Shown here one piece after another: positions 1 through 64,000 of a DNA stretch of 64,000 nucleotides. This DNA is from Hymenobacter yonginensis (GTDB lineage Bacteria > Bacteroidota > Bacteroidia > Cytophagales > Hymenobacteraceae), in contig NZ_CP115396.1 in assembly GCF_027625995.1 (NCBI RefSeq), forward strand, positions 1,798,001 through 1,862,000. Reading direction: 5' to 3'. Both the position numbers and the translations under genes were made by a program. Within the stretch, counting starts at the first letter, position 1, and the number at the start of each line of letters is the position of its first letter. The notes below the pieces were generated by a model. The model saw only the letters and a program-made list of their open reading frames with translations. It was not told where the DNA came from and did no database searches.

Positions 1-972
1 AACGGCATCATCGACGTGCCGCCGCAAAACATGGTGTCTATTTCGGCGGTGCTGGGTGGCTATGTGCAGCAGGTGAAGGTGCTGCCCGGTCAGTTCGTGA
101 AAAAAGGCGCGGTAGTGGCCGTGCTGCGCCATCCAGACTACATCAAGCTGCAGCAGGATTACCTGCAGAGCCGGGCCCGCTCCCGCTTTTTGAGCCAGGA
201 CCTGGAGCGCCAGCGCATTCTCGATGTGGAAGACGTGGGGGCCAAACGCAAGCTGCAGCAGGCCCAGGCCGACTACGCCACCGAGCAGGCCAGCCAGCGC
301 AGCCTGGCCGCCCAGCTAACCCAGCTCAATATCTCGGCCAGCCGCCTGGCGGCCTCCGGCCAGATTCAGCCCACCGTCACGCTCACCACGCCGCTGGGCG
401 GCTACGTCAAAACCGTGGGCATCAACCCCGGCCAGTTTGTGAACCCCGCCGACGTGCTGGTGGAGGTGGTGGACCGCTCCGACCTGCACCTACAGCTGAA
501 AGTGTTTGAGCGTGACATTGCCCGCGTGCAGCTGGGCCAGCCCATCCTGTTCACGGTGCCGGCCCGGGGTGCTACCGGCCCGGTGCTGCGGGCCCGGGTG
601 TTTCTGGTGGGCAAGGCCTTCGACGACGACGCCCGCACGGTGGCCGTGCACGCCCACCTCGAAGGCAACGACGCCGACAACCTGCTGCCCGGCCAGTACG
701 TGGCCGCCCGCATCCAGACGGCCGGCCAGCGCGTGCGCACCCTGCCCGAAGACGCCATCATTCAGGCCGGGGAGCTGAGCTACGCCTACGTGCAGACCGC
801 CGCCACCGACAGCACCGCCACCTTCCGGCGCATCCAGCTGCGGCCCGGCGCCACCGCTCACGGCGACGTGGCCGTGTCCCTGCTGACACCCGTGCGCGAC
901 ACCTTGCGCGTGGTGCAGCACGGCGCCTACTTTCTGGCCGCCGAGCACAGCAAAGGCCAGGGCGACGAATAG
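1..972 (+). CDS. HlyD/CusB-family efflux periplasmic adaptor subunit (5' end missing)
   Basis: The gene enters from the left edge, and 323 residues to the stop are visible. The reading frame is already open at base 1, so the GTG at 16 is not taken as the start. Two half-lipoyl segments with the pattern GGYV-V-PGQFV (near visible residues 19-32 and 134-147) flank an alpha-helical hairpin rich in Gln, Ala and Arg. A beta-barrel and membrane-proximal region follow. This is the adaptor architecture of RND heavy-metal or drug pumps (CusB/CzcB type), which links the inner-membrane pump to the outer-membrane channel. The pump and channel genes presumably lie to the left. Substrate cannot be read from the sequence. 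Confidence 0.85.
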   Translation, partial: NGIIDVPPQNMVSISAVLGGYVQQVKVLPGQFVKKGAVVAVLRHPDYIKLQQDYLQSRARSRFLSQDLERQRILDVEDVGAKRKLQQAQADYATEQASQRSLAAQLTQLNISASRLAASGQIQPTVTLTTPLGGYVKTVGINPGQFVNPADVLVEVVDRSDLHLQLKVFERDIARVQLGQPILFTVPARGATGPVLRARVFLVGKAFDDDARTVAVHAHLEGNDADNLLPGQYVAARIQTAGQRVRTLPEDAIIQAGELSYAYVQTAATDSTATFRRIQLRPGATAHGDVAVSLLTPVRDTLRVVQHGAYFLAAEHSKGQGDE

Positions 973-1275
973 CACGCACCAAACCTGGTTTTTTAAGTGA
1001 ATATTAAGGTCTGGTTCACCTGAATTTCACCTGCAACCTCGTTATTCACATAATTCAATTTCCTGCGGCCTCCTTCTGCAATACCTGATTGGCAGCTGGC
1101 TGCGCTCCTGCTGTTCATCCGGGCCGCCCCGCTCATCGGCAGTCGGCGTCTGCCGGCCGGTACGGGGTGGTGGGCGCCAACTGCCGGTGCGGTCCTTGCC
1201 GGGCAGCAGCGGAAATCCGCACGGGATACTTTCCTCGTTTTTGTTTTAGTTTTTCACTCCCAGCCTTCGCCCCCT
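973..1275. other. Intergenic stretch, no gene seen
   Basis: This is a 303-bp gap between the adaptor gene and the Rieske gene. Reading frames here are GC-skewed shadows without a credible start or family resemblance. The last 40 bases are pyrimidine/T-rich and may hold the promoter of the Rieske gene, but no clean TAnnTTTG box was found. Confidence 0.5.
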
Positions 1276-1731
1276 ATGGCAGCTCCTTCCGCAATGGACC
1301 GCAAAGAATTCCTGCAGCTTTTTGGTATGGGGGCCACGGCCCTGGTGGCGTCGGCGTGCCTGGGCCTGGGCGGCTGCGGCAGCAAAAGCGGCGACCCATC
1401 GCCCACCCCGGCCACCAACGTCGATTTCACCGTGGACCTGACGGCCAGCAGCAGCGCCGCCCTCAACGACGCTACCAAAGGCTACATCTACGGCCCCAAC
1501 CGCGACGTGATAGTGGCCAAGACCACGGCCGGCACCTACATTGCCTTCCAGGGCCCCTGCCCGCACGAGGGCACCAGCGTGTACTTCAACCAGGGCCAGA
1601 GCCGCTTCATCTGCCCCAACCACAACGCCGTGTTTACGGTGGGGGGCGCCGTGGTGAGCGGGCCGGTGTCGCAGGGCCTCAAGCAGTACACCGTGGTGCA
1701 GACCGGCACGTCCCTGCGCATCACGGGCTAG
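1276..1731 (+). CDS. Rieske [2Fe-2S] lipoprotein
   Basis: A 151-residue protein with an N-terminal membrane-targeting segment ending in a lipobox (LGGC, Cys34), followed by a Ser/Pro linker and a Rieske fold. The cluster ligands are visible as C94-x-H96 (CPH) and C112-x-x-H115 (CPNH), the canonical two-Cys/two-His set. It should be a lipid-anchored periplasmic electron carrier. The start could also be the ATG 18 bases later (MDRKEF), which is the usual beginning of this family. It is followed after 111 bp by a thioredoxin-like gene, then apbE, DUF4266 and DUF3570 genes, all on the same strand, which suggests a shared redox role. Its redox partner is not evident. Confidence 0.9.
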   Translation: MAAPSAMDRKEFLQLFGMGATALVASACLGLGGCGSKSGDPSPTPATNVDFTVDLTASSSAALNDATKGYIYGPNRDVIVAKTTAGTYIAFQGPCPHEGTSVYFNQGQSRFICPNHNAVFTVGGAVVSGPVSQGLKQYTVVQTGTSLRITG

Positions 1732-1842
1732 CGCCGCCTTAAAATCAACTTAAGATTGCACCAATCCGGCCTGCGCCTCGTACGGGTAGCACGGTTTATG
1801 TTTTAATTTGATTTTAACCTCTCACCTGACCTGTTTCTGCTC

Positions 1843-2304
1843 ATGCGCTTTCTTGCCTTTTGCTTCTCCGCTCTGCTGACTACCGTTGGTGCCCAGGCTC
1901 AGGCCCAGACGGCTCCCGCCTCCTGGAACACCGATCTGACGGCCGCCATGCAGCAGGCCAAAGCCACCAATAAGCCCGTACTAGCCGTTTTTTCGGGTTC
2001 CGACTGGTGCAAGCCCTGCATCATGCTCAAGCAGGAAGTGTTCGATAAGCCGGAGTTCGAGCAATTTGCCAAAGACCGGTTCGTGCTGGCCCGCTTCGAC
2101 TTCCCGCGCAGCAAGAAAAACAAGCTGCCCGCCACCCAAACCAAAATCAACGAGCAGGCTGCGGCCCAGCTCAACAAGGAAGGCGCGTTTCCGCTGGTAG
2201 TGCTGCTCTCCCCCGAAGGCAAAGTGCTGGCCAAAACCGGCTACCGCCCCGGCGGCGCTACGGCCTACGACGCCTACCTCTCGCAACTGCTGGCTAAAAA
2301 ATAA
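1843..2304 (+). CDS. Secreted thioredoxin-family protein
   Basis: A 153-residue protein with a signal peptide (cleavage probably after AQAQ, near residue 22) and a thioredoxin fold of the Thioredoxin_7 type. The active site WCKPC puts the redox cysteines at 56 and 59, and the cis-Pro region FPLVVLL lies near residue 127. It probably reduces or isomerises disulphides, or delivers reducing power, in the periplasm. Only 5 bp separate its stop from the GTG start of the next gene (apbE), so the two are very likely co-transcribed. Confidence 0.88.
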   Translation: MRFLAFCFSALLTTVGAQAQAQTAPASWNTDLTAAMQQAKATNKPVLAVFSGSDWCKPCIMLKQEVFDKPEFEQFAKDRFVLARFDFPRSKKNKLPATQTKINEQAAAQLNKEGAFPLVVLLSPEGKVLAKTGYRPGGATAYDAYLSQLLAKK

Positions 2305-2309
2305 CTCCG

Positions 2310-3422
2310 GTGCGCACTCTTCTCACATGGTCCGGCGCTTTCCTTTCGCGGAAAGCGCCGTTGCTGTTCACTTTCGGCAGCCTGCTGGCCGGCTCCTACT
2401 CGGCGGGCGCGCAACCGACGGTGGGGAAGGCTCCGGGTACCGGCGCGCCGGCTAAAACGCGCAACTTCACCCGCTCGGCCCACCTGATGGGCTCGCACTT
2501 CACGTTCACGGCCGTCTCCGACGACGACTCGCTGGCGTGGCGGGCGGTGCGGGCCGGCATCCGGGAAGGGCAGCGCATCGACCGGCTGTGCTCCTACTGG
2601 GATTCCACCTCGCAGATTACGCAGATCAACCGCGCGGCGGGGCTGCGGCCGGTGGTGGTCGACCAGGAAGTGTACGACCTGATTCAGCGCACGCTCAAGC
2701 TCTCGGCCCTCAGCGACGGGGCGTTTGATATCACCTTCGCCGGCGGCGAGAAGATCTACAAATTCGACAAGCAGGAGCACGCCGCTTTGCCGGCTCCGGA
2801 AGTGGTGAAAGCCTCGGTGCGCCGCATCGACTACCGCAAGGTGCTGCTCGACCCGGCCACACACTCCGTGATGCTGCAGGACAAGGGCATGCGTTTGAAC
2901 CTGGCCGGCATCCTGCAGGGCTACGGAGTGCGCCGCGCCCAGGCCCTGATGCGGCAGATGGGCATCCGGGGCGGCCTCATCAACGGCTCCGGCGACGTGT
3001 CGTGCTGGGGGCGGCAGGCCGACGGCTCGCTGTGGCGCATTGCCATCGGCGACCCGGCCTACCCGCAGTCGGTGTCGTCATGGTTGACGGTGACCGACGT
3101 GGCCGTGGTGACGGCCGGCAACTACGAGCAGTATTTCACGGTGAAAGGCCAGTACTACGGCCACATCATCGACCCCAAAACCGGCTATCCGGCCACCGGC
3201 CTGCGCTCAGTCACCATCATCTGCCCCGATGTGGAGCTGGCCGATGGCCTCGACGAAGTGGTGTTCGTGAAAGGCCCCGAGGCCGGCCTGGCCTTCATCA
3301 ACAAGCTCAAAGGCGTGGACTGCACGCTCATCACCAACGACGGCCGCACCCTGGCATCCAAGGGCATGGCCCTGAACTACTACTCCACGCAGCCCGCCAA
3401 AATGGCCGCCCCAACCCCATGA
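2310..3422 (+). CDS. apbE: FAD:protein FMN transferase (ApbE family)
   Basis: A 370-residue protein. ApbE enzymes use FAD to attach FMN covalently to a Ser/Thr of target proteins outside the cytoplasm. Diagnostic segments are the N-terminal MGSHFTF strand, SGDVSCWG and the C-terminal GHIIDPKTGYPATG block (about residues 282-295), which carries metal- and flavin-binding residues. The start is GTG, 5 bp after the thioredoxin gene, and a signal-like hydrophobic stretch occupies residues 12-33. The stop overlaps the next ATG (ATGA). No obvious flavin-acceptor motif of the DGxTGAT/S type was seen in its neighbours, so its target may be encoded elsewhere or may be non-canonical. Confidence 0.92.
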   Translation: MRTLLTWSGAFLSRKAPLLFTFGSLLAGSYSAGAQPTVGKAPGTGAPAKTRNFTRSAHLMGSHFTFTAVSDDDSLAWRAVRAGIREGQRIDRLCSYWDSTSQITQINRAAGLRPVVVDQEVYDLIQRTLKLSALSDGAFDITFAGGEKIYKFDKQEHAALPAPEVVKASVRRIDYRKVLLDPATHSVMLQDKGMRLNLAGILQGYGVRRAQALMRQMGIRGGLINGSGDVSCWGRQADGSLWRIAIGDPAYPQSVSSWLTVTDVAVVTAGNYEQYFTVKGQYYGHIIDPKTGYPATGLRSVTIICPDVELADGLDEVVFVKGPEAGLAFINKLKGVDCTLITNDGRTLASKGMALNYYSTQPAKMAAPTP

Positions 3423-3664
3423 CCAACCCTATGACTCTCCCCAACTTTGCCCGGCTGGCGCTGGGCGGCCTGCTGCTGGCCGGCGGCAGCGGCCTGAGCA
3501 GCTGCGTATCGGTGGCGGCCTACCAGAAAGTGTACCTCAACGACGAAGACATGAAGCTGGCCAACAAGCGCATTGAGGTGTACGAAACCAACTTCGAGAG
3601 CTACCGCGAAGGCGCCGGCGGGGCCAACGGCGGCAAAGTCGGCGGCGGCTGCGGCTGCAACTGA
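3419..3664 (+). CDS. DUF4266 small lipoprotein with terminal GGGCGCN
   Basis: An 81-residue protein starting at an ATG that overlaps the apbE stop (ATGA), showing tight translational coupling. It has a hydrophobic leader and a lipobox LSSC with Cys29, then the DUF4266 pattern with YLNDEDM, SYREGA and the conserved C-terminus GGGCGCN. After lipidation the only remaining cysteines are the CxC pair near the C-terminus, a plausible metal or disulphide site (inference). DUF4266 genes habitually neighbour DUF3570 genes, as here. Function is unknown. Confidence 0.88.
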   Translation: MTNPMTLPNFARLALGGLLLAGGSGLSSCVSVAAYQKVYLNDEDMKLANKRIEVYETNFESYREGAGGANGGKVGGGCGCN

Positions 3665-3746
3665 TTCCACGAGCCATGCGCCGTGCGCCAAGTCGCGCAG
3701 CTGCTCACGCCTGACTGCTCCTTCCTCCCTGATTAAGCCCCTCTAC

Positions 3747-5024
3747 ATGCACCACACTTCTTCTCCCTTTGTGCCACGCTGCGCCGCGGCCCTGCTGCTG
3801 GCGCTGCTGCCCGCGCTGGCCTGGGCCCAGGCCACGCCTACGCCCAACCGCGTAGATGGCTACGGCACGCCCAACACCACCGCGCCCAGCCCGCCCAACC
3901 CCAGCAACCACGGTGAAACCGAGCTCAACATCCTCACCAGCTACTACTCGCAGGATGGCAACCGCGGCGCCGTGGAAGGCGGCATCGGCACGCAGCAGCT
4001 CACCGACCTCACGCCCACCATCATCCTGAACGTGCCGCTGGACTCGGCCACGCGGCTATCCGCCAACCTGGGCCTGGACTACTACTCCTCCGCCTCCACC
4101 GACCGGATCGACCAAGTAAACTCGTCGCCCTCGTCGAGCGACACCCGCTTCCACGCCGATTTCGGCTACTCCCGGGCTTTGGCCGACAAGCGCACCATCG
4201 TGGGGCTGGGCGCCGGCGTGTCCAAGGAATACGACTACCTCTCGTTCAACATCACGGGCTCCTGGGCCAAGGCCTCGGCCGATGGCAACCGCGAGCTGAG
4301 CGTAGCGGCCCAGGCCTTCTTCGACCGCGCCACCCTGATTCTGCCCGTGGAGCTGCGCACCAACGGCCGCCGCGAAAACGGCTCCGATACGCGCCAGAGC
4401 TACAACCTCAACGTCGTGTACTCGCAGGTGCTGAACCAGCGCCTGCAGCTGGCCGTCAGCACCGAGCTGGTGGCCCAGCGCGGGCTGCTAAGCACGCCGT
4501 TTCATCGGGTGTACTTCCGCGAAACCGGCGGCGGCTACGGAGCCGCCAAAACCGAGCTGCTGCCCCGCCAGCGCCTGAAATACCCGGTGGGTTTGCGCCT
4601 GAACTACTATGCCACCGACCTGCTGCAGGTGCGCGGCTACTACCGCTTCTACAACGACAACTTCGGCATCACGGCCCACACGTTTGAGCTGGAAACGCCC
4701 CTGAAGGTGACGCCCTTCTTCGTGCTGTATCCGTTCTACCGCTACCACACCCAAACCGCCGCCGACTACTTCGCGCCCTACCTTTCCCACTCCATCGCCG
4801 ACGAGTACTACACCTCCGACTACGACCTGGCCAATTTCTCGGCCAACAAAGTGGGCCTGGGGCTGCGCTACTCGCCGGTGTACGGCATCGGCCGTTTCAA
4901 AACGCCCTTCGGTGGCCGGGTGGCCAAGTTCAAGGCCCTCGACATTCGCTACGCCTACTACCGCCAGAGCACCGGCCTGACCGCCAACCTCATCAGCGCT
5001 GACCTCTCGTTCACGCTGCCCTAG
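3747..5024 (+). CDS. DUF3570 outer-membrane beta-barrel protein
   Basis: A 425-residue protein. The chosen ATG gives a clean signal peptide (hydrophobic core LLLALLPALAWA, cleavage after AQA). The open frame extends further upstream, but that part overlaps the DUF4266 coding region in another frame and lacks a leader. The mature part is rich in Tyr/aromatic alternating strands (for example LNYYATDLLQVRGYYRFY) and ends in LSFTLP, typical of an outer-membrane barrel. DUF3570 proteins co-occur with DUF4266 and ApbE. It is the last gene of this run and is followed by a hairpin terminator. The transported or bound substrate is unknown. Confidence 0.88.
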   Translation: MHHTSSPFVPRCAAALLLALLPALAWAQATPTPNRVDGYGTPNTTAPSPPNPSNHGETELNILTSYYSQDGNRGAVEGGIGTQQLTDLTPTIILNVPLDSATRLSANLGLDYYSSASTDRIDQVNSSPSSSDTRFHADFGYSRALADKRTIVGLGAGVSKEYDYLSFNITGSWAKASADGNRELSVAAQAFFDRATLILPVELRTNGRRENGSDTRQSYNLNVVYSQVLNQRLQLAVSTELVAQRGLLSTPFHRVYFRETGGGYGAAKTELLPRQRLKYPVGLRLNYYATDLLQVRGYYRFYNDNFGITAHTFELETPLKVTPFFVLYPFYRYHTQTAADYFAPYLSHSIADEYYTSDYDLANFSANKVGLGLRYSPVYGIGRFKTPFGGRVAKFKALDIRYAYYRQSTGLTANLISADLSFTLP

Positions 5025-5050
5025 CCTACCGCGGCTTAACGCGGCTCCCG

Positions 5051-5087
5051 TACCCGACCCGGCAACCCGGGTCGGGTATTTTTTTGC
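5051..5087 (+). terminator. Intrinsic terminator of the Rieske-DUF3570 run
   Basis: A GC-rich hairpin with arms TACCCGACCC and GGGTCGGGTA, followed by seven T. It begins 26 bp after the DUF3570 stop. Confidence 0.9.
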
Positions 5088-5521
5088 CGAAGCTGTTTGC
5101 GGCTTTCAGGCGCCACGATGCCGGAAAAAGCCTCTGCTACCCCTTGCCCATGCTCCGGAATGGAAAAACACTGGAAGCGGCAACTTAAATACATGAAAAT
5201 ATGTTCATATATTTACTCTAATTTCTTTCACATTCTACCGGCCCACCAGCTGCCGGTAGTTATACACGGCCCTGGTGTCGGCTGTTAGCCGGCTGCCGGT
5301 TTGCGCTTTCTGCAATGTTGTTGGCTGGCTGCTACTGCCTGGGCTGGAGCAGCATTGCTTTTTTCACAGACAGCTTTGTTATGGGGAGCTGTCCGGTTTT
5401 CCCGGGCGGCTTTTGCTGGTGTCTGTCTTTCTTCCATTCTGCCTAGTGGTCTATGCGCAAGCACAGCCCTCCGCAGCTGGTTTTCCTGCATTCTTCTTTC
5501 ATCCTTTTTTCCTGTTTTATT
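5088..5521. other. AT-richer intergenic region, no gene seen
   Basis: About 430 bp between the terminator and the rhodanese gene. Short frames in it lack family resemblance and typical codon use. It holds a 30-bp AT-rich palindrome (5186-5215), listed separately. Confidence 0.5.
5186..5215. promoter_or_regulatory. 30-bp AT-rich imperfect palindrome (operator candidate)
   Basis: The sequence from TAAATAC to ATATTTA reads nearly the same on both strands (core ATGAA...TTCAT, outer TAAATA...TATTTA). It lies about 300 bp upstream of the rhodanese gene in an AT-rich island within a GC-rich genome. The regulator is unknown. Confidence 0.45.
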
Positions 5522-5863
5522 ATGTCCGACATCCTGAAGTCATCGGCTACTGTTGCCTACCGGGACCTGCCCGCAGACCAATTTGCGGCCGGCGTCCGCC
5601 AAGCCGGCACGGTGCTCGTTGATGTGCGTCGCCCCGACGAATTCGGTGCCGGCCATCTGCCCGGGGCCCTCAACATTGACGTAACGGGCCTCGATTTTGC
5701 CCGGCGCGTAGCCACGCTCAACCCCAACCGCCCCACCTACGTGTACTGCCGCAGCGGCGCACGCTCGGCCAAAGCTGCGGCCCAGCTCAGCGCGGCCGGC
5801 TTCGGGCAGGTGCACAACCTGGCCGGCGGCATCCTCGACTGGGCCAGCCCGCTGGTGCGCTAG
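5522..5863 (+). CDS. Single-domain rhodanese-like protein
   Basis: A 113-residue protein with one rhodanese domain. The active-site loop is CRSGAR with the catalytic Cys76, and the DVRRPDEFxxGHLPGA signature is at residues 34-49. It probably carries a persulphide for sulphur transfer in the cytoplasm. The ATG at 5522 is preferred over the upstream in-frame ATG at 5453, which would add a hydrophobic stretch not typical of single-domain members; if the longer form is real, the protein would be membrane-targeted. A strong terminator follows. Confidence 0.9.
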   Translation: MSDILKSSATVAYRDLPADQFAAGVRQAGTVLVDVRRPDEFGAGHLPGALNIDVTGLDFARRVATLNPNRPTYVYCRSGARSAKAAAQLSAAGFGQVHNLAGGILDWASPLVR

Positions 5864-5898
5864 TTACTGTTTCTGATTCGCTGGCAAGGTTTGATGCA

Positions 5899-5940
5899 AA
5901 GCCCCCGGGCGGCCAACAGTTGGCTGCCCGGGGGCTTTCT
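5899..5940 (+). terminator. Intrinsic terminator after the rhodanese gene
   Basis: The arms AAGCCCCCGGGC and GCCCGGGGGCTT enclose a further complementary GCCAAC/GTTGGC stem, with TTT at the end. It lies 36 bp after the stop. Confidence 0.88.
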
Positions 5941-6001
5941 GGCTTCAGATTAGACTCAGGCCATCAATCAGGAGCCGCGAAAGAATCTGTATTTTCAGGC
6001 C

Positions 6002-6493
6002 ATGCTACTTCAAGCCTTCACCGCTGCTCACTGGCCCGAAGCCCGGGCCATCTACGAGGCCGGCATTGCCACCGGCCAGGCTACCTTCGCCACCGAAGCC
6101 CCCACCTGGGACGACTGGGACCGGGGCCACCTGCCCCACAGCCGCCTGGTGGCCCTGAGCGAAACCGGTCAGGTACTAGGCTGGGCGGCTTTGTCACCGG
6201 TATCGGGGCGGTGCGTGTACGGGGGCGTGGGCGAGGTGAGCGTGTACGTGGCCGCCGAGGCCCGCGGCCAGGGCGTGGGCCGGCAGTTGCTGGCGGCGCT
6301 GGTGGCCGAGTCAGAAGCCCACAACATGTGGACGCTGCAGGCCGGCATCTTCCCCGAAAACGAAGCCAGCGTCCGGCTGCACGAAGCCGCCGGCTTCCGG
6401 GTGGTAGGCCGGCGCGAGCGAATCGGGCAGCAGCACGGCCACTGGCGCGATACGCTGCTGCTGGAGCGCCGCAGCACTGCGGTAGGCGTGTAG
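6002..6493 (+). CDS. GNAT N-acetyltransferase, phosphinothricin acetyltransferase-like
   Basis: A 163-residue protein matching the Pat/YwnH branch of GNAT enzymes throughout. It begins with the ARAIYEAGIATGQATFAT segment, carries the acetyl-CoA-binding V-Y-V-x6-QGVGRQLL loop (about residues 80-97), and ends with FPENEASVRLHEAAGFRVVG. It probably acetylates a small amine such as an amino-acid analogue. The natural substrate cannot be told from the sequence. It is flanked by terminators on both sides, so it is likely monocistronic. Confidence 0.88.
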   Translation: MLLQAFTAAHWPEARAIYEAGIATGQATFATEAPTWDDWDRGHLPHSRLVALSETGQVLGWAALSPVSGRCVYGGVGEVSVYVAAEARGQGVGRQLLAALVAESEAHNMWTLQAGIFPENEASVRLHEAAGFRVVGRRERIGQQHGHWRDTLLLERRSTAVGV

Positions 6494-6508
6494 CTTCCTA
6501 TCGACATA

Positions 6509-6543
6509 AAAAGCCCCGTCAGTATCACTGACGGGGCTTTTCG
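6509..6543. terminator. Bidirectional terminator between GNAT gene and alaS
   Basis: The arms AAAAGCCCCGTCAGT and ACTGACGGGGCTTTT form a hairpin with A-run on one side and T-run on the other. It can therefore stop both the rightward GNAT transcript and the leftward alaS transcript. Confidence 0.9.
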
Positions 6544-6563
6544 TTTCCTTGCGGGAGATGATT

Positions 6564-9248
6564 CTAAGCCAGCAGGCCACCAATCAGGCCTTCGGCTTTG
6601 CCGATGGCGGCCGGGAGCCCGGCGGCATTTTTGCCGCCGGCCGTGGCGAAGAACGGCTGGCCGCCGCCGCCGCCCTGGATTTCCTTGGCCAGCTCGCGCA
6701 CCAGGGTGCTGGCGTTGAGCTTGCCGCCTTTGGCCAGCTCGTCGTCGAGCATCACCGCCAACTGGGGCTTACCGTCGATTTCGGCGCCGAGGACGGCTAC
6801 GAGGTTAGGCACGGCCTGGCGCAGGTTGAAGGCCAGGGTTTTGAGGCCGTCGGCGGAGGTAGCCTGCACCTGGGCAGCGAGGAAGTTTACGCCGTGCAGG
6901 GCCTTCACCTGGCCCACCAACTGGTCTTTCTGCTGGTTGATGCTCTGCTGGGCGAAGTTTTCGATCTGCTTGCGCAGGGTGGCAATTTCCTCGGTCTGCT
7001 TCTCGATGCCGGGAATCAGGTGCTGGGGGTTGCCGAGGGCCTCGCGAACCTGGGCCAGCAAGTCCAGCTGCTGGTTCACGAAAGCTTCGGCGGCCTCGGC
7101 CGTCACGGCCTCGATGCGGCGCACGCCCGCGCCCACGGCGCTTTCACTCGTGATTTTGAAGAAGCCAATATCGCCGGTGGTGCGCACGTGGGTGCCGCCG
7201 CACAGTTCCACCGAAAACTCCCGGTCGAAGGTGATGACGCGCACGAACTCGCCGTACTTCTCCCCAAACAAAGCCGTGGCCCCGAGGGCTTTGGCGTCGT
7301 TGATGGGCACGTTGCGGCGCTCATCCAGCGGAATCTGCTGGCGGATGCGGGCGTTGACCAGCGTTTCCACCTGGCGCAACTGGTCGTCGGTGACTTTGGT
7401 GAAGTGCGAGAAGTCGAAGCGCAGCAGCTTCTCGTTCACGAGGGAGCCTTTCTGCGCCACGTGGCTGCCCACTACCTCACGCAAAGCGGCCTGCAGCAGG
7501 TGGGTGGCGGTGTGGTTGCGCTGAATCTGGGCGCGGCGAGCGTGGTCGTAGCGGGCCGTGAACTCGGCGTCGAGGTCCTGGGGCAGCTCGAGCACGGTGT
7601 GCACGATGAGGTCGTTTTCCTTCTTCGTGTCGAGCACGCGCACCTTGCTCAGCGGCGACTCCAGGTAGCCGGTGTCGCCAATCTGCCCGCCCGACTCGGC
7701 GTAGAACGGCGTCTGGTCGAGCACCACCTGGTACTCGGTTTTGCCTTTGCGGTCGGTGCGGCGGTAGCGCAGGATGCGGGCCGGGGCCTGCTCCTGGTCG
7801 TAGCCCACAAAGGCGGGCTGCTCTTCTGATTCGCGCACCACGGTCCAGTCGCTTTGCTCGGTTTCCTGGGCGTTGCGGCTGCGGCTTTTCTGCTGCTCCA
7901 GCTCTTTCTTGAAGCCTTCCTCGTCCACGCTCAAGCCCTTTTCGCGGGCAATGAGGGCGGTGAGGTCGAGCGGGAAGCCGAAGGTATCGGACAGCTCGAA
8001 GGCGGTTTTACCGTCGATACGGCTACCGTTCTGGCGGAAGCCTTCTTCCAGGGTTTCCAGGCGGCGCAGACCGTTTTCGAGGGTTTTGAGGAAGGCAATT
8101 TCCTCTTCCTCTACCACGCGCTGCACAAACTGCTGCTGCTGCTTGAGCTCGGGGAAGATGCCAGCCATCTGGTCGGCCAGCACGGGCACAATCTTGTAGA
8201 GGAAGGGCTGCTTCTGGCCCAGCGACGAAAACGCGTAGCGCACGGCCCGGCGCAGAATCCGCCGAATCACGTAGCCGGCCTTCACGTTGCTCGGCAGCTG
8301 CCCATCGGCAATGGCGAAGCTGATGGTGCGGATGTGGTCGGCAATGACGCGGATGGCAATGTCCGTTTTCTCGTTCTCGGTGGCCGGCTGGTCGTTCACG
8401 GTGGCCGGGGCGGTGCCGTGGTACTCAAGGCCTACCTCGCCGGCAATGAACTTGATCAGCGGCTGGAATACGTCGGTGTCGTAGTTGGACTTCACGCCCG
8501 ACACGGCCATCATCAGGCGCTCGAAGCCCATGCCGGTGTCCACGCTCTGCTCGGGCAGCTTGATGAGGCTCTTATCGGCCAGGCGCTGGAACTCCATGAA
8601 CACGTTGTTCCAGATTTCCACCACCTGCGGGTGGTCGGCGTTTACCAGCTCGCGGCCGGGCTTCTGGGCCCGCTCCTCCTCGGAGCGCAGGTCGATGTGG
8701 ATTTCGGTGCAGGGGCCGCAGGGGCCGGTGTCGCCCATCTCCCAGAAGTTGTCCTTCTTGTTGCCGGGCAGAATCCGGTCGTCGGTGGTGTACTGGCGCC
8801 AGAGGTCCTGGGTTTCGGTGTCGGCGGCGGTGCCATCGGCCTTGTCGCCCTCGAAGTAGGTCACGTAGAGACGGTCCTTTTCCAGCTTGTACACGTCGGT
8901 GAGCAGCTCCCAGGCCCAGGCAATGGCGTCTTTCTTGAAATAATCCCCAAACGACCAGTTGCCGAGCATCTCGAACATGGTGTGGTGGTAGGTGTCGTAG
9001 CCTACCTCTTCCAGGTCGTTGTGCTTGCCGCTCACGCGCAGGCACTTCTGGGTGTCGGCAATGCGCTTGAAGGGCGCGGGCTTATTGCCCAGGAAGTAAT
9101 CCTTGAACGGGGCCATGCCCGAGTTGATGAACAGCAGCGTGGGGTCGTCCTTCACCACAATGGGGGCCGAGGGCACGATGTGGTGGCCTTTGGAGGCGAA
9201 GAAGTCCAGGAACTGCTGGCGGACGTGGGAGGCGGTAGGGAGTGACAT
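6564..9248 (-). CDS. alaS: Alanine--tRNA ligase
   Basis: An 894-residue protein that charges tRNA-Ala. The order is complete: N-terminal class II catalytic core (FASKGHHIVPSAPIV, then FINSGMAPFKDYFLG), tRNA-recognition part, editing domain with zinc ligands (NHTATHLLQ and CGGTH), and C-terminal DHHA1-like/C-Ala region ending in the glycine-rich GGGGGQPFFATAGGK segment. The start at 9248 (MSLPTASHVRQQF) is chosen because family members begin there; the frame is open further upstream to 9329. A Bacteroidota-type promoter lies about 100 bp upstream. Two very long open frames antisense to it are codon-bias shadows. Confidence 0.98.
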   Translation of the reverse strand: MSLPTASHVRQQFLDFFASKGHHIVPSAPIVVKDDPTLLFINSGMAPFKDYFLGNKPAPFKRIADTQKCLRVSGKHNDLEEVGYDTYHHTMFEMLGNWSFGDYFKKDAIAWAWELLTDVYKLEKDRLYVTYFEGDKADGTAADTETQDLWRQYTTDDRILPGNKKDNFWEMGDTGPCGPCTEIHIDLRSEEERAQKPGRELVNADHPQVVEIWNNVFMEFQRLADKSLIKLPEQSVDTGMGFERLMMAVSGVKSNYDTDVFQPLIKFIAGEVGLEYHGTAPATVNDQPATENEKTDIAIRVIADHIRTISFAIADGQLPSNVKAGYVIRRILRRAVRYAFSSLGQKQPFLYKIVPVLADQMAGIFPELKQQQQFVQRVVEEEEIAFLKTLENGLRRLETLEEGFRQNGSRIDGKTAFELSDTFGFPLDLTALIAREKGLSVDEEGFKKELEQQKSRSRNAQETEQSDWTVVRESEEQPAFVGYDQEQAPARILRYRRTDRKGKTEYQVVLDQTPFYAESGGQIGDTGYLESPLSKVRVLDTKKENDLIVHTVLELPQDLDAEFTARYDHARRAQIQRNHTATHLLQAALREVVGSHVAQKGSLVNEKLLRFDFSHFTKVTDDQLRQVETLVNARIRQQIPLDERRNVPINDAKALGATALFGEKYGEFVRVITFDREFSVELCGGTHVRTTGDIGFFKITSESAVGAGVRRIEAVTAEAAEAFVNQQLDLLAQVREALGNPQHLIPGIEKQTEEIATLRKQIENFAQQSINQQKDQLVGQVKALHGVNFLAAQVQATSADGLKTLAFNLRQAVPNLVAVLGAEIDGKPQLAVMLDDELAKGGKLNASTLVRELAKEIQGGGGGQPFFATAGGKNAAGLPAAIGKAEGLIGGLLA

Positions 9249-9351
9249 AAGAGTAGCGCGGAGGCAGGCTCCGCGACGCGTAGGGTTCGTAAAATTGGCC
9301 GCAGCCGGTATTTTGGCTACTTTTCGCAATCAACAGGAATTGCGCCGCCGG

Positions 9352-9383
9352 CAAAGGTAGCCGACCTGATGTGGAAAGCGAAA
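9352..9383 (-). promoter_or_regulatory. Bacteroidota-type promoter for alaS
   Basis: On the minus strand a TACCTTTG box (matching the -7 consensus TAnnTTTG) is preceded, after 20 bases, by TTTC (near -33 TTTG). It lies about 100 bp upstream of the alaS ATG. Confidence 0.6.
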
Positions 9384-9389
9384 CCCGGG

Positions 9390-9481
9390 CAGTAGCGCGA
9401 AGCCTTTGCTTCGCGTATTGTCTACTCTGCCGCTGCTTTTCCCGTTCCAGATACACGCGAGGCAAAGGCTTCGCGCTACTG
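9390..9481. repeat. Paired inverted repeat, variant of family C
   Basis: The arms CAGTAGCGCGAAGCC...TTCGCG (9390-9416) and CGCGAGGCAAAGG...CTACTG (9455-9481) face each other over a 38-bp spacer between alaS and the MerR-type gene. The outer part (AGTAGCGCGAA) matches the family C elements at 36281, 37494 and 62064, while the inner part differs. Confidence 0.8.
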
Positions 9482-9489
9482 CCCGCCTT

Positions 9490-9852
9490 ATGCCCTACAA
9501 AGACCGCGAAATCGAGAAGCAGTACTTCACCATCGGCGAGGTGGCGGCCCAGTTCAATGTGGCCCCGTCGCTGATTCGGTTCTGGGAGACGGAGTTTGAG
9601 GAGCTGCGGCCGCGCAAAAGCAAGAAGGGCAACCGCCTCTACACGCCCCAGGACGTGGACGTTTTCCGCACGATTTACCACCTGGTGAAGGAGCGTGGCT
9701 ACACCATCCCCGGCGCCCGCGACATGCTCAAGCAGAAAGGCCCCCAGCTCAAGGAAAAAATCGACGTCATCCAGAGCCTGGAGAAAATCCGCAAGTTCAT
9801 GGTGACCATGAAGAAGGAACTGGATGCTATTGGGAAGGCGCAGCAGGGGTAG
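9490..9852 (+). CDS. MerR-family transcriptional regulator
   Basis: A 120-residue protein with a MerR-type winged helix-turn-helix at residues 12-80 (YFTIGEVAAQFNVAPSLIRF, then RLYTPQDVDVFRTIYHLV). A short coiled coil at the C-terminus (residues 90-115) is probably for dimerisation. It has no C-terminal effector domain and no Cys metal ligands, as in the conserved short MerR proteins of Bacteroidota, so the signal it senses is unknown. The ATG at 9490 follows directly on an inverted repeat; an upstream in-frame start would run through that repeat and is rejected. Confidence 0.88.
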   Translation: MPYKDREIEKQYFTIGEVAAQFNVAPSLIRFWETEFEELRPRKSKKGNRLYTPQDVDVFRTIYHLVKERGYTIPGARDMLKQKGPQLKEKIDVIQSLEKIRKFMVTMKKELDAIGKAQQG

Positions 9853-9899
9853 TTATTATGTAGTCAGGGGTCAATTATTCATTCTGGATATTACTATTC

Positions 9900-10649
9900 A
9901 TGCGTGCTTATTACTTATTGCTTGCAGTGGGTGGCTTGGCTGCAAACTTTTGTACTTCTATGCCAAGCGGCATAATCAAGCCCAGTAAAAAAGCTATCCT
10001 GCTTGCTCCCTATCAGGTTACGGCCGAACCCGCCGTATTTGAAACCAGCTTTTTTCCGGGGGCGAAGATTCAGCAAGACAGCATTAGCATTGCCTTCACA
10101 ACTGATTTTTTAGGCAACCTACCCGTGCCTTCTGGTCGCATCGTTGCCACTGATCCGGTGGCAATGCGCACTACGGCTTTCACAACGGAGTTTCCGCATG
10201 GCCGCTTTCCGGTAGAACTGGCTATTGCTCGATTCAACGGGGATAGACGAGTAGCCTTTGCGCGCATCCTATTTTCAACCCAGCCTGTGAAAAAATGGGA
10301 ACTGGCCCTTATTCCGGGGCAGAAGTCCCTTGCTATCCGCGACTCCTCTTATTACGGTTTCTCCGTAGACGCTGGCACCGCACTATTTATTGATGCTGAA
10401 CACATTGAGCCACTTGGTAAACAACTGACAACTGAAGCAGCGTACGAGCATTTGTTTGTCAAAAGCTTTGAATTGCCCCCCGACAACAAAGCATACCGAA
10501 CAGGCTTCCTGTACGCGGCGCAAAGTGACACGCTAGCGGCTTTCGAAACAGGCTGGGGTGACGGCAGTTACGCTACGTATGTAGGCTTTGACTCGCAAAA
10601 CCAACCATGTCGTCTTCTCACTGACTTTCAGGTAATTACCTGGCAATAA
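9900..10649 (+). CDS. DUF4241-like secreted protein
   Basis: A 249-residue protein with an N-terminal hydrophobic leader. The C-terminal part, GWGDGSYATYVGFD followed by a DF near residue 244, resembles the DUF4241 domain. The domain's function is not known to me; it turns up in secreted and immunity-like contexts. Base composition is clearly lower in GC than the neighbouring genes, with more A/T third positions, which suggests later acquisition (inference). It lies between the MerR-type gene (47 bp gap) and dprA (72 bp gap). Confidence 0.6.
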   Translation: MRAYYLLLAVGGLAANFCTSMPSGIIKPSKKAILLAPYQVTAEPAVFETSFFPGAKIQQDSISIAFTTDFLGNLPVPSGRIVATDPVAMRTTAFTTEFPHGRFPVELAIARFNGDRRVAFARILFSTQPVKKWELALIPGQKSLAIRDSSYYGFSVDAGTALFIDAEHIEPLGKQLTTEAAYEHLFVKSFELPPDNKAYRTGFLYAAQSDTLAAFETGWGDGSYATYVGFDSQNQPCRLLTDFQVITWQ

Positions 10650-10721
10650 ACACCAATAGCAACGCTGATTCACTACTCATCATTGTAATTGTCTGATTTC
10701 TTGGTTCTGGCTTCCGTACCG

Positions 10722-11858
10722 ATGCTTATTCCTACCGACGATACCCTCCTCCACGAAGTCGCCTTAACGCTTTTCCCCAACATCGGGCCGCAGCTGACGC
10801 GGCAGCTGATGAGCTACGGGGGCTCGGCCCGGAACGTGCTGCACCTGCCGCCGGGCAAGCTGCTGAAGATTCCGGGCGTGGGGCCGGCTACGGCGGCTAT
10901 TCTGACCGGGGCGGAGCGCGGCAACGCGTTGCGGCAGGCCGAAGCCAGTCTGCGCCGGGCGGAGAAGGACGGCGTGCAGCTGCTGTTCTACACCAGCAAG
11001 CAGTTTCCGGCCCGCCTCAAGCAGATTCCCGACGTCCCCGCCCTACTCTACTACCAGGGCACCGCCGACCTCAACCAGCCCAAAACCCTAGCCCTGGTAG
11101 GCACCCGCCAGGCCACCGACTACGGCCGCGAGCAAACCGAGCGGCTCATCAAAGGCATAACCCCGCACAAACCGCTCATCGTCAGCGGACTGGCATACGG
11201 CATCGACATTGCCGCCCACCGGGCTGCCCTGCAGGAAGGGCTGGAAACGGTGGGCGTGATGGCCACCGGTCTGGACGTGCTCTACCCGGCCGTGCACCGC
11301 AAAACCGCCGAAAAGATGCTCACCCAGGGCGGCCTGCTCACCGAATTTCCCTTCGGCACCCAGCCCGACAAGTACAACTTCCCGTCGAGGAATAGAATTA
11401 TTGCCGGCCTCTCCGACGGCACCGTAGTAGTGGAAGCCGCCAGAAAAGGCGGCGCCCTCATCACCGCCGACTTGGCCCTGGGCTACGACCGGGACGTGCT
11501 AGCCGTGCCGGGCTCGCTGGGCTCCCCCGCTTCCGAAGGCTGCCACGACCTGATCAAAACCAACCGCGCCGCCCTCTACACCGAGCCCGCCGACATCGAG
11601 CAGCTGCTTAACTGGGACCTGGCCCTGCACTTCACCGGCAAGCCCAAAAGCCCCACCACCTACGACCCAATCGATTTCACGGCAGAGGAGTTTCAACTTC
11701 TACTGGTGCTACAAGCCGCTCCAGGCCGCGAGGAACATCTCGATACGCTGGCCTGGAAGGCCCAGCAGCCGGTGCACCAGGTGGCGTCGTTGCTACTGGG
11801 GCTGGAATTCCGGAGCGTGCTGAAGGCCCTGCCGGGCAAACGGTTTGGGCTGTTGTAG
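10722..11858 (+). CDS. dprA: DNA-processing protein DprA
   Basis: A 378-residue protein. DprA binds incoming single-stranded DNA and loads RecA during transformation. Visible parts are an N-terminal helix-hairpin-helix region (PNIGPQLTRQLMSYGG, IPGVGPATAAIL), the Rossmann-like core (LALVGTRQATDYGRE, VSGLAYGIDIAAHRAAL, FPSRNRIIAGLSDGTVVVEA, KGGALITADLAL) and a C-terminal winged-helix segment. The ATG start at 10722 is preferred over an upstream in-frame TTG at 10689. It implies competence potential, but no other competence genes are in view. Confidence 0.96.
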   Translation: MLIPTDDTLLHEVALTLFPNIGPQLTRQLMSYGGSARNVLHLPPGKLLKIPGVGPATAAILTGAERGNALRQAEASLRRAEKDGVQLLFYTSKQFPARLKQIPDVPALLYYQGTADLNQPKTLALVGTRQATDYGREQTERLIKGITPHKPLIVSGLAYGIDIAAHRAALQEGLETVGVMATGLDVLYPAVHRKTAEKMLTQGGLLTEFPFGTQPDKYNFPSRNRIIAGLSDGTVVVEAARKGGALITADLALGYDRDVLAVPGSLGSPASEGCHDLIKTNRAALYTEPADIEQLLNWDLALHFTGKPKSPTTYDPIDFTAEEFQLLLVLQAAPGREEHLDTLAWKAQQPVHQVASLLLGLEFRSVLKALPGKRFGLL

Positions 11859-11882
11859 AGCTTAAAAACAGTAGCTAAAAAT

Positions 11883-11906
11883 CGTGGAACACCAAAATGT
11901 TCCACG
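11883..11906. other. Perfect 9-bp hairpin after dprA
   Basis: The arms CGTGGAACA and TGTTCCACG enclose six bases (CCAAAA), 24 bp after the dprA stop. There is no T-run, so it may be a weak terminator, an RNA-stability hairpin or a protein site. Confidence 0.5.
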
Positions 11907-12126
11907 GGGAACCTTGTGCCGGAAAACCTACTTTTTCTGCCGGAAGCGCAAGTTTTCAGCGCATTACCAATCAGGAAATAAATCCGTTTTTTTCATCAAG
12001 CGGGAGCCAAAGGCCCAGCAGACACGCTGAATGGGGCAGCTCGATGACCAATGAGTGGGTGCAAGCAGCGCCAACCGAAACCGGCTTGACCCGCGTGTTC
12101 CGGCCGGGGCTGCTTTCTTTGCGAGC

Positions 12127-12945
12127 ATGATGGTGCTTTATAACGGCGAGTTACTGCCGGCCGACGTGGTGCGCTTGCCGCTGCCCAACCGGGGCCTGTA
12201 CTTCAACGACGGATTCTTCGAAACGCTGGTATGGGAACCAGCGGGCCTGCGCTACCTCCCCCACCACCTGGCGCGCATGCAGCGGGCAGCCGCCGCCCTG
12301 GGCCTGCAGTTGCCCGCCACCCTGGCCACCGGCGCTACCCTTACCGCCACCGTGCGGCAGCTGGCCGCTACTGCGCCAGAGCTGCAGCGCATCCGGCTGC
12401 AGCTCTGGCGCAGCGGCGGCGGCCTCTACGCCCCCACTACCCCGCAAACCGACTGGCTGTTGACTACCCAGCCCTTCACGGCCCTGGAAACACCCATTCA
12501 GCAGTGCAACTTCGCGGAAACCGTGCGCACGCACGCCTCGCCGGTGTCGTTCTGCAAGGGCCCCAATGCCCTCACGTACATATTAGCGGCGCAGGAGCGG
12601 GAGCGGCGCGGACTGGATGAGGTGATTCTGCTCTCACATGAGGGCTACGTGGCCGAAACGGTGGCGGCTTGCATTGGCTGGATCCGGGCCGGCAGCCTCT
12701 ACGTGCCGGCCGAAGCCGCCGGGGGCGTAGCCGGGACCCGGTTGGCCCACTTGCGGGGGGCAGCCGCTTCGTTGGGGGTTTCCTGGCAGGAAGGAATATA
12801 TCAGCCTGAGGAGCTATTGCGGGCGGAAGCGGTATTTACGGCCAACATAGCTGGCATCCGGCCCGTGCAGGCAATTCATGGCCACTTATTCGACTCGACG
12901 GCACACCCGCTGCTGCGGCGGCTACAGGAGGCGGAGCGTTTGTAG
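12127..12945 (+). CDS. Class IV aminotransferase (aminodeoxychorismate lyase/BCAT fold)
   Basis: A 272-residue PLP enzyme. The N-terminus (YNGELLPADVVRLPLPNRGL, then NDGFFETLVW) is typical of PabC/IlvE-fold proteins. The probable PLP lysine is Lys144 in FCKGPNALTY. A conserved Glu follows in GYVAETVAACIGW, where most relatives have SNIF, so the cofactor environment is somewhat divergent. It probably acts as 4-amino-4-deoxychorismate lyase in folate synthesis, but a branched-chain or D-amino-acid aminotransferase role cannot be excluded. ATG codons at 12127 and 12130 are both possible starts. Confidence 0.82.
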   Translation: MMVLYNGELLPADVVRLPLPNRGLYFNDGFFETLVWEPAGLRYLPHHLARMQRAAAALGLQLPATLATGATLTATVRQLAATAPELQRIRLQLWRSGGGLYAPTTPQTDWLLTTQPFTALETPIQQCNFAETVRTHASPVSFCKGPNALTYILAAQERERRGLDEVILLSHEGYVAETVAACIGWIRAGSLYVPAEAAGGVAGTRLAHLRGAAASLGVSWQEGIYQPEELLRAEAVFTANIAGIRPVQAIHGHLFDSTAHPLLRRLQEAERL

Positions 12946-13123
12946 CGCCTTGCTGTTCCTTGTCTGCGTTGCCATGCTTTCAGCAGAAATTCACTGCTGT
13001 TTCGTTGCTTCAATGGCTCTCCGCTATGCCAAAGTATTTTACCTATAGCGCACTATGTAATATTAAAATAATCACACTTTAATACAAAAGCAAAAGTACC
13101 TTATTCGTAACGTCGTTCATGGC

Positions 13124-13327
13124 TTATGCTGCCGCCTCGGCTACACGGCCTCGTAATTGAAACCAGCTGTCGAAGAATTCCTGCAAATCAGCTTCCGTAA
13201 CATCGTTCTGGCGCAACACCTCACGCCGGTCACAATGAGTGCTGTCGAGCACGTACAGCGCAATCCAGGCGCGGTGGCGGCGGCTAAGCGCAGGAGCTGG
13301 CGGGGTCTGGCGACCGGGCAGGGTCAT
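13124..13327 (-). CDS. Small hypothetical protein, paralogue of the next gene
   Basis: A 67-residue protein from the ATG at 13327 (MTLPGRQ); the frame is open to 13360. It shares the core LSRxHRAWxALYxL-x(5)-RRxVLxQNxVTEADL with the neighbouring protein encoded at 13441-13626. It has no signal peptide and is predicted largely helical. The matching MTLP/MSLP starts in the two copies support this start choice. I do not recognise the family. Conservation of the two reading frames despite divergence argues that both are real genes. Confidence 0.65.
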   Translation of the reverse strand: MTLPGRQTPPAPALSRRHRAWIALYVLDSTHCDRREVLRQNDVTEADLQEFFDSWFQLRGRVAEAAA

Positions 13328-13440
13328 GGCGTAAAGGGGTAGTGTAGAGAGATATAGCATACCTCAGATACGCAACCCATTTGGCCGCCGGATTTGGTGG
13401 CCAGATGCCAATTATCCTATTTCCCGTATTGAAAATTCCC

Positions 13441-13626
13441 TTACCGGCGCCGCAATGCAATCCTTTCCTGCAGCCGCAACCAACCCGGCGTATGCGCAGC
13501 CAGGTCGGCCTCCGTTACGTTGTTCTGCGCCAGCACGTCCCGGCGGCTCAAAAAGCTCGTTTGCAGTGAATACAGCGCCACCCAGGCCCGGTGCTGCCGC
13601 GACAGGCCCGCAGCGGGCAGACTCAT
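13441..13626 (-). CDS. Small hypothetical protein, tandem paralogue
   Basis: A 61-residue protein from the ATG at 13626 (MSLPAAGLSRQ); the frame is open to 13665. Aligned with the protein at 13124-13327, it keeps SRQHRAWVALYSL, SRRDVLAQNNVTEADL and the W-x-x-L-x-x-R-I ending. It reads towards its paralogue, with 113 bp between them. AT-rich sequence lies just upstream (13675-13790) and may hold the promoter. Function unknown. Confidence 0.65.
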   Translation of the reverse strand: MSLPAAGLSRQHRAWVALYSLQTSFLSRRDVLAQNNVTEADLAAHTPGWLRLQERIALRRR

Positions 13627-13829
13627 CGGCGGGGTGTGATTAATAGGAAGTAGCGTAGCCATCATGCCGGTACTTACGACCCAGTTCCTGTTTTTAGATT
13701 TAAAGATTCTCAGATTGAGCTAAAAAAACCTGCCTGATGGAACTTTTCTAAACAAAGCAGCTCCAATTATTAAGCAGGCTATTTGCCGCAGAGCCAGTGA
13801 CATCCATACACACTAGCAACCCCAGGATG

Positions 13830-14624
13830 CTAGACGGCCACCGGGGCCTTGATGGCGGGCCAGGGGTCGTAGTTTTCCAGAGTGAAGTCGTCGTACTGGA
13901 AGGCGAAGATGTCCTGCACGGCCGGGTTCAGGCGCATAGTGGGCAGCGGGCGGGGCTCCCGGGTGAGCTGCAGGCGGGCCTGCTCCAGGTGGTTGCTGTA
14001 GAGGTGGGTATCGCCGCCGGTCCAGATGAACTCGCCGGGCTCCAGGCCGGTTACCTGAGCCATCATGAGCGTGAGCAAGGCGTAGCTGGCAATGTTGAAG
14101 GGCACGCCCAGGAACACGTCGGCGGAGCGCTGGTAAAGCTGGCAGCTGAGGCGGCCGTTGGCCACGTAGAACTGAAACAGGGCGTGGCAGGGCGTCAGGC
14201 GCATCAGCGGCAGCTCGGCCACGTTCCAAGCCGATACCACCATGCGGCGCGAATCGGGCTGGGTGCGGAGCAGGTGCACCATCTGGCTGATCTGGTCGAT
14301 GCTCTGGCCGTCGGGCGCGGCCCAGCTGCGCCACTGCTTGCCGTAGATGGGGCCTAGGTCGCCGTTCTCATCGGCCCACTCCCGCCAGATGGTCACGCCC
14401 ACGTCTTCCAGCGACTGGTTGCTGGTGTCGCCGCGCAGAAACCACAGCAGCTCATGGATGATGCTTTTCAGGTGCACCTTCTTGGTGGTCACCAGCGGAA
14501 AGCCCTGCTGCAAATCAAACCGCATCTGGTAGCCGAACACCGAGAGCGTGCCGGTGCCGGTGCGGTCGGTTTTCTGGGTGCCGTGGTCGAGGATGTGTTG
14601 GAGCAGGGTGTGGTACTGGTTCAT
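13830..14624 (-). CDS. thyA: Thymidylate synthase
   Basis: A 264-residue protein, the same length as the E. coli enzyme. It converts dUMP to dTMP with methylene-tetrahydrofolate. The catalytic Cys146 sits in [12 protein letters not shown]. Also present are the N-terminal [18 protein letters not shown] phosphate loop, [20 protein letters not shown] and the folate/dUMP-binding [10 protein letters not shown]. The ATG at 14624 ([12 protein letters not shown]) is chosen; the open frame extends 81 codons upstream but through a terminator hairpin. No dihydrofolate reductase gene is adjacent. Confidence 0.98.
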
Positions 14625-14681
14625 GGAGCGGATGGTAGCGTAAGCTTTAGCGTGCGCCGAAGCGGACAAGCCGCCAAAAAT

Positions 14682-14713
14682 AGAAAAAGCCTCCCGGTTC
14701 GGGCGGCTTTTCT
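14682..14713 (-). terminator. Terminator between the TIGR03643 gene and thyA
   Basis: Read leftwards, GCCGCCCG and a near-complementary GGGAGGC arm flank an AACC loop and are followed by TTTTTC. It ends the TIGR03643 transcript 58 bp before the thyA start. Confidence 0.75.
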
Positions 14714-14746
14714 GGCCGGATGGCTTTCGGGGAAAACGCGGCGCGT

Positions 14747-15031
14747 CTACCGCTTGCTGATTTTGTTGTGGGTGATGCTGCGCTGCTGGTTGCTTTTGAA
14801 GCCGTCCACGTCGTCGGAGCGGAGGGCGCGGTGCTTGGTGGCGCGGCCGCTCATGCGGGCCCGCCACATCCGGAACGAGGACGCCTTCATTTCGCGGCGC
14901 ATCAGGGTAATGACGTCCTTTTCGGCCAGGCCAAATTGGGTTTCAATGGCCTCGAACGGCGTGCGGTCCTCCCATCCCATTTCGATGATGCGGTCAATGT
15001 CGGCGGGGGATAAAGGGGCGTTTTCGGGCAT
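14747..15031 (-). CDS. TIGR03643/DUF2805 family protein
   Basis: A 94-residue protein that matches this small conserved family along its whole length: [19 protein letters not shown], then [34 protein letters not shown]. The family looks like a helix-turn-helix-type domain followed by a basic, Arg/Lys-rich tail, so nucleic-acid binding is likely. Its biological role has not been established to my knowledge. It is transcribed towards thyA but separated from it by a terminator. Confidence 0.85.
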
Positions 15032-15122
15032 ACGGCAGCGGATAGATGCCGGCGTGGGGCGGCCGACGCTTCTGCAACCGTTGGGCTTTGGGGGATGTTT
15101 CGGGAGGCGCCGCCGCCGGCCG

Positions 15123-15602
15123 TTACTGCGGCGGCAGCACTTCGCGCCACTGACCGCTTTCGGCGTAATGCCTGACCACGCGCGCCCGCTCCACCAGGAA
15201 TTTCCGGAGGTAGCGTTTCAGCACCAGCGCATCCACCGCCCGGCCCAGCCAGCCCAGCGGGGAGGCAAATTCGAACACGTCCCGCATCAGGGTGCCGGCA
15301 TCCTGCACCTGAAAGTGGTGCTCATGGCGCATACGTTTAAAAGCGCCCCGCTGCATTTCGTCGCAGAAATACCTTGGAGCCTCAAACGCTGTGACTTTGC
15401 TCGTCAGCGTCTGCCACACGCCAAAATGCCGCGCCCGGAACGTGACGGAGTCGCCGAGCTGCAGCACGCCGCGACGGACGCCATCGATGATTTCCTCTTG
15501 GGTTTGACGGGCCGAAATTGTGTGCAAATCCATGCTTAGCGCCAACTGAAAACAGCGGGCCGCCGGGGCGTTGATGAATGTTTCCAGTATGATTGTGGCC
15601 AT
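15123..15602 (-). CDS. SRPBCC (START/Bet v1-fold) family protein
   Basis: A 159-residue protein that begins with the typical strand TIILETFINAPAARCFQLAL and continues with GDSVTFRARHFGVWQTLTSK, the pattern of the cyclase/dehydrase-like SRPBCC group often annotated as cell-division inhibitor-like. It forms a hydrophobic ligand cavity in relatives; no ligand can be assigned. It ends in a basic helix (VERARVVRHYAES). Confidence 0.75.
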   Translation of the reverse strand: MATIILETFINAPAARCFQLALSMDLHTISARQTQEEIIDGVRRGVLQLGDSVTFRARHFGVWQTLTSKVTAFEAPRYFCDEMQRGAFKRMRHEHHFQVQDAGTLMRDVFEFASPLGWLGRAVDALVLKRYLRKFLVERARVVRHYAESGQWREVLPPQ

Positions 15603-15638
15603 CAGCTACCGAATTCCAAATGAAATTCTTGCTTCCTC

Positions 15639-16121
15639 CTAAGTGGCCGCCGCGGCCGGTTCAAAGCGCAGATGCTGCAGAATTTCACGCGTCTGCTGTA
15701 CTATCTCAGCTTCTCCGCCGGCTCCTGGTGCAATGGTTGTTGTAAGCAACGTGACCTTAACTACCCGGCCGGTGGCGTCAACCGCCAACTGCATCCAGAC
15801 TTCCCCTTCCGTCTGAGCTCGCAGCGCCGCCGCGGGATACCGGACGGAGCGCCCCACGAAATCGAAATACGGCTGATCCTCGGGCAGTAACTGTCGGTTG
15901 CGTATCCGTGGACCGATGCCGCGTTTGAGCGACGGATTCTTTTGCCAGTAGCCGGTCCGGCGGATAGAATCCTGCTGCGCTTTCGTGAACTTAGTCTGGG
16001 GCATGGCTACCGGGCGCGCCTCCCAGCGGTTGTACGTAGCCTGCGCATGAGCTTGCCCGGCGGCGGTGAGCAGCAGAATTACAAACACCCAAAATACAGT
16101 CGGCAATTTCATCCCCATCAA
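15639..16121 (-). CDS. Secreted protein with TonB C-terminal-like domain
   Basis: A 160-residue protein with a signal peptide (FVILLLTAAGQAHA) and, in the second half, a TonB_C-like fold: RYPAAALRAQTEGEVWMQLAVD, then GRVVKVTLLTT and LRFEPA. Such stand-alone domains in Bacteroidota may contact TonB-dependent receptors or act as periplasmic binding modules. Residues 30-90 have no recognised domain. The start could also be an ATG 9 bases downstream (MKLPTVF). Confidence 0.72.
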   Translation of the reverse strand: MMGMKLPTVFWVFVILLLTAAGQAHAQATYNRWEARPVAMPQTKFTKAQQDSIRRTGYWQKNPSLKRGIGPRIRNRQLLPEDQPYFDFVGRSVRYPAAALRAQTEGEVWMQLAVDATGRVVKVTLLTTTIAPGAGGEAEIVQQTREILQHLRFEPAAAAT

Positions 16122-16134
16122 TATGTTATCAATA

Positions 16135-16172
16135 TAAACCCCCTCACGCAGTCAGCTACGAGAGGGGGCTTA
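16135..16172 (-). terminator. Possible leftward terminator
   Basis: GCCCCCTC and GAGGGGG arms separated by about 16 bases, followed on the minus strand by TTTATATT. It lies upstream of the TonB-like gene and downstream of the Cys-rich secreted protein gene. Confidence 0.45.
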
Positions 16173-16196
16173 TTACATTATTAGGCAACAGCTTGA

Positions 16197-16302
16197 ACGA
16201 TGTAGAGACGCAATATTTTGCGTCTCCTCGTTGAACGATACGTGTAGACTGTCTTGAGCAACGTCAGCAACGAAGAGACGCAAAATATTGCGTCTCTACA
16301 TC
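16197..16302. repeat. Paired inverted repeat, family D (GTAGAGACGCAA...)
   Basis: The left arm (GTAGAGACGCAATATTTTGC, then GTCTC) and its inverted partner at 16275-16300 are separated by about 48 bp. Each arm is itself an internal palindrome (GAGACGCAATATTTTGCGTCTC). CAGCAACGA precedes the right arm, as in other copies. Confidence 0.9.
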
Positions 16303-16337
16303 GAAGCGGCAGTATAATGACAACTGCCGGAAGCTAT

Positions 16338-16565
16338 TTACAGCGACTTCACAGCTGGGGCCGGCGTTACGGCGGCGGTTTTGGTGCCTTTCTTCATGCA
16401 GCACGAGGGCGTGCCGGCGGTGGCACCGGTTTTGGCGCACTTGGCGGCCATTTCGGTGGAGCAGGCTTCTTTCTTCTTGCCTTTGGCGGCGGCTTTGTCG
16501 CCTTCGTGAGCAGTGGCGGTGCCGGCGAAGGCGAACAGGCAGAGGGCGAGCAGGGCGTTTTTCAT
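16338..16565 (-). CDS. Small secreted Cys-rich protein
   Basis: A 75-residue protein with a clear signal peptide (MKNALLALCLFAFAGTATAH). The mature part is Lys/Ala-rich and carries four cysteines (ACSTE, KCAK, SCCMKKG). It could bind metal or form disulphides (inference). No family is recognised. The gene reads leftwards and diverges from the MMPL exporter gene to its right. Confidence 0.65.
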   Translation of the reverse strand: MKNALLALCLFAFAGTATAHEGDKAAAKGKKKEACSTEMAAKCAKTGATAGTPSCCMKKGTKTAAVTPAPAVKSL

Positions 16566-16671
16566 GGGCGAAGACTTGGAAAACGAGGAAACAAAAGCCC
16601 GAAAGCCGGGGTTGGCTTCTGGTTGCCCTAAAGTAGCGCGGATTCGGCAGAAACCCGCGCCGGGGCGGCCC

Positions 16672-16679
16672 TACCTTTG
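16672..16679 (+). promoter_or_regulatory. TAnnTTTG -7 box upstream of the MMPL gene
   Basis: TACCTTTG lies 69 bp upstream of the chosen ATG. No convincing TTTG was seen at the expected -33 spacing. Confidence 0.45.
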
Positions 16680-16748
16680 CGCGGGCTGCCCCGCGGCCTT
16701 TTTCCGTTCAACGATGCGCGCGGCCCCGGCGGCGCAGTACTGGTTTCT

Positions 16749-19049
16749 ATGCCCCTTCGCAAACTTGCGCACCTCACGCTGCTGGCCCTCGGGCTCCTCA
16801 CGGCCCTGGCCGTGTTCTTCGTGGCCCAGCTGCGCTTCAACTACAATTTCAACGACTTCTACCCCGCCGGCGACCCGGACCTGGACTACTACGAGCAGTA
16901 CGCCGGCCGCTTCGGCAACGACAACGACTATGTGCTACTGGGCCTGGAAGCCCCGGCCGGCCAGACGGTGTTCGAGTCCCGGTTCCTGACCAAGGTCGAT
17001 TCGCTCACGCGCTTTATCCGGGCGCGGCGGCACGTCACGCAGGTCTCGTCGCCGACCACGGCCAGCAACCCGGTGGTGGAAGGGCTGGGCGTGTTCAACG
17101 TGCCCTACCTGCACCCCCAGGAGCCCGAACGGCGCGCCCAGGACTCGGCGCTGGTGTACCGCACGCCGGGGCTGGTGGGCAACCTGATTTCGCGGGATGC
17201 GCGGGCCGTGACCATCCTGTTCCAGACCTCGCCCAACCTCAGCAAGCCGCCCGGCGACTCGCTGCTGGCGGCCGTGCGCACGGAGCTGCAGCGCCAGGGC
17301 ATCCCCGAAAACGAGTACCACCTAGCCGGCAAGATGGTGGCCCAGTCGGTGTTTGTGGACCGGCTGCAGATGGAGCTGCTGGTGTTCATGAGCCTCTCGG
17401 TGCTGCTGGTGACGGGGCTGCTGTGGCTCACGTTCCGGACGTGGTGGGGCGTGGTGCTGCCGCTGGTGGTGGTGCTGGGGGCCATTCTGTGGGGGCTGGG
17501 CGTGATGTCGGCCTTCGGGGTGAGCATTGACTTGATGACGGCGCTGCTGCCGGTGATGCTGTTCGTGGTGGGCATGTCCGATACCATCCACATCATCACG
17601 CGCTACGTCACGGAGCTGGGCTACGGGGCCAGCAAGCGGGATTCGCTGCTGATTGCCCTCAAGGAATCGGGCTTCGGCTCGGGACTGTCGGCCCTGACCA
17701 CCAGCATCGGGTTTTTCACCTTGATGACCAGCACCATCCGGCCCATCTACAACTTCGGGCTGTTTACGGGCATTGCCGTGCTGCTCACGTTTGCCCTCAG
17801 CTTCACGCTGCTGCCGGCCATGCTGGTACTGCTGCGCAAGCCCCAGCTGCGCATTCCGCGCCAGGAAGGCCACAGCTGGGACGGCGTGCTGGGCCGGATG
17901 TTCCGCACGGTGCTGGCCCGCCGGCACTGGGTGGTGGCCATCAGCGCCGTGGTGCTGGGGCTGTCGGTGGCCTCGGCCTCGCGCATCCGCATCAACTCGG
18001 CGTTGCTCGATGATTTGTCGAAAAACGACCCGGTGAAGCTGGATTTCCGGTTTTTCGAGCGGCAGTTTGCCGGCGTGCGGCCCTTCGAGCTGGACCTCAA
18101 GCCCGGCCCCGGCCGCACGATTTACGACCTGCAGGTGCTGCGCCAGACCGAGCAGATTGAAAACTACCTGCAGCGGGACTACGGCCTGAACTTCGTGGCC
18201 TCGCCCGTCACGCTCATCAAATCGGTGCGCAAAGCCCTGAACGGCGGCCTGCTGGACGAATACCGCCTGCCCGACTCGGAGGCCGAGCTGCAGCGGCTGC
18301 TGCGCAAGGTAAAGCTGTTTCGCAAGAAGCCCGAGTTTCGGGCCCTGGCCCTGCCCGACGGCTCCGAGGGCCGCCTCACCGGCCGCATGCCCGACGTGGG
18401 CAGCATCCGGGCCGACCAGCTGAACGCCGGCCTGCGCCGCTTCCTGCGCACGTCCGTGGACAGCACCGTGCTGCAAACCCGCCTCACCGGCTCGGCCAAT
18501 CTCATCGACAAAAACAACGAAAACCTCACGCTCAACATGATTACGGGCATGAGCATCGACATTGTGATGGTGACGCTGATTGTGCTGCTGCTGTTCCGCT
18601 CGGTACGCATGACGGTGGTGGTGCTCATCCCCAACCTAGTGCCCATCCTGATTGTGGCCGGCGTGATGGGCGCGGCCGGCGTGAGCATGAAGGTCAGCAC
18701 CAGCATCATCTTCACCATTGCCTTCGGTATTGCCGTGGATGATACCATCCACTTCATCTCGAAGCTGAAACTGGTGCTGCTGCAGGAGCCCAGCCTGTTC
18801 AAAGCCGTGCGCAAAACCTACCTGATGGCCGGCAAAGCCGTCATCGTCACCTCTCTTATTTTGGTGGGCGGCTTCTCCACGCTGATCTTTTCGTCGTTTG
18901 ACGGCACGTTCTACGTGGGGCTTTTGATTGGGCTGACGCTGCTGTTCGGCGTGGTGGCCGAGCTGACGTTGCTGCCAATTCTGATTCTGTGGTTCTACCG
19001 GCACAAGCCGAAGGAAATACGGCAGCCGGTGCCGGCGTTAGGGGGTTGA
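16749..19049 (+). CDS. MMPL/RND-superfamily transporter (HAE3-like)
   Basis: A 766-residue inner-membrane protein with two repeats of the RND half-unit: TM1 (residues 5-25), a periplasmic loop, then a five-helix block (about 220-370, containing VVGMSDTIHIITRYV), and the same again with TM7 near residue 395, a second loop and a helix block (about 590-755, containing GIAVDDTIHFISKLKL). The Asp residues in GMSDT and AVDDT are the proton-relay positions. Relatives export lipids or hydrophobic molecules without an adaptor protein; the substrate here is unknown. The ATG at 16749 is preferred because it starts just before TM1. Confidence 0.9.
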   Translation: MPLRKLAHLTLLALGLLTALAVFFVAQLRFNYNFNDFYPAGDPDLDYYEQYAGRFGNDNDYVLLGLEAPAGQTVFESRFLTKVDSLTRFIRARRHVTQVSSPTTASNPVVEGLGVFNVPYLHPQEPERRAQDSALVYRTPGLVGNLISRDARAVTILFQTSPNLSKPPGDSLLAAVRTELQRQGIPENEYHLAGKMVAQSVFVDRLQMELLVFMSLSVLLVTGLLWLTFRTWWGVVLPLVVVLGAILWGLGVMSAFGVSIDLMTALLPVMLFVVGMSDTIHIITRYVTELGYGASKRDSLLIALKESGFGSGLSALTTSIGFFTLMTSTIRPIYNFGLFTGIAVLLTFALSFTLLPAMLVLLRKPQLRIPRQEGHSWDGVLGRMFRTVLARRHWVVAISAVVLGLSVASASRIRINSALLDDLSKNDPVKLDFRFFERQFAGVRPFELDLKPGPGRTIYDLQVLRQTEQIENYLQRDYGLNFVASPVTLIKSVRKALNGGLLDEYRLPDSEAELQRLLRKVKLFRKKPEFRALALPDGSEGRLTGRMPDVGSIRADQLNAGLRRFLRTSVDSTVLQTRLTGSANLIDKNNENLTLNMITGMSIDIVMVTLIVLLLFRSVRMTVVVLIPNLVPILIVAGVMGAAGVSMKVSTSIIFTIAFGIAVDDTIHFISKLKLVLLQEPSLFKAVRKTYLMAGKAVIVTSLILVGGFSTLIFSSFDGTFYVGLLIGLTLLFGVVAELTLLPILILWFYRHKPKEIRQPVPALGG

Positions 19050-19148
19050 TTTTTTAGCCCGCAGAGGACGCATTGTTTGGCGCAGAGGGCGCGGAGGTCG
19101 TTCTTCTGCGCCTTCTGCGCAACCCTCTACGCCCTCTGCGGGCTAAAT
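19050..19148. repeat. Paired inverted repeat, family I (TTAGCCCGCAGAGG...)
   Basis: The outer arms TTTTAGCCCGCAGAGG (19051-19067) and CCTCTGCGGGCTAAA (19133-19147) enclose a GCAGAGG/CTCTGCG-rich core. The left arm starts right after the MMPL stop. The related core motif CCTCTGCGG recurs inside the nested element at 50700. Confidence 0.8.
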
Positions 19149-19172
19149 CCGTATGCCCCATCTTTGCCCCGT

Positions 19173-19751
19173 ATGACGAAACGCCTTTTGCCCGCTCTGT
19201 TTGCCCTGGCCAGCACCGCCGCCCTCGCCCAAACGCCCTCCACCGCCCCCGACGACCCGCTGCCTCGCCTGATTCAGGAGCGCCAGCAGCTGGTGCAGGA
19301 GTATGAAGCCGCCGCCGCCCAGCGCAACGCCTTCCTGGCCGATAAGCCCAGCAAAAAAGACCTTCAGGAAGTGGTGGACGCCCTGAAAGGCATCATCCGC
19401 AAGGACACTGAGATTGTGCGGGCCGTGCAGGCCGGCACCCTGCGCAAAACCGCCGCCGTGGTGGCCGAAAACCAGCAGGCCCGCCAGCAAATCACCGTGG
19501 CCCAAACCGACCAGAGCAGTACCCGGGAGCGGTTCCACGATTTGGAAAGCCAGATTGCCAACCTGCAGGAGCGCGACCGGCAGCGCGAAAAGAAGCTCCA
19601 GGACCTGCAAGCCACCGCCGACGAAGCCACTCAGGCCCGCACCAGCCGCGAGCTGCTGGCCGCCGCCCTGGCCGTGTTATCGGCCGGGTTACTGTTCTAC
19701 GTATTGAAGCTGCGCGGGCAACAAGGCGCGCCGGTGAAGCGGCGGAAGTAA
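19173..19751 (+). CDS. Periplasmic coiled-coil protein with C-terminal membrane anchor
   Basis: A 192-residue protein with a signal peptide (cleavage after ALA, near residue 19). A long charged coiled coil (about 25-160, rich in Gln/Glu/Arg heptads) is followed by one C-terminal transmembrane helix (LLAAALAVLSAGLLFYVLKL) and a short basic tail. The topology suggests an envelope scaffold or a protein that spans the periplasm. No enzymatic motif is visible. The start follows the repeat at 19148 by 24 bp. Confidence 0.7.
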   Translation: MTKRLLPALFALASTAALAQTPSTAPDDPLPRLIQERQQLVQEYEAAAAQRNAFLADKPSKKDLQEVVDALKGIIRKDTEIVRAVQAGTLRKTAAVVAENQQARQQITVAQTDQSSTRERFHDLESQIANLQERDRQREKKLQDLQATADEATQARTSRELLAAALAVLSAGLLFYVLKLRGQQGAPVKRRK

Positions 19752-19757
19752 GGCAGA

Positions 19758-19855
19758 ACGACGTAGAGACGCAATATTTTGCGTCTCTACGTTGCTGATG
19801 TTGTTTTCCCCGATCGTTCAACGACGAGACGCAAAATATTGCGTCTCTACATTGT
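19758..19855. repeat. Paired inverted repeat, family D
   Basis: Arms GTAGAGACGCAATATTTTGC... (19763-19789) and its inverse (19825-19851), separated by about 35 bp. The left arm is followed by GTTGCTGATGTTGTT, the reverse of the CATCAGCAAC that precedes right arms elsewhere. Confidence 0.9.
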
Positions 19856-19868
19856 TCTCACTCCACCC

Positions 19869-20219
19869 ATGCTCACCCCCGCCGCCCAGTTCCTGACCTA
19901 CGCCGAGGCGGTGGCGCTGTATAACCAGCTCAAAGAGGCCGATGTGGACGCACTGGTGAAAACCTGCGGCCCGCCCTCCTTTCCCTTCGGCGACGGACTG
20001 TTTTACCAGCTGCTGATTGAGGAAGCCGACGTGCCGCAGGCCCAGGCGCTGGTGGAAGCCTTTGAGCAACAGCGCGCCACGCCGCCGGTGCTGCGCTGCC
20101 CGCGCTGCCGGGCCGAGGGCGCCGCGCCCCTGCCCCGGCCGGCGTGGTGGCAGCGGCTATACTATGCGGGCACGGTGCTGCACAAATGCCCGCAGTGCGG
20201 CGCGGAATTTTCGGTCTGA
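19869..20219 (+). CDS. Small protein with zinc-ribbon C-terminus
   Basis: A 116-residue protein whose N-terminal half (residues 1-70) resembles the DUF2007-type alpha/beta fold with GPPSFPFGDGLFYQLL and EEADVPQAQALVEAF. The C-terminal half holds two CPxC knuckles (CPRC and CPQC), a probable zinc ribbon. It may be a small regulatory or protein-binding module. The ATG at 19869 lies just outside a family D repeat; the longer upstream frame would translate that repeat and is rejected. It precedes the SWIM protein gene by 58 bp. Confidence 0.65.
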   Translation: MLTPAAQFLTYAEAVALYNQLKEADVDALVKTCGPPSFPFGDGLFYQLLIEEADVPQAQALVEAFEQQRATPPVLRCPRCRAEGAAPLPRPAWWQRLYYAGTVLHKCPQCGAEFSV

Positions 20220-20277
20220 ACCCCTACTTTGCCCCGGTCTATCCTCCGGCCCCGGCCGGCCTAACCGTGCCTCTATC

Positions 20278-21723
20278 TTGACCTGGACCGAAGAACAGGC
20301 CCGCGCCCTTATCCCCGATGCCGGCACCCTGAAACGGGGCCAGGAGCTGGCCGCCCCCGCCCGGTGGCAGAACCTGGGCCGCACCGACACCGCCGCCTGG
20401 GGCGAGTGCAAAGGCAGCGGCAGCAAACCCTACCAAACCGGCCTCGACCTCACCGCTCCCGCCTTCAAGTGCAGCTGCCCCAGCCGCGTGTTCCCGTGCA
20501 AGCACGGGGCGGGCTTGCTCCTGCTGCTGGCCCGTCAGCCTCAGCTGCTGGGCCCCGCCGAGCCCCCCGCCTGGCTGCAGGAATGGCTGGAAAAACGTCA
20601 GCAAACCCAGGAGAAAAAAGCCCCCAAACCCGCCACTACGGCCGGGGCGGAAGGCAACAATTCCCCCGAAACAGCGGCTGGCTCGCCTGCTGCTGAGGAG
20701 CAGGCAGCGGGGAGTGAGGCTGCCCGCCAGAAGCGCGAAACCCAGCGCCACGCCCGCATGCAGCGCGGGGCCCAGGAGCTGGAAACCTGGCTGCTGGATG
20801 TGGTGCGCACCGGCCTGGCCGCCCTCGACCAGCAGCCGCGCGCCTACTGGGAAAGCCAGGCCGCCCGCCTCGTGGACAACCAACTGCCGGGGCTGGCGGC
20901 GGCCGTGCGCGAGCTGCCCGACCTGCGCCACCAGGGCCCCGACTGGCCCGCCCGCCTGCTGGCCCGCCTCGGCGAGCTGTACCTGCTGGTGCGCACGTTC
21001 CAGCGCCTGCCCGAGCTAGCCGACGAAGTTCGCGCCGACGTGCTGCAGCTGGTGGGCGTGAACCTGAAGAAGGAAGACCTGCTGGCCACCCAGCCCGCCG
21101 TGGCCGACGAGTGGCAGGTACTCAGCCAGACTACCACCGAGGAAGACCGCCTGACCGTGCGCCGCTCCTGGCTGCAGGGCCAGCGCACCGGCCGCTTCGC
21201 GCTGGTGGTGGAATTTTCCTTCGGCGGACAGGCCTTCGCCACGCCGTTGCTGCCCGCGGGCCGGTACGCGGGCGAGCTGACGTTTTATGCCGGTCGGGTG
21301 CCGCTGCGGGCCGTGCCCGGGCCGCTCACTTTCCAGGGTCTGACATCGGCTACGGCCGCTCCCACTGGCGGCCAGGGCCCCACCCGGCTCCTGAACGACT
21401 ACGCCGACGCCCTGGCCCGTCTGCCCTGGCTGCGCGAGTGGCCCGCGTTGCTGCGCGGCGGCATTCCTGCCCGCACCGCCACGGGCGGCTGGCAGCTTCA
21501 GTTTCCGGCGGCTGATGACGGAATGGAAGCCGGAGAAGCCAACACCGGCCCCGCCGCGGCGGCCGATTCTGTGGCCCTGCCCCTGCTCTGCGACGAGCTG
21601 GCGGGCTGGGAGATGCGCGCCCTCAGCGGCGGCCAGCCCCTCACAGTATTCGGGGAGTGGACCGGCCGGGGCCTGCGCCCGCTCGGCAGCTGGCCGGCCG
21701 CCCTTCACCCGCTCACTGCCTGA
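20278..21723 (+). CDS. SWIM zinc-finger protein
   Basis: A 481-residue protein. The SWIM motif appears as C-x-C-x6-C-x-H (CSCPSRVFPCKH) at residues 62-73, which binds zinc and mediates protein or nucleic-acid contacts. The rest is a helical, Ala/Leu/Gln-rich region with a low-complexity Ala/Glu linker (about 110-160) followed by a conserved domain that ends in WTGRGLRPLGSWP. The start is taken as TTG (20278), giving MTWTEEQARALIPDA, which matches where relatives begin; no ATG or GTG is in frame nearby. It overlaps in context with the DUF5691 gene 3 bp downstream and opens the MoxR/VWA cluster. Confidence 0.85.
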   Translation: MTWTEEQARALIPDAGTLKRGQELAAPARWQNLGRTDTAAWGECKGSGSKPYQTGLDLTAPAFKCSCPSRVFPCKHGAGLLLLLARQPQLLGPAEPPAWLQEWLEKRQQTQEKKAPKPATTAGAEGNNSPETAAGSPAAEEQAAGSEAARQKRETQRHARMQRGAQELETWLLDVVRTGLAALDQQPRAYWESQAARLVDNQLPGLAAAVRELPDLRHQGPDWPARLLARLGELYLLVRTFQRLPELADEVRADVLQLVGVNLKKEDLLATQPAVADEWQVLSQTTTEEDRLTVRRSWLQGQRTGRFALVVEFSFGGQAFATPLLPAGRYAGELTFYAGRVPLRAVPGPLTFQGLTSATAAPTGGQGPTRLLNDYADALARLPWLREWPALLRGGIPARTATGGWQLQFPAADDGMEAGEANTGPAAAADSVALPLLCDELAGWEMRALSGGQPLTVFGEWTGRGLRPLGSWPAALHPLTA

Positions 21724-21726
21724 CCC

Positions 21727-23415
21727 ATGCCCGACGCCCTGCCCCCTTCCGCCCCCCACCTGCGTCCCGCCGCCGACTGGCAGCAGCTCCAGCGCGTGGC
21801 CCTACTGGGCACCCGCCAGAGCACCGAAACCCTGCCCGCCGTGCCCGGCTGCGCCGCGCCTGCCGAATCTGCTGACCACCGCGAGCAGCAGGTGCTGCTG
21901 CTGGCCGGGGTGTTGAGTACCGTGCGCAAAGCCGGCTTCCGCCCCCCGCGGGCCGGGGCCGATGCGCCGGAAACCTCCCGGCCCACCCCGGCAACGACAT
22001 TCTCTGAAGAGAGAACTGCGGCGGCCACCGAAGCCGCGCCGGCCCCTGCTGATTCCGGCCCAGCCCACCGGCCAAGCACGGCGGCAGTTGCCGGGTCCGA
22101 AACGGCTGCGCCGCTGGGGCCGCAGGGTGCGCAGCTGCTGCAGCTGATGCTGGAAGGCACCGAGGCCGGCTCGCTCTACGGCTTTCTGGAAGATATGCAC
22201 CGGCACCAGCGGCGGGTGCCGCCACGGCTGCTGGTGGGCCTGCTGGAAGCTACGCGCACCCGCCGGGAGCTGCACGGCCCCGCCTCCCAGGTACTGGGCC
22301 GGCGGGGCGAGTGGCTGGCCGCCCAGAACCCGGCCTGGCAGCCCGTGCTGCTGGCCGGCGCTACTGCTCCCGACCCAGCCACCTGGGAAACCGGCACCCT
22401 GGCCGAGCGCCGCACCTACCTCTACCTGCTGCGCGACACCGACCCCACCGAGGCCCGGACGCTGCTGGCCGCTACCCTGCCCCAGGAGCCCGCCCGCACC
22501 CAAGCCGAGCTGATCCAGACCCTCGCCCAAAACCCCGACCCCGCCGACGCACCCCTGCTGGAGCAGTACCTGACGGCCAAAAGCAAGGAGGTGCGGCAGG
22601 CCGTCCGGCCGCTGCTGGCCCGCCTGCCCGATAGTCCGCTGCTGGCGCGGCTGTGGCAGCGGGCCGAGCCCCTGGTGCGCCTCAAAACCGGCCTGCTCAG
22701 CAAAAAGCTGCTTGTGGAGCTGCCCCCGGCCGACTGGGACAAAACCTGGCTCCCCGACGGTATCGAGCAGAAGGACAGCCGGTTTCAGGGCGAGCGGGCC
22801 GCGCTATTGGGGCAGGTGCTAGCCCTGCTGCCGCCGGCCCGCTGGGCTGCGCACTGGCAGCTGGCGCCCCGCAAGCTGCTGGAGCTGGCCGCCGCCACCG
22901 AGTGGGCCGGGCTGCTGCTCACGGCCTGGGCCGAAGCCGCCGTGCTCCACCAGGACGCCGAGTGGGCCGGGGCCCTGCTGGCTTGGTTCTACGAGAAGCC
23001 CCGCCCCCTGCCCGCCACCCTGCCCACCGGCGGCCTGGTGTGGCAGCTCACGCCGGAGCAGGCCGCCGACCTGCTGCTGCCCCTCATCAACGCCACGCCT
23101 CATTTCAGCGCCGAGGTGGGCTGGCTGTCGCTGCTGCAGCTGGCCCCCGGCCCCTGGCCCGAGCGCCTCACCCGCCGGGTGGTGGAGGTGCTGCGCGATA
23201 CTCTCAGCAAGCCCGTGGAGCTGTACCGCATCCAGTATGCGGCCGGGCAGCTGCTCGAGCACATGGCCCGCGCGGTGCCCGCCGCCCAGTACCGCCTCTG
23301 CGCCGAGCCCCTGCAGCCCCTGCTCCAGGACGTGCCCTACCTGCACAACAGCCTCGCCCGCCTACTTAACACCCTGCACTTCCGCCAGCAGCTCGCCGAG
23401 GTACTACTCGAATGA
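21727..23415 (+). CDS. DUF5691 protein
   Basis: A 562-residue, mostly helical protein that begins with WQQLQRVALLGTRQS, the typical opening of the DUF5691 family. A Pro/Ala-rich disordered insert occupies residues about 75-130. The rest is made of Leu-rich helical repeats resembling HEAT/ARM units (for example RTLLAATLPQEPARTQAELI). No catalytic motif is evident; a scaffold role is likely (inference). It is separated from the SWIM gene by 3 bp, so the two are surely co-translated. DUF5691 genes regularly neighbour SWIM, MoxR-type ATPase, DUF5682 and VWA genes, as here. Confidence 0.82.
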   Translation: MPDALPPSAPHLRPAADWQQLQRVALLGTRQSTETLPAVPGCAAPAESADHREQQVLLLAGVLSTVRKAGFRPPRAGADAPETSRPTPATTFSEERTAAATEAAPAPADSGPAHRPSTAAVAGSETAAPLGPQGAQLLQLMLEGTEAGSLYGFLEDMHRHQRRVPPRLLVGLLEATRTRRELHGPASQVLGRRGEWLAAQNPAWQPVLLAGATAPDPATWETGTLAERRTYLYLLRDTDPTEARTLLAATLPQEPARTQAELIQTLAQNPDPADAPLLEQYLTAKSKEVRQAVRPLLARLPDSPLLARLWQRAEPLVRLKTGLLSKKLLVELPPADWDKTWLPDGIEQKDSRFQGERAALLGQVLALLPPARWAAHWQLAPRKLLELAAATEWAGLLLTAWAEAAVLHQDAEWAGALLAWFYEKPRPLPATLPTGGLVWQLTPEQAADLLLPLINATPHFSAEVGWLSLLQLAPGPWPERLTRRVVEVLRDTLSKPVELYRIQYAAGQLLEHMARAVPAAQYRLCAEPLQPLLQDVPYLHNSLARLLNTLHFRQQLAEVLLE

Positions 23416-23680
23416 ACGATGTAGAGACGCAATACTTTGCGTCTCACGCCAGAACGGCCGGAACTACCTCACAGAACGATGTAGAGACGCAATACTTTGC
23501 GTCTCCCGCCAGAACAACCGGAACTACCGCACTGAACGATGTAGAGACGCGACACTTCGCGTCTCCCGTCAGAGCAACCGGCACCACCTCACAGAATAAG
23601 GACCTCCGCCAGAACAACCGGAACCACCCAGGTCAAACAACATCAGCAACGACGAGACCCGAAGTGTCGCGTCTCTATAC
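23412..23680. repeat. Tandem 60-bp array of family D arms plus inverted partner
   Basis: Three copies of a 60-bp unit start near 23412, 23472 and 23532. Each contains GTAGAGACGC-N9-GCGTCTC followed by a degenerate CGCCAGAACAACCGGAAC spacer, then a decayed fourth copy without the hairpin. An inverted arm (GAGACCCGAAGTGTCGC, then GTCTC) closes the array at 23654-23679. The first unit begins at the end of the DUF5691 gene; the third unit and the closing arm share the GACACTTCGC variant. Confidence 0.85.
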
Positions 23681-23691
23681 CCATCAACCCT

Positions 23692-24792
23692 ATGCCTACC
23701 ACGCCCGAAACCGCCGTCCTGCGCCCGCACGCCGAGGATGTGTACGCCGAAGAGCTGGCCGCTCTGCGCGCCGCCGACCACGACCGGCCCAAACCCCCGA
23801 ACTGGCACCTCTCGCCCTGGGCCACCGTCACCTACCTGCTGGGCGGCAAGCTGGATAACGGGTTTGAAATCGAGCCCAAGTACATCGGGCAGCGGCGGCT
23901 GATGGAAATTGCGGTGGCCACCCTGGCTACCGACCGCGCCCTGCTGCTGCTGGGCGTGCCGGGCACGGCCAAAAGCTGGGTATCGGAGCACCTGACGGCG
24001 GCCATCAGCGGCCGGTCGGACTTGCTGGTGCAGGGCACGGCGGGCACCTCCGAGGACGCCATCCGCTACTCCTGGAACTACGCCCGCCTCATTGCCGAAG
24101 GGCCTTCTTTGGGCGCGCTGGTGCCCTCGCCCCTGTTCAAAGGCATGCAGGAAGGCCGCCTGGTGCGCCTCGAGGAGCTCACCCGCATCCCCTCCGACGT
24201 GCAGGATACGCTCATCACCATGCTCTCCGAAAAAGTGCTGCCCATCCCGGAGCTTTCCACCGAGGTACAGGCCGTGAGCGGCTTCAACGTCATTGCCACC
24301 GCCAACGACCGGGACAAGGGCGTGAACGAGCTAAGCAGCGCGCTGCGCCGCCGCTTCAACACCGTCGTACTGCCCCTGCCGACCTCCGCGGAGGAGGAAG
24401 TGCGCATCGTGCAGACGCGGGTGGAAAAGCAGGGCAAGGCGCTGCAGCTACCCGCCGAAGCCCCGGCCCTGGAGCAAATCAGCCGCCTCGTGACCATCTT
24501 CCGAGAGTTGCGCTCGGGCGTGACGGAGAACGGCAAAACCAAGCTTAAAAGCCCCAGCGGCACGCTCAGCACCGGCGAGGCCATTTCGGTGATGAACAGC
24601 GGCCTGGCCCTGGCCGCCTACTTCGGCGACGGCAGCCTCCGCGCCCACGACCTGGCCGCCAGCCTCACCGGCGCCGTGCTCAAAGACCCCGTGCAGGACC
24701 GCACCGTCTGGCTCGAATACCTCGAAACCGTGGTAAAAGAGCGGGACGGCTGGAAAGACCTCTACCGCGCCTGCCGGGAGGTGGTGGAGTAG
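23692..24792 (+). CDS. MoxR-like AAA+ ATPase
   Basis: A 366-residue protein with Walker A GVPGTAKS (about residues 88-95), an atypical Walker B with LEEL in place of the usual LDEx, sensor 1 IATANDRD and the arginine-finger region ALRRRFN. The insert between helix 2 and the ATPase core (GTAGTSEDAIRYSWNYARL) is characteristic of MoxR-group chaperone ATPases, which usually act with VWA proteins encoded nearby, here at 28931. It has an N-terminal extension of about 70 residues. The start lies 11 bp after the repeat array. Confidence 0.9.
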   Translation: MPTTPETAVLRPHAEDVYAEELAALRAADHDRPKPPNWHLSPWATVTYLLGGKLDNGFEIEPKYIGQRRLMEIAVATLATDRALLLLGVPGTAKSWVSEHLTAAISGRSDLLVQGTAGTSEDAIRYSWNYARLIAEGPSLGALVPSPLFKGMQEGRLVRLEELTRIPSDVQDTLITMLSEKVLPIPELSTEVQAVSGFNVIATANDRDKGVNELSSALRRRFNTVVLPLPTSAEEEVRIVQTRVEKQGKALQLPAEAPALEQISRLVTIFRELRSGVTENGKTKLKSPSGTLSTGEAISVMNSGLALAAYFGDGSLRAHDLAASLTGAVLKDPVQDRTVWLEYLETVVKERDGWKDLYRACREVVE

Positions 24793-24806
24793 AATTCGAT
24801 TCGAAA

Positions 24807-24840
24807 CTGAACGTCATGCTGAGCGGAACGAAGCATCTTG
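24807..24840. repeat. Solo half of a family B repeat
   Basis: AACGTCATGCTGAGCGGAAC followed by GAAGCATCTTG matches one arm of the family B elements (GTCATGCTGAGC...GAAGCATCTC). No inverted partner is nearby. Confidence 0.7.
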
Positions 24841-24864
24841 CCCGCACTGACCAACCTGTTTTCA

Positions 24865-25455
24865 ATGCACTTCCTACGCACGCACAAGAACCTGATTCCA
24901 GTAGTATTGCTGGCCGCCCTTAGTGTTTATACAATTCTCACGGTTCTGTTTGTGCCAGTGTACCAGGATGGAGAAGCGTACCAGCGGGCCTTTACTCCGG
25001 CTCATTACGGCGCTTTTGCTGCTGTGCTTCTGAATCTGCTGGCTTACTTCTTTTTCCGCCCGTTCTTCAAACCGGTACTCCTGCTGACCTTGGGCCTTAC
25101 CCTGTTCAGCATCATCAATTTCTTACCGGATAATGTCCGGTTCAATTTCGGTTTTGGAGACGTAGGAGTAGGTTTTTCGATTCTGGGGCTAGGGCTGGTG
25201 CTGCTGTATTATCTCTTGAATAAGCCAGCCGCTCACGCTTTTATCAACCAGCGCATTACCGCCACTCCCACACCCGAGCAAGCAGCCCGCCGCCGCCGAC
25301 AACGCATTGACCAGTTCAAGCAGAATTTCGCCCGCAAATCCGACGAAAGCCTGCAACTGATGCTTCAGGAGCAAAAAGTGCTGCCGGATGCCTTATCAGC
25401 CGCACGGGAGTTGCTGCAGGAGCGGCAGGCTTCAACCGAAATCAGTAAAAAATAG
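24865..25455 (+). CDS. Membrane protein with cytoplasmic coiled tail, unknown function
   Basis: A 196-residue protein with four hydrophobic helices (about 10-32, 50-72, 76-93, 98-118) and then a charged, helical cytoplasmic tail rich in Arg/Gln/Glu. No family is recognised. Its GC content is lower than that of the flanking MoxR and DUF5682 genes, suggesting separate acquisition (inference). It is followed 10 bp later by another unrecognised small gene, with which it probably forms a unit. Confidence 0.68.
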   Translation: MHFLRTHKNLIPVVLLAALSVYTILTVLFVPVYQDGEAYQRAFTPAHYGAFAAVLLNLLAYFFFRPFFKPVLLLTLGLTLFSIINFLPDNVRFNFGFGDVGVGFSILGLGLVLLYYLLNKPAAHAFINQRITATPTPEQAARRRRQRIDQFKQNFARKSDESLQLMLQEQKVLPDALSAARELLQERQASTEISKK

Positions 25456-25465
25456 GCAAGGCATT

Positions 25466-25864
25466 ATGTCAAACAAACAGCCTGAATCTTACTGGACAGC
25501 GGTTGGCAATATTATTCGGGAACGGCCCTACGGACCGGGCGGAGTTGAAATCCGCTACGGCACGAAGCATTTTGCACCGGGCGCCAAAGTATACATCATC
25601 GACTGGTACCCGGGGACGTGTGACGCCGTTACCGTTGTTGGCCACCACCGCAAGTCGCACCAATTAATGAAGCTGGTAGTGCGGGTAGAACATCTGGAGA
25701 ACTTGCGCGCAAAGGTGTGCTACTCACCGGCCGTAAGCAGCATCATGAAGGAGCATTTTGAAGCGGGCGACGCCCCCTACCGCCTTACCCGGGAATTTGC
25801 CGAACAGCTGTGTGCCGTTTTACCCCACTGGAAGGCAGAACAACAACGCGCCAAAAACATCTAA
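25466..25864 (+). CDS. Hypothetical protein, 132 residues
   Basis: A soluble, mixed alpha/beta protein. A conserved-looking core GAKVYIIDWYPGTCDAVTVV, then HHRKSHQLMKLVVRVEHLENLR, resembles hypothetical proteins of Bacteroidota, but no domain name can be attached. The GC content is lower than the neighbours. Its stop overlaps the DUF5682 start (TAATG), so translation may be coupled to it. Confidence 0.66.
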   Translation: MSNKQPESYWTAVGNIIRERPYGPGGVEIRYGTKHFAPGAKVYIIDWYPGTCDAVTVVGHHRKSHQLMKLVVRVEHLENLRAKVCYSPAVSSIMKEHFEAGDAPYRLTREFAEQLCAVLPHWKAEQQRAKNI

Positions 25865-28209
25865 TGCCCACCGACCTCCGCCTTTTCGGTATCCGCCACC
25901 ACGGGCCCGGCAGCGCCGCCAGCCTCGTGCACGCCCTCGACGCCTACCAGCCCGATGTGGTGCTGCTGGAGTGCCCCGCCGATGCGGAGGCCGCGCTGGC
26001 CGCCGCCCTGCACCCGGAGATGGTTCCGCCGGTGGCCCTGCTTGTGTACAACCCCAAGCAGCACCAGCAGGCCTCGTTTCTGCCCTTCGCCGAGTTTTCG
26101 CCCGAGTGGCAGGCCCTCCACTGGTGCCACCGCCACGGCGCCCACCTGCGCTGCTTCGACCTGCCCATGGCCCTGCGCTTCGGGATGCCGGATGAAGTGC
26201 CTGACGTTACGTCTCCCCCCTTGGCCCCCTCGGAACCAGTTCTGGAAGCTGACTTCAACTCAACCACAGAAGCGCCAGAACAGGATGTAGAGCCAGGATT
26301 AGAAGCTCGTTCCCCCTCTCTACCGGAGAGGGGGTTAGGGGGTGAGGCACCGGATCAGGACTCAGCGGCTGAGGCCACCCGGGACCCCATCTCCTACCTG
26401 GCCGAACTCGACGGCTACGCCGACGGGGAGCGGTGGTGGGAGCTGCGCCTGGAACACGCCCCCGGCCACGCCGACACGTTTGCCGTGGTGCTGGACCTGA
26501 TGACGGCCCTGCGCGAAGAGCTGAACCTGCCCGAAACCGAGGAAACCCTGCTGCGCGAGGCCTTCATGCGCGAAACACTGCGCGCCACCCTGCGCCAGGG
26601 CTACCAGCGCGTGGCGGTGGTGTGCGGGGCCTGGCACGCCCCGGTGCTGCGGCCCGAGCTGCTCAAGAAAGAAGACAAAGCCCGCCTCAAGGGCCTGAAA
26701 AAAGTAGCCACCGCCGCCACCTGGATTCCGTGGACGTTTGAGCGCCTGTCTACCGCCTCGGGCTACGGGGCGGGAGTGGGCTCGCCGGCCTGGTACGAGC
26801 TGCTGTTTACCACGCCCCGCGCCGAGGTGGTCACGCACTGGATGGTGCGCGCCGCCCGCCTGCTCCGCTCCCGCGACCTGGACGCCTCCGCCGCCCACGC
26901 CATCGAGGGCGTGCGCCTGGCCCACACCCTGGCCGCCGTGCGTGGCCGCGAGCTGCCGGGCATCGAGGAGCTGCAGGAAGCCGCCGTGGCCATCCTGGGC
27001 GGAGGCTACCCCGAAACCCTGGAGCTGGTGCAGCGCGAGCTGGTGGTGGGCGAGCGGCTGGGCGCGGTGCCGCCCGAGCAGCCCGCCACGCCGTTGCAGC
27101 AGGACGTGCAGCTGCAGCAAAAAGCCACCCGCCTCAAGCCTGAAGCCACCGCCCGCACCCTCGACCTGGATTTGCGCAAGGAGCTGGACCTAAGCCGCAG
27201 CCACCTGCTGCACCGCCTGCGCCTGCTCGACATCCGCTGGGGCCAGCCGCGCCGGGCTCACGGCAAGGCCGGCACCTTCCACGAGCTATGGGAGCTGCAG
27301 TGGCAGCCCGAGTACGCCCTGCAGGTGCTCGACGCGGGCCGCTGGGGCAACACCGTGCTGGCCGCCGCCGCCGCCCGGGCCGCCAGCCGCGCCGCCGAGG
27401 CCCCCGACTTGGAAGCCGTGAGCCAGCTGCTGGAAGAAGCCCTGCAGGCCGACCTCGGCCCGGCCATCGGGGCGCTGGTGGCCCGGCTCGAAACCCTCTC
27501 GGCCGGCACCCGCGACGTGACGCACCTGCTGGCGGCCCTGCCCCCGCTGGTGAACGTGCTGCGCTACGGCAACGTGCGCCGCACCGAAACCGCCCAGGTA
27601 GCCACCGTGGTGCACCACCTGGTGCCGCGCCTGTGCATCGGCCTGCCGCCGGCCTGCACCGGCCTCGACTATGATGCGGCCCGCCAGCTGCTGCCCCGCC
27701 TCGAAGGCAGCCACCAGGCCATCCGGCTGCTGCAGGACGAAGCCCAGGAAACCGATTGGTACGCGGCCCTGGCCGTGGTGCTGCGCAACCCGGCCTCGTC
27801 GGGGCTGCTGGCCGGGGCGGCGGGGCGGCTGTTGTTTGATGCCCACCGCCTCAGCCCGGAGGAAGCCGCCACGGCTCTGGGCCTGGCCCTCTCGCCGGCC
27901 CAGCCTACCAGCTACGCCACGGCTTGGCTGGAAGGCTTCCTCAGCGGCAGCGCCCTGCTGCTGCTCCACCACCGCCCCCTCTTCGACCTGCTCAATGACT
28001 GGCTGGGCACGCTGCCCGAAGACACCTTCCGCGAAATCGTGCCCCTGCTGCGCCGCGCCTTCACCGATTTCAGCCTGCCCGAACGCCGCCAGCTCCTCGA
28101 CCTCGCCCGGCAAGACGCCCAGCCGGCCCTGGCCGCAGCGGAGGAAGATTTCGACCTGGAACGGGGCCTGCGGGTACTACCGGGCCTGCGGGAGCTGCTG
28201 GGCTATTGA
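25864..28209 (+). CDS. DUF5682 protein
   Basis: A 781-residue protein with the DUF5682 opening (FGIRHHGPGSA at residues 7-17, then DVVLLECPADAE) and a second motif VVCGAWHAPVL near residue 252. This His/Glu layout (HHGPGS, LLExP, GAWH) recalls the EreA/ChaN/TraB/Tiki hydrolase superfamily; the relationship is an inference. The C-terminal two-thirds is helical and repeat-like. Residues about 118-178 form an acidic, Pro-rich insert that includes a stretch encoded by a palindromic repeat (26306-26346). Start ATG overlaps the preceding stop. Part of the SWIM/DUF5691/MoxR/VWA cluster. Confidence 0.85.
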   Translation: MPTDLRLFGIRHHGPGSAASLVHALDAYQPDVVLLECPADAEAALAAALHPEMVPPVALLVYNPKQHQQASFLPFAEFSPEWQALHWCHRHGAHLRCFDLPMALRFGMPDEVPDVTSPPLAPSEPVLEADFNSTTEAPEQDVEPGLEARSPSLPERGLGGEAPDQDSAAEATRDPISYLAELDGYADGERWWELRLEHAPGHADTFAVVLDLMTALREELNLPETEETLLREAFMRETLRATLRQGYQRVAVVCGAWHAPVLRPELLKKEDKARLKGLKKVATAATWIPWTFERLSTASGYGAGVGSPAWYELLFTTPRAEVVTHWMVRAARLLRSRDLDASAAHAIEGVRLAHTLAAVRGRELPGIEELQEAAVAILGGGYPETLELVQRELVVGERLGAVPPEQPATPLQQDVQLQQKATRLKPEATARTLDLDLRKELDLSRSHLLHRLRLLDIRWGQPRRAHGKAGTFHELWELQWQPEYALQVLDAGRWGNTVLAAAAARAASRAAEAPDLEAVSQLLEEALQADLGPAIGALVARLETLSAGTRDVTHLLAALPPLVNVLRYGNVRRTETAQVATVVHHLVPRLCIGLPPACTGLDYDAARQLLPRLEGSHQAIRLLQDEAQETDWYAALAVVLRNPASSGLLAGAAGRLLFDAHRLSPEEAATALGLALSPAQPTSYATAWLEGFLSGSALLLLHHRPLFDLLNDWLGTLPEDTFREIVPLLRRAFTDFSLPERRQLLDLARQDAQPALAAAEEDFDLERGLRVLPGLRELLGY
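26306..26346. repeat. Palindromic repeat embedded in the DUF5682 coding region
   Basis: CCCCCTCTCTACCGGAGAGG followed by GGGTTAGGGGGTGAGGC is the same motif as the intergenic copy at 48700-48737 (CCCCTCTACTTTTTCGGAGA, then GGGGTTGGGGTGAGGC). Here it is read in frame as SPSLPERGLGGEA. Confidence 0.7.
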
Positions 28210-28218
28210 CGTACCATA

Positions 28219-28328
28219 GCACGATGTAGAGACGCAATATTTTGCGTCTCATCGTTGAATGACCGTCTTCGCGCAGATCAAACAGCATCAGCAACGACGA
28301 GACGCAAGATATTGCGTCTCTACACCGT
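28219..28328. repeat. Paired inverted repeat, family D
   Basis: Left arm at 28225-28250 and inverse at 28298-28323, with CAGCAACGAC before the right arm. It sits in the 150-bp gap between the DUF5682 gene and the next small gene. Confidence 0.9.
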
Positions 28329-28359
28329 TCCAATTACCAGCCGTCGTACCTTGCCACCT

Positions 28360-28719
28360 ATGCCTACTACCTACCCTTTCCAGGTGGCTGATTTAGCCGA
28401 TAAGGCCGAGCCCGGCCGCCAGGAGCGCATCCTTGTGAACCTCACCAACCTGGAGGACTACTACAACGTGTTCGAGAAATACGGCTTCAGCGGCAGCGGA
28501 GCCAGCTGGGCCGAGCACATCGAAACCATCCTGGAGGAGCACGCCCCGGCCCTGCTCGACCACGTGGAGCTGGCCGGCCAGGGCGACATCTTTCTGGCCT
28601 TCACCGACGGCCCCGCCGCCACCGAGCAGTTCCTGGCCCTCATTCAGCCCATCTTCGGCGACCTGGGCAGCCTCAACAAATACCTCGCCCAGGCCGACCC
28701 GGGGGATTTTTTCGAGTAA
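28360..28719 (+). CDS. Small protein, possibly Imm51-like
   Basis: A 119-residue acidic protein. The segment YYNVFEKYGFSGSGASWAEH (residues 26-45) resembles the conserved region of the Imm51 immunity family (fE--GfeGnGysW), but the match is from memory and only partial. No toxin gene is adjacent. It lies between DUF5682 and VWA genes and is bracketed by palindromic repeats on both sides. The ATG at 28360 avoids translating the upstream repeat. Confidence 0.6.
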   Translation: MPTTYPFQVADLADKAEPGRQERILVNLTNLEDYYNVFEKYGFSGSGASWAEHIETILEEHAPALLDHVELAGQGDIFLAFTDGPAATEQFLALIQPIFGDLGSLNKYLAQADPGDFFE

Positions 28720-28728
28720 TTAATTTAC

Positions 28729-28910
28729 GTTGCGAAGAACTAGAACTAGCGCTAAAAAAGCTAGTTCCCCTCCTTGAAAAGGAGGGGCTAGGGGTGGTTG
28801 ACAATCGTTGAACATCATCCAGCTATAGTCATCGTTCTTGCATCTATCAACCACCCCTAGCCCCTCCTTTCCAAGGAGGGGAACTAGCTCTAGACCTTGT
28901 TCTCCGCAAC
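28729..28910. repeat. Paired inverted repeat, family A (CTAGTTCCCCTCC...)
   Basis: The arms run from GTTGCGAAGAAC via CTAGTTCCCCTCCTTGAAAA and GGGGTGGTTGACA to the inverse CAACCACCCCTAGCCCCTCC... and GTTCTCCGCAAC. Each arm contains its own small CCCCTCC/GGAGGGG hairpin. The spacer is about 35 bp. Another copy, with a second element inserted in its spacer, is at 55056-55366. Confidence 0.88.
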
Positions 28911-28930
28911 TTGGGTTAACCATCTGCCCC

Positions 28931-30043
28931 ATGACACCCGCCACCGACAACGCCACCCGCTGGAAGCTCGTGCTCGGCTCCGAGGCCGACGCCCAGAACC
29001 AGATTACCTTCGATGCCGATTACAAAGGCATGGACGACGTGCTGACCTCGCTATATGACCAGTCGGAGCGCAAGGCCGGGCTGGGCGGCTCCGCGCCGCG
29101 CGTGAGCCGCTGGCTGGGCGACATCCGCACCTACTTCCCCACCGACGTGGTGGCCGTGATGCAGCGCGACGCCATGGACCGCCTGGGGCTGCACCAACTG
29201 CTGCTGGAGCCCGAGATTCTGCGCACAGTGCAGGCCGATGTGCAGCTGGTGGGCCTGCTCATGTCGTTGAGCCGGGTGATGCCCCAGAAGGTGAAGCACA
29301 CCGCCCGCGAGGTGGTGGGCCGGGTGGTGAAGGAGCTGGAGCAGAAACTCTCGAACCCGCTGCGGCAGGCCGTGCAGGGCGCCCTGAGCCGGGCCGTGCG
29401 CAACCCCCGCCCCCGCTACCGCGAAATCGACTGGGCCGCCACCATTCGCGTCAACCTGAAGCACTACCAGCCGGCCCAGCGCACCATCGTGCCCGAGCGG
29501 CTGGTGGGCTTCGGGCGGCGCGGGCAGGCGCTCAAGGAAATTGTGCTGTGCGTGGACCAGAGCGGGTCCATGGCCTCCTCGGTGGTGTACGCGGGCGTAT
29601 TCGGAGCGGTGCTGGCCTCCATCAAGGCCGTGAAAACGCACATGGTGGTGTTTGACACTAGCGTGGTAAACCTTTCCGAGGATCTGCAGGACCCGGTGGA
29701 CCTGCTGTTTGGGGTGCAGCTAGGCGGCGGTACCGATATCAACCTGGCCCTGGGCTACTGCCAGCAGCTCATCACCCGCCCCACCGACACCATTCTGGTG
29801 CTCATCAGCGACCTGTACGAGGGCGGCAACGAGCAGCAGATGCTCAAAAAAGCTGCCGCCCTGCGCGCCGCCGGCGTTACAGTCGTAGCCCTGCTGGCCC
29901 TCTCCGACGACGGCGCCCCCAGCTTCGATAGGCGCGTGGCCGAGCAGCTGGCCGCCCTCGATATTCCCTCCTTCGCCTGCACCCCGCACCAGTTCCCGGG
30001 CCTGATGGCGGCCGCCATTCAGGGCGGCAAGCTGCAGGTGTAG
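28931..30043 (+). CDS. VWA-domain protein, MoxR partner
   Basis: A 370-residue protein. The N-terminal half is helical; the C-terminal half is a von Willebrand factor A domain with a complete MIDAS site: DQSGSMAS (about residues 212-219), GGGTDINLAL (Thr) and ISDLYEGG (Asp). It should bind a divalent cation and a partner protein. VWA proteins of this type work with MoxR-like ATPases, here encoded at 23692. The ATG at 28931 is chosen; an upstream extension would translate the family A repeat. Confidence 0.9.
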   Translation: MTPATDNATRWKLVLGSEADAQNQITFDADYKGMDDVLTSLYDQSERKAGLGGSAPRVSRWLGDIRTYFPTDVVAVMQRDAMDRLGLHQLLLEPEILRTVQADVQLVGLLMSLSRVMPQKVKHTAREVVGRVVKELEQKLSNPLRQAVQGALSRAVRNPRPRYREIDWAATIRVNLKHYQPAQRTIVPERLVGFGRRGQALKEIVLCVDQSGSMASSVVYAGVFGAVLASIKAVKTHMVVFDTSVVNLSEDLQDPVDLLFGVQLGGGTDINLALGYCQQLITRPTDTILVLISDLYEGGNEQQMLKKAAALRAAGVTVVALLALSDDGAPSFDRRVAEQLAALDIPSFACTPHQFPGLMAAAIQGGKLQV

Positions 30044-30108
30044 GCCAGCCCCCAGCGTCCGGGCTGCGTATGCGGATTGCCTCCTTCCTCAGTCAAACCC
30101 ATTGGCCC

Positions 30109-30534
30109 ATGCCAGCCAACATCCAACGCTTCCTCGACGCCCAGCAGCGCGACTACGCCACGGCCCTTTCAGAAATCCGGGCCGGGCGCAAGCGTAGCCA
30201 TTGGGTGTGGTACATCTTCCCCCAGCTGCAGGGCCTGGGCTACAGCGAAACGGCCCGGTTCTACGCCATCCAGAGCCGGCAGGAAGCCGAGGCCTACCTG
30301 CACCACCCAGTGCTGGGCCCGCGCATGCGGGAAATCAGCGCGGTCCTGCTGATGCTGGACGGCACCGATGCCACCCGCATCATGGGCAGCCCCGATGACC
30401 TGAAGCTCCGGTCCAGCATGACGCTGTTTGCCGCGCTGGAAGGTGCCGACCCGGTTTTTCAGCAGGTACTGGATAAATTCTTCGGCGGCGAGCCGGACGA
30501 GAAGACGTTGCAGATTCTGCAGCAGAACCCGTAG
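30109..30534 (+). CDS. DUF1810 protein
   Basis: A 141-residue protein that matches the family along its length: IQRFLDAQQRDYATALSEI, GRKRSHWVWYIFPQLQGLG, and EAEAYLHHPVLGPRM. The SHWxWYIFPQ block is the hallmark. It is cytosolic and probably an enzyme-like small alpha-helical protein; its role is unknown. The ATG at 30109 is preferred over 30070. Confidence 0.88.
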   Translation: MPANIQRFLDAQQRDYATALSEIRAGRKRSHWVWYIFPQLQGLGYSETARFYAIQSRQEAEAYLHHPVLGPRMREISAVLLMLDGTDATRIMGSPDDLKLRSSMTLFAALEGADPVFQQVLDKFFGGEPDEKTLQILQQNP

Positions 30535-30552
30535 CAGCCGACGCCGCAATAC

Positions 30553-30637
30553 CAGCTGTTATTCCGAGCACAGCGAGGAATCTGGTTCAGCCTTAAGTGG
30601 GCAACTCAGATTCCTCGCTGTGCTCGGAATGACAGCT
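30553..30637. repeat. Paired inverted repeat, family B variant
   Basis: The arms AGCTGTTATTCCGAGCACAG, then CGAGGAATCTG, and their inverse (30606-30637) are separated by a spacer of about 20 bp. It uses the ATTCCGAGC...GAGGAATC version of the family B sequence. It separates two convergent genes. Confidence 0.88.
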
Positions 30638-31630
30638 TTACGCTTTCAGCACTTCCTCAATCCGCGCCAGTTCCTCGGGGCTGAACTGCAGGTTTTCCAG
30701 GCAGCGCAGCGAGTCGGTGAGCTGATCGGGTTTGCTGGCGCCGATGAGCACAGAGGTAATACGCTCGTCGCGCAGAATCCAGCTCAGGGCCAGCTGGGCC
30801 AGGCTCTGGTTGCGCTCCTGGGCCAGGTCGTTGAGCTGGCGGATTTGCGTGAGGCGGGCTTCGGTCAGCTGGTTTTCGGTGAGGAAGCCCACGCCCTTGG
30901 CTACCCGCGAGTCCTCGGGGATGCCGTGCAGGTATTTGTTGGTAAGCAGGCCCTGAGCCAGGGGCGAAAACGGGATGCAGCCCACGCCTTCCTGACCCAG
31001 CAGGTCTAGCAGACCGTTTTCCGGGCCGCGCTCAAACATCGAGTATTTAGGCTGATGAATCAGGCAGGGCGTGCCCAGCTCGCGCAGGATGCGAATGGCC
31101 TCGGCCGCCTCCCGGGGCGCGTAGTTGCTAATGCCCACGTACAGGGCCTTCCCCTGGCGCACCACGTGGTCAAGAGCGGCCATGGTTTCTTCCAGGGGCG
31201 TTTCGGGGTCGGGGCGGTGCGAGTAGAAGATGTCCACGTAGTCCAGCTTCATGCGGCGCAGGCTCTGGTCGAGGCTGGAGATGAGGTATTTGCGGGAGCC
31301 CCACTCGCCATAGGGTCCTTCCCACATGTGGTAGCCGGCCTTGGTGGAAATCACCAGCTCGTCGCGGTAGCCACGGAAATCTTCTTTCAGAATGCGGCCA
31401 AAGTTGGTTTCGGCTGAGCCGGGCGGCGGGCCGTAGTTGTTGGCCAGGTCGAAATGCGTGACGCCCGAGTCGAAGGCCCGGTGCAGGATGGCGCGGAAGT
31501 TCTGGAGCACGTCCACGTCGCCGAAGTTGTGCCAGAGGCCGAGCGAGACGGCCGGCAGTTTCAGGCCGTTGCGGCCGCAGCGGCGGTAGGGCATAGCGGC
31601 GTAGCGGCCGGGGCTGGGTTGGTAGGGCAT
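30638..31630 (-). CDS. Aldo/keto reductase, YghZ-like (L-glyceraldehyde 3-phosphate reductase)
   Basis: A 330-residue NADPH-dependent reductase with the YghZ-type segments GLWHNFGD, DLANNYGPPPGSAE and KAGYHMWEGPYGEWGSRKYL. The catalytic tetrad is visible as Asp (DLANNY), Tyr (NNY), Lys (STKAGY) and His (FYSHRPD). The C-terminal SVLIGASKPDQL binds the cofactor phosphate. The E. coli relative reduces L-glyceraldehyde 3-phosphate and methylglyoxal. The ATG at 31630 matches the family start. Confidence 0.9.
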   Translation of the reverse strand: MPYQPSPGRYAAMPYRRCGRNGLKLPAVSLGLWHNFGDVDVLQNFRAILHRAFDSGVTHFDLANNYGPPPGSAETNFGRILKEDFRGYRDELVISTKAGYHMWEGPYGEWGSRKYLISSLDQSLRRMKLDYVDIFYSHRPDPETPLEETMAALDHVVRQGKALYVGISNYAPREAAEAIRILRELGTPCLIHQPKYSMFERGPENGLLDLLGQEGVGCIPFSPLAQGLLTNKYLHGIPEDSRVAKGVGFLTENQLTEARLTQIRQLNDLAQERNQSLAQLALSWILRDERITSVLIGASKPDQLTDSLRCLENLQFSPEELARIEEVLKA

Positions 31631-31771
31631 GGTGGGAAGGGCTTGAATGAAGCCGTAAGTACGCAGGAACCCAACAAAAGCACGCGCGGCACACCTCAGT
31701 TTTTCCGCACGGTGCCCTATCTTTCCCCACCTGCCATTTCCGCCCAGGATCAATCACACCCGCTTTATCAG

Positions 31772-32143
31772 ATGCCCATTCCAGCCATTCGCTCCCTCCG
31801 CCCCTTCATTGGCTCCCGCGACTTCACCGAGTCGCGCCGCTTCTACCAGGCCTGGGGCTTCACCGAGGTGGCGTTGTCGCCGGCCATGTCGTTGTTTACC
31901 CTTGCGGGCGTGAGCTTTTACCTGCAGGACTATTACGCGGCAGAATGGGTAGACAACACCATGCTGTTTCTGGAAGTGGAGAATGTGGAGCAGTACTGGC
32001 CACAGTTGGAGGCCCTGGACCTGCCCGGCCAATTTCCGGGTGTGCGGGTGCTGCCCATCCGGCAGGAGGCCTGGGGCCGGGAAGGCTTCGTGCACGACCC
32101 CGCCGGCGTGCTCTGGCACATCGGGGAATTCAATAACGGCTAA
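31772..32143 (+). CDS. VOC-superfamily (glyoxalase/bleomycin resistance-like) protein
   Basis: A 123-residue protein with two beta-alpha-beta-beta-beta units: SLRPFIGSRDFTESRRFYQ, then GVSFYLQDYY; and VEQYWPQLEAL, then FVHDPAGVLWHIGEF. Metal-ligand positions are not clearly kept (the final Glu in HIGEF is present). It probably binds a small hydrophobic or metal-coordinated ligand; the substrate is unknown. Confidence 0.82.
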   Translation: MPIPAIRSLRPFIGSRDFTESRRFYQAWGFTEVALSPAMSLFTLAGVSFYLQDYYAAEWVDNTMLFLEVENVEQYWPQLEALDLPGQFPGVRVLPIRQEAWGREGFVHDPAGVLWHIGEFNNG

Positions 32144-32150
32144 AACTCCA

Positions 32151-32249
32151 GAACGTCATGCTGAGCTTGCCGAAGCATCTCTCCCGCTTCGTTGGGTTAG
32201 CATTGCAACGAAGCGGGAGAGATGCTTCGACAAGCTCAGCATGACGTTC
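32151..32249. repeat. Paired inverted repeat, family B
   Basis: The arms AACGTCATGCTGAGCTTGCC, GAAGCATCTCTCCCGCTTCG and their inverse enclose a spacer of about 14 bp. The element lies in the gap between the VOC and DUF985 genes. Confidence 0.9.
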
Positions 32250-32299
32250 AAAGAGCATCAATCGACTTTTCAGAATACCGCTCTATTTACCCCGATTCT

Positions 32300-32797
32300 A
32301 TGACCGCCCAGGAAATCATCCAGCACCTGCACCTAACGCCCCACCCCGAGGGCGGCTACTACCGCGAAACCTACCGCGCCACCGACACGCTGACCACCGC
32401 CGCGGGCCACACCCGCAGCGTGAGCACGGCCATTTACTACCTGCTCGAAAACGAGGACAAGTCGCACTTTCACCGCATCAAGTCCGATGAGCTATGGTTT
32501 TTCCACCAGGGGCAGGCGCTGGAAATCATCCTGCTCACGCCCGGCCAGCCCACCCGCCTCACCCTCGGCCCCGACTTCGCCGCGGGCGAGCTGCCCCAGG
32601 CCGTTATTCCGGCGGGCGTGTGGTTTGCGGCGCAGGTAAAGCACCGCCCCGGCTACGGCCTTGTTAGCTGCACCGTAGCCCCCGGCTTCGATTTCGCGGA
32701 TTTTGAGCTGGCTGAGCGGGCAGCGCTGCTGCGGGAGTTTCCGCAGGCGGCGAACGTGGTGGAGCAGTTTACGAAGGCGACACAGGAGAATACTTGA
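32300..32797 (+). CDS. Cupin-fold DUF985 protein
   Basis: A 165-residue protein. Diagnostic DUF985 segments are LTPHPEGGYYRETYR, TAIYYLLE, SHFHRIKSDELWFFHQG and GYGLVSCTVAPGFDF. The cupin barrel has possible metal ligands His and Glu in SHFHRIKSDE. Enzymatic role unknown; some relatives bind sugar nucleotides or metals. Confidence 0.88.
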   Translation: MTAQEIIQHLHLTPHPEGGYYRETYRATDTLTTAAGHTRSVSTAIYYLLENEDKSHFHRIKSDELWFFHQGQALEIILLTPGQPTRLTLGPDFAAGELPQAVIPAGVWFAAQVKHRPGYGLVSCTVAPGFDFADFELAERAALLREFPQAANVVEQFTKATQENT

Positions 32798-32850
32798 ACA
32801 TCATGCTGAGCTTGCCAAAGCATCTCTGCCGCTTCGTTGGGTTCCAATCA
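32797..32850. repeat. Solo half of a family B repeat
   Basis: ATCATGCTGAGCTTGCCAAA, then GCATCTCTGCCGCTTCGTTG matches one arm of the element at 32151 but has no inverted partner. Confidence 0.75.
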
Positions 32851-32879
32851 CCGTTGACCAACACGACATATTCCGCCAC

Positions 32880-33152
32880 ATGAACGACGTTTGTGTATTT
32901 CACGGAGCCGGCAGCCGTTTCACCAGTGGCGTATTCACTTCCCGGCAACAGGCTGAAGAGTTTATCCAGCAGTATCAGGTGAGCGGCATCCTCACCAAAT
33001 ATCCATTGGGAATCAGCGTCTATGATTGGGCGCAACAGGAGGGCATTTTTCAGCCAACCAAACCGGAGCAGTACACTACGGGCTTTATCCAGCGCTTCAC
33101 ATCGGCCAGCCAGGAACACTATCACTATGAGGACGGCCAGTGTGATGCATGA
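32880..33152 (+). CDS. DUF7710-like small protein
   Basis: A 90-residue protein. The pattern VCVFHGAGSRFTSGVFTS, GILTKYPLGISVYDWA and EHYHYEDGQ resembles the family labelled DUF7710 (assignment from memory). The ATG at 32880 is chosen because the upstream frame runs through a family B half-repeat. It overlaps the next small gene and shares a core motif with it. Confidence 0.68.
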   Translation: MNDVCVFHGAGSRFTSGVFTSRQQAEEFIQQYQVSGILTKYPLGISVYDWAQQEGIFQPTKPEQYTTGFIQRFTSASQEHYHYEDGQCDA

Positions 33153-33402
33153 GCAACCCAAGCGGCGCTTTTATCTACTCATTTGCGAAGCGGCCACCGG
33201 TATTGTGCTGATGCAGGACTGCGCGACCTACTTCCAGAATCCTAACGGCACAACTGCTGTGCCATACATAGAGCTTGATGTCAACGATGAGGAAGCAGCG
33301 CGGCGTCGGGCCACAGGCATCCTGATTATGTATCCGAAAGTAGAGGTAACTATCTACGATGAGCACATGCACTATATAACCACGTTGCCAGCTGCTGACT
33401 AA
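33145..33402 (+). CDS. Small protein, distant relative of its upstream neighbour
   Basis: An 85-residue protein starting at the ATG at 33145 (an ATG at 33127 is also in frame); both overlap the end of the preceding gene. The segment EEAARRRATGILIMYPKVEV, then TIYD, aligns with the A-x(n)-GILxxYP-x(4)-VYD core of the protein at 32880. No name can be attached. The overlap suggests translational coupling. Confidence 0.62.
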   Translation: MHEQPKRRFYLLICEAATGIVLMQDCATYFQNPNGTTAVPYIELDVNDEEAARRRATGILIMYPKVEVTIYDEHMHYITTLPAAD

Positions 33403-33458
33403 CCAACGGCCCATTCTCAAAATCCTCCCGACCTTCGGCCACCTTTTCCCCGGTTTCG

Positions 33459-35474
33459 TTGTTAGAAACCAACCCTACAATAGAACCCAAGCTGTTGGCT
33501 GAACAACCTACCTATACCGAACCTTACGCCCTCGAAAAGGAGCTGCGTAAGGTGCAGGCCCTCATGAAGCTCGAGCAGCAGGAGGACCTCGAACAGTTTA
33601 AAATTAAGAGCGCCCAGGCCACCATTGCCGAGCGCCAGAAGCGGGGCCTCACCTGGTACCCGGTCAAAATCACGAAGGAAGATATTGGCTTCGGCGGCAA
33701 GCTCGTCATTGAGCTGGAGCGCCAGGGCGGCGGCGGGCTGCACCTGTTTCAGGTGGGCAAAAACGCGGCTTTGTTCGGCAATATCCCCGGCCGCAGTGGC
33801 TCCGACCGGCCTACGCTGTCGGGCGTGGTGACGAGCGTCAAGCGCAACAAAATCCTGCTGGCTACCACCAAGGAAGATCTGCCCGACTGGGTGGACGAGG
33901 GCAAGCTGGGCGTGGACCTGACCTTCGACGAGGTGAGCTACCGCGAGATGGAGTACGCCCTAGGCAAAGTGATGGGCGCCTACGACTCGCGCCTGGCCGA
34001 GCTGCGCGACGTGCTGCTGGGCGCTAAACCAGCCCGGTTCAAGCCGGAGTCGGAAGCCACGCTCTACTACCCCTCGCCTCTGAACGACAGCCAGCTTTCG
34101 GCCGTGCGCCACGTGCTGGCGGCCCAGGATGTGGCCATCATTCACGGTCCGCCCGGCACCGGCAAAACCACCACCCTGGTGCAGGCCATCCTGGAAACCA
34201 TCCGCCGGGAGCGGCGGGTGCTGGTGTGCGCCCCCAGCAACACGGCCGTGGATTTGCTGACGGAAAAGCTGGCCGAGCGCGGCGTGAACGTCATCCGCAT
34301 GGGCAACCCTTCGCGGGTGTCGGATTTGCTGCTGCAGCACACGCTGGACGCCCAGATTATGGCGCACAAAAGCTACGCCGAGCTGCGCAGCCTGCGCCAG
34401 ACGGCCGAGCAGTACCGGGAGCAGGCCGGCAAGTTCAAGAAGCACTTTGGCTGGGAGGAACGTGAGCAGCGCCGGTTGCTCAAGCAGCAGGCCCACGAGT
34501 TGCTGCAGGAGTCGGACCAGCTGGAGCGCTACATCACGGAGGATCTGCTGGAGCAGGTGCAGGTGATTACGTGCACGCTGGTAGGCGCCGGCAACCGCGC
34601 CATCCGCCACCTCACCTACGAAACCGTGTTCATCGACGAGGCCGCCCAGGCCCTGGAGCCGGGCTGCTGGATTCCGATTACCAAGGCCAATCGCGTGGTG
34701 CTGGCCGGCGACCATCAGCAGCTGCCGCCCACCGTGAAAAGCGAAAAGGCGGCCCGCGACGGCCTACGCGAAACCCTGTTCGAGAAGTGCATCCGCCGCC
34801 AGCCCGACACGGCCCGCATGCTGCAGGTGCAGTACCGCATGCACGAGCAGATCATGGAGTTCAGCTCCCAGCAGTTCTACGACGGCAAGCTGGTGGCCGC
34901 CCCCACCGTGGCCCACGCCGATTTGCCCGACTACGACCTGCGCTTCGCCCCCGACATGGCGGTGGAGTTTCTGGATACGGCCGGCTTCGGCTTCCAGGAA
35001 ATCACCATCGAGGAAAGCCGCTCCACGGCCAACCCCGAGGAAGCCGACTTGCTGCTGAAGCGCCTCGCGCAACTGCTGGAGCCCTACGACCAGGCCGACC
35101 ACGAAGCCGACCTGCTCACCATCGGTGTGATTGCGCCCTACCGCGCCCAGATCAACTACCTCAAGGACGCCATCGAGGAAAACGACGAACTGGTGGGCCT
35201 CATGGAGCACCGCATGCTGAGCGTGGGCACCGTGGACTCGTTCCAGGGCCAGGAGCGCGACATCATTGCCATCAGTCTCACCCGCAGCAACCCGCAAGGC
35301 GAAATCGGCTTCCTGAGCGACATCCGCCGCATGAACGTGGGCATGACCCGAGCCCGCCGCAAGCTCCTGCTCGTCGGCGACTCCAGCACCCTAGGCGCGC
35401 ACCCCTTCTACAAGGCCTTCCTAGATTACGTAGAAAGCATCGGGGCCTACCGCACGGCCTGGGAACTGCAGTAG
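33459..35474 (+). CDS. UPF1/SMUBP2-like superfamily 1 helicase
   Basis: A 671-residue protein with the full SF1B motif set: Walker A GPPGTGKTTT (about residue 230), motif II VFIDEAAQALEP, motif III GDHQQLPPTVKS, motif V SVGTVDSFQGQERDIIAISL and motif VI MNVGMTRARRKLLLVG. An N-terminal OB-like region and a charged 1B-type helical insert (about 300-355) match IGHMBP2-type helicases, which unwind RNA or DNA. The start is taken as TTG at 33459, since no ATG is available before a conserved N-terminal helix (LEKELRKVQALMKLEQQEDL). Confidence 0.92.
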   Translation: MLETNPTIEPKLLAEQPTYTEPYALEKELRKVQALMKLEQQEDLEQFKIKSAQATIAERQKRGLTWYPVKITKEDIGFGGKLVIELERQGGGGLHLFQVGKNAALFGNIPGRSGSDRPTLSGVVTSVKRNKILLATTKEDLPDWVDEGKLGVDLTFDEVSYREMEYALGKVMGAYDSRLAELRDVLLGAKPARFKPESEATLYYPSPLNDSQLSAVRHVLAAQDVAIIHGPPGTGKTTTLVQAILETIRRERRVLVCAPSNTAVDLLTEKLAERGVNVIRMGNPSRVSDLLLQHTLDAQIMAHKSYAELRSLRQTAEQYREQAGKFKKHFGWEEREQRRLLKQQAHELLQESDQLERYITEDLLEQVQVITCTLVGAGNRAIRHLTYETVFIDEAAQALEPGCWIPITKANRVVLAGDHQQLPPTVKSEKAARDGLRETLFEKCIRRQPDTARMLQVQYRMHEQIMEFSSQQFYDGKLVAAPTVAHADLPDYDLRFAPDMAVEFLDTAGFGFQEITIEESRSTANPEEADLLLKRLAQLLEPYDQADHEADLLTIGVIAPYRAQINYLKDAIEENDELVGLMEHRMLSVGTVDSFQGQERDIIAISLTRSNPQGEIGFLSDIRRMNVGMTRARRKLLLVGDSSTLGAHPFYKAFLDYVESIGAYRTAWELQ

Positions 35475-35705
35475 GCGAACGGGAGGCGTACGCCACGCCG
35501 TGCAAGGGGCCAGCCCCGGCCTTCAACCGGATATCCAGAGAGCTTTATAGCCGCCGGGAAAGCCGAAATATTATAGGCCCGAAAGGTCCGCCAACGGCTG
35601 GCTTTGGCGGTTATCGGGTCGACATATCCGGGCTAATTCCGTAACTAGCCTCTTCAAACCCATTCCTCACCCTCATGCCCCGGCGCGCCTGCGCCCACCC
35701 CGCAT

Positions 35706-36221
35706 ATGGCTCAAATCAGCGAAAACAAAGTCGTTACCATCACCTACGACCTGAGCGTAACCGACGAAAATCAAGAGAAAGTCCTCGTAGAATCGGCCGA
35801 GGAAGATGCGCCGATGGTGTTCCTGTTCGGCCAGAGCGGCCTGCCCGAGGAATTCGAGCGTCAGCTCAGCGGCAAGCAGTCCGGCGACTCATTCACCTTC
35901 TCGCTCACCCCCGAGCAGGCCTACGGCGAGTACGACCAGCAGGCCGTAGTGGAAATCCCGAAGAACGTGTTCGAAATCGACGGTCAGATTGACGAGGAGA
36001 TGCTGCAGGTCGGCAACTTCCTGCCTATGGCCGACAACCAGGGCCACCACATGCAGGGCAAAGTGGTCGAAATCGGCGACTCGGCCGTGAAAATGGACTT
36101 CAACCACCCCCTGGCTGGCATGGTGATGCACTTCGACGGCAAAGTGGCCGAGGTGCGCGACGCCACCCAGGAAGAAATGGACCACGGCCACGTGCACGGC
36201 GAAGGCGGCCACCAACACTAG
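35706..36221 (+). CDS. SlyD-type FKBP peptidyl-prolyl isomerase
   Basis: A 171-residue protein with an FKBP domain split by an IF (chaperone) insert (about residues 70-125), as in SlyD: VVTITYDLSVTDE, FGQSGLPEEFERQLSGKQ, AYGEYDQQAVVEIPKN, then DFNHPLAGMVMHFDGKV. The tail is His-rich (HGHVHGEGGHQH) and may bind nickel or zinc. It assists protein folding in the cytoplasm. A terminator follows 25 bp after the stop. Confidence 0.93.
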   Translation: MAQISENKVVTITYDLSVTDENQEKVLVESAEEDAPMVFLFGQSGLPEEFERQLSGKQSGDSFTFSLTPEQAYGEYDQQAVVEIPKNVFEIDGQIDEEMLQVGNFLPMADNQGHHMQGKVVEIGDSAVKMDFNHPLAGMVMHFDGKVAEVRDATQEEMDHGHVHGEGGHQH

Positions 36222-36245
36222 GTTTCCAGCCTTTTGAAAAAGCAA

Positions 36246-36280
36246 AAGAGCGACTCGTTAGGGTCGCTCTTCTTGTTTTT
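36246..36280 (+). terminator. Intrinsic terminator of the SlyD-type gene
   Basis: The arms AAGAGCGAC and GTCGCTCTT enclose an 8-base loop and are followed by a T-rich run (TCTTGTTTTT). Confidence 0.85.
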
Positions 36281-36374
36281 AGTAGCGCGAACTTTGTAGT
36301 TCGCGTCCCCGCGCCGCTGAAACGGAATCGTCCGCACGGCGCGGGGGCGCGAACTACAAAGTTCGCGCTACTGC
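36281..36374. repeat. Paired inverted repeat, family C (AGTAGCGCGAACTTTG...)
   Basis: Arms AGTAGCGCGAACTTTGTAGT, TCGCGTCCCCGCGCCG and their inverse span 94 bp with a short spacer. It lies between the convergent SlyD-type gene and the broken aldo/keto reductase. Confidence 0.9.
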
Positions 36375-36397
36375 TTCAACGACACCAAAAAACCACC

Positions 36398-37459
36398 CTA
36401 CCGCCAGCCCTGCACGGAAACGCCGCCGAAAACGCCTTTGTTGACTGCGGGCGTGAAGATGGCGTAGGGAAAGGTCGGGGCCGGGGCGCTGGCTTCGTGC
36501 AACTGCTGCAGGTGCGCCGGGGTCAGGTGCAGGTCGAGGGCGGCGAGGTTGGTGCGGAGCTGGGCGAGCTGGCTGGCCCCGAGGATGAGCGAGGTGATGC
36601 CGGGTTGCGCCAGGGCCCAGGCCAGCGCCACCTGGGCCGGTGGCCGGTTTAGCTCGGCGGCTACGGCCTGCAGCACCGCCAGAATCTGCCAGTTACGCTC
36701 GGTGAACTTGCTGTCCTGAAACGGGTTGGGGCCGGCGAGGCGGCCTTCGCCGCGGGATTTGGTGTCCGGACCGGTGGGGCGCTGGTATTTGCCGGCCAGA
36801 AACCCGGCCCCCAGAGGGCTCCAGGGCGTGATGCCCAGCCCACACTCGCGGGCGGCTGGCACGTATTCGTGCTCGATGCTGCGCTCCACCAGCGAGTATT
36901 CCAGCTGCAGGGCAATGGGGCCCGGAATGCCGTGGACGGCGGCCAGCGTGGCGGCCTTGGTGGCGTACTAGGCCGGAATATCAGAGAAAGCGAAGTAGCG
37001 GATTTTGCCCGCCCGCACCAGGTCGCCGAGGGTCTGGAGCACCTCTTCCACGGGCGTCACCATGTCCCAGACGTGCAGCCAGAACAGGTCCACGTAGTCG
37101 GTCTGGAGGCGGCGCAGGGAGGCTTCCAGGGCCTGGTGGATGCTTTTACGGCCGTTGCCGCCGCCGTGCGGGTTGCCCGGCTGCCCGCTATGAAACCCCG
37201 ATTTGGTAGCCAGCACCAGCTGGTCGCGGAGCTGGCCCTCGGCCACGTAGCGGCCCACCAGCTCCTCGCTGCGGCCCTGGGCGTACACGTTGGCCGTGTC
37301 GATGAAATTGCCGCCGGCCTCCACGTAGCCCCGGAAAATGGCGGCCGATTCTTCGTCCGAAGAACCCCAGCGCGGCGTGCCGAACGTCATGGTGCCCAAC
37401 GCCAGCGGGCTCACCACCAGCCCGGAGCGGCCCAGGGTACGAAAATCAGTCAGTTGCAT
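36398..37459 (-). pseudogene. Aldo/keto reductase interrupted by one amber codon
   Basis: The frame holds a complete 353-codon aldo/keto reductase, from MQLTDFRTLGRSGLVV to the C-terminal SLILGASQLAQL, except for a single TAG at 36968-36970 after GKIRYFAFSDIPA. Relatives usually have SDxPAW here, so a TGG (Trp) to TAG change explains it. Downstream of the stop the sequence continues in the same frame as YATKAATLAAVHGIPGP, still typical of the family. Two 163-residue pieces could be made; the first has the catalytic residues but lacks the cofactor-binding C-terminus. Either a recent pseudogene or a sequencing error. Confidence 0.85.
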
Positions 37460-37493
37460 AGAAAAGGAAGTGGAAAGTGGAGCCGTTAGCGAA

Positions 37494-37647
37494 GCAGTAG
37501 CGCGAACTTTGTAGTTCGCGTCCCCGCGCCGTTCTAACAGTGCTAACGGCGCGAAGGCACGAACTACAGAGTTCGCGCTACTGCTTCGCTGAAACGAAAT
37601 CGTCCGAACGGCGCGGGGGCGCGAACTGCAAAGTTCGCGCTACTGCC
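37494..37647. repeat. Compound family C repeat (three arms)
   Basis: A left arm (37494-37530) is followed by an inverted arm (37549-37583) and then by a second inverted arm (37602-37647) with the CGTCC-ACGGCGCGGGG core. The last arm ends directly at the stop codon of the AraC-family gene (37648). Confidence 0.88.
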
Positions 37648-38559
37648 TTACTGCACCGACAGCCGGAAGGCGGCGGGCGTGAAGCCGGTTTTGCTTTTGA
37701 ACAGACGGGTGAAATACTGCGGATACTCGAAGCCCAGCTGATAGGCCGTTTCGTTTACCGACAGCGACGTACTGAGCAGCAGTTGCTTGGCCCGCTCGAT
37801 GAGGGCCTGGTGAATGTGCTGCTGCGTGCTCTGGCCGGTGAGGGTGCGCAGCAGGTCGCTGAGGTAGGCCGGCGACACGTGCAAAGCGTCGGCGAAGTGC
37901 TGCACGGTGGGCAGAGGGCGGCTGGCCTCCTCAGCAAAGTATTGGTGCAGCAGCTCCTCAAAGCGGGAAAGCAGGTCGGGGCCGGCGGTGCGGCGGGTTA
38001 GGAACTGCCGGTGGTAGAAGCGGTTGGCGTAGCTCAGCAGCACATCCAGCTGGGCCACCAGCACATCCTGGCTGAAGGTGTCAATGGGCTGCTCGTGCTC
38101 CGTGCGGATGGTGTGCACCAGCCCTTCCAGCAGCTGTTCCTCGCGGGCCGAGAGGTGCAGGGCCTCGTTTACCTGGTAGGAGAAAAAGCCGTAGCTGAGG
38201 ATTTTCCGGCCCAGCGGGTGCTTCAGCAGCAGATCGGGGTGAAACACCAGCAGCCACCCCTCCAACTCCGACACATCCACCGACGGGTCGCTGGCACACA
38301 CCTGTCCGGGCGCGTAGAAAGCCAGCACGCCCTCGCTGAAATCGTACGAGTGGTGCCCGTACTGCAGGCGGCCTTTCAGCCCTTTTTTGAGAGCAATAAT
38401 GTAGAGCTGCCGCAAAGCCGGCCCCGTGACGGGTGGGTTGCGGTGCCGGGACAGATCCACCACCGACAGCAGCGGGTGTACCGGCGGCGGAAACCCAAAA
38501 TGCCGGGCGAAGTCGCTCACCGAGGCAAGCAGGCGGAATGGTGGGGTGGCTGGTTTCAT
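37648..38559 (-). CDS. AraC-family transcriptional regulator
   Basis: A 303-residue protein with an N-terminal cupin-like sensor region (about residues 30-150, HHSYDFSEGVLAFYAPGQV) and a C-terminal double helix-turn-helix: TVQHFADALHVSPAYLSDLL and VNETAYQLGFEYPQYFTRLF, ending KSKTGFTPAAFR. Such proteins often control neighbouring aldo/keto reductase genes, two of which flank it (36398 and 39516). The 165-bp gap before the pseudogene contains a compound repeat. Confidence 0.92.
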   Translation of the reverse strand: MKPATPPFRLLASVSDFARHFGFPPPVHPLLSVVDLSRHRNPPVTGPALRQLYIIALKKGLKGRLQYGHHSYDFSEGVLAFYAPGQVCASDPSVDVSELEGWLLVFHPDLLLKHPLGRKILSYGFFSYQVNEALHLSAREEQLLEGLVHTIRTEHEQPIDTFSQDVLVAQLDVLLSYANRFYHRQFLTRRTAGPDLLSRFEELLHQYFAEEASRPLPTVQHFADALHVSPAYLSDLLRTLTGQSTQQHIHQALIERAKQLLLSTSLSVNETAYQLGFEYPQYFTRLFKSKTGFTPAAFRLSVQ

Positions 38560-38578
38560 ACTTTGTATAACTACGGCA

Positions 38579-39457
38579 TCAGGCAGTTTGCCGGATAAAC
38601 GCCAGAATTTCGGGATATAGCGCCTCGTGAAACTGCGCCCGGTGGAAGCCCGGCGGGTCCTGCGAAGGCGGAAAGTCCGGACGGGTACGGGCCGCCGGAA
38701 ACGGGCTCAGAAAGGAAAAATGACCGGCGTTTTCGATAACCCGGTAGGTTACCCGGCCGGCATCGGGCACCCCGCGCAGCACGCTTTCCACGTGCTGGGG
38801 CGGAATAAACTCGTCCTTTTCGGCGGCCAGCAGCAGCACCGGCAGCGCCACGCCCCGCAGCGCCCCCGCGTGCCTGAACCAGGGCACGGCCGGGGCCAGT
38901 AGCACCAGGGCCCGCACGCGCGGGTCGGCCGGGGGCACCGGAATGGGCCGGGGCGACCCGTCTGCCGGCTCCCGGGGCACCGACCAGGGCTGCCCGCCGG
39001 CCGCGGCCAAAGCCGAGTAGCCGCCTAGCGAGTGGCCAATCAGCACCGCGCCGGTGGGCTGCAAGGCCGGGGCCAGGGGCGGATGCTGCAGCAGAAAATC
39101 GAGGGTTAGCTGCAGGTGCCGGGGCCGGGCCATGAGGTTCTGGGGCGTGTGGGCCCAGGTGTCGTCGGTGCGGTTGTTATGCGGGTGTTCGGGCAGGGCC
39201 ACCGCCACGCCGTGCCGAGCCAGATAGTGCGCCAGATTGCGGTGGGTAAGCCCCGAGCCCCCGGTGCCGTGCGAAATCAGCACCACCGGCCACTGCCCGC
39301 CCCGGATGGGCGCGTCGGGTGCCACGTCCAGCTCGTACAGGCCCACCGGGTGCAGGCGGCCGGGCTCGTCAGCGGGGTACAGGATGGTCAGCGGAATGGT
39401 CAGGCCGAGCTCAGGGTCGGCAACGTCCGCCGCGCGGTAGCCTACAAAGTGGGGCAT
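38579..39457 (-). CDS. Alpha/beta hydrolase, dienelactone hydrolase/PAF-acetylhydrolase-like
   Basis: A 292-residue protein with the nucleophile elbow GHSLGG (Ser), an oxyanion-hole region VLISHGTGGSGLTHR and a late His (ENAGHFSFL); the acid is probably the Asp/Glu in AAEKDEFIP. No signal peptide is seen with the ATG at 39457 (MPHFVGYRAADVADPE), which fits relatives better than the longer frame to 39541. Substrate not predictable; ester or lactone hydrolysis is likely. It lies 19 bp after the AraC gene and may share its regulation. Confidence 0.82.
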   Translation of the reverse strand: MPHFVGYRAADVADPELGLTIPLTILYPADEPGRLHPVGLYELDVAPDAPIRGGQWPVVLISHGTGGSGLTHRNLAHYLARHGVAVALPEHPHNNRTDDTWAHTPQNLMARPRHLQLTLDFLLQHPPLAPALQPTGAVLIGHSLGGYSALAAAGGQPWSVPREPADGSPRPIPVPPADPRVRALVLLAPAVPWFRHAGALRGVALPVLLLAAEKDEFIPPQHVESVLRGVPDAGRVTYRVIENAGHFSFLSPFPAARTRPDFPPSQDPPGFHRAQFHEALYPEILAFIRQTA

Positions 39458-39515
39458 CAAAATCAGGGTTCGGGGTCCCGAAGTACAGCATTGCGCGGCG
39501 GAAGTGCCAGCCTGG

Positions 39516-40511
39516 CTAAAAACCAGCCGGATACGCTGCACCCACCGCGCCGCCGACCGGCATAATGGCTTCCAGCTCGGCCAGCTCCTGGGGGCTGAGG
39601 GTGAGGTGGGCGGCGGCTACGTTCTGCTCCAGATACTTGCGGCGCTTGGTGCCCGGAATGGCCACCACACCCTGAGCCAGCACCCAGGCCAGTGCCAGCT
39701 GCGTCGAGGTTACGCCTTTGGCCACGGCCAGGGTTTCCAGCTTCTGCACCAGCTCCAGATTCTTGTAGAAGTTCTCGCCCTGGAAACGCGGAAAAATCCG
39801 GCGCGAGTCGTTGGCCTCGAAGTCGTCGGGGCTCTTGATGTCGCCCGACAAGAAGCCCCGGCCCAGCGGCGAGTAGGCCACAAACCCGATGCCCAGCTCC
39901 CGCGCCGCCTGCAACGCCCCGGTTTCCTCCACGCCCCGATCAAAGAGCGAATACTCGGTTTGCAGGGCCGTGATGGGGTGCACGGCGTGGGCCCGGCGCA
40001 GCACCGCGGCCGGCGTTTCCGAGACGCCCAGGTAGCGCACCTTGCCTTCCTCCACAAAGCGGCTCATCTCCCCGATGCTGTCCTCAATGGGCACCTGCGG
40101 GTCCTGGCGGTGCAGGTAATAGAGGTCCACATAGTCGGTGCCCAGGTTGCGCAGGGAGCGTTCCAGGCACTTGCGGGCGTAGGCGGGGTGGCCGTTGAGC
40201 TGGCCGGTGAAGGTGCCGCTGTCATCCACTTCAAAGCCGAACTTGGTGGCCAGAATAACATCGGGGCGGCGACCGGCAATAGCGCGGCCTATCAGCTGCT
40301 CGTTCAGGAGCGGGCCGTAGAGGTCGGCCGTATCCAGCAGGTTTACGCCCAGCTCCAGGGCGCGGTGCAGGGTGGCCAGGCTTTCCTGCTCGTCGGCCTC
40401 GCCGTACACGCTCATGCCGCCGACGCCGCTGGTCATGCCCATGCAGCCCAGGCCTTCTACTGGCACTTCCAGCCCCTGGCTGCCCAGGGGTACTCGTTTG
40501 AGGTTGCTCAT
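39516..40511 (-). CDS. Aldo/keto reductase (YakC/Tas-like)
   Basis: A 331-residue intact reductase: [20 protein letters not shown] at the N-terminus, catalytic Asp and Tyr in [10 protein letters not shown], Lys in ILATKFG, His in LYYLHRQDP and the C-terminal [17 protein letters not shown] cofactor loop. The GCMGM start is typical of the AKR13-type enzymes that reduce aldehydes or dicarbonyls with NADPH. The start at 40511 ([10 protein letters not shown]) is chosen. Compare with the broken paralogue at 36398. Confidence 0.92.
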
Positions 40512-40682
40512 TGTGCAGTAAATCAGAAGAATGATTGAACAGCACAAAGGTCCTCCCCCGCCAGCCCGCCGGAGCTACACAAACCCACGCTTCTGCAATA
40601 CGAAACGCGGGTAGGAAAATAACGGATGTAAAATCAGAGGCACTGCCACTGAAGAGCACGAAGCCATCCAGTAAGAAATGGC

Positions 40683-41291
40683 CTATATATGTCCATTCTC
40701 TTCCACCCCCGCCCGCAGCTCCGGCCAGAACTCCTGAAAATCGGCCTCATAGGCCGGCAACTCCGCCAGAAACGCGGCGGCTCCGGTGGCCAGCACTTCG
40801 GCGGCGGGCACGCGGCGGCTTAGGCCCAGCAGGGCGCGGTGTAGGCCCTCGGGGTGGGCGTAGCCGGTCAGCCAGTCGTGCTGACGCATGTAGTGCAGCA
40901 TTTCCTGCAGACGCTCGGGCAGCTCGTGGCGGCGCTGGTGCAGCAGCTGGTACTGGCGCTGGGCAAACTGCGGCAGCGGCTCGGCGGGCTGATACCGGGC
41001 GAAGTCGCGGGCCAGCAGGTGGTCGAAGCTGACATCGGACACCACGCCGGCCCACTTGCCCAGGCCGGCCGCCCGCAGGCGGGCGGTGGTGCGGCGCACG
41101 ACGGGGTGCTGGTCGGTAAAAGAGTCGATGAAGCGGTGCAGGCGGATGCCGCGCTGCACGGTTTCGGGGTAGGCCAGCAGGCCGGCGCGGCCCCGCACGG
41201 CTTCGGCCGCGAAGTTGCCCACAACAATGTCCTCGTAGTCGGGGGTGGTGGCGGGCGAGCCGGAGAGCAGCAGGTGAGCCAGGAAATTCAT
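40683..41291 (-). CDS. acpH: Acyl-carrier-protein phosphodiesterase (AcpH-like, DUF479)
   Basis: A 202-residue protein with the family opening MNFLAHLLLSG, then DYEDIVVGNFAAEAVRGRA, GIRLHRFIDSFTDQHPVVRR and SDVSFDHLLARDF, which holds the conserved Asp/His metal ligands of an HD-like fold. It removes the 4'-phosphopantetheine group from acyl carrier protein. The start at 41291 is standard; the open frame upstream is spurious. Confidence 0.92.
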   Translation of the reverse strand: MNFLAHLLLSGSPATTPDYEDIVVGNFAAEAVRGRAGLLAYPETVQRGIRLHRFIDSFTDQHPVVRRTTARLRAAGLGKWAGVVSDVSFDHLLARDFARYQPAEPLPQFAQRQYQLLHQRRHELPERLQEMLHYMRQHDWLTGYAHPEGLHRALLGLSRRVPAAEVLATGAAAFLAELPAYEADFQEFWPELRAGVEENGHI

Positions 41292-41441
41292 GGCCGGAAG
41301 GTCGGCAAAATCCGGGCAAGCCGGGCAGCAAGGCCAACCCGGGGCCCGGACGGGCCGTAAGCAAGGGCAGAGCGGCCGGCCCGGCTCCCCGGGACATGGC
41401 CGCCGTTGTTCATCTGATTCTTCCCCCATTCCTACCCTACC

Positions 41442-41954
41442 ATGGCTAACCAAACGCCCGTAACCAACGACCTCTCCACCCTGCTCGAAAAAATCAAGGA
41501 TGTGCGCATTGCCATGCTCACCACCCAGGACGAAGACGGCAGCCTGCGCAGCCGCCCCATGTTCACCCAAAAGCCCGACGGCAGCAGCGCCCTGGTGTTC
41601 CTGACCGATAAAGACTCGGCCAAGGTGTACGAGGTAAAGAAAGACAGCCACGTAAACCTGAGCTACGCCAACCCCGACAGCAACGTGTACGTGTCGGTAT
41701 CGGGCCGCGCCAACGCCTACCGCAACCAGGCCGAAATCGACCAGCTCTGGAGCGAGCCAATGCGCGCCTGGTTCCCCAAAGGCAAAGATGACGAGAGCAT
41801 TTACATCCTGAAAGTGCAGATTGAGAAAGGCGAGTACTGGGACACCCCCAGCAGCCTCCTCACCCAGGCCGCCGCGTACGTGAAAGCCCTGGCCACCGGC
41901 GAGCGGAGCACCTCCGACGACGTAAACGAGCACGCCAAAGTAGAAGTGAAGTAG
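41442..41954 (+). CDS. PNPOx-fold general stress protein (GSP26-like)
   Basis: A 170-residue protein of the pyridoxamine 5'-phosphate oxidase-like split-barrel group: IAMLTTQDEDGSLRSRPMFT, VNLSYANPDSNVYVSVSGRA, and WSEPMRAWFPKGKDDESIYI. Relatives bind FMN or FAD and are induced by general stress. A hairpin terminator follows after 18 bp. Confidence 0.9.
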   Translation: MANQTPVTNDLSTLLEKIKDVRIAMLTTQDEDGSLRSRPMFTQKPDGSSALVFLTDKDSAKVYEVKKDSHVNLSYANPDSNVYVSVSGRANAYRNQAEIDQLWSEPMRAWFPKGKDDESIYILKVQIEKGEYWDTPSSLLTQAAAYVKALATGERSTSDDVNEHAKVEVK

Positions 41955-41972
41955 GCTTCGCCTACCAATACG

Positions 41973-42006
41973 CAAAAGGCCTGGAAGCAATTCCGGGCCT
42001 TTTTTG
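41973..42006 (+). terminator. Intrinsic terminator of the GSP26-like gene
   Basis: AAAAGGCC-TGGAA and TTCCGGGCCTTTT arms around a short loop, with a T-run. Confidence 0.85.
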
Positions 42007-42033
42007 TTGATTTGGAGTTGTTGCCATCATGTT

Positions 42034-42133
42034 AGAACGTCATGCTGAGCTTGTCGAAGCATCTCTACCGCTTCGTTGCAGCAGTATTCAACGAAGCGGT
42101 AGAGATGCTTCGGCAAGCTCAGCATGACGTTCT
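42034..42133. repeat. Paired inverted repeat, family B
   Basis: Arms AGAACGTCATGCTGAGCTTG, TCGAAGCATCTCTACCGCTT and their inverse, with a spacer of about 14 bp. It ends 2 bp before the ATG of the CrtA-like gene. Confidence 0.92.
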
Positions 42134-42135
42134 GA

Positions 42136-42873
42136 ATGGCAGTTTCCACCTTACCAATCCCTACTCTTTTCAGCTCCGGCCCCTTGCCTCTTACCACCCT
42201 CTCCATCATCACCCTGCTCCCCAACCAGCGGCGCTGGGGCTTTGCGCAGATGGGCACCGCCCAGGGGCCGCTGCAGCGCGTTCCGGGCCTGCGGTTTCAG
42301 AAGCTGCTGGGCAGCGGCGCGGGCGGCTTCGGGGCTTTGCCCAACCTGCACCGCTACGGCCTGATGGCCGTGTGGGACTCGGAGGAGGCGGCCCGGGCGT
42401 TTTTCGAGGGGCACACGCTGTGGCAGCAGTACCGGCAGCGCACCCGCGAAATCTGGACGGCGCGGCTGGCCCCGCTCAAAGCCCACGGGCTCTGGGACGG
42501 CGCGAACCCCTTCGACTACGAAACCGAAGCCGCCGCCGACGGGCCCCTGCTGGTGCTCACGCGGGCCTCCATCCGGCTGCGCAAAACGCCGCGCTTCTGG
42601 CGCTACGTGGCCCCGGTAAGTGCCACCATTGCCGGCGCCCCGGGCGTACGTGCTGCCATCGGGCTGGGCGAGTTGCCGGTGGTGCGCCAGGCCACCGTGA
42701 GCCTGTGGGAGTCGGCCAGGGCCATGCAGGACTACGCCTACCGCAGCGAAAAGCATAAGGAAGTGATTCGCCTTACCCGCCAGGAGGATTGGTACGGGGA
42801 GGAGATGTTTGCCCGGTTTCGGGTGCTCGGGACGGAGGGAACCTGGGACGGGCGTTGCCCGTTGGCAGGCTGA
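42136..42873 (+). CDS. Spheroidene monooxygenase-like (CrtA-like) protein
   Basis: A 245-residue protein. The segments QRRWGFAQMGTAQ, YGLMAVWDSEEAARAFFEG and the C-terminal YRSEKHKEVIRLTRQEDWYG, then EMFARF are typical of the CrtA-like family. In purple bacteria CrtA is a heme enzyme that adds a keto group to carotenoids; here only the family is certain, and no carotenoid gene is adjacent. The ATG at 42136 lies right beside a family B repeat, and some of the first 25 residues may be repeat-adjacent extension. Confidence 0.8.
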   Translation: MAVSTLPIPTLFSSGPLPLTTLSIITLLPNQRRWGFAQMGTAQGPLQRVPGLRFQKLLGSGAGGFGALPNLHRYGLMAVWDSEEAARAFFEGHTLWQQYRQRTREIWTARLAPLKAHGLWDGANPFDYETEAAADGPLLVLTRASIRLRKTPRFWRYVAPVSATIAGAPGVRAAIGLGELPVVRQATVSLWESARAMQDYAYRSEKHKEVIRLTRQEDWYGEEMFARFRVLGTEGTWDGRCPLAG

Positions 42874-43156
42874 GGTGGCCGGCCGCTGGTTAAGGAAGTC
42901 TGTTCCAGAAGTTGGACAAATCCGGCAGTCTGGCTCCAAATTGACACCTCATTTTCCCTGCGTTGGAAGGCCTTTTTTACGCCCTAACACGCTCATTAAG
43001 GCCAGTATATAACTTAACTTATTACACAAATAAATTAATATAGAATTTTATATTTTTTAACCTAACACGCAATCCGCTTTCAATCCCGCAAGCCCAGCCG
43101 TTGGTTACTTATCTGAACGCCAGTTGAGCGTTTGGCCCGACCAAAGGAGTTGCCTC

Positions 43157-44071
43157 GTGTTGTTCTGTTTTAGTATTCTGTGGTTGCTGTGGAGCACCCG
43201 GCCGGTTGCCGAAACCGGGCCGGCCGCTCCGCCCGCGCGCCCGCTCCGGCAGCAGCAGGAGCTGGGCTGGCTGCTGTTCTACGAGCCGGCGCTGTCGGCC
43301 AACGGCAAACGCAGCTGCGCCTCCTGCCACCGCCCCCAGAAAGCCTACACCGACCACCGCGCCACGGCCCGGGCCTTCCGGCTGGCGGCCAGCCTGGAGC
43401 GCAACACGCCCACCCTGCTCAACGCCACCGAACAGCGCCGGTTTTTCCACGATGGGCGGGCCGGCAGCCTGTCGGAGGTGATTGAAAGCGTGGTGACCAA
43501 CCCGCGCGAGTTCAACACCACCTACGCCGCCGTGGCCCGGCAGCTCAACCAGAGCCGCGAGTACCGCCGCCGCTTCCGGCAGGCTTTTGCCGCGCCCATC
43601 GGCGAGGCCACCATCAACCAGGCCCTCATTGCCTTCCTCAGCAGCCAGCAGGCCCGCAACAGCCCCTTCGACCAGTACCAACGGGGCCAGGCTGCCCTGC
43701 CCGAGCCGGCCCTGCGCGGCCTGCGCGTGTTCACCGCCGCCGACTGTGGCCGCTGCCACCCCGCCCCCGCCTTCCGCGACGACCAATTGCACCCGGTGCA
43801 GGCCGGCCTGCTGCTCAAAACACCCGGTCTGCGCAACGTGGCCGTCACGCCGCCCTACGGGGCCCGGGGCCAGCACCCCACCCTGGCCGCCGCCTTCACC
43901 GATGCCTTCCACCGCCAGGCCACGGCCCACCCGCTCAGCGACGCCGACGTGCAGGACCTGACGACTTTTCTGGCCACGCTCACCGACACCACTTCGTTGC
44001 GCCTGCGTGCGCCGCAGACCCTGCCGGCGCTGCCAACCCTCCCCGACCGCACCATTGGCGGTGTGTACTAG
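43157..44071 (+). CDS. Di-heme cytochrome c peroxidase (MauG/CcpA family)
   Basis: A 304-residue periplasmic protein with a signal-like N-terminus and two c-type heme motifs, CASCH (residues 54-58) and CGRCH (197-201), spaced as in bacterial di-heme peroxidases. The segment NTPTLLNATEQRRFFHDGRA is characteristic. It probably reduces hydrogen peroxide or oxidises a partner. The GTG start is chosen since a Shine-Dalgarno-like AGGAG (43145-43149) precedes it by 7 bases, an unusual feature in this window; a TTG at 43124 is the alternative. An AT-rich region at 43000-43060 probably holds the promoter. Confidence 0.88.
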   Translation: MLFCFSILWLLWSTRPVAETGPAAPPARPLRQQQELGWLLFYEPALSANGKRSCASCHRPQKAYTDHRATARAFRLAASLERNTPTLLNATEQRRFFHDGRAGSLSEVIESVVTNPREFNTTYAAVARQLNQSREYRRRFRQAFAAPIGEATINQALIAFLSSQQARNSPFDQYQRGQAALPEPALRGLRVFTAADCGRCHPAPAFRDDQLHPVQAGLLLKTPGLRNVAVTPPYGARGQHPTLAAAFTDAFHRQATAHPLSDADVQDLTTFLATLTDTTSLRLRAPQTLPALPTLPDRTIGGVY

Positions 44072-44122
44072 GGGCTTCTTCTGGTCTTCATTTCTCTCAT
44101 TTTATTTTTTCTACATCCCCGT

Positions 44123-45577
44123 ATGAAAGCTCCTCTACTCGCACTGGCTTTGGCCCTAACGGCTCCACTGGCCCTGGCCTCCGACCCCGAAAGCGGCCCC
44201 GCTACGCCCAACCTGGTCCAGAACATTCAGACGTCCGCCGCCCTGCTGGCCGTAGATTATAGCCCCGATGGCAAGCGCCTAGTAACCGGCGGTCTGGGGC
44301 GCGATATTGTGATTTGGGACGCCGAAACCGGCAAGCAGGCCATGGTGCTGCACGGCCACACCGACGACGTGGTGACGGTGAAGTTCAGCCCCAATGGCCG
44401 CTACATTGCCTCGGGCGGCGTAGATAAGGCTCTGATTCTGTGGGATGCCATTACGGGTGAAATCCTGCGCAAAAACACCGAGCACACCGACTACGTGCGC
44501 GACGTGGCCTTCAGCCCCGACAGCAAGCTGGTGGCCAGCGCCGGCTGGGACGGCCAGTCCATCGTGTGGGAAACCTTCAGCGGCGTGAAGGTGGCCACCC
44601 TCACCGGCCAGAAAGCCGCCGCCGTGGCCTCCACGGCCGCCTACGAGAAAAACCGTACCAACAAGGGCCGCTCCAACAACATGACGTCGGTGGCCTTCAG
44701 CCCCAACGGCGCGGAGCTGCTCACGGCCAGCGGCGACCGGACGGTGCGTGGCTGGGACACCCAAACCTGGCAGCAGAAATACGTGCTCAACGGCCACACC
44801 GATGAGGTGTGGGATGCCCGCTTCTCGCCCAACGGCCGCTATGTGGTGAGCGGGGCCTGGGACAACACGGCCCGCATCTGGGACGTGAGCACCCGCCAGG
44901 CCGTGGCCGTGGTGCCGGCCCACCTCTCCGACGTATGGGGCACCACCTTCAGCCCCGACGGCCAGCTGATTGCCACCTGCGGCGGCGACCGGAAAGTGAA
45001 AGTCTGGGACATGGCCACCGGCTTGCTGGTGCGCGACGTGTCGGGCGAGGCCCACACGGCCGAGGTGGAAACCCTCGTGTTCAGCCCCGACGGCCGCCAG
45101 CTGGCCAGCGTGAGCCGCGACGGGTCCCTGAAAATCTGGCGGGTGCCGTCCACCTTCGACCGGGTGTCGGCCTACGCCGATACGCAGCTGGAAAAGTGGG
45201 AGAAGAAGGGCGAGTTTGAGAAAACCGACGAGTACCAAAAGCGCATGGCCCAGAAGCTCAAGCGCTGGGAAGAATTCAAGCAGGAAGCCCGCACCAAGAT
45301 GCTGGCCGCCTTCCCCCAGAGCGCCGACTGGCAGACCTTCAGCCTGGCCAGCTACAACCCCGATACGGAAATGTACCAGGTCAGCTCCAAGCTGTTTGCC
45401 GGGCCGTTCTTTATCAAAGTAGCCCCGCGCGATGCCGAGCAGCTGCGCAACAACTTCAGCAAGGTAGCTTACGGCACCCCGGCGCTGGAGCTAAAAAACG
45501 ATGCCCTGCTGCTGAAGAGCGTGGAGTTAACCGTACCCACGGGCACGGAAACCAAGGTATTCACCGTGATGCGCTAA
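44123..45577 (+). CDS. Secreted WD40-repeat protein
   Basis: A 484-residue protein with a signal peptide (cleaved near residue 20) and seven WD40 blades (about 40-345), each with FSPDG/NG and WD endings (for example VKFSPNGRYIASGGVDKALI). The C-terminal 120 residues form a separate domain with a Lys/Glu-rich helix (WEKKGEFEKTDEYQKRMAQK) and beta-rich end. It is probably a periplasmic scaffold; no ligand can be assigned. It lies 51 bp after the peroxidase gene and 4 bp before a second beta-propeller gene. Confidence 0.88.
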   Translation: MKAPLLALALALTAPLALASDPESGPATPNLVQNIQTSAALLAVDYSPDGKRLVTGGLGRDIVIWDAETGKQAMVLHGHTDDVVTVKFSPNGRYIASGGVDKALILWDAITGEILRKNTEHTDYVRDVAFSPDSKLVASAGWDGQSIVWETFSGVKVATLTGQKAAAVASTAAYEKNRTNKGRSNNMTSVAFSPNGAELLTASGDRTVRGWDTQTWQQKYVLNGHTDEVWDARFSPNGRYVVSGAWDNTARIWDVSTRQAVAVVPAHLSDVWGTTFSPDGQLIATCGGDRKVKVWDMATGLLVRDVSGEAHTAEVETLVFSPDGRQLASVSRDGSLKIWRVPSTFDRVSAYADTQLEKWEKKGEFEKTDEYQKRMAQKLKRWEEFKQEARTKMLAAFPQSADWQTFSLASYNPDTEMYQVSSKLFAGPFFIKVAPRDAEQLRNNFSKVAYGTPALELKNDALLLKSVELTVPTGTETKVFTVMR

Positions 45578-45581
45578 CGGT

Positions 45582-46511
45582 ATGATTCGGCTTTTCTCTC
45601 TTCTGCTGCTGAGCTGGCTGCTGGGGCCCGGGGCCCTGCCCACGCCCCGCCGCGAATTTGTGATGCCCGAGGGCTCCGGCTCGCTTACCGGCTTCAGCCG
45701 CAACGGCCGGCTGGTGGGTGTGAGCGGCGGCACCAGCCAGGTAGCAGTGTTCCAGACCGGCACCGGCCTGTTGCTGCGCACCTACCGGGAGCACCGGCAA
45801 CCAGTGGTATCCTTTGCCTTCTCCCCCCGCCTCGATACGGTAGTGAGCGTGGATGCCAGCGGCCAGGCCCACGCCTGGAATCCCGAAACCCTCACCACCC
45901 TGGCCCGCTGGCAGGCCCCGTCCGACGTCACGCGGGTGCTGTTCTCGCCCGATGGCCAGCAGGCCCTGCTGGCCTCGCGGAGCCGGCGCTGGCTCTGGAA
46001 CCTGCGCTACCCCGCCACCGAGCCCGTAGAGCTGGAGTTCAACGGCCCCGTGGTGGGCGACATTACGGCCCTGAGCTTCAGCACCGACGGCACCCGCCTG
46101 GCCACCGGCTTCGAGACGGGCATGGTGCTGGTGCAGGACCTGAAAACCCGCGCCTACCAGCAAATGGCCCTGTTCCGCACTTCCGTGCAGGGCCTCAGCT
46201 TCGGGCGCGACAGTCTGCTGGCGGTGGCCGGCACGCCCGAATTCCGCAGCTGGCACCCCGGCACCAGCGCCGCGCCCCACACCCAGGTGCTGGAGCAGCC
46301 GGCCGTGGCCATTGCCTTCGACGAGGACGCCCAGCTGGTTCTGCTGGGCAGCCCCACCGGCCTTACCTCCGTGTGGAGCCCACCCGAAAAGCAGCTGATT
46401 TTCACCTGCCAGGGCAAGGGCCGCACCAGCTTCGTGCAGTTTCAGCCCGAGGGCAGCCTCATCCTGGCCGCTTTCACCGAGGACCGCGCCAAAACCTGGA
46501 AGCTGCAGTAA
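45582..46511 (+). CDS. Second beta-propeller (WD40-like) secreted protein
   Basis: A 309-residue protein with a signal-like N-terminus (LFSLLLLSWLLGPGALP) and degenerate WD40 blades (VVSFAFSPRLDTVVSVDASG, then TRVLFSPDGQQALLASRSRR, and ITALSFSTDGTRLATGFETG). It starts 4 bp after the first WD40 gene and is likely co-translated with it. A terminator follows. Confidence 0.82.
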   Translation: MIRLFSLLLLSWLLGPGALPTPRREFVMPEGSGSLTGFSRNGRLVGVSGGTSQVAVFQTGTGLLLRTYREHRQPVVSFAFSPRLDTVVSVDASGQAHAWNPETLTTLARWQAPSDVTRVLFSPDGQQALLASRSRRWLWNLRYPATEPVELEFNGPVVGDITALSFSTDGTRLATGFETGMVLVQDLKTRAYQQMALFRTSVQGLSFGRDSLLAVAGTPEFRSWHPGTSAAPHTQVLEQPAVAIAFDEDAQLVLLGSPTGLTSVWSPPEKQLIFTCQGKGRTSFVQFQPEGSLILAAFTEDRAKTWKLQ

Positions 46512-46608
46512 GAAGCAGCGGGGGACTTCATGCTGAAACCCTCATCGTAAGCCTCCACCCAGCCTACCATTCCGGATTTCCACCCTTCCGTTTTGATAGG
46601 GTGTAACG

Positions 46609-46645
46609 AAAGAGCCAACGCGTATGCGTTGGCTCTTTTTTATTT
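46609..46645 (+). terminator. Intrinsic terminator after the WD40 pair
   Basis: Perfect hairpin AGAGCCAACGC-GTAT-GCGTTGGCTCT followed by six T. Confidence 0.95.
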
Positions 46646-46747
46646 TATCAATTGACTTACAACTACTTATATATAATTCAATCCAGACAGACAGTTGGCG
46701 GCATTCGGTTTGGCAATAGGCATTCATCCTCCTAAACGCCGCCAACC

Positions 46748-47443
46748 ATGCCGCTCTTCGATTCCATCACCAAAGCCGCCAAAGACTTCTTCATAGAGGA
46801 AGCTTCCCCGGGCGGCCCCTCGGTAGCCGCAGTGGCTGTCCGGGCCCTGCCGGGCCAGCCGGCCCCATTTCCGCTGGGCAGCCTGCCCGCCGCTCCTACC
46901 CCCGCCGCGGCCCCGCTCCTCACCCAGCCCGAGCAGCGCCACCTCGACCACATCCGGCAGCTGCTCTCGGGCGACGGCAAGGACTTCATGGCCTTCACCA
47001 AAATGGTGACCAGTCTGCAGGCCAGCGGCCTCTCGGGCCCCATCCTGTACCAGACGGCCTTCAACGCCTTTGCCGCCGTCACCAGCCTGGATTTGCCGGC
47101 GTTGCTGAAATCGGCCGAGCAGTTTGAGCTGAAGCTGACCTCGGACCGCAACAGCATTCTGGAGCGGCACCGCGAGAAGATGGGCGAAATCCGGATTCCG
47201 AACGTGCCGCCCAGCCCACTGGTACAGCTCCAGCAGCAGGAACAGCAGCTGCAAACCGGCCTCGCCGACCTGGCCCGGCAGCTGGAAGAAACCCAGCAGC
47301 GCCTGCAAGCCGTGCGCCAGGCGCTGCAGCAGCAACAGCAGAAAGCCACCGCGGCTTTGGCCTCCTACGAGCTGGCCCACGCCACCGCCTCGGCCGAGCT
47401 AAAAGCCCACCAGCAGGCCGTGCAGGCCTTTCTGCTGAAGTGA
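46748..47443 (+). CDS. Coiled-coil protein, first gene of envelope ABC operon
   Basis: A 231-residue protein with an amphipathic N-terminus (MPLFDSITKAAKDFF) reminiscent of membrane-binding helices, a Pro/Ala-rich linker (30-60), a helical domain (60-140) and a long Gln-rich coiled coil (about 155-215). No family is recognised. It precedes four genes on the same strand that encode a membrane/coiled-coil protein, an OmpA-fused substrate-binding protein and ABC transporter parts, so it probably acts with them. Confidence 0.72.
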   Translation: MPLFDSITKAAKDFFIEEASPGGPSVAAVAVRALPGQPAPFPLGSLPAAPTPAAAPLLTQPEQRHLDHIRQLLSGDGKDFMAFTKMVTSLQASGLSGPILYQTAFNAFAAVTSLDLPALLKSAEQFELKLTSDRNSILERHREKMGEIRIPNVPPSPLVQLQQQEQQLQTGLADLARQLEETQQRLQAVRQALQQQQQKATAALASYELAHATASAELKAHQQAVQAFLLK

Positions 47444-47566
47444 GGTGATGAGGTAAATGGTGATGAAGTGACAAGTGAATGGTGAACAGACCTTCCGCTT
47501 GGCAGCACACACCACCTCTTACCCATTTACCTCATCACCCCATAACTCCATTACCTCATCACCTTA
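47441..47566. repeat. Inverted repeat pair of AGGTGATGAGGTAAATGG type
   Basis: AGGTGATGAGGTAAATGGTG lies right at the stop codon; its inverse CCCATTTACCTCATCACC and a second inverse copy CATTACCTCATCACC lie just before the next ATG. The element fills the whole 129-bp gap. Confidence 0.8.
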
Positions 47567-47572
47567 AAAACC

Positions 47573-48562
47573 ATGAACTCTCTTTCCACTCCCGATTTCA
47601 AAACAGGCGAGTTGCCCAAGTGGCAGCAGCCCGAAAAAGTGGCCGGCTGGGTGTTTCTGGCCGGGCTGGCCGGGGCCGGCGTGTACTGCTGGGGCACCAT
47701 TGTGCCCTTCCTCGTCGAAATGGTGTTCGACACCGTGAAGCTGGGCATCGGGCTGGGCGTGCTGCTGGCGGCCTGGCTGGTCCTCACCAGCCCCCGCGTG
47801 AAGGCAGGGCTGTGGTACGCCGGGCAGCGCATCTTCCGCACTGCCGCCGGCATCTTCGTCAACACCGACCCCATCGGCATCATGGAGGACTACATCCGCA
47901 GCACCTCCCAGGAGGCCCGCAAGATGGAGGAGGAAGTGGGCCACGTGGAGGGCGCCCACGAGCTGGTGAAGCGCAAGCTGGAAGCCAACACCCTGCAGAT
48001 GCGCGAGTACCTGGCCCTGGCCGACGCCGCCACCCGCCAGCGCGAACCCGACGCCGCCGAGCAGTACGCCTCCCGCGCCGCCCAGCTCCAAGACTACAAC
48101 CAGCGCCTGCAGCCCATGGCCACCACCACCCAGAACGTGAGCCTGGTGATGCGCCAGATTCTGAAAGCCGCTTTGCGCCAGATTGACGGCAGCAAGTTCA
48201 AGGTGAACCTGCTGAAGGACGAGTACCAGCTGGTGAAGCGCACCAGCTCGGGCATGCGGGCCGCCATGAACATCCTGCGCGGCGACCCGGACAAGAAGTA
48301 CTTCTTCGACCTGGCCACCGACCGCGTGGCCCAGGACATGGCCCAGCAGCTCGGCCAGATCAAGCAGGCCATGCGCTACTCGCAGGAGTTCGTGAAGGAA
48401 ATGGACATCCAGAACGGCGTGATGAGCGAGAAAGGCCAGCGCCTGCTGGAGAAATACCAGAAAGGCGACTTCAACGCCCTGCTCGACGAGAAGCCCGCCC
48501 CCACCACCCCCGCCCAACAGCGCACCGCCACCAACGACGCCTACCGCAGTCTGCTGGATTAG
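47573..48562 (+). CDS. Membrane protein with PspA-like coiled-coil region
   Basis: A 329-residue protein with two N-terminal transmembrane helices (about 22-45 and 52-73), then a long helical region: SQEARKMEEEVGHVEGAHEL, LYD-less Ala/Gln-rich helices and a conserved-looking block SMR-like AAMNILRGDPDKKYFFDLAT. The helical part resembles PspA/IM30-type proteins in character but no firm family assignment is possible. The stop codon sits inside the first unit of a 7-bp tandem repeat. Confidence 0.72.
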   Translation: MNSLSTPDFKTGELPKWQQPEKVAGWVFLAGLAGAGVYCWGTIVPFLVEMVFDTVKLGIGLGVLLAAWLVLTSPRVKAGLWYAGQRIFRTAAGIFVNTDPIGIMEDYIRSTSQEARKMEEEVGHVEGAHELVKRKLEANTLQMREYLALADAATRQREPDAAEQYASRAAQLQDYNQRLQPMATTTQNVSLVMRQILKAALRQIDGSKFKVNLLKDEYQLVKRTSSGMRAAMNILRGDPDKKYFFDLATDRVAQDMAQQLGQIKQAMRYSQEFVKEMDIQNGVMSEKGQRLLEKYQKGDFNALLDEKPAPTTPAQQRTATNDAYRSLLD

Positions 48563-48592
48563 GGATTAGGGATTAGGGATTAGGGATTAGGG
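48556..48592. repeat. Heptamer tandem repeat (GGATTAG)x5
   Basis: Five perfect units of GGATTAG. The stop codon of the preceding gene (TAG, 48560-48562) is provided by the first unit. Confidence 0.9.
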
Positions 48593-48598
48593 AAAATA

Positions 48599-48751
48599 CG
48601 AAAGCTAGAGCTACAAACTCTCCTCCTTTTTCAAGGAGGGGTGCCCGAAGGGCGGGGTGGTAAACCCACCAGAACAACCACTAGAAACTAAAAGCTAGAG
48701 CCCCTCTACTTTTTCGGAGAGGGGTTGGGGTGAGGCGACTAGCGCTAAAAA
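48599..48751. repeat. Degenerate family A-like element
   Basis: GAAAGCTAGAGCTACAAACT, CTCCTCCTTTTTCAAGGAGG, then a second hairpin AGCCCCTCTACTTTTTCGGA, GAGGGGTTGGGGTGAGGC and GACTAGCGCTAAAAAC. The second hairpin is the same motif as the one absorbed into the DUF5682 gene at 26306. Confidence 0.7.
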
Positions 48752-48755
48752 CAGC

Positions 48756-48868
48756 CGGCCCCCAGGCCTCCCAGGGCTGCAGCCCTGGGCTACGAAACGC
48801 CTCAAATGCCCGGTCACGCCTCAACATTTCCCTGACTAGCCCAGGGCTTCAGCCCTGGGAACCGGGAG
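48756..48868. repeat. Paired inverted repeat, family H (CCCAGGGCTGCAGCCCTGGG)
   Basis: CCCAGGGCTGCAGCCCTGGG, CTACGAAACGCC and, inverted, CTAGCCCAGGGCTTCAGCCC, TGGGAACCGGG. Each arm is itself a near-perfect palindrome. The element lies just before the SBP-OmpA gene. Confidence 0.85.
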
Positions 48869-48919
48869 CCGCGTGCCGGAACAACAACAAAAACAACCAA
48901 CCCAAAACGAACAACGACA

Positions 48920-50698
48920 ATGACAACCCGTGGTAAACTGGTACTAGGCGTGCTGCTTGCAGCGCTGCTGTACTTCGGCATCAATAAGCTCGTGCAGAGC
49001 GGGGTGCTGTTCAAGAAAGCCGCCACCGAATCGGTGCTGCTGAGCTCCATTGAGCTGCCGAGCAGCGCCGGCGGCTCGCGCACCAACGTGGCGGTGCCGC
49101 TGGCCCCGCTGCCTTCTGAAACGCCTTCTGGTAAGGGCAGCCCGCTTGTGTGGGAGGTGATGGCCTGGAACTCGCAGATGGCCGGCATGCTGGCCAACGG
49201 CGGCCCCCGCACCACCCAGGGCTCCAGCATGGCCGCCGGCGGCCTGGACATGCAGATTGTGCGCCAGGACGATGTGGCCAAAATGCAGGCCGACCTGGTG
49301 AAAAACGCCCTCGACCTGCAAAGCAACCCCGAAACGCCGGGCCTGCTGGTGAGCATCATGGGCGACGGCCTACCGGCCTTCTCGGCGGTGCAGCCCCAGC
49401 TGGAAAAAGCCGGCACCGGCCTGCAGATCATTCCCTACTCGGTGGGCAAGAGCTTCGGCGAAGACAAACTGATGGGCCCTAAGGAGTGGCTGGATAACCC
49501 CAAAGCCGCTTTGGGCAAAACGGTGGCCTGCTACCTGCGCGACGGCGACCAGAACATTGCCCTGAAATGGTGCGCCGACAACGGCCTGAAAGTCAACCCC
49601 GACGAAACCACCTACGACCCCGAGGCCGTGAACTTCATGGCCGCCTCCGACTTCCTGGTGGCCGCCGAGAAATACATCATCGGCAAACCCGAGCAGCGCG
49701 TGAAAGTGGTAAAAGGCAAGAACACCGGCGTGAAAGTGGACGTGGTAGCCGACGCCGTAGCCACCTGGACGCCCGGCGACGTGAACATTGCCAAGCAGAA
49801 AGGCGGCCTGGTGAACATCGTGAGCACCAAGGACTACAGCAACCAGATGCCCAACATCATGGTGACCACCAAGCGCTGGTACGACGCCCACCCGAAGGAG
49901 GTAGAAGCCCTGATGACGGCCCTGGCCGTGGCCGGCGACCAGGTAAAATCGCACCCCGAGGCCCTGAGCCGCGCCGCCGATATTTCCAGCGTGGTGTACG
50001 GCGATAAGGACAAGCCCGGCAGCTACTGGCTGCGCTACTACAAGGGCGTGAGCGAGGCCGACCGCAACGGCGAGGTGGTGGAGCTGGGTGGCTCCAAGGC
50101 CTTCAACTTTGCCGATAACCTGGCCCTGTTTGGCCTGAACGAAGGCGGCACCAACATCTACGCGGCCGTGTACAAAACCTTCGGCGACGTGCAGCACCAG
50201 CTCTACCCCAAGGAACTGCCCAGCTACGTACCCCTCGACCAGATGCTGGACCTGGCCCCGCTGCGCAAGCTGCAGGACAAATACCGCGGCAAAACCCTGG
50301 CCCCGGCCGAGCAGCAACAGTTTGCCGCCGATGACGAAATCCGCCAGAGCGTGAGTCGACGGGCCTGGAACATCGAGTTCAACACCGGCCAGCGCACCTT
50401 CACCCCCGCCGCCGAGCAGCAGCTCGATCAGCTCTTCAACGACCTGGTAGTGGCCGGCCGCCTGAAAGTAGCCGTCCACGGCCACACCGACAATGTGGGC
50501 GACGCCCAGCGCAACCAGCAGCTCAGCCAGGACCGCGCCGAAGCCGTGCGCCAGTGGCTGGAGCAGCGCAGCGCCAGCGCCTTCCCCGCCGGCCGTGTGC
50601 AAACCTACGCCCACGGCGCCCAGGAGCCCGTGGCCCCCAACACCACCCCCGAAGGCAAAGCCCGCAACCGCCGCGTGGAAATTGTGCTAGGCAACTAG
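48920..50698 (+). CDS. Substrate-binding protein fused to an OmpA domain
   Basis: A 592-residue protein with an N-terminal membrane anchor (residues 6-26), a periplasmic binding-protein-like region of the NitT/TauT type (about 75-420; FMAASDFLVAAEKYIIG, then DAVATWTPGDVNIAK, IMVTTKRWYDAHPKEVEALM), and a C-terminal OmpA peptidoglycan-binding domain (about 470-592; VHGHTDNVGDAQRNQQLSQD and RNRRVEIVL). A solute-binding domain tethered to both membrane and cell wall is unusual. Its ligand is unknown. Permease and ATPase genes follow. Confidence 0.85.
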   Translation: MTTRGKLVLGVLLAALLYFGINKLVQSGVLFKKAATESVLLSSIELPSSAGGSRTNVAVPLAPLPSETPSGKGSPLVWEVMAWNSQMAGMLANGGPRTTQGSSMAAGGLDMQIVRQDDVAKMQADLVKNALDLQSNPETPGLLVSIMGDGLPAFSAVQPQLEKAGTGLQIIPYSVGKSFGEDKLMGPKEWLDNPKAALGKTVACYLRDGDQNIALKWCADNGLKVNPDETTYDPEAVNFMAASDFLVAAEKYIIGKPEQRVKVVKGKNTGVKVDVVADAVATWTPGDVNIAKQKGGLVNIVSTKDYSNQMPNIMVTTKRWYDAHPKEVEALMTALAVAGDQVKSHPEALSRAADISSVVYGDKDKPGSYWLRYYKGVSEADRNGEVVELGGSKAFNFADNLALFGLNEGGTNIYAAVYKTFGDVQHQLYPKELPSYVPLDQMLDLAPLRKLQDKYRGKTLAPAEQQQFAADDEIRQSVSRRAWNIEFNTGQRTFTPAAEQQLDQLFNDLVVAGRLKVAVHGHTDNVGDAQRNQQLSQDRAEAVRQWLEQRSASAFPAGRVQTYAHGAQEPVAPNTTPEGKARNRRVEIVLGN

Positions 50699-50699
50699 C

Positions 50700-50911
50700 G
50701 GTGAATTAGCGAGTGAGTGAATGAGTGAAGTGTCATCCTGAGCCTGCGAAGGACCTAATGGCAGTTGCACGACCTCCGCGAACCTCTGCGCATTCCTCTG
50801 CGGACCTCTGCGGGAAATGACGTCCGCCCGTGAAAAGGTCCGTCGGCTACCGTCTCAGGATGACAAGCTACTTCACTCATTCGCTCATTCACCCATTCAC
50901 TCATTGCCCCC
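50700..50911. repeat. Triply nested inverted repeat
   Basis: Outer arms TGAATTAGCGAGTGAGTGAA, TGAGTGAAG (50702-50730) and CTTCACTCATTCGCTCATTC... (50869-50905); middle arms TGTCATCCTGAGCCTGCGAA, GGACCTA (50731-50757) and AGGTCCGTCGGCTACCGTCT, CAGGATGACA (50836-50865); innermost a CCTCCGCGAACCTCTGCG and CCTCTGCGGACCTCTGCGGG direct repeat (50773-50815). It fills the gap between the SBP-OmpA and permease genes. Confidence 0.85.
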
Positions 50912-51688
50912 ATGAAATCCCTCTTCCTCCCCAACGCCCGGCCGCCGCGCACCACGTTTGCCCTGATGGCGGCCGGGCAGGCGGGGCTGCTGCTGCTGCT
51001 GTGGCTGTTTTACCCGCTGCAGCTGTTTCCCTCCCTCGGCGACGTGCTACGCGCCCTGGCCGACCTCACCACCACCCAGGGCCTGATTCCGGAGCTGTGG
51101 GCCAGCATGACCACCGCGTTGCAGGCCCTGGGCATGGCCACGGTGCTGGCGCTGCTGATTTCCTACCTCACGGCCCTGCCCTTTTTTCGGCCGTTGGCCT
51201 ACGCGGCTTCCAAGATGCGCTACCTCACCCTTACCGGCCTCACGTTTTTCGTGGCCCTGCTGGTGAGCTCGGGCCACGAGGTGAAGCTCTCGGTGCTCAC
51301 CTTCGCCACCACCGTGTACCTAGTCACGGGCATGACGGCCGTGATGCTCAGCACCACCCAGCAGGAGCTGGACCACGCCCGCACCCTGGGCCTGGGCGAG
51401 TGGCGCAGCTTCTGGGAAGTGGTGGTACTGGGCAAGCTGGCCGATATGCTCGAAGTGGTGCGCCAGAACTTTGCCATCATCTGGACGATGATTACGCTGG
51501 TCGAAACCCTCTACCAATCGGAAGGCGGCATCGGCCTGCTGCTCTACAAGCAAAACCGCTACCTCCACCTCGACGGCGTGGTGGCCATCCAGCTCGTCAT
51601 CCTCGCCGCCGGCGCCGCCCAGGACTATGTTTTCGGCCTGCTCCGCCGCGTGTTTTTCCCCTACGCCAGCCTGGCGGCGGCGCGGTGA
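50912..51688 (+). CDS. ABC transporter permease (NitT/TauT type)
   Basis: A 258-residue inner-membrane protein with about six transmembrane helices and the EAA-like loop ELDHARTLGLGEWRSFWEVV (about residues 150-170) that contacts the ATPase. The overall layout matches SsuC/TauC-type permeases. It works with the ATPase encoded at 51914 and probably the OmpA-fused binding protein. Confidence 0.9.
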   Translation: MKSLFLPNARPPRTTFALMAAGQAGLLLLLWLFYPLQLFPSLGDVLRALADLTTTQGLIPELWASMTTALQALGMATVLALLISYLTALPFFRPLAYAASKMRYLTLTGLTFFVALLVSSGHEVKLSVLTFATTVYLVTGMTAVMLSTTQQELDHARTLGLGEWRSFWEVVVLGKLADMLEVVRQNFAIIWTMITLVETLYQSEGGIGLLLYKQNRYLHLDGVVAIQLVILAAGAAQDYVFGLLRRVFFPYASLAAAR

Positions 51689-51718
51689 ATGGGCAGTAAA
51701 CAGGCGGTGCTTTCAAAT

Positions 51719-51888
51719 GAACGTCATTCCGAGCGAAGGCGGAGCCGAAGTCGAGGAATCTCGCGTGCTGACTTTGCCGAAGTAACCATCCTAGCCCCAG
51801 GCTAGGCATAGGAGATCTTCCTATTCATCGAATCACAAGCACAACATCAGCACGCAAGATTCCTCGGCAAGCTCGGAATGACGTTCTA
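51719..51888. repeat. Paired inverted repeat, family B variant
   Basis: Arms AACGTCATTCCGAGCGAAGG... TCGAGGAATCTCGCGTGCTG and inverse CAGCACGCAAGATTCCTCGG, CAAGCTCGGAATGACGTTCT. The spacer of about 80 bp contains its own small palindrome CCTAGCCCCAGGCTAGG. Confidence 0.85.
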
Positions 51889-51913
51889 CTAAACCAGCAA
51901 GCACCCTACCCCC

Positions 51914-52744
51914 ATGACTCCCTACTCCTACAAATCCCCCGTCCTCACCCTCGACAACGTGTCGCTGACGCTGCACGGGGAAACCATTCTGCGCGATATT
52001 TCGGCGCAGGTGCTGGATGTGTGCCGGCCGGGCATGAACCAGGGCCAGGTGGTGGGCTTCTACGGCCGCTCGGGCATGGGCAAATCTGTCCTGTGCCGGC
52101 TGATGGCGGGGCTGCTGGCCCCCAGTAGCGGCGAGGTGCTGGTGGGCGAGGCGCAACAGCCGGCCACGCCCGGCGCGGTGGGCTTCGTGCAGCAGCACTA
52201 CCCGCTGTTCAACCACCGCACCCTGCTCGACAACCTGCTGGTGGCCGCCGCCCGCCGCTACCCCGACCCCGCCGAGGCCCGCCGCCAGGCCGAAGAGTAT
52301 CTGGAGCGGTTCCAGCTCACGCCCCACCGCAGCAAGTACCCGGCCCACCTCTCGGGCGGGCAGCGCCAGCGCGCCGCCATTGCCCAGCAGCTGCTCTGCT
52401 CCGACCACCTCATCCTGCTCGACGAGCCCTTCTCCGGCCTCGATGTGGCCATGATTGACGAGGTGCGCAAAATCATCCTCGAAGTCACCACCCTCGACGA
52501 GCTCAACACCGTGGTCATCGTCTCCCACGACCTGGCTACCACCACCGCCCTCTCCGACCGGCTCTGGCTACTCGGCCAAGAGCGCGACGCCGCGGGCCAG
52601 CTGCTGCCCGGCGCCACCATCAGCCCCCAGCACCAGTACAACCTCGCCGAAATGGGCCTCGCCTGGCACGAAAACGTGGAAGCCGAACCGGAATTCGTCC
52701 GGTTCGTGGAGCATCTGAAGGAGGAGATTCGGGGTAGTGCGTAA
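51914..52744 (+). CDS. ABC transporter ATP-binding protein (NitT/TauT type)
   Basis: A 276-residue ATPase with Walker A GRSGMGKS (residues 51-58), Q-loop VGFVQQHY, signature LSGGQRQRAAIAQQ, Walker B LILLDEPFSGLD and the H-loop VIVSHD. It has an insertion after the first beta-strand (LDVCRPGMNQGQ) and a 50-residue C-terminal extension. It powers the permease at 50912. The stop abuts the stop of the convergent gene with no gap. Confidence 0.93.
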   Translation: MTPYSYKSPVLTLDNVSLTLHGETILRDISAQVLDVCRPGMNQGQVVGFYGRSGMGKSVLCRLMAGLLAPSSGEVLVGEAQQPATPGAVGFVQQHYPLFNHRTLLDNLLVAAARRYPDPAEARRQAEEYLERFQLTPHRSKYPAHLSGGQRQRAAIAQQLLCSDHLILLDEPFSGLDVAMIDEVRKIILEVTTLDELNTVVIVSHDLATTTALSDRLWLLGQERDAAGQLLPGATISPQHQYNLAEMGLAWHENVEAEPEFVRFVEHLKEEIRGSA

Positions 52745-53485
52745 CTAAGTTGTCAAGCTTGTTTTCAGCTCAATTATCTCTCCTTTCGATACTCGGCCTA
52801 TCAATGTTTTAGAGAAACTACTGATGAAACTATTAGACACAAGCTTTTCAAAAGAACCAAAATAAGACGAGGGACTGCCTGTTTCCAGTATCAACAACCA
52901 CACTTCTTCACAACCCGTCAGATAGCCTCCAACATTATTGCTCTTACGCTGAATGATAGCCTGAACTGTTTCGGACGAAATTTCAGGCACCCAAAAACTA
53001 GTAATCGGTGACCAGCAGGATTCGGTGAGACGGTCTAGGTAAAATAAGCTAAATCCCTGAATATGGGTGTGCCCAACGTCGTTAATACAGATATCAAATT
53101 GCGACTGCCTCGCTAGATTCGATATAAGATGTTTTATCTGCTGCTCAACGCAATTAGCCAGATACACTGCTGCCTGCTTGCGGTCGACCCGCTTCCAATC
53201 AACCGATTCGACGAAATCAACGGAAACATGCAATGGAATAGGGTGGCGTGCTTCGAAGAGGCATTGAGCTTGACTAACAATGGCATCCTGCGCGGCCTCT
53301 CGCTGCCTAACGCCACTGTCTGGTATTAGATCAGTGATTTCAATGCCGACCAATTTTCCATCAATGTGGATAATAACATCTGGCAATGGCGGAGCAGGTT
53401 GGATCAGCGAGTACGATTTCCCATCCAACAACTCGGGTAAAAATCTTTCGAGAAGATAAAGCTCACGACTTTGTTTATCTGACAT
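52745..53485 (-). CDS. Hypothetical protein, possible PD-(D/E)xK-like fold
   Basis: A 246-residue, lower-GC protein. Near residue 35 it has PDVIIHIDGKLVGIEITDLI, a PD-x(n)-E-x-T arrangement similar to the core of restriction-endonuclease-like folds, but the usual E-x-K lysine is Thr, so catalytic activity is doubtful. No further domain is recognised. Base composition differs from its neighbours, pointing to horizontal acquisition (inference). The ATG at 53485 avoids a family D repeat upstream. Confidence 0.68.
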   Translation of the reverse strand: MSDKQSRELYLLERFLPELLDGKSYSLIQPAPPLPDVIIHIDGKLVGIEITDLIPDSGVRQREAAQDAIVSQAQCLFEARHPIPLHVSVDFVESVDWKRVDRKQAAVYLANCVEQQIKHLISNLARQSQFDICINDVGHTHIQGFSLFYLDRLTESCWSPITSFWVPEISSETVQAIIQRKSNNVGGYLTGCEEVWLLILETGSPSSYFGSFEKLVSNSFISSFSKTLIGRVSKGEIIELKTSLTT

Positions 53486-53494
53486 AGAAACGGG

Positions 53495-53600
53495 CCTGTA
53501 GAGACGCAATATCTTGCGTCTCGTCGTTGCGGATGTTGTTTGAACCGCTCGGGCAAAGCCGTTCAACGACGAGACGCAAGATATTGCGTCTCTACCCTGC
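53495..53600. repeat. Paired inverted repeat, family D
   Basis: Arms GTAGAGACGCAATATCTTGC, GTCTC (53498-53522) and the inverse (53571-53595), with GTTGCGGATGTTGTT after the left arm. It separates divergent genes. Confidence 0.9.
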
Positions 53601-53678
53601 AACCTGCAGTTTCCCCAATAAGCCGATACTTTCGCATCCGAATTCCTCATTACTAATTACTCATTACTAATTCCCAAA

Positions 53679-55037
53679 ATGCCCACCGGTACCCTGCTCC
53701 TGATTGACGATGAAGCCCGCCTGCGCCAGCTGTTGGCCCGGGTGCTGGAGCTGGAAGGCTACACCGTGCTGCAGGCCCCCGATGCCAGCCGTGGCCTGGA
53801 GCTGCTGCAGCAGCACGCCCGCGAGGTGCTGGTGGTCATTTCCGACGTAAAGCTGCCCGACGGCCACGGCGTGGACCTGATGCCGCGCTACCGCGCCAAG
53901 GCCCCCGACTGCGAAATCGTGCTGCTCACCGCCTTCGGCACCATCCCCGACGGCGTGCGGGCCATGAAGCAGGGCGCCTTCGACTACCTCACCAAGGGCG
54001 ATTACGAGCAGCAGCTGGTGGTGGTGGTGGAGCGCGCCGCCGAAAAAGCCCGCCTGCGCCACCGCGTGGCCGAGCTGGAGCGGCGCATGAGCCAGCGGTT
54101 CAGCTTCGAGAGCATGGTGGGCGCGGCCCCGGCCCTGCGCCGCGCCCAGGACCTGGCCCGCCAGGTAGCCCCCACCGACAGCACCGTGCTGCTGGAAGGC
54201 CCCACCGGCGCGGGCAAGGAGCTGTTTGCCCAGGCTTTGCACGAGGCCAGCGAACGGAAAGCCAAGCCCTTCGTAGCCGTGAACTGCTCAGCCTTCCCCA
54301 AGGATCTACTGGAATCGGAGCTGTTTGGCTACAAGAAGGGCGCGTTTACGGGCGCGCTGGCCGATAAGAAGGGCCTGCTGGAAGAAGCCAGCGGTGGCAC
54401 CCTGTTTCTGGACGAAATCGGGGAGCTGGAGCTGAACGTGCAGGCCAAGTTCCTCAGGGTGCTGGAGACGCGGCAGTTCACCAAGCTCGGCGACACCAAG
54501 CCCACCAGCGTGAACGTGCGCATTGTGGCCGCCACCAACCGTAACCTCAAGCAGGAAGCCGCCGAAGGCCGTTTCCGCCCCGACCTCTATTACCGCCTCT
54601 CCGTCTTCACCCTCAACGTGCCCAGCCTGCGCGACCGGGCCGCCGACGTGCCGGCTTTGGCGGCGCACTTTCTGCAGCACTTCGCGGCCCAGCTGCGCAA
54701 GCGCCTGCCGGGCCTGGAGCCCGAGTGCGTGGAGCTGCTGCAGCGCTACGAGTGGCCCGGCAACGTGCGGGAGCTGAAAAACGTGCTGGAACGCGCCGCC
54801 ATCCTGGCCCCCACCGACCAGCCCCTCTCCGCCGGCTACCTCCCCGACGAGTTCCACACCCTGCCCGCCCCGCTCAGCCCCGACGCCGACCCCGCCGACC
54901 AGAGCCTGCGCGCCGTGGAAGCCCGCCACATCCGCCAGGTGCTGCACCAGTGCCAGGGCAACAAAACCGAAGCCGCCCGCCGCCTCGGCATCGGCCTCAC
55001 CACGCTGTACCGGAAGGTGCAGGAGTACGAGCTGTAG
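53679..55037 (+). CDS. NtrC-family sigma-54-dependent response regulator
   Basis: A 452-residue protein: receiver domain with acidic pair Asp10/Asp11, phospho-acceptor Asp56 and conserved Lys (YLTKGD), an AAA+ sigma-54 activation domain with Walker A GPTGAGKE (about 172-179), the sigma-54-contact loop GAFTGA (about 221-226), Walker B GTLFLDEIGE, and a C-terminal Fis-type HTH (NKTEAARRLGIGLTTLYRKV). When phosphorylated it should activate sigma-54 promoters. Its kinase is encoded 337 bp downstream, on the far side of a repeat. Confidence 0.96.
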   Translation: MPTGTLLLIDDEARLRQLLARVLELEGYTVLQAPDASRGLELLQQHAREVLVVISDVKLPDGHGVDLMPRYRAKAPDCEIVLLTAFGTIPDGVRAMKQGAFDYLTKGDYEQQLVVVVERAAEKARLRHRVAELERRMSQRFSFESMVGAAPALRRAQDLARQVAPTDSTVLLEGPTGAGKELFAQALHEASERKAKPFVAVNCSAFPKDLLESELFGYKKGAFTGALADKKGLLEEASGGTLFLDEIGELELNVQAKFLRVLETRQFTKLGDTKPTSVNVRIVAATNRNLKQEAAEGRFRPDLYYRLSVFTLNVPSLRDRAADVPALAAHFLQHFAAQLRKRLPGLEPECVELLQRYEWPGNVRELKNVLERAAILAPTDQPLSAGYLPDEFHTLPAPLSPDADPADQSLRAVEARHIRQVLHQCQGNKTEAARRLGIGLTTLYRKVQEYEL

Positions 55038-55374
55038 GGGCAGTTGTAAACCGGAAAACTAGAGCTAGTTTCTAGCTCCCCTCGTTGGAAAGGAGGGGTT
55101 GGGGGTGGTTGACAATCGTTGAACATCAACTAGACTGTATCTGAAAACTCTAAAACAGTCATGCTGAGCTTGCCGAAGCATCTCTGCCGCTTCGTCAGAC
55201 AGTTCATGCGAAGCGGTAGAGATGCTTCGACAAGCTCAGCATGACGTTCAGCGAGTTTCAAACGACTTTTCAGACACAACCAGCAACTAGCACTAGCATC
55301 GTTCTTTCACCATCAACCACCCCTAGCCCCTCCTTTCCAAGGAGGGGAACTAGTTTTTAGCTCTAGCACATCCC
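55038..55374. other. Gene-free stretch occupied by nested repeats
   Basis: The 337-bp gap between the response-regulator and kinase genes is almost entirely a family A element with a family B element in its spacer. No gene is seen. Confidence 0.75.
55056..55366. repeat. Family A element with family B element inserted in its spacer
   Basis: The outer arms (CTAGAGCTAGTTTCTAGCTC, CCCTCGTTGG... at 55060-55130 and the inverse at 55310-55366) match the simple family A copy at 28729, including GGGGTGGTTGACAATCGTTG followed by AACATCA. Between them lies a complete family B pair (55154-55251), itself flanked by TCTGAAAAC...TTTTCAGA arms. Confidence 0.9.
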
Positions 55375-57156
55375 ATGTCCCTCAAACTCAAAATCCGCCT
55401 GAGCATTGCGCTGATGCTGGTCCTGCTGCTGGGGCTGGGCGGGTACACGTTCTTTAGTTTGCAGCGGCTGGAAGGTGGGGCCCGGGGCATTCAGCGGGCT
55501 AATTTCCGCTCGGTGGAGTACGGCGAGCAGATGCTGCGGGCCCTGGAGGCGCTGCAGGACCAGCCCACGGCCCAGCCGCCGCTGCAGCAGCTGCGCCGCG
55601 CCCTCACCCGCGAAGCCGCCAACATCACCGAGCCCGGCGAGCTGGAACTGGTGGACACCCTCACCCAGCAGCTGGCTGACTACCAGCGCCTGGTGGATGA
55701 CCGCGCCCCGGCCACCGCTCAGGTAACCCAGCTGCACCGGCTGCGGGCCGCCACCCACCGCATGATGCAACTCAACGCCCGCTCCTTCAACCGCCAGACC
55801 GACCAGGCCGCCGCCGCCGCCCGCCAGGCCCGGCGCACGGTGCTGGCGCTGCTGCTGCTGAGCACGGCGGTGGGCCTGAGCCTAGTGGTTCGCCTGCCCC
55901 GGGCCGTGCTGCGCCCCCTGCGCCGCCTGCGCGCCGACGTGGAGGACGTGGCCAGTCCCGGCCCGGCCACTCAGGTATCCATTGCCAAAAACGACGAAGT
56001 GGGGGCCGTGGCGTTAGCCCTCAACCGCGCCTTCGGCTACATGCAGGACCAGCGCAGCGTCACGCGGGCGGCTTTGGCCACCGAGCGCAGCCGTTTGGAA
56101 AGCCTGATTGAGCACCTCGATGAGGGCCTGCTCCTGCTCGACCCCGACCGCACCGTGCTGCTGGCCAATCCCGTGGCCCGGGAGCTGCTGGGCCGCGAGG
56201 CCGCCGCCCTGGTGGGCCGCCGGGCCGAGGACCTGAGCCAGGAAACCGAGCTGCTCAACGCCCTGTTCCGCCCCCTGCTGGCCCAGGAAGGCGCCCAAGC
56301 CGGCACCACGCCCGCCCCCGTCACGCTCACCTTCGCCCGCCCCGACGGCGAAACGGCCTATTACCAGCTCACGCTCAACCACATCGTGAGCCGCAACCGT
56401 GAAACCGGCCGCACCGAGTTTGTAGGCCACATTCTGAGTTTGCGCAACGTGTCGGATTTCAAGAAGCTCGATGAAGTGAAGTCCAACTACCTGGCCACCA
56501 TTTCGCACGAGCTGAAAACCCCGCTGGCCAGCATCAAGCTCAGTCTGATGCTGCTGCAGGATGCGCGCACCGAGCCCGAGGAACGCCAGCGCCTGGCCGA
56601 CGGCATCGGCGACGAAACCCAGCGTCTGCTGGGCATGGTGGGCCAGCTGCTGGCCGTGTCCAGGCTGGATGCGGGGGCTGAAATCCAGTTCGATGTACAG
56701 CCCATCACCCTGGCCCAGGTGGTGAACTACGCCATCGACACGGTGCGCCCGCAGGTGGACGACAAGGAGCTGCAGCTGCGCCTGGAACTGCCCGCAAGCC
56801 TGCCCGCCGCCCGCGCCGATGTGGAAAAAACCACCTGGGTGCTCATCAACCTGCTGGCCAACGCCATCCGCTACTCCCCCCGCGGCGCCGATTTGTGCGT
56901 GCGCGCCCACCAGGCCGCCCCGCAGGAATTGCAGATCAGCGTGCAGGACTGCGGGCCGGGCATTGCGCTGGAGTACCACGAGCGGATCTTCCAGCGTTTC
57001 TCAGAAGTGCCCAATGCCTCGGGCCACAAGGGCGGCTCGGGGCTGGGCCTGAGCATCTCCCGCGAGTTCATCGAGGCCCAGGGCGGGCGGCTGTGGGTGG
57101 AGAGTGAGCCGGCGCAGGGCAGCCACTTCTGCTTCACACTGCCGGTGGCGGGGTAA
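55375..57156 (+). CDS. Sensor histidine kinase (HAMP-PAS-HisKA-HATPase)
   Basis: A 593-residue kinase with a TM helix at residues 10-28, a helical periplasmic sensor, a second TM near 155-175, a HAMP-like linker with LRRLRADVEDVASP, a PAS domain (about 240-360), the H-box ATISHELKTPLASIK (His near 378) and the ATPase lobe with N-box LINLLANAIRYSP, G1 VQDCGPGI, F-box RIFQRFSEV and G2 GGSGLGLSIS. It is the likely partner of the NtrC-type regulator just upstream. The signal is unknown. KinB/NtrY-like architecture. Confidence 0.94.
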   Translation: MSLKLKIRLSIALMLVLLLGLGGYTFFSLQRLEGGARGIQRANFRSVEYGEQMLRALEALQDQPTAQPPLQQLRRALTREAANITEPGELELVDTLTQQLADYQRLVDDRAPATAQVTQLHRLRAATHRMMQLNARSFNRQTDQAAAAARQARRTVLALLLLSTAVGLSLVVRLPRAVLRPLRRLRADVEDVASPGPATQVSIAKNDEVGAVALALNRAFGYMQDQRSVTRAALATERSRLESLIEHLDEGLLLLDPDRTVLLANPVARELLGREAAALVGRRAEDLSQETELLNALFRPLLAQEGAQAGTTPAPVTLTFARPDGETAYYQLTLNHIVSRNRETGRTEFVGHILSLRNVSDFKKLDEVKSNYLATISHELKTPLASIKLSLMLLQDARTEPEERQRLADGIGDETQRLLGMVGQLLAVSRLDAGAEIQFDVQPITLAQVVNYAIDTVRPQVDDKELQLRLELPASLPAARADVEKTTWVLINLLANAIRYSPRGADLCVRAHQAAPQELQISVQDCGPGIALEYHERIFQRFSEVPNASGHKGGSGLGLSISREFIEAQGGRLWVESEPAQGSHFCFTLPVAG

Positions 57157-57179
57157 GCTGGCTGCGTACAGAAAACCTA

Positions 57180-57281
57180 GAACGTCATGCTGAGCTTGCC
57201 GAAGCATCTCTACCGCTTCGTTGGGTTGATGTTGCAACGAAGCGGTAGAGATGTTTCGGCAGGCTCAGCATGACGTTCTGA
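57180..57281. repeat. Paired inverted repeat, family B
   Basis: Arms GAACGTCATGCTGAGCTTGC, CGAAGCATCTCTACCGCTTC and their inverse around a short spacer. It lies between two convergent genes. Confidence 0.92.
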
Positions 57282-57301
57282 AATGTGCCTATCTGCCGCC
57301 C

Positions 57302-58759
57302 CTACTTGCTTTTAGCTGCCTTGGGGGCCAGAGTGGCTGAAGACTGCACGCGCACGGCGGGCAGGGACACGTTGGCTGCGGCCGGGCGGGCGGGCACGGG
57401 AACCACCAACAGCTGCACCTGCGGGCGGTTGGTGCGGGCGCGCAGCCACTGGGCCAGCCGCTGCCGCTCCGCCAGCGGCAAAGCGTCGCGGGTTTCTGCA
57501 CTGACGACCAGCACGGTATCGGCAGGGAGCGAGTCGCGCACAACGGCTGGGCGGGGCAGCACCGTGAGGGACAGGCGACGCACGGCGGGATGCTCTACCT
57601 GCGCCTCGCGCAGCAGGGCCTCGGGAGCGGGCAGGGTCGTGCGGGCGGCCACCACCAGCTGCTGCATACGGTTCAGTTCCACCTCGTAGCGGCTCTGGGC
57701 CTGACTCTGGCGGGCGCGCATGTCTTCCAGCAGGCTCTGGCGCAACGTCTGGGCATCCAGCGAATCGTAGGCCTGCAAACCCTGGCGCACCACCAGCGAG
57801 GTCCGGTTCAGGCGGTAACTGGCCAGTTGGCGGCGGGCCGCGCCTAGACGGGCCGTATCCACGGGGCGGCCTACCAGCAGCACGTTGATGGTGCGCTGGC
57901 GGGGGTCAATCTGCCGCGTCACCACGTAGGTACCCGCGAAATCCAGCTCCTTAGCCACAAATTCCTCGGCGGCGTGGGCGTACACCGAGCGTTGCACGAT
58001 GCGGTAGCCCAGCCACACGCTGGGGCCGGCCACCACCACGGCCGCCGCCAGCATCAGGCGGCGCACCCGCCGGGCCTGGGCCTCGTCCTGAAAACGGTGG
58101 GCCGGCAGCCCCAGAAACCGAATCACCAGAAAAGCTGCCAGCGTGATGAATACGCAGTTGATGGAAAACAGGTAGAACGCACCCAGCGCGTAATCCCAGT
58201 GGCCCGAGGCCAGCCCGTAGCCGGCCGTGCAGAGCGGCGGCATGAGGGCCGTGGCAATGGCCACACCGGGAATGACGTTGCTTTTCTCGCGGCGCGTGAG
58301 GCCCACGGCCCCGGCCAGCCCCCCGAACAACGCAATGAGCACGTCCCAGATGGTGGGCTCGGTGCGGGCCAGCAGCTCCGACTGCGCCCCGCTCAAGGGC
58401 GTCAGCAGGAAGTACACCGTGGAAGTCAGCAGGCTGATAACCACTGCCAGCCCCAGGTTTTTCACGGCGCGCCGCAGCAGGTCGGGGTTGTTGGTGGCGG
58501 CGCTGTAGCCGACACTCACCAGCGGCCCCATCAGCGGCGAAATCAGCATGGCCCCGATGATAACGGCCGTGGAATTGACGTTGAGCCCCACTGAGGCAAT
58601 GAGGATGGCGAAGATGAGCACCCACAGATTGGTGCCCCGGAACGTAACGCCCGATTCCACGCTGTCCTCGATGACGGCCGGGTCGGCGGTATCGTCGCGC
58701 AGGTCAAACCGTTGGCGCAGGAAGCGCAGCAGCAGGGCGGGGTATTCTATCAGGGGCAT
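57302..58759 (-). CDS. DUF389 membrane protein
   Basis: A 485-residue protein. The N-terminal two-thirds (about 45-250) is the DUF389 domain with six helices, including ASVGLNVNSTAVIIGAMLIS, SPLMGPLVSVGYSA, and NVIPGVAIATALMPPLCTAG. The C-terminal 230 residues are soluble and contain a region with BON-like alternation (FAGTYVVTRQIDPRQRTINV) followed by a long helix and a C-terminal alpha/beta part. The function of DUF389 proteins is unsettled; small-molecule or ion transport is suspected. The ATG at 58759 is chosen. Confidence 0.88.
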   Translation of the reverse strand: MPLIEYPALLLRFLRQRFDLRDDTADPAVIEDSVESGVTFRGTNLWVLIFAILIASVGLNVNSTAVIIGAMLISPLMGPLVSVGYSAATNNPDLLRRAVKNLGLAVVISLLTSTVYFLLTPLSGAQSELLARTEPTIWDVLIALFGGLAGAVGLTRREKSNVIPGVAIATALMPPLCTAGYGLASGHWDYALGAFYLFSINCVFITLAAFLVIRFLGLPAHRFQDEAQARRVRRLMLAAAVVVAGPSVWLGYRIVQRSVYAHAAEEFVAKELDFAGTYVVTRQIDPRQRTINVLLVGRPVDTARLGAARRQLASYRLNRTSLVVRQGLQAYDSLDAQTLRQSLLEDMRARQSQAQSRYEVELNRMQQLVVAARTTLPAPEALLREAQVEHPAVRRLSLTVLPRPAVVRDSLPADTVLVVSAETRDALPLAERQRLAQWLRARTNRPQVQLLVVPVPARPAAANVSLPAVRVQSSATLAPKAAKSK

Positions 58760-58902
58760 AGGCGGGCGGAATTTGGGGAATTTTCGGGTGCTTACGGTGG
58801 CGTTGCGCGGGTGTTGGCCCAAAGCGCCGTTGCTTCACCAGCCCACGGGGTAAACCTTGGGCCACGGAGCGGTTGCCGCGGCACGATTCAGCTGGCGGCC
58901 AG

Positions 58903-59016
58903 AACGATGTAGAGACGCGACACTTCGCGTCTCTCCGCCAGAACGACTGGCACCGCACCGTGCGCCTAAATAACGTCAGCAACGAGTAGACGCGAAGTGT
59001 CGCGTCTCTACACCGT
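58903..59016. repeat. Paired inverted repeat, family D (GACACTTCGC variant)
   Basis: Arms GTAGAGACGCGACACTTCGC, GTCTC (58909-58934) and the inverse GACGCGAAGTGTCGCGTCTC, TAC (58989-59012), with GTCAGCAACGAG before the right arm. The variant core is the one also seen in the third unit of the array at 23412. Confidence 0.88.
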
Positions 59017-59076
59017 TGCGGGGCTGGGCAAGGCCGGAAGCATTGTCACATTCTCCAAAGCCGATATAGCCATCCA

Positions 59077-59116
59077 AACGGCGCGGGGGCGCGAACTGCA
59101 AAGTTCGCACTACTAC
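59077..59116. repeat. Solo arm of a family C repeat
   Basis: ACGGCGCGGGGGCGCGAACT, GCAAAGTTCGCACTACT matches the right arm of the family C elements (compare 37602-37647). No partner arm is nearby. Confidence 0.8.
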
Positions 59117-59207
59117 CCGCCTGTCGGCCCCAAACGAACAAGGCGGCGTTTTCCCGGCAATTCCGCGTAATTTCGCCCGTTCCGATTCATTGCATACCCG
59201 ACTGCCC

Positions 59208-61985
59208 ATGCCCGGCTACCATCCCCAGGATATTGAGAAAAAGTGGCAAGCCCACTGGAAAGATCAGCAGACGTTCAAGGCCGATAACGCCTCCGACAAG
59301 CCCAAATACTACGTGCTCGACATGTTTCCGTACCCCAGCGGGGCGGGGCTGCACGTGGGCCATCCGCTGGGCTACATTGCCTCCGATATCGTGTCGCGCT
59401 ACAAGCGCCTGCGCGGCTTCAACGTGCTGCATCCTATGGGTTTCGACTCGTTTGGCCTGCCCGCCGAGCAGTACGCCATCCAGACCGGCCAGCACCCGGC
59501 CATCACGACGGAGCAGAACATCGACACCTACATCCGGCAGCTCAACTCCCTGGGCTTCAGCTACGACTGGAGCCGCGAGGTGCGCACCTCCGACCCCGCG
59601 TACTACAAGTGGACGCAGTGGATTTTCCTCAAGCTGTTCAATAGCTGGTACAACCTCGACACCAACAAGGCCGAGCCGCTGAAAACGCTGCTGGAGAAGT
59701 TCGAGCAGCACGGCAGCGAAGGTATCCGCGCGGCCGGCGACGACGAGGAGCGCCACAGCTTCACGGCGGGCCAGTGGAAGCTGTTCTCGGAAAAGCAGCG
59801 CCTGCAGGCCGTGCACCCCTACCGCCTGGCCTACCAGCAGGACACCTACGTGAACTGGTGCCCCGGCCTGGGCACGGTGCTGAGCAATGACGAGGTGAAA
59901 GACGGCCTCTCGGAGCGCGGCGGCTTCCCCGTGGAGCGCCGCCTGATGCCCCAGTGGAACCTGCGCATCACCGCCTACGCCGACCGCCTCCTCCAGGGCC
60001 TCGACTCCCTCGACTGGCCCGATGCCGTGAAGGAAATGCAGCGCAACTGGATCGGCAAAAGCATCGGCGCCGAGGTCAGCTTTGCGGTGCAAGGCCACGA
60101 GCAGGCACAGATCAAAGTGTACACCACGCGCGTGGATACCATTTACGGTGCCACGTTCCTGGTGCTGGCGCCCGAGCATGAGCTGGTGAAGGAGCTGACC
60201 ACGCCGGAGCAGCAGGCCGAAATCCAGGACTACATCGACGCCACCAAGCGCCGCTCGGAGCGCGACCGGATGGCCGATACCAAGACGGTTTCCGGCGCTT
60301 TCACCGGCTTCTACGCCCTCAACCCGTTCAGCAACGAGCCCATCCAAATCTGGATTGCCGATTACGTGCTGGCTGGCTACGGCACCGGTGCCGTGATGGC
60401 CGTGCCCAGCGGGGACCAGCGCGACTACGTGTTTGCCAAGCACTTCAACTTGCCCATCACGCAGGTGGTGGATGCCCAGCAGATTGACGAGCAGGCCGAC
60501 CCGACCAAGGACGGCCTCTACCTGCACGGCCTCATCAAAGGCCAGAACTACAAGCAGGCCACCCAAACCCTGATTGGGGAGCTGGAGCAGCGCGGCATCG
60601 GCAAGGGCAAAACCAACTTCCGCATCCGCGATGCCATCTTCGGCCGCCAGCGCTACTGGGGCGAGCCCATCCCGATTTACTACAAGGAAGGCACTGCCTA
60701 CGGCGTGGCCGAAGCCGACCTGCCCCTGGTGCTCCCGGAAATCGACGAGTACAAGCCCACCGAAACCGGCGAGCCGCCCCTGGGCCGCGCCAAGGACTGG
60801 AAATACAAAGGCCTCTACGAGTACGAGCTGAGCACCATGCCCGGCTGGGCCGGCTCCAGCTGGTACTACCTCCGCTACATGGACCCGCAGAATACCGGTC
60901 GTTTTGTGGGCGAGGAAGCCGAGCAGTACTGGCAGCAGGTTGATTTATATATGGGTGGCGCAGAGCACGCTACGGGCCACCTGCTCTACTCCCGCTTCTG
61001 GCACCTGTTCCTGAAAGACCTCGGCGTGGTATCGGCCCCCGAGCCCTTCCAGAAGCTTATCAACCAGGGTATGATTCTGGGCCGCTCGAATCTTGTGTAT
61101 CGTGTTCAAGGCACCAACACATTTGTCAGCGCTGGTAAGAAAGATGCTTATAAGACGACAGAACTGCACGTTGATGTAAACATCGTAGAGAATGATGTAC
61201 TAGACGTGGAAGCTTTCAAAAGCTGGCGTGGTGAGTATGCTTCTGCTGACTTCATCTTGGAGGACGACGGAACATATGTTTGCGGCACATTGGTAGAAAA
61301 GATGTCAAAATCACTCTACAACGTGGTGAACCCCGACACGCTGATTGAACGGTACGGGGCCGATGCGCTACGCCTGTACGAGATGTTCCTCGGGCCGCTG
61401 GAGCAGTTCAAGCCCTGGAACACCAACGGCATGAGCGGCGTGGCCGGCTTCCTCAAGAAGCTCTGGCGCCTCTACCACCCCCAGGACGGCACCTTCGCCG
61501 TAACCGACGAGGCCGCAACGCCCCAGGAGCTAAAGGCCCTGCACAAGGCCATCCGCAAGGTGGAAGAGGACATCGAGAAGTTCTCGTTCAACACCACCGT
61601 CAGCGCCCTGATGATTACGGTGAACGAGCTGACGGCCCTCGACTGCCACAAGCGCGCCATCCTGGAGCCGCTGGTGCTGCTGCTCTCCCCCTACGCCCCG
61701 CACCTCGCCGAGGAGCTATGGCAGCAGCTCGGCCACCCGGCCGGCAGCATCAGCCACGCCCAGTACCCCGAGTTCCGCGAAGAGTATCTGGTGGAAGACA
61801 CCGTGAACTACCCCGTGGCCATCAACGGCAAGGTGCGCGAGACGCTGCAGTTCCCCGCCACCGCCACCCCCGCCGACATCGAAGCCGCCGTGCGCGCCTC
61901 CGACTTCCTGCCCCGCTTCGCCGAAGGCAAGGAGCCCAAGAAGTTCATCGTCGTGCCCGGCCGCATGGTGAACGTGGTAGTGTAG
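59208..61985 (+). CDS. leuS: Leucine--tRNA ligase
   Basis: A 925-residue class I synthetase that charges tRNA-Leu. The HIGH signature is GLHVGH (about residues 48-53, in PYPSGAGLHVGHPLGY), the editing domain (about 250-440) contains TTRVDTIYGATF and GTGAVMAVPSGDQRD, and KMSKS is at about 698-702 (VEKMSKSLYNVVNP). The anticodon-binding domain follows. The ATG at 59208 (MPGYHPQDIEKKW) is preferred over a TTG at 59190. Bases about 61090-61318 have much lower GC and different codon use than the rest of the gene, although the protein sequence is normal. A terminator follows. Confidence 0.98.
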   Translation: MPGYHPQDIEKKWQAHWKDQQTFKADNASDKPKYYVLDMFPYPSGAGLHVGHPLGYIASDIVSRYKRLRGFNVLHPMGFDSFGLPAEQYAIQTGQHPAITTEQNIDTYIRQLNSLGFSYDWSREVRTSDPAYYKWTQWIFLKLFNSWYNLDTNKAEPLKTLLEKFEQHGSEGIRAAGDDEERHSFTAGQWKLFSEKQRLQAVHPYRLAYQQDTYVNWCPGLGTVLSNDEVKDGLSERGGFPVERRLMPQWNLRITAYADRLLQGLDSLDWPDAVKEMQRNWIGKSIGAEVSFAVQGHEQAQIKVYTTRVDTIYGATFLVLAPEHELVKELTTPEQQAEIQDYIDATKRRSERDRMADTKTVSGAFTGFYALNPFSNEPIQIWIADYVLAGYGTGAVMAVPSGDQRDYVFAKHFNLPITQVVDAQQIDEQADPTKDGLYLHGLIKGQNYKQATQTLIGELEQRGIGKGKTNFRIRDAIFGRQRYWGEPIPIYYKEGTAYGVAEADLPLVLPEIDEYKPTETGEPPLGRAKDWKYKGLYEYELSTMPGWAGSSWYYLRYMDPQNTGRFVGEEAEQYWQQVDLYMGGAEHATGHLLYSRFWHLFLKDLGVVSAPEPFQKLINQGMILGRSNLVYRVQGTNTFVSAGKKDAYKTTELHVDVNIVENDVLDVEAFKSWRGEYASADFILEDDGTYVCGTLVEKMSKSLYNVVNPDTLIERYGADALRLYEMFLGPLEQFKPWNTNGMSGVAGFLKKLWRLYHPQDGTFAVTDEAATPQELKALHKAIRKVEEDIEKFSFNTTVSALMITVNELTALDCHKRAILEPLVLLLSPYAPHLAEELWQQLGHPAGSISHAQYPEFREEYLVEDTVNYPVAINGKVRETLQFPATATPADIEAAVRASDFLPRFAEGKEPKKFIVVPGRMVNVVV

Positions 61986-62002
61986 TTTTAGCTGTTAACG
62001 AG

Positions 62003-62048
62003 TAGCAACAAGGCCCGCCGGATTCGTCCGGCGGGCCTTGTTGCTTTT
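62003..62048 (+). terminator. Strong intrinsic terminator of leuS
   Basis: Perfect 18-bp stem GCAACAAGGCCCGCCGGA / TCCGGCGGGCCTTGTTGC with a TTCG tetraloop, followed by TTTTCT. Confidence 0.95.
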
Positions 62049-62063
62049 CTGCGGTGAACCGGT

Positions 62064-62157
62064 AGTAGCGCGAACTTTGTAGTTCGCGCCCCCGCGCCGT
62101 TCGGACGATTCCGTTTCAGCGGCGCGGGGACGCGAACTACAAAGTTCGCGCTACTGC
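62064..62157. repeat. Paired inverted repeat, family C
   Basis: Arms AGTAGCGCGAACTTTGTAGT, TCGCGCCCCCGCGCCG and the inverse, almost identical to the element at 36281. It ends 1-2 bp from the stop codon of the NAD(P)-binding protein gene. Confidence 0.92.
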
Positions 62158-62158
62158 C

Positions 62159-62809
62159 CTAATACGCCGCCGTGAACCGCTGGCGGCTGTGCTTGGGCTG
62201 CTCTACTTCGTCGAGGACTACTACGGCCAGGTCTTCGCCCGAGAGGATGCTGCGGCCTTCAGCGTTGAAGACCGGGCTTTCGGTGCCGAGGCGGTAGTGC
62301 CCGGTGCGGCCGGTGTCGATGCCGGGGTGCATTTCGATGGCGGGGCTCAGGAACGTCCAGTCGAGGGTGTCGTTGGTTTTCAGCTCGTTGTGGTAGTCGC
62401 GGGCGGCCTGGGCGCCGGGCTTGATGTCGGCGGGGAAGTCCGGGCCATCGACCAGCTGCTGGCCGTTGAGGTAGAGGCTGCCGGCCCCGCCGATGGCTAC
62501 CAGCCGCGCCACGCCCGATTGCACGGTGGCGGCTTCGATGGCGCGGGCCCCTGCCAGGAAGTCGTGGTAGAGGTTGGGGTTGGTCCAGCCCGCGCTGAAG
62601 GCGTTGATCACCACGTCGTGGCCGGCCAGCTGGCGGGCGGTTTCGTCAACGTGGGTTACGTCGCCGGTTACCACGGTCAGGTGGTCGGAGGTTTGGGTGA
62701 GCTTGGCGGGGTCGCGCACGAGGGCGGTTACGTGGTGGCCGCGCTGCAGAGCTTCGGCTAGGATGCGGGAGCCAACAAAGCCAGTGGCACCGATGAGGGC
62801 AATTTTCAT
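62159..62809 (-). CDS. NAD(P)H-binding protein of the atypical SDR family
   Basis: A 216-residue protein with the Rossmann fingerprint [16 protein letters not shown] (GxTGxxG, residues 5-11), and [18 protein letters not shown]. The C-terminal [19 protein letters not shown] is typical of YwnB/NmrA-like short proteins. It probably reduces a quinone or small carbonyl, or senses NAD(P) state. It lies downstream of the Rrf2 gene on the same strand, with an operator-like palindrome (62848-62866) just before its start. Confidence 0.88.
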
Positions 62810-62847
62810 GGCAGTAAAGGGTAAAGTGAAGAGAAAAAGAAACACGC

Positions 62848-62866
62848 TGTAACCAATACGGTTACA
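62848..62866. promoter_or_regulatory. Operator candidate TGTAAC-N7-GTTACA
   Basis: The palindrome TGTAACCAATACGGTTACA lies 39 bp before the ATG of the NAD(P)-binding protein gene. The same sequence and spacing recurs upstream of the Rrf2 gene (63373-63391). Confidence 0.75.
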
Positions 62867-62886
62867 ATCAAGCGCAAAAGAAAAAG

Positions 62887-63327
62887 TCAGGAAATAAGGG
62901 CTTTGGCCGCAATGTCGGTGGTGACCTGCTGCAGGGTGGTGTGGGCCAGCACCCGCTCCAGGGCCGTTTGGGCGCGTTGCAGCGTATCATCCAGCGCCGA
63001 CTGAATATGGCGGCCCACCAGGCAGGCCGGGTTGGGCTTGTCATGCACGCTGAACAGCTGGCCTTCCTCCACTACTTCCACGGCCCGGTACACTTCCAGC
63101 AGCGTGATGGTGGCCGGCTGGCGCGTCAGGGACGTACCGCCCGAAGCCGGCCGCACTTCCACCAGCCCGGCTTTCTTGAGCTGCCCCAGAATCCGCCGAA
63201 TCACCACCGGATTGGTGTTCACGCTGCCCGCCATGCGCTCCGAGGTCAGCAGCACGCCATCCTGCTCTGGCAGCGCCAGCAGGGAAAGCACGTGTACGGC
63301 GACAGAAAAACGGCTGCTGATCTGCAT
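62887..63327 (-). CDS. Rrf2-family regulator (YwnA-like)
   Basis: A 146-residue winged-helix protein: SSRFSVAVHVLSLLALPE, then LTSERMAGSVNTNPVVIRRI, LGQLKKAGLVEVRPASGGTS. Only one Cys is present (NPACLVG), so it lacks the three-Cys Fe-S site of IscR/NsrR and belongs to the YwnA-like branch, which may sense thiol-reactive or disulphide signals through this Cys (inference). It probably represses itself and the adjacent NAD(P)-binding protein gene through the TGTAAC-N7-GTTACA sites. Confidence 0.9.
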   Translation of the reverse strand: MQISSRFSVAVHVLSLLALPEQDGVLLTSERMAGSVNTNPVVIRRILGQLKKAGLVEVRPASGGTSLTRQPATITLLEVYRAVEVVEEGQLFSVHDKPNPACLVGRHIQSALDDTLQRAQTALERVLAHTTLQQVTTDIAAKALIS

Positions 63328-63360
63328 AATCTGAAAGAGGAAAGCGGGGATTCAGAAAAA

Positions 63361-63393
63361 CAAAGGTAGCATTGTAACTACCTTTGTTACAAA
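63361..63393. promoter_or_regulatory. Divergent promoters with embedded operator
   Basis: On the minus strand TTTG (63390-63393), 21 bases, then TACCTTTG (63361-63368) form a good -33/-7 pair for the Rrf2 gene. On the plus strand TACCTTTG (63379-63386) faces the bestrophin gene. The operator TTGTAAC-N7-GTTACAA (63372-63392) overlaps both. Confidence 0.72.
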
Positions 63394-63461
63394 TTGGTTT
63401 TCGGGCGCTGATTTCATTCCGTAGCCCAACTCTCTGCCGGCCACCCCCGGCCCTCCGCCCC

Positions 63462-64000
63462 ATGATCATCCGCCCGAAGTACAACTGGTTCCGCATGCTG
63501 TTCGTGTGGCACGGTTCGGTGCTGCCCCAGATTCTGCCCCGCTTGCTGCTGCTGCTGCTCGTCTCAACGGCCGTGACGTATTTCCACGGCACTATTTTTC
63601 AGTACCACGTGCCGCTCACGGCGGCGCCGTTCAGCCTGTTCGGGGTGTCGTTGGCCATCTTTTTGGGCTTCTACAATTCCGTCAGCTACGACCGGTTCTG
63701 GGAGGGCCGCAAGCTCTGGGGCGCGCTGCTCAACGACACCCGCTCGCTGGCCCGGCAGGCGCTGACGCTCAGCGGCTACCCGCCCGATGCGCCGCAGGTG
63801 CAGCACTTCGTGCGCCTGCTCATCGCCTTTTCGCACGCGCTCCGCCACCAGTTGCGCCACACCAGTCCGGCCGCCGACCTGCACCGCTTGCTGCCGCCCG
63901 AACTGGCCGCCACGGTGCAGCAGGCCCAGTTTCAGCCGGTGCTGCTGCTGCGCGAAATGGGCCACTGGCTCCGGCAGGCCCACACCACCGGCTACCTCGA
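63462..64000 (+). CDS. Bestrophin family protein (3' end missing)
   Basis: The first 179 codons of a bestrophin/UPF0187 (YneE-like) protein, running off the right edge. Visible are the N-terminal YNWFRMLFVWHGSVLPQILP, the TM helix LLLLLLVSTAVTYF and the signature GVSLAIFLGFYNSVSYDRFW, EGRKLWGALLNDTRSLARQA. Relatives form pentameric chloride or cation channels in the inner membrane. It diverges from the Rrf2 gene and may share its operator. Confidence 0.9.
   Translation, partial: MIIRPKYNWFRMLFVWHGSVLPQILPRLLLLLLVSTAVTYFHGTIFQYHVPLTAAPFSLFGVSLAIFLGFYNSVSYDRFWEGRKLWGALLNDTRSLARQALTLSGYPPDAPQVQHFVRLLIAFSHALRHQLRHTSPAADLHRLLPPELAATVQQAQFQPVLLLREMGHWLRQAHTTGYL

Follow-up and report, generated by a model that had tools for sequence, protein, structure and literature searches.

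The five large plus-strand genes at 20278-30043 of the window (the whole 64,000-nucleotide stretch of Hymenobacter yonginensis DNA analysed) encode a SWIM zinc-finger protein, a DUF5691 protein, a MoxR ATPase, a DUF5682 protein and a VWA protein (Table 1). On balance it is probable, judging by sequence comparison, that their products build one YehL-class machine: a MoxR ring, a docked VWA protein, DUF5682 as the working domain and a SWIM-DUF5691 scaffold. The reading is drawn from conserved gene order, co-occurrence, two natural gene fusions and conserved AAA+ and MIDAS residues, all of which also bear out what an earlier note on this DNA had proposed, an ATP-driven machine of MoxR and VWA joined by an accessory protein that may be an enzyme, and furthermore from conserved DUF5682 residues and the relation to the yehLMPQ genes of Escherichia coli. 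The five core genes listed in that note were found in place, on one strand and with their families matched by Pfam, but three small genes interspersed among them had been missed. Of the relatives found, Hymenobacter rigui is the nearest.

Table 1. Genes of the cluster, in window positions
Gene product	Position	Strand	Features
SWIM zinc-finger protein	20278..21723	+	481 aa, TTG start, CxCx(6)CxH intact
DUF5691 protein	21727..23415	+	562 aa; Pfam PF18944 E 9.5e-117; predicted helical scaffold
MoxR-type AAA+ ATPase, YehL subfamily	23692..24792	+	366 aa; Pfam AAA_5 PF07728 E 1.4e-34
Accessory membrane-type protein	24865..25455	+	196 aa; Pfam: no match
Accessory protein	25388..25864	+	158 aa; stop overlaps DUF5682 start by one base
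DUF5682 protein	25864..28209	+	781 aa; Pfam PF18934 E 1.1e-242; predicted hydrolase-like working domain
Imm51-family protein	28360..28719	+	119 aa; Pfam PF15595 E 3.8e-8
VWA (CoxE-like) protein	28931..30043	+	370 aa; Pfam VWA_CoxE PF05762 E 1.2e-49; MIDAS intact

Gene order, co-occurrence and fusions

Of 89 loci compared, drawn from six phyla according to their record titles, 44 have the order SWIM-DUF5691-MoxR-DUF5682-VWA, and no other order was found among those that hold all five families; the loci were picked via DUF5682 or DUF5691, so the counts of other genes are conditional on that choice. Among 59 relatives, DUF5691 and DUF5682 are found together in 17, DUF5691 alone in one and DUF5682 alone in two, and above the cut-off 16 of 201 genomes from the phylum of genome G067 carry both families and two carry DUF5682 alone (Fisher p 1e-11 and 8e-22 for the two genome sets). 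DUF5691 was also present in 11/11 distant genomes with DUF5682. One genome (G016) keeps SWIM-DUF5691 and gave no DUF5682 match, and in another (G038) DUF5691 and DUF5682 lie on different contigs, with no further core gene in the stretch examined. Independent scattering of the five families, named earlier as the sign of a chance assembly, is not what was found: the order is conserved, the families co-occur and the cluster is not coincidental.

SWIM and DUF5691 are fused into a single gene in 6/24 Hymenobacter loci and on one plasmid, and DUF5682 and VWA in four loci, of which the Streptomyces case was confirmed by Pfam; the DUF5682-VWA fusions form one clade in the DUF5682 tree (support 100/100). 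The two natural fusions suggest that two subassemblies are arranged around the MoxR ring.

Conserved residues of the core proteins

The window MoxR protein is 41% identical to E. coli YehL over 358 aa (BLASTP, 235 bits) and is nearer to YehL than to the other proteins compared, RavA (22.7 bits) and NorQ (E 1e-6). Conservation was counted in 78 MoxR, 74 VWA and 82 DUF5682 rows, picked by score and length alone with no motif requirement and with four short pieces left out per family. The Walker A Lys, both Walker B Glu, the sensor 1 Asn and two Arg are present in all 78 MoxR rows, and Walker B likewise reads R-x-E-E in 78/78, its first acidic residue being Glu and not Asp. Such a protein would form an ATP-driven ring. 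YehL-type MoxR occurs in loci alongside YehP-type VWA and YehM-type DUF5682, a pairing that is read here as the defining trait of the YehL subfamily.

The window VWA protein is 34% identical to E. coli YehP over 370 aa (BLASTP). All 74 rows keep the MIDAS D, both S and the last D, and 68/74 keep the T; all MIDAS residues are present in the window protein, which had rightly been described as MIDAS-intact. The VWA protein may dock on the MoxR ring, with its MIDAS metal gripping an acidic partner residue, as NorQ/NorD is reported to do. Meanwhile, the SWIM protein matches the Pfam SWIM family (PF04434) weakly, at an E of 0.006 that falls under the family cut-off; the CxCx(6)CxH motif is intact in its translation (CSCPSRVFPCKH), and the CxC..CxH motif is found in 69/72 SWIM frames compared. 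The call of a TTG start at 20278 fits, since relatives such as L049 and L061 have an ATG at about that position. The DUF5691 protein has a weak HEAT repeat match (Pfam HEAT_2, E 0.0077, under the cut-off), and together the two proteins could provide a zinc-binding, helical scaffold that recognises a client or regulates the MoxR ring.

In DUF5682, R11, H12, E36, S79-P80-E81, D99, W192, E197, R231, M235, G255 and H258 are invariant in 82/82 rows of all types; the second His of the motif is found in 76/82 and hence is not invariant. We infer that the invariant R, H, E, D, R and H resemble an active site more than an adaptor surface, and DUF5682 is probably a dedicated working domain and a metal-dependent hydrolase. 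The motifs His...Glu...Asp...R-x-x-x-M...His, which we take to be a trait of the EreA/TraB/Tiki-like hydrolase superfamily, occur in this order in 67/78 DUF5682 proteins, 1/22 EreA proteins, 0/16 TraB proteins and 0/1251 other ORFs; the test was framed after the motifs had been seen and its DUF5682 rows were preselected by a start motif, so that, with EreA at 1/22, the ordered motif alone lends no support to an EreA link. Comparisons by hhalign and by HMM placed DUF5682 near background against the EreA and TraB families, but TraB and EreA, paired as the positive control, did not recognise each other either. R-x-x-x-M is in register between DUF5682 and a number of EreA proteins, with scores of roughly 0.1 to 5 bits. 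A PDB sequence search found no relative of DUF5682, and no further Pfam family matched it at a useful score. DUF5682 would pair with the VWA protein, sometimes within one polypeptide, and ATP hydrolysis would gate its predicted hydrolase activity or the access to it.

Relation to yehLMPQ and other MoxR-VWA systems

In E. coli K-12, yehL-yehM-yehP-yehQ encodes MoxR-DUF5682-VWA-SWIM, and YehL, YehM and YehP are related to the window proteins by BLASTP and Pfam. The likeness extends over nearly the full length of the MoxR and VWA proteins, the DUF5682 family is common to both clusters and the E. coli operon includes a SWIM protein. Unlike the window cluster, however, yehLMPQ has no DUF5691, carries its SWIM gene last and not first, has a DUF4132 gene upstream and branches in the tree within a different DUF5682 clade; YehQ has no similarity to the window SWIM protein by BLASTP beyond the common SWIM domain. 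DUF5691 gave no match in other yeh-type loci either, so the core can evidently do without it. The window cluster thus appears to be a distant five-part counterpart of the yehLMPQ genes.

The name of the YehL subfamily reportedly comes from a 2006 MoxR survey. YehL is a named MoxR subfamily, and E. coli K-12 has two MoxR ATPases, of which YehL is one (PMC3893208, in excerpt). The literature searched, whose scope lay outside subscription journals, yielded no client for YehL and no mention of DUF5682 or DUF5691. A candidate without relatives, as the description of the system in the earlier note would have it, is not supported, given the yehLMPQ counterpart and the named subfamily.

Several known MoxR-VWA systems are comparable. 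RavA-ViaA of E. coli also joins a MoxR protein to a VWA partner, but it matches the window proteins at no more than 22.7 bits for the MoxR pair, in a 25-aa stretch surrounding Walker A, and 27.3 bits for the VWA pair, in the VWA core. NorQ-NorD and CoxD-CoxE share with the window cluster the CoxE-type VWA family, the MoxR-VWA pair and a MIDAS for client binding, and NorQ/NorD matures a metalloenzyme (PMC9976466, in excerpt). A maturation chaperone of this kind, for a metalloenzyme encoded elsewhere and with SWIM, DUF5691 and DUF5682 as adaptors or metal carriers, is rather unlikely here, even with the CoxE-family VWA protein and the NorQ/NorD precedent in its favour. The yehLMPQ genes adjoin yehI (DUF4132) and yehF (WGR family PF05406, by annotation), families that passages of PMC8533742 tie to MolR and molybdate; in the comparison given in those passages, however, molybdate-metabolism genes were unchanged. 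NorQ matches the window MoxR protein weakly (PDB, E 1.1e-6), and its Walker B is Asp then Glu (PMC9976466, in excerpt), whereas R-x-E-E is found here. No nor or cox client gene is among the Pfam matches listed for the flanks. Beside the cluster, DUF4132, of regulator type, and, in three fusion loci, a very large protein are what recurs, and the invariance of the DUF5682 residues in every row, resembling an active site, also argues against an adaptor. Enzyme maturation, raised in the earlier note, is possible as a role, but no enzyme gene recurs beside the cluster in the loci compared.

A parallel in layout is with the MoxR-vWA ternary systems (eLife 2020), which combine MoxR, vWA and a dedicated third component as the window cluster does, the third part being VMAP, iSTAND, FtsH or a beta-propeller there and DUF5682 here (PMC7159879, in part). 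The words SWIM and YehL are absent from the main text of that paper. Apart from a bpMoxR match of 26.1 bits, just under the 27-bit cut-off (Pfam), no VMAP, iSTAND, FtsH or beta-propeller domain was detected in the window proteins (Pfam, E 0.01). It is conceivable, albeit short of probable, that the cluster stands for a further class of ternary system, in which DUF5682 would be a metal-dependent hydrolase coupled to VWA and switched by MoxR, with SWIM and a helical protein as an exchangeable client-recognition module. The exchangeable helical partner would be DUF5691, a HEAT protein or WGR/DUF4132, and such a class would include yehLMPQ.

Small genes and flanks of the cluster

The 196-aa membrane-type protein has homologues in the same slot of 7 other Hymenobacter loci, a further one (182 bits) is carried by the Hymenobacter plasmid L259, and the protein is confined to Hymenobacter within the sample compared; the 158-aa protein has homologues in 7 other Hymenobacter loci. 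Imm51 matches are found in 32/37 same-genus genomes, mostly in single copy and whether or not the cluster is present, and the Imm51 gene is probably a passenger. The general reading of Imm51 as polymorphic-toxin immunity cargo was discarded on this same distribution.

A role in conflict or defence, also raised in the earlier note, would have the ring restrain a DUF5682 effector and free it upon infection. Joining a third protein to MoxR and VWA is how the ternary systems are laid out (PMC7159879, in part), DUF5682 is patchy within Hymenobacter (17/37 same-genus genomes), a few copies are on plasmids (21/72,556 records), and the slots of Hymenobacter clusters hold SUKH, Imm51 and nuclease genes, with the PADLOC candidate family PDC-M40A in 11/85 slot proteins and a few matching others, among the 25 of 32 families listed. 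Nevertheless this role is improbable and weakly supported at best, as none of the five core proteins matches PADLOC at E 0.01 and at least 80% of yehLMPQ lies in one place in 5162 of 5426 E. coli genomes, with 5320/5322 such places chromosomal; presence in most genomes disfavours sporadic phage defence, within the E. coli branch at any rate. The indifference of Imm51 to the cluster also counts against it, as do the flanks outside Hymenobacter, which hold mainly ordinary enzymes and regulators (best 25 of 161 Pfam families). A scan of these flanks at E 1e-10, run without a control set, gave matches to 42 PADLOC families, mostly in one protein each among the 25 listed.

One flank comparison placed DUF4132 beside the cluster at 5 loci and a LacI-type regulator at 3, and another placed DUF4132 there at 8 loci. 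Signalling proteins with response-regulator parts adjoin clusters in three Hymenobacter loci and three from elsewhere, the very large protein adjoins the cluster in three fusion loci, ATP-dependent DNA ligase domains are found in 2/101 flank proteins, and the other flank groups are Hymenobacter-only, one Verrucomicrobiaceae pair or single genes. A recurrent client gene was sought beside the cluster and no convincing candidate emerged from the flanks of the loci compared.

WGR domains bind DNA. A DNA-damage or stress-response machine, guided by its SWIM and WGR domains to nucleic acid lesions or to a complex harmed by stress, is very unlikely: a DUF4132 protein does stand beside MoxR in several yeh-type loci and a WGR domain is found in L250, but the window cluster has neither WGR nor DUF4132. 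In Deinococcus radiodurans, depletion of DdrO raises the levels of WGR and DUF4132 proteins (PMC8533742, in part), but these are not known to neighbour such a cluster.

For the single YehL-class machine, fixed partners, two fusions, an exchangeable scaffold and a wide spread would turn the orphan yeh operon into a defined complex open to purification and testing in a laboratory strain. Furthermore, if DUF5682 is an enzyme, the cluster would exemplify a MoxR ring that serves a single enzyme as its partner.

Conservation and spread of the module

The SWIM-DUF5691-MoxR-DUF5682-VWA set is a real, conserved module, and the cluster belongs, as a new variant, to the YehL class of MoxR-VWA gene sets. 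The five large same-strand genes that the earlier note had picked out from the sequence were confirmed on the forward strand by Pfam families and by translation of the window, and three smaller genes lie between them. The nearest relative found is Hymenobacter rigui, with 97% identity in DUF5682.

Features of the cluster, its surroundings and the compared fusion loci
Feature	Position	Strand	Match or remark
SWIM protein	window 20278-21723	+	Pfam SWIM, E 0.006, weak, under its cut-off
DUF5691 protein	window 21727-23415	+	Pfam DUF5691, E 9.5e-117
MoxR ATPase	window 23692-24792	+	Pfam AAA_5, E 1.4e-34
DUF5682 protein	window 25864-28209	+	Pfam DUF5682, E 1.1e-242
VWA protein	window 28931-30043	+	Pfam VWA_CoxE, E 1.2e-49
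Membrane-type protein	window 24865-25455
158-aa protein	window 25388-25864
Imm51-family protein	window 28360-28719
Coiled-coil-like protein	window 19077-19751
DUF5682-flanking gaps	window 24793-25863, 28210-28930		equivalent gaps in other Hymenobacter loci
REP-like palindrome family	window 16202-16299, 19763-19850, 23414-23596, 28226-28323, 53498-53595		arms GTAGAGACGCAATA and complement
Very large protein	L258 2729-7651; L244 12668-17743; L246 1645-7476

Gene order was compared in 89 loci, window included. A DUF5682 or DUF5691 match was the basis for picking them, contig ends truncate many, and a few genomes supply two. By record labels, the full set occurs in Bacteroidota, Chloroflexota, Planctomycetota, Actinomycetota, Pseudomonadota (Lampropedia) and Deinococcota, a Verrucomicrobiota locus holds it with a DUF4132 insertion, and on a Rhizobium plasmid the five genes are annotated in the order seen in the window.

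Gene orders among the compared loci
Order	Loci
SWIM-DUF5691-MoxR-DUF5682-VWA, one strand	44/89
Same five-gene order, DUF4132 gene between MoxR and DUF5682	2/89
SWIM-DUF5691-MoxR-DUF5682 (first four)	6/89
DUF5691-MoxR-DUF5682-VWA (last four)	3/89
DUF4132-MoxR-DUF5682-VWA-SWIM	6/89, E. coli included
DUF4132-MoxR-DUF5682-VWA	1/89
MoxR-DUF5682-VWA-SWIM-DUF4132	1/89
DUF4132-DUF5682-VWA	1/89
MoxR-DUF5682-VWA-SWIM	5/89
SWIM-MoxR-DUF5682-VWA	4/89
MoxR-DUF5682-VWA only	7/89
SWIM-DUF5691 only	3/89
DUF5682-VWA-SWIM	2/89
DUF5682 only	2/89
DUF5691-MoxR	1/89
DUF5691 only	1/89

Of 59 related genomes, 18 have a DUF5691 match, 19 a DUF5682 match and 17 both (Fisher p 1.1e-11). In two further sets, each centred on a genome picked for having DUF5682, the corresponding over-cut-off counts were 16, 18 and 16 of 201 genomes for the phylum of G067, a MAG labelled Actinomycetota (p 8e-22), and 2, 4 and 2 of 185 for the class of Lampropedia (p 4e-4). 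Seven more genomes in the G067 set have a DUF5691 match under the cut-off, which in G217 lies ~1.8 kb from the DUF5682 gene and in the other six falls in genomes without DUF5682. DUF5691 was also present in 11/11 distant DUF5682-bearing genomes searched, two of which are near-identical Verrucomicrobiaceae MAG loci. A search for DUF5682 only, in the phylum of G069 (a MAG labelled Planctomycetota), placed it over the cut-off in 26/246 genomes. The Fisher tests and the order shared by 44 loci show that the families are not independently scattered, the outcome under which the earlier note would have regarded the cluster as coincidental.

Relation to the yeh genes and variation in architecture

The products of K-12 yehL, yehM, yehP and yehQ are AAA_5, DUF5682, VWA_CoxE and SWIM proteins, respectively. 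YehL shares 41% identity with the window MoxR over 358 aa and YehP 34% with the VWA protein over 370 aa, whereas RavA and ViaA are far more distant; YehM aligns with the window DUF5682 protein in two main pieces, and BLASTP found no match between the two SWIM proteins, for which the SWIM domain is the common feature. According to the MoxR classification in PMC3893208, YehL represents one of seven subfamilies and is one of two MoxR proteins in K-12. In 5162/5426 E. coli genomes, 80% or more of yehLMPQ lies in one place, the spread of a core gene set. In a DUF5682 tree of 59 rows, one clade holds 10/14 yeh-type rows, including E. coli; three others fall in the fusion clade described below, and the last comes from a Verrucomicrobiota locus that has a DUF4132 gene. 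Labels A and B require 6 and 4 changes on this tree, numbers that are in part due to the label 'other' given to loci truncated at contig ends.

The scaffold slot of the module can be read from sequence as exchangeable between DUF5691, a HEAT_2 protein and DUF4132/WGR. No DUF5691 match was found between SWIM and MoxR in any of four loci from the set round G069 (L239-L242), and all four have a frame of ~590-640 aa there; HEAT_2 was over the cut-off in two of the three frames scanned (E 5e-7, 7e-8). In several loci of the yeh-type branch a DUF4132 protein adjoins MoxR, the copy in L250 having a WGR domain.

SWIM and DUF5691 form a single frame in 6/24 Hymenobacter loci and on one Hymenobacter plasmid, and DUF5682 and VWA do so in L238, L244, L246 and L258, whose rows make one clade (support 100/100). 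In the 1255-aa Streptomyces fusion (L258), Pfam places DUF5682 at 35-996 and VWA_CoxE at 1025-1246. A very large protein lies directly upstream of MoxR in 3/4 fusion loci, and a Pfam scan of the Streptomyces one gave no match. One Bacteroidia MAG carries SWIM-DUF5691 on one contig (L157) and MoxR-DUF5682-VWA on another (L053), a split that we read as two subassemblies and that may instead reflect mis-binning.

Conserved residues and proposed working

Residues were counted in rows picked without any motif requirement (MoxR 78, VWA 74, DUF5682 82). The Walker A Lys, both Walker B Glu, the sensor 1 Asn and two Arg of MoxR are present in 78/78 rows. Walker B reads R-x-E-E, not Asp-Glu, in all 78, including YehL, and is possibly a subfamily signature; the first acidic residue, Glu here, is Asp in NorQ as described in PMC9976466. 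The D, S, S and last D of the VWA MIDAS occur in 74/74 rows and the T in 68/74. The SWIM motif is present in 69/72 frames, two of the three exceptions being pieces of one split frame.

DUF5682 retains R11, H12, E36, S79, P80, E81, D99, W192, E197, R231, M235, G255 and H258 in 82/82 rows, with H13 in 76/82 and E232 in 81/82. A metal-dependent hydrolase is suggested by the invariant His, Glu, Asp, Arg and His, which come in an order reminiscent of EreA and Tiki/TraB proteins. No sequence relative was found in the PDB, nor a neighbouring Pfam family at a useful score, and hhalign against EreA/TraB families stayed at background level in a comparison whose positive control failed as well. EreA proteins scored slightly higher with the DUF5682 profile (mean 0.6 bits) than shuffles (-1.65) and controls (-1.83), but the best shuffles came to 4.9 versus 5.6. 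Several EreA proteins align with the Arg-x-x-x-Met element in register, with scores of ~0.1 to 5 bits.

For NorQ/NorD, PMC9976466 models the VWA domain as a plug of the MoxR ring and reports that ATP hydrolysis capability is required and that obtaining an active client, unlike binding the ring, depends on the MIDAS. By analogy, the VWA protein would dock on the MoxR ring, carrying DUF5682 along, and either client recognition or control of the ring would fall to SWIM-DUF5691. Among the loci compared, the search turned up no enzyme gene that recurs next to the cluster, a result compatible both with a machine complete in itself and with a target whose gene lies elsewhere.

Apparent insertion slots in Hymenobacter and the question of defence

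In Hymenobacter, DUF5682 is bordered on both sides by gaps that resemble insertion slots. MoxR-DUF5682 gaps exceed 300 bp in 24/24 Hymenobacter loci versus 8/55 elsewhere, and DUF5682-VWA gaps in 17/20 versus 4/52. These counts take in gaps between -400 and 9000 bp for which both genes are present, and they group the Hymenobacter plasmid locus L259 with the loci from elsewhere. Slot cargo includes SUKH, Imm51, restriction-like nucleases, and membrane and redox genes; SUKH-1 matches 12 and Imm51 11 of 85 slot genes, a count that leaves out opposite-strand genes <300 aa. The Imm51-family gene of the window has a match in 32/37 same-genus genomes, mostly single copy and whether or not the cluster is present, a pattern that is odd for an immunity protein. 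Another member of the genus, G026, has 19 SUKH (SMI1/KNR4) matches, several close together, and no DUF5682 match was found in it.

Homologues of the coiled-coil-like protein encoded ahead of the SWIM gene lie upstream in 13 other Hymenobacter loci, and the chromosomal site is therefore at least partly conserved. REP-like palindromes lie ahead of the cluster and in the interval from DUF5682 to the Imm51 gene; between DUF5691 and MoxR, one of their arms is found again within a 60-bp unit present in three copies.

Relatives were found in 21/72,556 plasmid records and in 1/50,697 phage records, the latter marked unverified. An uncontrolled PADLOC scan, at E 1e-10, of 101 proteins flanking the non-Hymenobacter loci gave matches to 42 families, most in one protein each among those listed (25 of 42). 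The Pfam matches listed for these proteins are mainly ordinary enzymes and regulators. Defence, one of the roles the earlier note had suggested, is disfavoured by the five core proteins, which matched no PADLOC model at E 0.01, and by the core-like distribution in E. coli. Within Hymenobacter, however, DUF5682 is patchy (17/37 same-genus genomes) and SUKH, Imm51 and nuclease genes occur inside the clusters; the cluster may therefore have a conflict role in this genus.
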